A stretch of 5,798 nucleotides of DNA from a bacterium (lineage in GTDB: Bacteria > RBG-13-66-14), in NCBI GenBank assembly GCA_035528375.1, contig DATKYS010000014.1, positions 1 through 5,798 on the forward strand, written 5' to 3'. The position numbers were made by a program, and so were the translations under genes. Position 1 is the stretch's first letter, and every line of letters begins with the position of its first letter. Positions 1 through 5,798 of the stretch are shown one piece after another. The notes below the pieces were generated by a model. That model made no database searches. It was not told where the DNA came from and was given only the letters and a program-made list of their open reading frames with translations.

Positions 1-945
1 AAGGTCATGTGATTTCGTAACTCCGCCAGCTATCAGACTTTCAGCGGTTTCCCATAATGCACTGAGAACTGCTACAGAAGTTGCAGTTGGTAATAATCGG
101 ATTATTTTTCCAGCTGTAAAGAAAATGGGCCAGTAGTTGACCTTAAGGATAGCATTCCATTCATCAACCAATGGGGTTGGTAAAAAGGCTCCGTTTTCTC
201 GAAATTCACTTGGCGATTTGATAGTGCGCCGGGTTTGAGTACGTGTATCGGTTATTTGGGTTTCAGTTTCAGCGAGTGACGCTTGAAAGATTAGGGCATT
301 GGTAATAACAGACATTACCATCCGGCGAGCCTGTCCGGATTCATCGTCATTCTGATCGAGCACCTTACATATATCACTGGCTAGCTTCGAGCCATGCGGA
401 TGTGTGTCACTGAATAAACCAGCGGCAAACACAATACCACGCTCAAGGGTATCGGCTAGTGGTTCAACCCTCCAAGATGGTACTCTTGAGCGGTGTAAGA
501 GTAACGCTAACTCAACGATCCCACTTGAAAGCCAGCCTGAACTTGGGACACGTACAATATCTCCTAGAAATTCTTGCGTAAATACCGAATACTCGAAAAT
601 TGCAGTCCGGATAGCATTCCTAAGTGCTTCCCCATCAAATGAACGTAGTTCTTCAGGATATACTAGAGCAATGACAGTATCTACAATTCTCCCGTTTTCT
701 GCGAATCTCCGCCCCAGCCTTGAACACGCTTCTGTTTCAGCCTGTAAGTAATTGTTGACCTCTGCCTCGATAACTACCGGGCTTCCACCTGGTTCAGAAA
801 GGAATATGTCTAGTCGTCCACCACCCTCGAAAACGTCTCCTATTCGTTCCCCCTTTACATCCCAATCATGACCAAGACCTCGAAGAACTTCCGCCATCGC
901 CGTATTGATCGTCTGTTCGTGTGTCTCATGCCTTCTTATTGCCAT
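1..945 (-). CDS. N-terminal 315 aa of a probable restriction/DNA methyltransferase-type protein (open at left edge)
   Basis: Reading the minus strand from the ATG at 945 gives 315 uninterrupted codons to the window edge with no stop, so the gene is truncated by the window. The start is supported by AGGAG seven bases upstream and by the lack of any upstream in-frame start. Residues 41-62 read as a glycine turn, RLDI (Asp46), a short loop, then a strand ending in Glu60-Ala-Glu62. This is a PD-(D/E)xK-like arrangement with Glu in place of Lys, as in BamHI (Asp94, Glu111, Glu113). RLG follows at 77-79. Residues 80-300 are mixed alpha/beta and mostly unassigned. The last residues, GGVTKSHDL, resemble the segment that precedes the catalytic core in large N6-adenine methylase/restriction fusions. 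That is recall of the family, not an alignment. There are no membrane segments. Base composition is far more AT-rich than in the neighbouring genes, suggesting transfer. The ORF is firm; the function is moderately supported. It could instead be a nuclease-like domain in another defence protein. Confidence 0.6.
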   Translation of the reverse strand, partial: MAIRRHETHEQTINTAMAEVLRGLGHDWDVKGERIGDVFEGGGRLDIFLSEPGGSPVVIEAEVNNYLQAETEACSRLGRRFAENGRIVDTVIALVYPEELRSFDGEALRNAIRTAIFEYSVFTQEFLGDIVRVPSSGWLSSGIVELALLLHRSRVPSWRVEPLADTLERGIVFAAGLFSDTHPHGSKLASDICKVLDQNDDESGQARRMVMSVITNALIFQASLAETETQITDTRTQTRRTIKSPSEFRENGAFLPTPLVDEWNAILKVNYWPIFFTAGKIIRLLPTATSVAVLSALWETAESLIAGGVTKSHDL

Positions 946-952
946 TTTTCGA

Positions 953-957
953 CTCCT
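953..957 (-). promoter_or_regulatory. Shine-Dalgarno site of the restriction-like gene
   Basis: The minus strand reads AGGAG seven bases before the ATG at 945. It is the clearest ribosome binding site in the window and decides the start of the left-hand gene. The three genes to the right have weak or no such sites, which fits a separate origin for this one. Confidence 0.75.
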
Positions 958-992
958 ATGGTGTTGTACGGGAATTAAATGTCATGCAGGGC

Positions 993-3035
993 CTACAGCC
1001 GCAATAACAGGATGTGGTTCGTGTTCTGGTCTATCAGGTACAGCCGGTCCACATGGGAGCCGGCGACGGACCAGGGCCGGAGCGACTTCACCCCGGGCTC
1101 CCGCCGCCGCGTGGGGGCCAGAGGCTTGAAGCGGTCCTTCTCCCAGTGCACCGCGCCGAGCTCTATCTGACCCAGCGGGGTCAGGTCGGAATCGAAGAAC
1201 TGGAGGCGGTTGTTGTCCCCGCCCTCGGCCACCACAAGGAAGCCGCCCTGGGTCACGACGAGGTCGGTGGGTGAGCGGAACTGGCCCAGCGCGGCCCCGT
1301 AACCGGCCAGCTCGGCCTGGAAGCGCCCGTCGCCGTCGTAGACCATGATCCGGTTGGCCCCGGTGTCCAGGACGTAGATGCGGCCGTCGGGCCCCACGGA
1401 GAGCTTCTCGGGCCGGGGCAGGATGCCCCCCGGCGCCGGACGCAGGCCCACCTCGAGCTCGACCCTCCCCGATACGCCGAAGGCCTGGATCCGCCGGTTC
1501 CCCGTGTCGGCCACGATGAGCCGCGCGCCGTCGTGGTCCAGGTCCAGGGGGAGGGTGAGCCGTCCGCGGGCCTGGCCCATGCCCCCGAAGGTCTGCAACA
1601 GGCCGCCGTCGTCGTCGAGCTTCTTCACCTCGTGGTTCTGGCTGTCGGCGACCCACAGGTAGCCCAGGTCGTCCACGGCCACCGCCGCGGGGTTGAGGAA
1701 GGTCCTGCCCCCGCCCTTGCCCAGGGTCTTCAGGCGGAGTCCCTGGAGCCTCGCGGTGCCGCGGGGTTCGGCCCGGTGACCGGAGATCTCTGCCAGCGCC
1801 CGCTCTATGGGGTAGCGGTGCACCAGGTTCCGGTAGTACTCCACGATGAAGAGCTCGCCGGCGTACTCGTGGATGCTGAAGGGGGCCAGGGTGGAGAGCC
1901 CCAGTCGGGGTTCGGCGGAGAGGTCCATCAGCGTCCGGGGCGCGGTGTCGGTCAACAGGCCCTTGAGGCGGTTGAGGACCACGGTCTCCGGCCTGGCGGG
2001 CTCGGGCTTGCGGGGCTCGGGCCGGGGTCGGCGGCGCTCCGTCCGGACGCGGGGCTTTTCGAGGTCCACGACGGGGAGCTCCTCCGCCTTCTTCTCCGGC
2101 TCGGTTGGGGCCTCCCTGCGGCCCCCGACCGGCTCGGCGACGCCGATGATGCAGACCCGGTTCCGCCCGGCCTGCTTGGCGGCGTACAGGGCCTTGTCGG
2201 CGCCGTCAATCAGCCCCTCGACGCCGTCGCAGTGCTCGGGGTAGGCCGAGACGCCGAAGCTGGTGGTGATTTTGAAGCTCAGTTTCTCCTCGGGCACGGC
2301 GATGGGTGAGGCGGCCAGCTTGGCCCGGGTGGCCTCGGCGCGCAGGGCAATCTCCTCCGCCGAAATGCCCGGGACCACAACCATCAGCTCCTCGCCGCCG
2401 TAGCGCGCCGCGAACCCGCCGGTGGACATCCCCCGCACCAGCAACCCCGCCAGCCCCAGCGCCCGGTCGCCGATGGCGTGGCCGTAGGTGTCGTTGACCC
2501 GCTTGAAGTGGTCCAGGTCGGCCAGGGCCACGGCCAGGGATTTCTTCGCCTTCGCCGCCTCGTCGAAGAGGGTGTGGACCTGCTCGTCGAAGAAGGCGCG
2601 GTTGTAGAGGCGGGTCACCGGATCGAGCTGGGCCAGCTCGTCGCGCAACAGTTGCACCAGGAGCTCGGCGAAATCCTCGGCGGCCACCAGGTCGCTCTCG
2701 CCCAGAATCCCGCGCTCCAGCTCGAAGATGTCCAGGCGGCCGTAGAGCTGTCCCCGGCTGTAAAGCGGGAGCGAGAAGAGCGGCTCTTCCTTCTTCTTCT
2801 CCTCGGGGAACTCGGGGAGGGTGATGGAGTAGAAGGAGGCGTCCTCCCGGTCGTCGCCGACGGCGGCGGGGGGGAGCGGGCACTGGTCGGGGTAGAGCAC
2901 CACCCGGGGGTGGCGGCAGGCGCAGATTCTCACCAACCGCGAGAGGACCTCGCGGAACAGGGCGACCAGGTTCCGGTTGGTCCGGGCCAGGCGCAGGACC
3001 TCGCGGAAGGCGCCGGCGACGCTGGACTCGCTCAT
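993..3035 (-). CDS. GAF-like / GGDEF diguanylate cyclase fused to a six-bladed NHL propeller
   Basis: The complete protein has 680 residues and ends in TAG at 995-993. Residues 1-135 form a GAF-like alpha/beta sensor region. Residues 137-298 are a GGDEF domain: DPVTRLYNR at 138-146, metal-binding Asp173 in LADLDHFK, NDTYGHAIGD at 181-190, the active-site loop GGEEL at 213-217, and ADKALYAAKQAGRNRV at 279-294. GGEEL is a catalytically competent variant, so synthesis of cyclic di-GMP from two GTP is expected. The product-binding RxxD inhibitory site is absent; STGG stands there (205-208). Residues 305-350 are a Pro/Arg/Glu-rich linker. Residues ~383-680 carry six NHL-type blades, for example at ~383-418, 445-484, 490-528, 538-578, 584-626 and 648-680, with cores such as LWVADSQNHEV, LIVADTGNRRI and IYVLDTGANRI. 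There is no signal peptide or membrane helix, so the protein is probably cytosolic. The ATG at 3035 is preferred over the in-frame TTG at 3101 because that TTG forms part of the -35 box. The Shine-Dalgarno is weak (GGGG only). Confidence 0.9.
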   Translation of the reverse strand: MSESSVAGAFREVLRLARTNRNLVALFREVLSRLVRICACRHPRVVLYPDQCPLPPAAVGDDREDASFYSITLPEFPEEKKKEEPLFSLPLYSRGQLYGRLDIFELERGILGESDLVAAEDFAELLVQLLRDELAQLDPVTRLYNRAFFDEQVHTLFDEAAKAKKSLAVALADLDHFKRVNDTYGHAIGDRALGLAGLLVRGMSTGGFAARYGGEELMVVVPGISAEEIALRAEATRAKLAASPIAVPEEKLSFKITTSFGVSAYPEHCDGVEGLIDGADKALYAAKQAGRNRVCIIGVAEPVGGRREAPTEPEKKAEELPVVDLEKPRVRTERRRPRPEPRKPEPARPETVVLNRLKGLLTDTAPRTLMDLSAEPRLGLSTLAPFSIHEYAGELFIVEYYRNLVHRYPIERALAEISGHRAEPRGTARLQGLRLKTLGKGGGRTFLNPAAVAVDDLGYLWVADSQNHEVKKLDDDGGLLQTFGGMGQARGRLTLPLDLDHDGARLIVADTGNRRIQAFGVSGRVELEVGLRPAPGGILPRPEKLSVGPDGRIYVLDTGANRIMVYDGDGRFQAELAGYGAALGQFRSPTDLVVTQGGFLVVAEGGDNNRLQFFDSDLTPLGQIELGAVHWEKDRFKPLAPTRRREPGVKSLRPWSVAGSHVDRLYLIDQNTNHILLLRL

Positions 3036-3072
3036 GACGACCCCGGGGAGGGGGGTATACTCAGACGGTGTA

Positions 3073-3101
3073 ATGATAGCCCGAAGACGCGACCGTGGCA
3101 A
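3073..3101 (-). promoter_or_regulatory. Sigma70-type promoter of the GGDEF-NHL gene
   Basis: On the minus strand TTGCCA (3101-3096) is followed by a 17-base spacer and TATCAT (3078-3073). Both hexamers are one or two mismatches from consensus at ideal spacing. Transcription would begin near 3066, giving a leader of about 31 bases before the ATG at 3035. The first base of the -35 box is also the first base of an in-frame TTG codon, which rules out that TTG as the translation start if this promoter is used. Confidence 0.7.
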
Positions 3102-3163
3102 GCGTATTACCGGGCGGCGACCGGGACCGGCCTTTTGGGGTGGCGCCCGCGCCGGTCATCAGC

Positions 3164-3169
3164 TAAAAT
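3164..3169 (+). promoter_or_regulatory. Possible -10 element for the DUF2062-glycosyltransferase operon
   Basis: TAAAAT lies in an otherwise very GC-rich stretch 59 bases before the GTG start at 3228. It matches the -10 consensus at five of six positions. No good -35 hexamer sits 16-18 bases upstream (TGGCGC at 17), so an activator, an alternative sigma factor or chance is possible. If used, transcription would start at about 3176, inside the hairpin described separately. Confidence 0.3.
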
Positions 3170-3206
3170 CACCCGGGTCCCCGGACCCGGAATCACCCGG
3201 GTCCCC
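3167..3206 (+). repeat. Two 16-bp direct repeats at 24-bp period
   Basis: AATCACCCGGGTCCCC occurs at 3167-3182 and again, identically, at 3191-3206. The period is 24 bases, a multiple of three, and in phase with the downstream DUF2062 frame, where it would read ITRVP twice. It lies between the possible -10 element and the start codon. It could be an operator pair, a small tandem duplication, or part of an N-terminal extension. Confidence 0.7.
3173..3190. other. GC-rich inverted repeat in the divergent promoter region
   Basis: CCGGGTCC (3173-3180) pairs with GGACCCGG (3183-3190) around a two-base centre. As RNA it would form a seven-pair stem with a four-base loop; as DNA it is an almost perfect dyad. 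No U-run follows on either strand, so it is not an intrinsic terminator. It overlaps the first direct repeat and could bind a dimeric regulator or structure the 5' leader of the plus-strand transcript. Confidence 0.5.
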
Positions 3207-3227
3207 TCCCCACCCGGACGGCCCCCC

Positions 3228-3740
3228 GTGCCCGTGAAGTGGCTGAAAAGACTCTGGCACCGTTTCGCCGCCTGGCTCGTCGGGCACAAGGACCCCAAGG
3301 AGGTGGCGCTGGGGCTGGCCCTCGGGGCCGCGGTCTCCCTCACGCCCCTCATCGGCCTCCACGCCGTGCTGGCCGTGCTTCTGGCCTCGATCACCCCCTC
3401 GAACCGCCTGGCCGCCATCCTGGGCACCCAGCTCGGCAACCCCTTCACCCTCCCCTTCTTCTTCTGGCTGGAGTACAAGATCGGGAGCTGGATAACGGGG
3501 GTGCAGGTGACGACCTCGCTCTCCTTCTCCCAGATCGGGCTGGAGGACGCGGCGGACCGCATGGTGCAGCTCTTCGGCGAGGCGGCCTGGCCCTACTCGG
3601 TGGGGATGGTCATCCTGGCCGTCCTCGTGGGCCTGGCGGTCTACGGCCTGACGGTGCTGGTGGCCCGGATTCTGCATTTGAGGATGCGTCGCCGCCTGGT
3701 GGACACCGGGCTGGATAAAGATTCCCCCCCTCCCGCTTGA
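3228..3740 (+). CDS. DUF2062 family small membrane protein
   Basis: The protein has 170 residues from the GTG at 3228, or 168 from the GTG at 3234, ending in TGA. A basic N-terminus (KWLKRLWHRF) precedes the hallmark DUF2062 stretch at residues 24-91. This includes ALGLALG (27-33), TPLIGLH (39-45), a NR pair at 59-60, GTQLGNPFTLP (66-76) and a closing Gly-rich turn. A second hydrophobic helix pair lies at about 35-56 and 124-148, followed by an Arg-rich tail that probably faces the cytoplasm. The family has no established biochemical role; it is an inner-membrane protein often found with glycosylation genes. It starts 24 bases before the glycosyltransferase on the same strand, so the two are likely co-transcribed. 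No Shine-Dalgarno precedes either GTG. The frame stays open far upstream, and a TTG at 3135 would add 31 low-complexity residues; I consider that unlikely. Confidence 0.85.
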   Translation: MPVKWLKRLWHRFAAWLVGHKDPKEVALGLALGAAVSLTPLIGLHAVLAVLLASITPSNRLAAILGTQLGNPFTLPFFFWLEYKIGSWITGVQVTTSLSFSQIGLEDAADRMVQLFGEAAWPYSVGMVILAVLVGLAVYGLTVLVARILHLRMRRRLVDTGLDKDSPPPA

Positions 3741-3764
3741 CACGCCTCCCACGGTACCGGTGAG

Positions 3765-5798
3765 ATGACGAAGAAAAAAACCGCCCCCGTAAAGAGCGAG
3801 CCGACGGTCCACCCCTTCTGGCGGAGCCGTTGGCTCGTGTTGATTCTCGTCGTCGCGGCGCTGGCGCCCCGGCTCATCATCCTCACCCAGCTCACCGAGA
3901 GCCCGGCCTTCACCCACCCGGTGATGGACTCCGCAGTTTACGACGACTGGGCCTGGACGCTGGCGGACTCGTGGACGAACCCGGATTACGCCGGCCCGCA
4001 CGGTGAGGCGGCGAAGTACCTCGAGGGCTCGTTCTTCATGGGGCCGCTCTACGCCTACTTCCTCACCGGGATTTACCTCCTCTTCGGCCACGTGCTGCTC
4101 CTGGCGCACCTGGCCGGGATCCTGGTCGGCGTGGGGACGGTGCTGTTGACGGCCGCCATAGGCCGGCGGTTGTACGGGCCGAAGGTCGGATTCGTCGCCG
4201 GGCTGGCCGCGGCGCTCTACCCCGCCCTTTTCCTCTACGACTCCGCGATGCTGATGAGCGTCCTTTTGGTCTTCTTCGCCACCCTGGCGCTCTACCTCGT
4301 CATCCGGGGGCAGGAGGGGGACCGGTGGTACCACTGGCTGGGGGCCGGGGCGTGCCTGGGGCTCTACGCCCTGGGGCGGGCCAACATCCTGCTATTCGCG
4401 CCGGTGCTGGCGGTGTGGGCCTTCCTCGCCCTGTGGAAAAAAGTCGAGCCCGGGGCGAGGGGCTTTTGGAACCGGCTGGGTGAGCGCCTCAAGGAAAATT
4501 GGAAGCCCGGGCTGGGGCGAGTGATTTTCCTGACCGCCGGGGTGCTGGCCTTCGTGCTTCCGGCCACCATCCACAACGCCGCGGCCGACGGCGAGTTCGT
4601 CCCCGTCACCGCCAACGGCGGCATCAACCTCTACATCGGCAACAACGAGCTGGCCACCGGGGAGTACGTCAACCCGCCGATGGTGGACGTGCGGAGCGAC
4701 CCGGGCGGGAGGCGGTACGTGAGCGGCCTCGAGGGCCGCCCCGTGACCTACGGCGAGGCGTCGGACTGGTGGTCCGCCAGGGCCGGGGAGTACATCGCCG
4801 AAAACCCCGGCCGCTGGCTGGGCCTCGTCCTCACCAAGGCGCTCCTCTTCGTCCACCGCCACGAGATAATGCAGGTGGCCAACATCCACATCATCCTGGG
4901 CTGGGAGTCGCCTTCCGTTTTCTTCGGCGTCCTGGCGGTCCTGGGGCTTCTGGCCTTCGTCTGGGACCGCGAGCGGCGAAGGCGCATGGGGGCCCTCTGG
5001 CTCTTCGTCCTGGTCTATTCCCTCACCATCGTCGCCTTCTTCGTCACCGCCCGGTACAGGCTGCCGGTGGTCCCGCTGCTGCTGCCGGCCGCCGTGTGGG
5101 CCGCGGCCGAGCTGGTCCGCCGCCTGAAGGAGGGCGGAAAGACGCGCGTCAGGGCCCTGGCCCTGGTCGTCCCGGCGCTCCTGGTGACCAACCTGCCGCT
5201 GGGCCTGTTCGGCGTGGAGCTGGTGGGCAACGACGCCGTGCTGCACAACAACCTGGGCACCATCTACTACGACCAGGGGGTGTACACGCTCGCCGTGGAC
5301 GAGTACGAGCGGGCGATCCGGGCCAACCCGAAGATTTACCTCACCTACACCAACCTGGGGCTGGCGCACCTGAAGCTGGGGATGCGCTCGGAGGCGCAGC
5401 GGAATTTCGAGCAGGCGCTCTCGGTTTACCCCAACGACAACTGGGCGCTGTTGAACCTCGGCGCGCTGTACCTGGAGCGGATGGAGGTTCTGGGCGACGA
5501 GTCGGCCCTGGACGAGGCGGAGACCTACCTGCGGCGGTCGCTCGCGCTCAATCCCGGCCACCCCGAGACGTACCAGGATTTGATGAAGGTGTACCTGGCG
5601 CGGGGGGATTACGCCGGTGCGGCGGCCGTCGTCGAGCGGGGCCTGCGGGTGGCGCCCGACGACCCCTACCTCATGTTCTGGTTGGGCGGGCTCTACGCCG
5701 AACGGTTGAACCGGCCCGCCGAGGCGCTGGACCTCTTCCGCCGCTTCTACGAGACCCGGCCCTACACCCCGGACCACGAGGTCGCCCTGGAGTGGATT
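3765..5798 (+). CDS. GT39/PMT_2-type membrane glycosyltransferase with C-terminal TPR repeats (open at right edge)
   Basis: From the ATG at 3765 the frame runs 678 codons to the window edge without a stop. A short Lys-rich N-terminus leads to a first membrane helix (23-40). An outward loop follows with the acidic motif MDSAVYDDW (54-62), where the catalytic Asp of the PMT/ArnT-like GT-C fold is expected. About ten more hydrophobic helices follow, up to residue ~484. The region NGGINLYIGNN (284-294) and the ARYRLPVVP motif (429-437) are typical of bacterial PMT_2 proteins. Such enzymes transfer sugars from polyprenyl-phosphate donors on the outer face of the inner membrane. The soluble C-terminal part holds TPR units at about 491-522, 523-556, 557-597 (with an insertion), 598-631 and 632-666, and continues past the edge. 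It lies downstream of the DUF2062 gene with a 24-base gap. GGTGAG abuts the ATG, a poor ribosome binding site, so translational coupling is plausible. The acceptor and sugar are unknown. Confidence 0.85.
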   Translation, partial: MTKKKTAPVKSEPTVHPFWRSRWLVLILVVAALAPRLIILTQLTESPAFTHPVMDSAVYDDWAWTLADSWTNPDYAGPHGEAAKYLEGSFFMGPLYAYFLTGIYLLFGHVLLLAHLAGILVGVGTVLLTAAIGRRLYGPKVGFVAGLAAALYPALFLYDSAMLMSVLLVFFATLALYLVIRGQEGDRWYHWLGAGACLGLYALGRANILLFAPVLAVWAFLALWKKVEPGARGFWNRLGERLKENWKPGLGRVIFLTAGVLAFVLPATIHNAAADGEFVPVTANGGINLYIGNNELATGEYVNPPMVDVRSDPGGRRYVSGLEGRPVTYGEASDWWSARAGEYIAENPGRWLGLVLTKALLFVHRHEIMQVANIHIILGWESPSVFFGVLAVLGLLAFVWDRERRRRMGALWLFVLVYSLTIVAFFVTARYRLPVVPLLLPAAVWAAAELVRRLKEGGKTRVRALALVVPALLVTNLPLGLFGVELVGNDAVLHNNLGTIYYDQGVYTLAVDEYERAIRANPKIYLTYTNLGLAHLKLGMRSEAQRNFEQALSVYPNDNWALLNLGALYLERMEVLGDESALDEAETYLRRSLALNPGHPETYQDLMKVYLARGDYAGAAAVVERGLRVAPDDPYLMFWLGGLYAERLNRPAEALDLFRRFYETRPYTPDHEVALEWI

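What the first reader, a model, noticed from the sequence alone, without database searches (positions are those of the whole stretch)
993..3035. Soluble diguanylate cyclase fused to a six-bladed NHL propeller
A GGDEF domain with intact catalytic motifs is followed by a proline/arginine-rich linker and six NHL-like blades, with no membrane helix or signal peptide. GGDEF domains are usually joined to sensory domains on the N-terminal side; propellers joined to them are generally periplasmic and N-terminal. A cytosolic C-terminal NHL propeller suggests that protein or RNA binding by the propeller positions or controls cyclic di-GMP synthesis.
Basis: partly seen in the sequence, partly recalled or inferred. 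Interest (0 to 1): 0.6.

Follow-up and report, generated by a model that had tools for sequence, protein, structure and literature searches.

The report
GAF-like/GGDEF cyclase with C-terminal NHL propeller
An uncultured bacterial phylum (Coatesbacteria) carries a soluble enzyme predicted to make the signal molecule cyclic di-GMP, fused at its tail to a six-bladed propeller; the gene was found in all 14 genomes examined (complete in ten), appears to be the only standard enzyme of its kind in several of them, and was not seen in 372 genomes from elsewhere.

Summary
Window 993-3035 (minus strand) encodes a 680-residue protein with a complete GGDEF domain (residues 135-293), a low-complexity linker and a predicted six-bladed NHL propeller (367-680), without signal peptide or membrane helix. 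The genome belongs to Candidatus Coatesbacteria. All 14 held genomes of the phylum have the gene (complete in ten, cut or broken in four), with the same domain order in four families. No full-length match appeared in 372 genomes outside the phylum. Catalytic residues are invariant; the RxxD inhibitory site is absent throughout. In four genomes (one rated 100% complete) it is the only canonical GGDEF protein, while HD-GYP, EAL or PilZ proteins are present, so it is probably the main c-di-GMP synthase there. The proline/arginine-rich linker and the positive propeller face are limited to the window's family, so RNA binding as the conserved role is not supported; protein docking is likelier. Activity and partner are inferred, not shown. 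New variant of a known kind.

The parts
993..3035 (-). whole gene, 680 aa plus stop, ATG start at 3035 (same start position in the relatives L009, L041, L042)
   Evidence: Pfam GAF_2 E 0.012 and GAF E 0.082, both below cut-off; model pTM 0.82, and nearly all of the 50 best Foldseek matches are GAF-type domains although none reaches E 0.001
2145..2645 (-). residues 131-297: GGDEF (diguanylate cyclase) domain
   Evidence: PF00990 E 1.2e-39; Z 24.7-24.8 to DgcB and PleD
2385..2405 (-). RYGGEEL active-site motif, residues 211-217; the RxxD inhibitory site upstream is absent
1986..2144 (-). residues 298-350: proline/arginine-rich linker, predicted disordered; 53-71 aa in the window's family, 22-31 aa in the other families
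996..1985 (-). residues 351-680: six-bladed NHL propeller; blades at 387-438, 449-484, 496-530, 542-577, 589-625 and 654-679, the last closed by strand 367-371
   Evidence: PF01436 E 1.9e-20, 4 repeats; model; Z 31.2 to Thin NHL, 279 residues, rmsd 3.0
1194..1235 (-). most conserved propeller stretch, VVAEGGDNNRLQFF (blade 5, residues 601-614)
   Evidence: V601, E604, G606, D607, R610, Q612, F613, F614 invariant in 11 sequences

Best explanation
A soluble, cytosolic diguanylate cyclase of the GAF-GGDEF type, specific to Candidatus Coatesbacteria as far as surveyed. The GAF-like domain most likely brings two cyclase domains together and may sense a signal; the GGDEF dimer makes c-di-GMP from two GTP without I-site product inhibition; the C-terminal six-bladed NHL propeller most likely docks the enzyme on a partner protein through a flexible linker, so that c-di-GMP is made at a place or time set by that partner. 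Shown here by sequence and model: domain order, intact active site, missing I-site, propeller fold, conservation through the phylum. Inferred: catalytic activity, dimerisation, propeller docking.
For: Complete copies in ten of 14 phylum genomes and cut or broken ones in the other four; no full-length match in 372 outside genomes. Active-site residues D173, K178, N181, D182, H186, D190 invariant in the 10 sequences that cover them, R211, GGEE, K287 and R291 invariant in all 11. D190 (PleD D344 equivalent) argues for ordinary GTP specificity (own knowledge of GGDEF enzymes). In G007, G009, G006 and G013 the only other GGDEF-like hit is a response regulator with a GGDDF motif, H in place of the RxGG arginine and a match to only part of the profile, while HD-GYP is in 14/14, EAL in 13/14 and PilZ in 11/14 genomes: a c-di-GMP pathway with this protein as its only canonical synthase there. 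The propeller is the best conserved domain within the genus (85% identity, dN/dS 0.19, against GGDEF 79%, 0.41), so it is under constraint. No transmembrane or signal segment in the window protein (maximum 19-residue hydropathy 1.23).
Against: No activity data. The fifth residue of the GGDEF motif is L, M or I in families f1, f2 and f4. Between families the GGDEF (37-42% identity) is better conserved than the propeller (25-33%), so the partner or binding surface may have changed. Nothing identifies the partner: the gene stands alone with different neighbours in different families.
Confidence: 0.6

Rival explanations
1. The propeller is a small-ligand or metabolite sensor that controls the cyclase allosterically, as other ligand-binding domains do for GGDEF proteins.
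For: GGDEF domains are usually under control of a sensor domain (own knowledge); the most conserved part of the propeller is the B-C loop/C-strand part of blades 3 and 5.
Against: The linker is 22-71 residues long, poorly conserved and in the window protein predicted disordered, which does not suit a rigid allosteric relay; most invariant propeller residues coincide with the general NHL repeat consensus (own reading of the repeat).
Confidence: 0.2
2. The propeller binds RNA, as the TRIM71, LIN41 and Brat NHL domains do, and ties c-di-GMP synthesis to a transcript.
For: Closest solved structures are TRIM71, LIN41 and Thin NHL domains; top-face loops of the window protein carry net charge +13 and those of its family +4 to +13.
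Against: In the other families of the phylum the same loops carry -5 to 0 and the whole propeller -10 to -14, so it is not a conserved property. Similarity of NHL fold does not show function: designed Pizza propellers match almost as well.
Confidence: 0.07
3. The GGDEF is a degenerate domain that binds but does not make nucleotide, and the protein is a receptor or scaffold.
For: GGEEL, GGEEM or GGEEI in place of GGEEF in several members.
Against: All catalytic and metal positions tested are invariant; the I-site, through which degenerate GGDEF receptors usually bind c-di-GMP (own knowledge), is missing; in four genomes no other canonical GGDEF was found.
Confidence: 0.1

Closest known systems
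GAF-GGDEF diguanylate cyclases, for example the GAF-GAF-GGDEF protein in the same genome (L093)
   Same: N-terminal GAF-type module followed directly by a canonical GGDEF
   Different: in those the GGDEF lies near the end of the protein; here a six-bladed propeller of about 310 residues follows
PleD, WspR and DgcB (solved GGDEF cyclases)
   Same: GGDEF fold and active-site residues
   Different: no receiver domain, no RxxD inhibitory site, propeller at the C-terminus
NHL propellers of TRIM71/LIN41, Thin and Brat
   Same: six-bladed NHL fold (Z 26-31)
   Different: 19-26% identity, eukaryotic E3 ligase or RNA-binding context; charge pattern not conserved here
Mycobacterium tuberculosis PknD (kinase, membrane segment, C-terminal NHL propeller; PMC1262709; 1rwi)
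   Same: bacterial signalling enzyme with a C-terminal six-bladed NHL propeller, Z 25.1
   Different: PknD is a membrane receptor with an extracellular propeller; this protein is soluble and its enzyme is a cyclase

Membership tests
GGDEF diguanylate cyclase | complete GGDEF domain over the curated cut-off | tested here: met
   136 bits against cut-off 23.8 over the whole profile; TIGR00254 142 bits against 37.4
GGDEF diguanylate cyclase | catalytic and metal-binding residues (D, K, N, D, RxGG[DE]E) | tested here: met
   invariant in every family sequence that covers them
GGDEF diguanylate cyclase | makes c-di-GMP from GTP | not testable with these tools
   needs enzyme assay
I-site-inhibited cyclases (PleD, WspR type) | RxxD inhibitory site upstream of GGDEF | tested here: not met
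   S204/G207 at the two positions; no member has both R and D
NHL repeat propeller | NHL repeats over the curated cut-off | tested here: met
   PF01436 72.3 bits against cut-off 20, 4 repeats
NHL repeat propeller | six blades, closed ring | tested here: met
   six blades in the model, closing strand 367-371; Z up to 31.2 to six-bladed NHL structures
GAF domain | match over the curated GAF cut-off | tested here: not met
   GAF_2 16.3 bits against 28.6; GAF 13.9 against 22.4
GAF domain | GAF fold | tested here: inconclusive
   nearly all of the best 50 Foldseek matches are GAF-type domains with probability 0.84-1.00, but none with E below 0.001; called GAF-like only
RNA-binding NHL domains (TRIM71, Brat) | conserved positively charged top surface | tested here: not met
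   +4 to +13 in family f1, -5 to 0 in the other families; estimated from loop charges in the alignment, not from a surface

The most novel reading that the evidence does not exclude
In Coatesbacteria the basic c-di-GMP synthase is permanently wired to one place or partner by a C-terminal NHL propeller, so that a whole phylum runs its c-di-GMP signalling largely through a propeller-addressed hub enzyme instead of a set of membrane sensors.
Probability: 0.3. Interest if true: 0.68.

Novelty: new variant of a known kind. Interest (0 to 1): 0.46.

Why it matters
c-di-GMP signalling is mostly studied in bacteria with many cyclases, which makes specificity hard to dissect. Here is a phylum with very few GGDEF proteins, in which the one present throughout carries its own six-bladed docking or sensing module on the unusual side. 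If active, it offers a simple natural system for testing whether local binding of a cyclase, and not bulk c-di-GMP, sets the response, and it names a c-di-GMP enzyme for a phylum with no cultured member that I know of.

Tried and rejected
Papers on GGDEF with NHL or propeller: the few hits hold the words apart; none describes the fusion in the abstracts or passages read. Plasmid collection: no record covers 80% of the protein. c-di-GMP-I riboswitch: no match, but the control genomes gave none either, so uninformative. Conserved operon: none seen; neighbours differ between families. G012: the reading frame runs into a 100-base run of N after the GGDEF, and no propeller was found in the 14 kb fetched, so inconclusive. 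In G002 the frame is broken around an unknown stretch, in G001 the gene lies in two contigs and the second piece ends early, in G005 it starts at a contig end. Independent GGDEF-NHL fusions with a different propeller were not searched exhaustively: the survey scored only the best candidates of each genome with a profile of this family, so a divergent fusion could have been missed. Domain packing: model pTM is 0.51 and no error matrix was available, so no contact between propeller and cyclase is claimed. The dN/dS values are simple Nei-Gojobori estimates in GC-rich DNA and are rough.

Full report
What is there. Window 993-3035 on the minus strand is an open reading frame of 680 residues starting with ATG at 3035. 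Pfam finds a complete GGDEF domain at 135-293 (E 1.2e-39) and NHL repeats (E 1.9e-20, four repeats over threshold). An AlphaFold2 model from an alignment of 11 family sequences (mean pLDDT 79, pTM 0.51) shows six blades at 387-438, 449-484, 496-530, 542-577, 589-625 and 654-679, the last one closed by strand 367-371, and a linker at 304-347 with pLDDT under 50. VIA-align gives Z 31.2 to the Thin NHL domain (279 residues, rmsd 3.0), 29-31 to TRIM71, LIN41, TRIM2 and TRIM3, 25.1 to PknD, and 24.7-24.8 for the GGDEF part to DgcB and PleD. There is no signal peptide or membrane helix by hydropathy in the window protein (maximum 1.23 over 19 residues).

Residues 1-130 form a separate domain. Pfam gives only sub-threshold GAF matches (E 0.012 and 0.082), but the domain folds well alone (pTM 0.82) and nearly all of its best Foldseek matches are GAF-type domains, though none under E 0.001. 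I call it GAF-like. The cyclase therefore has a usual N-terminal module, and the propeller is an additional C-terminal one.

Where it comes from. Relatives at 80 and 95% identity lie in records named Candidatus Coatesbacteria. All 14 held genomes of the phylum have the gene. It is complete in ten, the window's own included: G000, G003, G004, G006, G007, G008, G009, G010, G011 and G013. In G001 it lies in two contigs and the second piece ends early, in G002 the frame is broken around an unknown stretch, in G005 it starts at a contig end, and in G012 the frame runs into a run of N before the propeller, with no propeller found nearby. Four families (f1-f4) show the complete architecture. The same profile gave no full-length match in 372 genomes outside the phylum; the best outside match has 217 bits and covers only the end of the GAF-like domain and the GGDEF. 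A further 39 and 5 genomes of two other phyla, partly overlapping with these, gave none. In loci outside the phylum the GGDEF sits at the C-terminal end: at most 29 residues follow the domain in 33 of 35.

Is it an active cyclase? Equivalents of the PleD active-site residues are invariant in every family sequence that covers them; the fifth residue of the motif is L, M, I or F. The RxxD inhibitory site is absent in all members. D190, the position changed in cGAMP-making relatives (own knowledge), is D throughout. In G007 (100% complete), G009 (91%), G006 (96%) and G013 (78%) the only other GGDEF-like hit is a response regulator with a GGDDF motif, H for the RxGG arginine and a match to part of the profile only; its activity cannot be excluded. 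The other genomes have one or more further GGDEF proteins, for example GAF-GAF-GGDEF in the window's own genome (L093). HD-GYP is found in 14/14 genomes, EAL in 13/14 and PilZ in 11/14; MshEN in 7/14, family f1 only. A c-di-GMP pathway is thus present, and in several genomes this protein is its only canonical synthase. That is the best indirect evidence for activity.

What the propeller does. Within the genus it is the most conserved domain (85% identity against 79% for GGDEF; dN/dS 0.19 against 0.41, rough estimates). Across families GGDEF is better conserved (37-42%) than the propeller (25-33%). The stretch V-x-x-E-x-G-D-x-x-R-x-Q-F-F in blade 5 is invariant at eight positions. Net charge of the top loops is +4 to +13 in family f1 but -5 to 0 in the others, and the long proline/arginine-rich linker is found only in f1. 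RNA binding is therefore unlikely to be the shared function. Docking on a protein partner through a flexible linker fits best; a ligand-sensing propeller is the main rival. No partner is suggested by gene neighbourhood.

Novelty. Both domains are well known. PknD shows that a bacterial signalling enzyme can carry a C-terminal NHL propeller (PMC1262709). I found no paper that describes a GGDEF-NHL fusion, within the limits of the library searched. The case is a new variant of a known kind, of interest mainly because it is phylum-wide and may be the main c-di-GMP synthase in some members.

Noticed in passing
1-992: DNA of about 46% G+C against about 69% in the rest; similarity to the relatives L009 and L041 stops exactly at the stop codon of the cyclase gene (993/994). 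It looks like acquired DNA or an assembly join.
   Followed up: partly
1-945 (minus strand): Protein of at least 315 aa, cut by the contig end, without a Pfam, NCBIfam or PADLOC match; one 36% match in a Nitrosospira plasmid (NZ_AP024517.1), unannotated.
   Followed up: partly
3228-3740 (plus strand): DUF2062 membrane protein, next to the cyclase and divergent from it; a similar protein lies next to it in G001 (L042).
   Followed up: no
3765-5798 (plus strand): Membrane glycosyltransferase-like protein (PMT_2) with a C-terminal TPR array, open at the contig end.
   Followed up: no
L097 (G011) 2730-4499: Another GGDEF protein with a large C-terminal extension: GGDEF followed by an ATPase-like region, in an open frame of 1158-1224 aa in family f3.
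   Followed up: no
L088-L092: Response regulator with a GGDDF-type domain (H for the RxGG arginine), found once in each genome of the phylum examined.
   Followed up: partly
L048 10681-12644, L049 255-1229: Other NHL-repeat proteins, apparently secreted, near or next to the cyclase in family f3; these genomes hold 30 or more matches.
   Followed up: no
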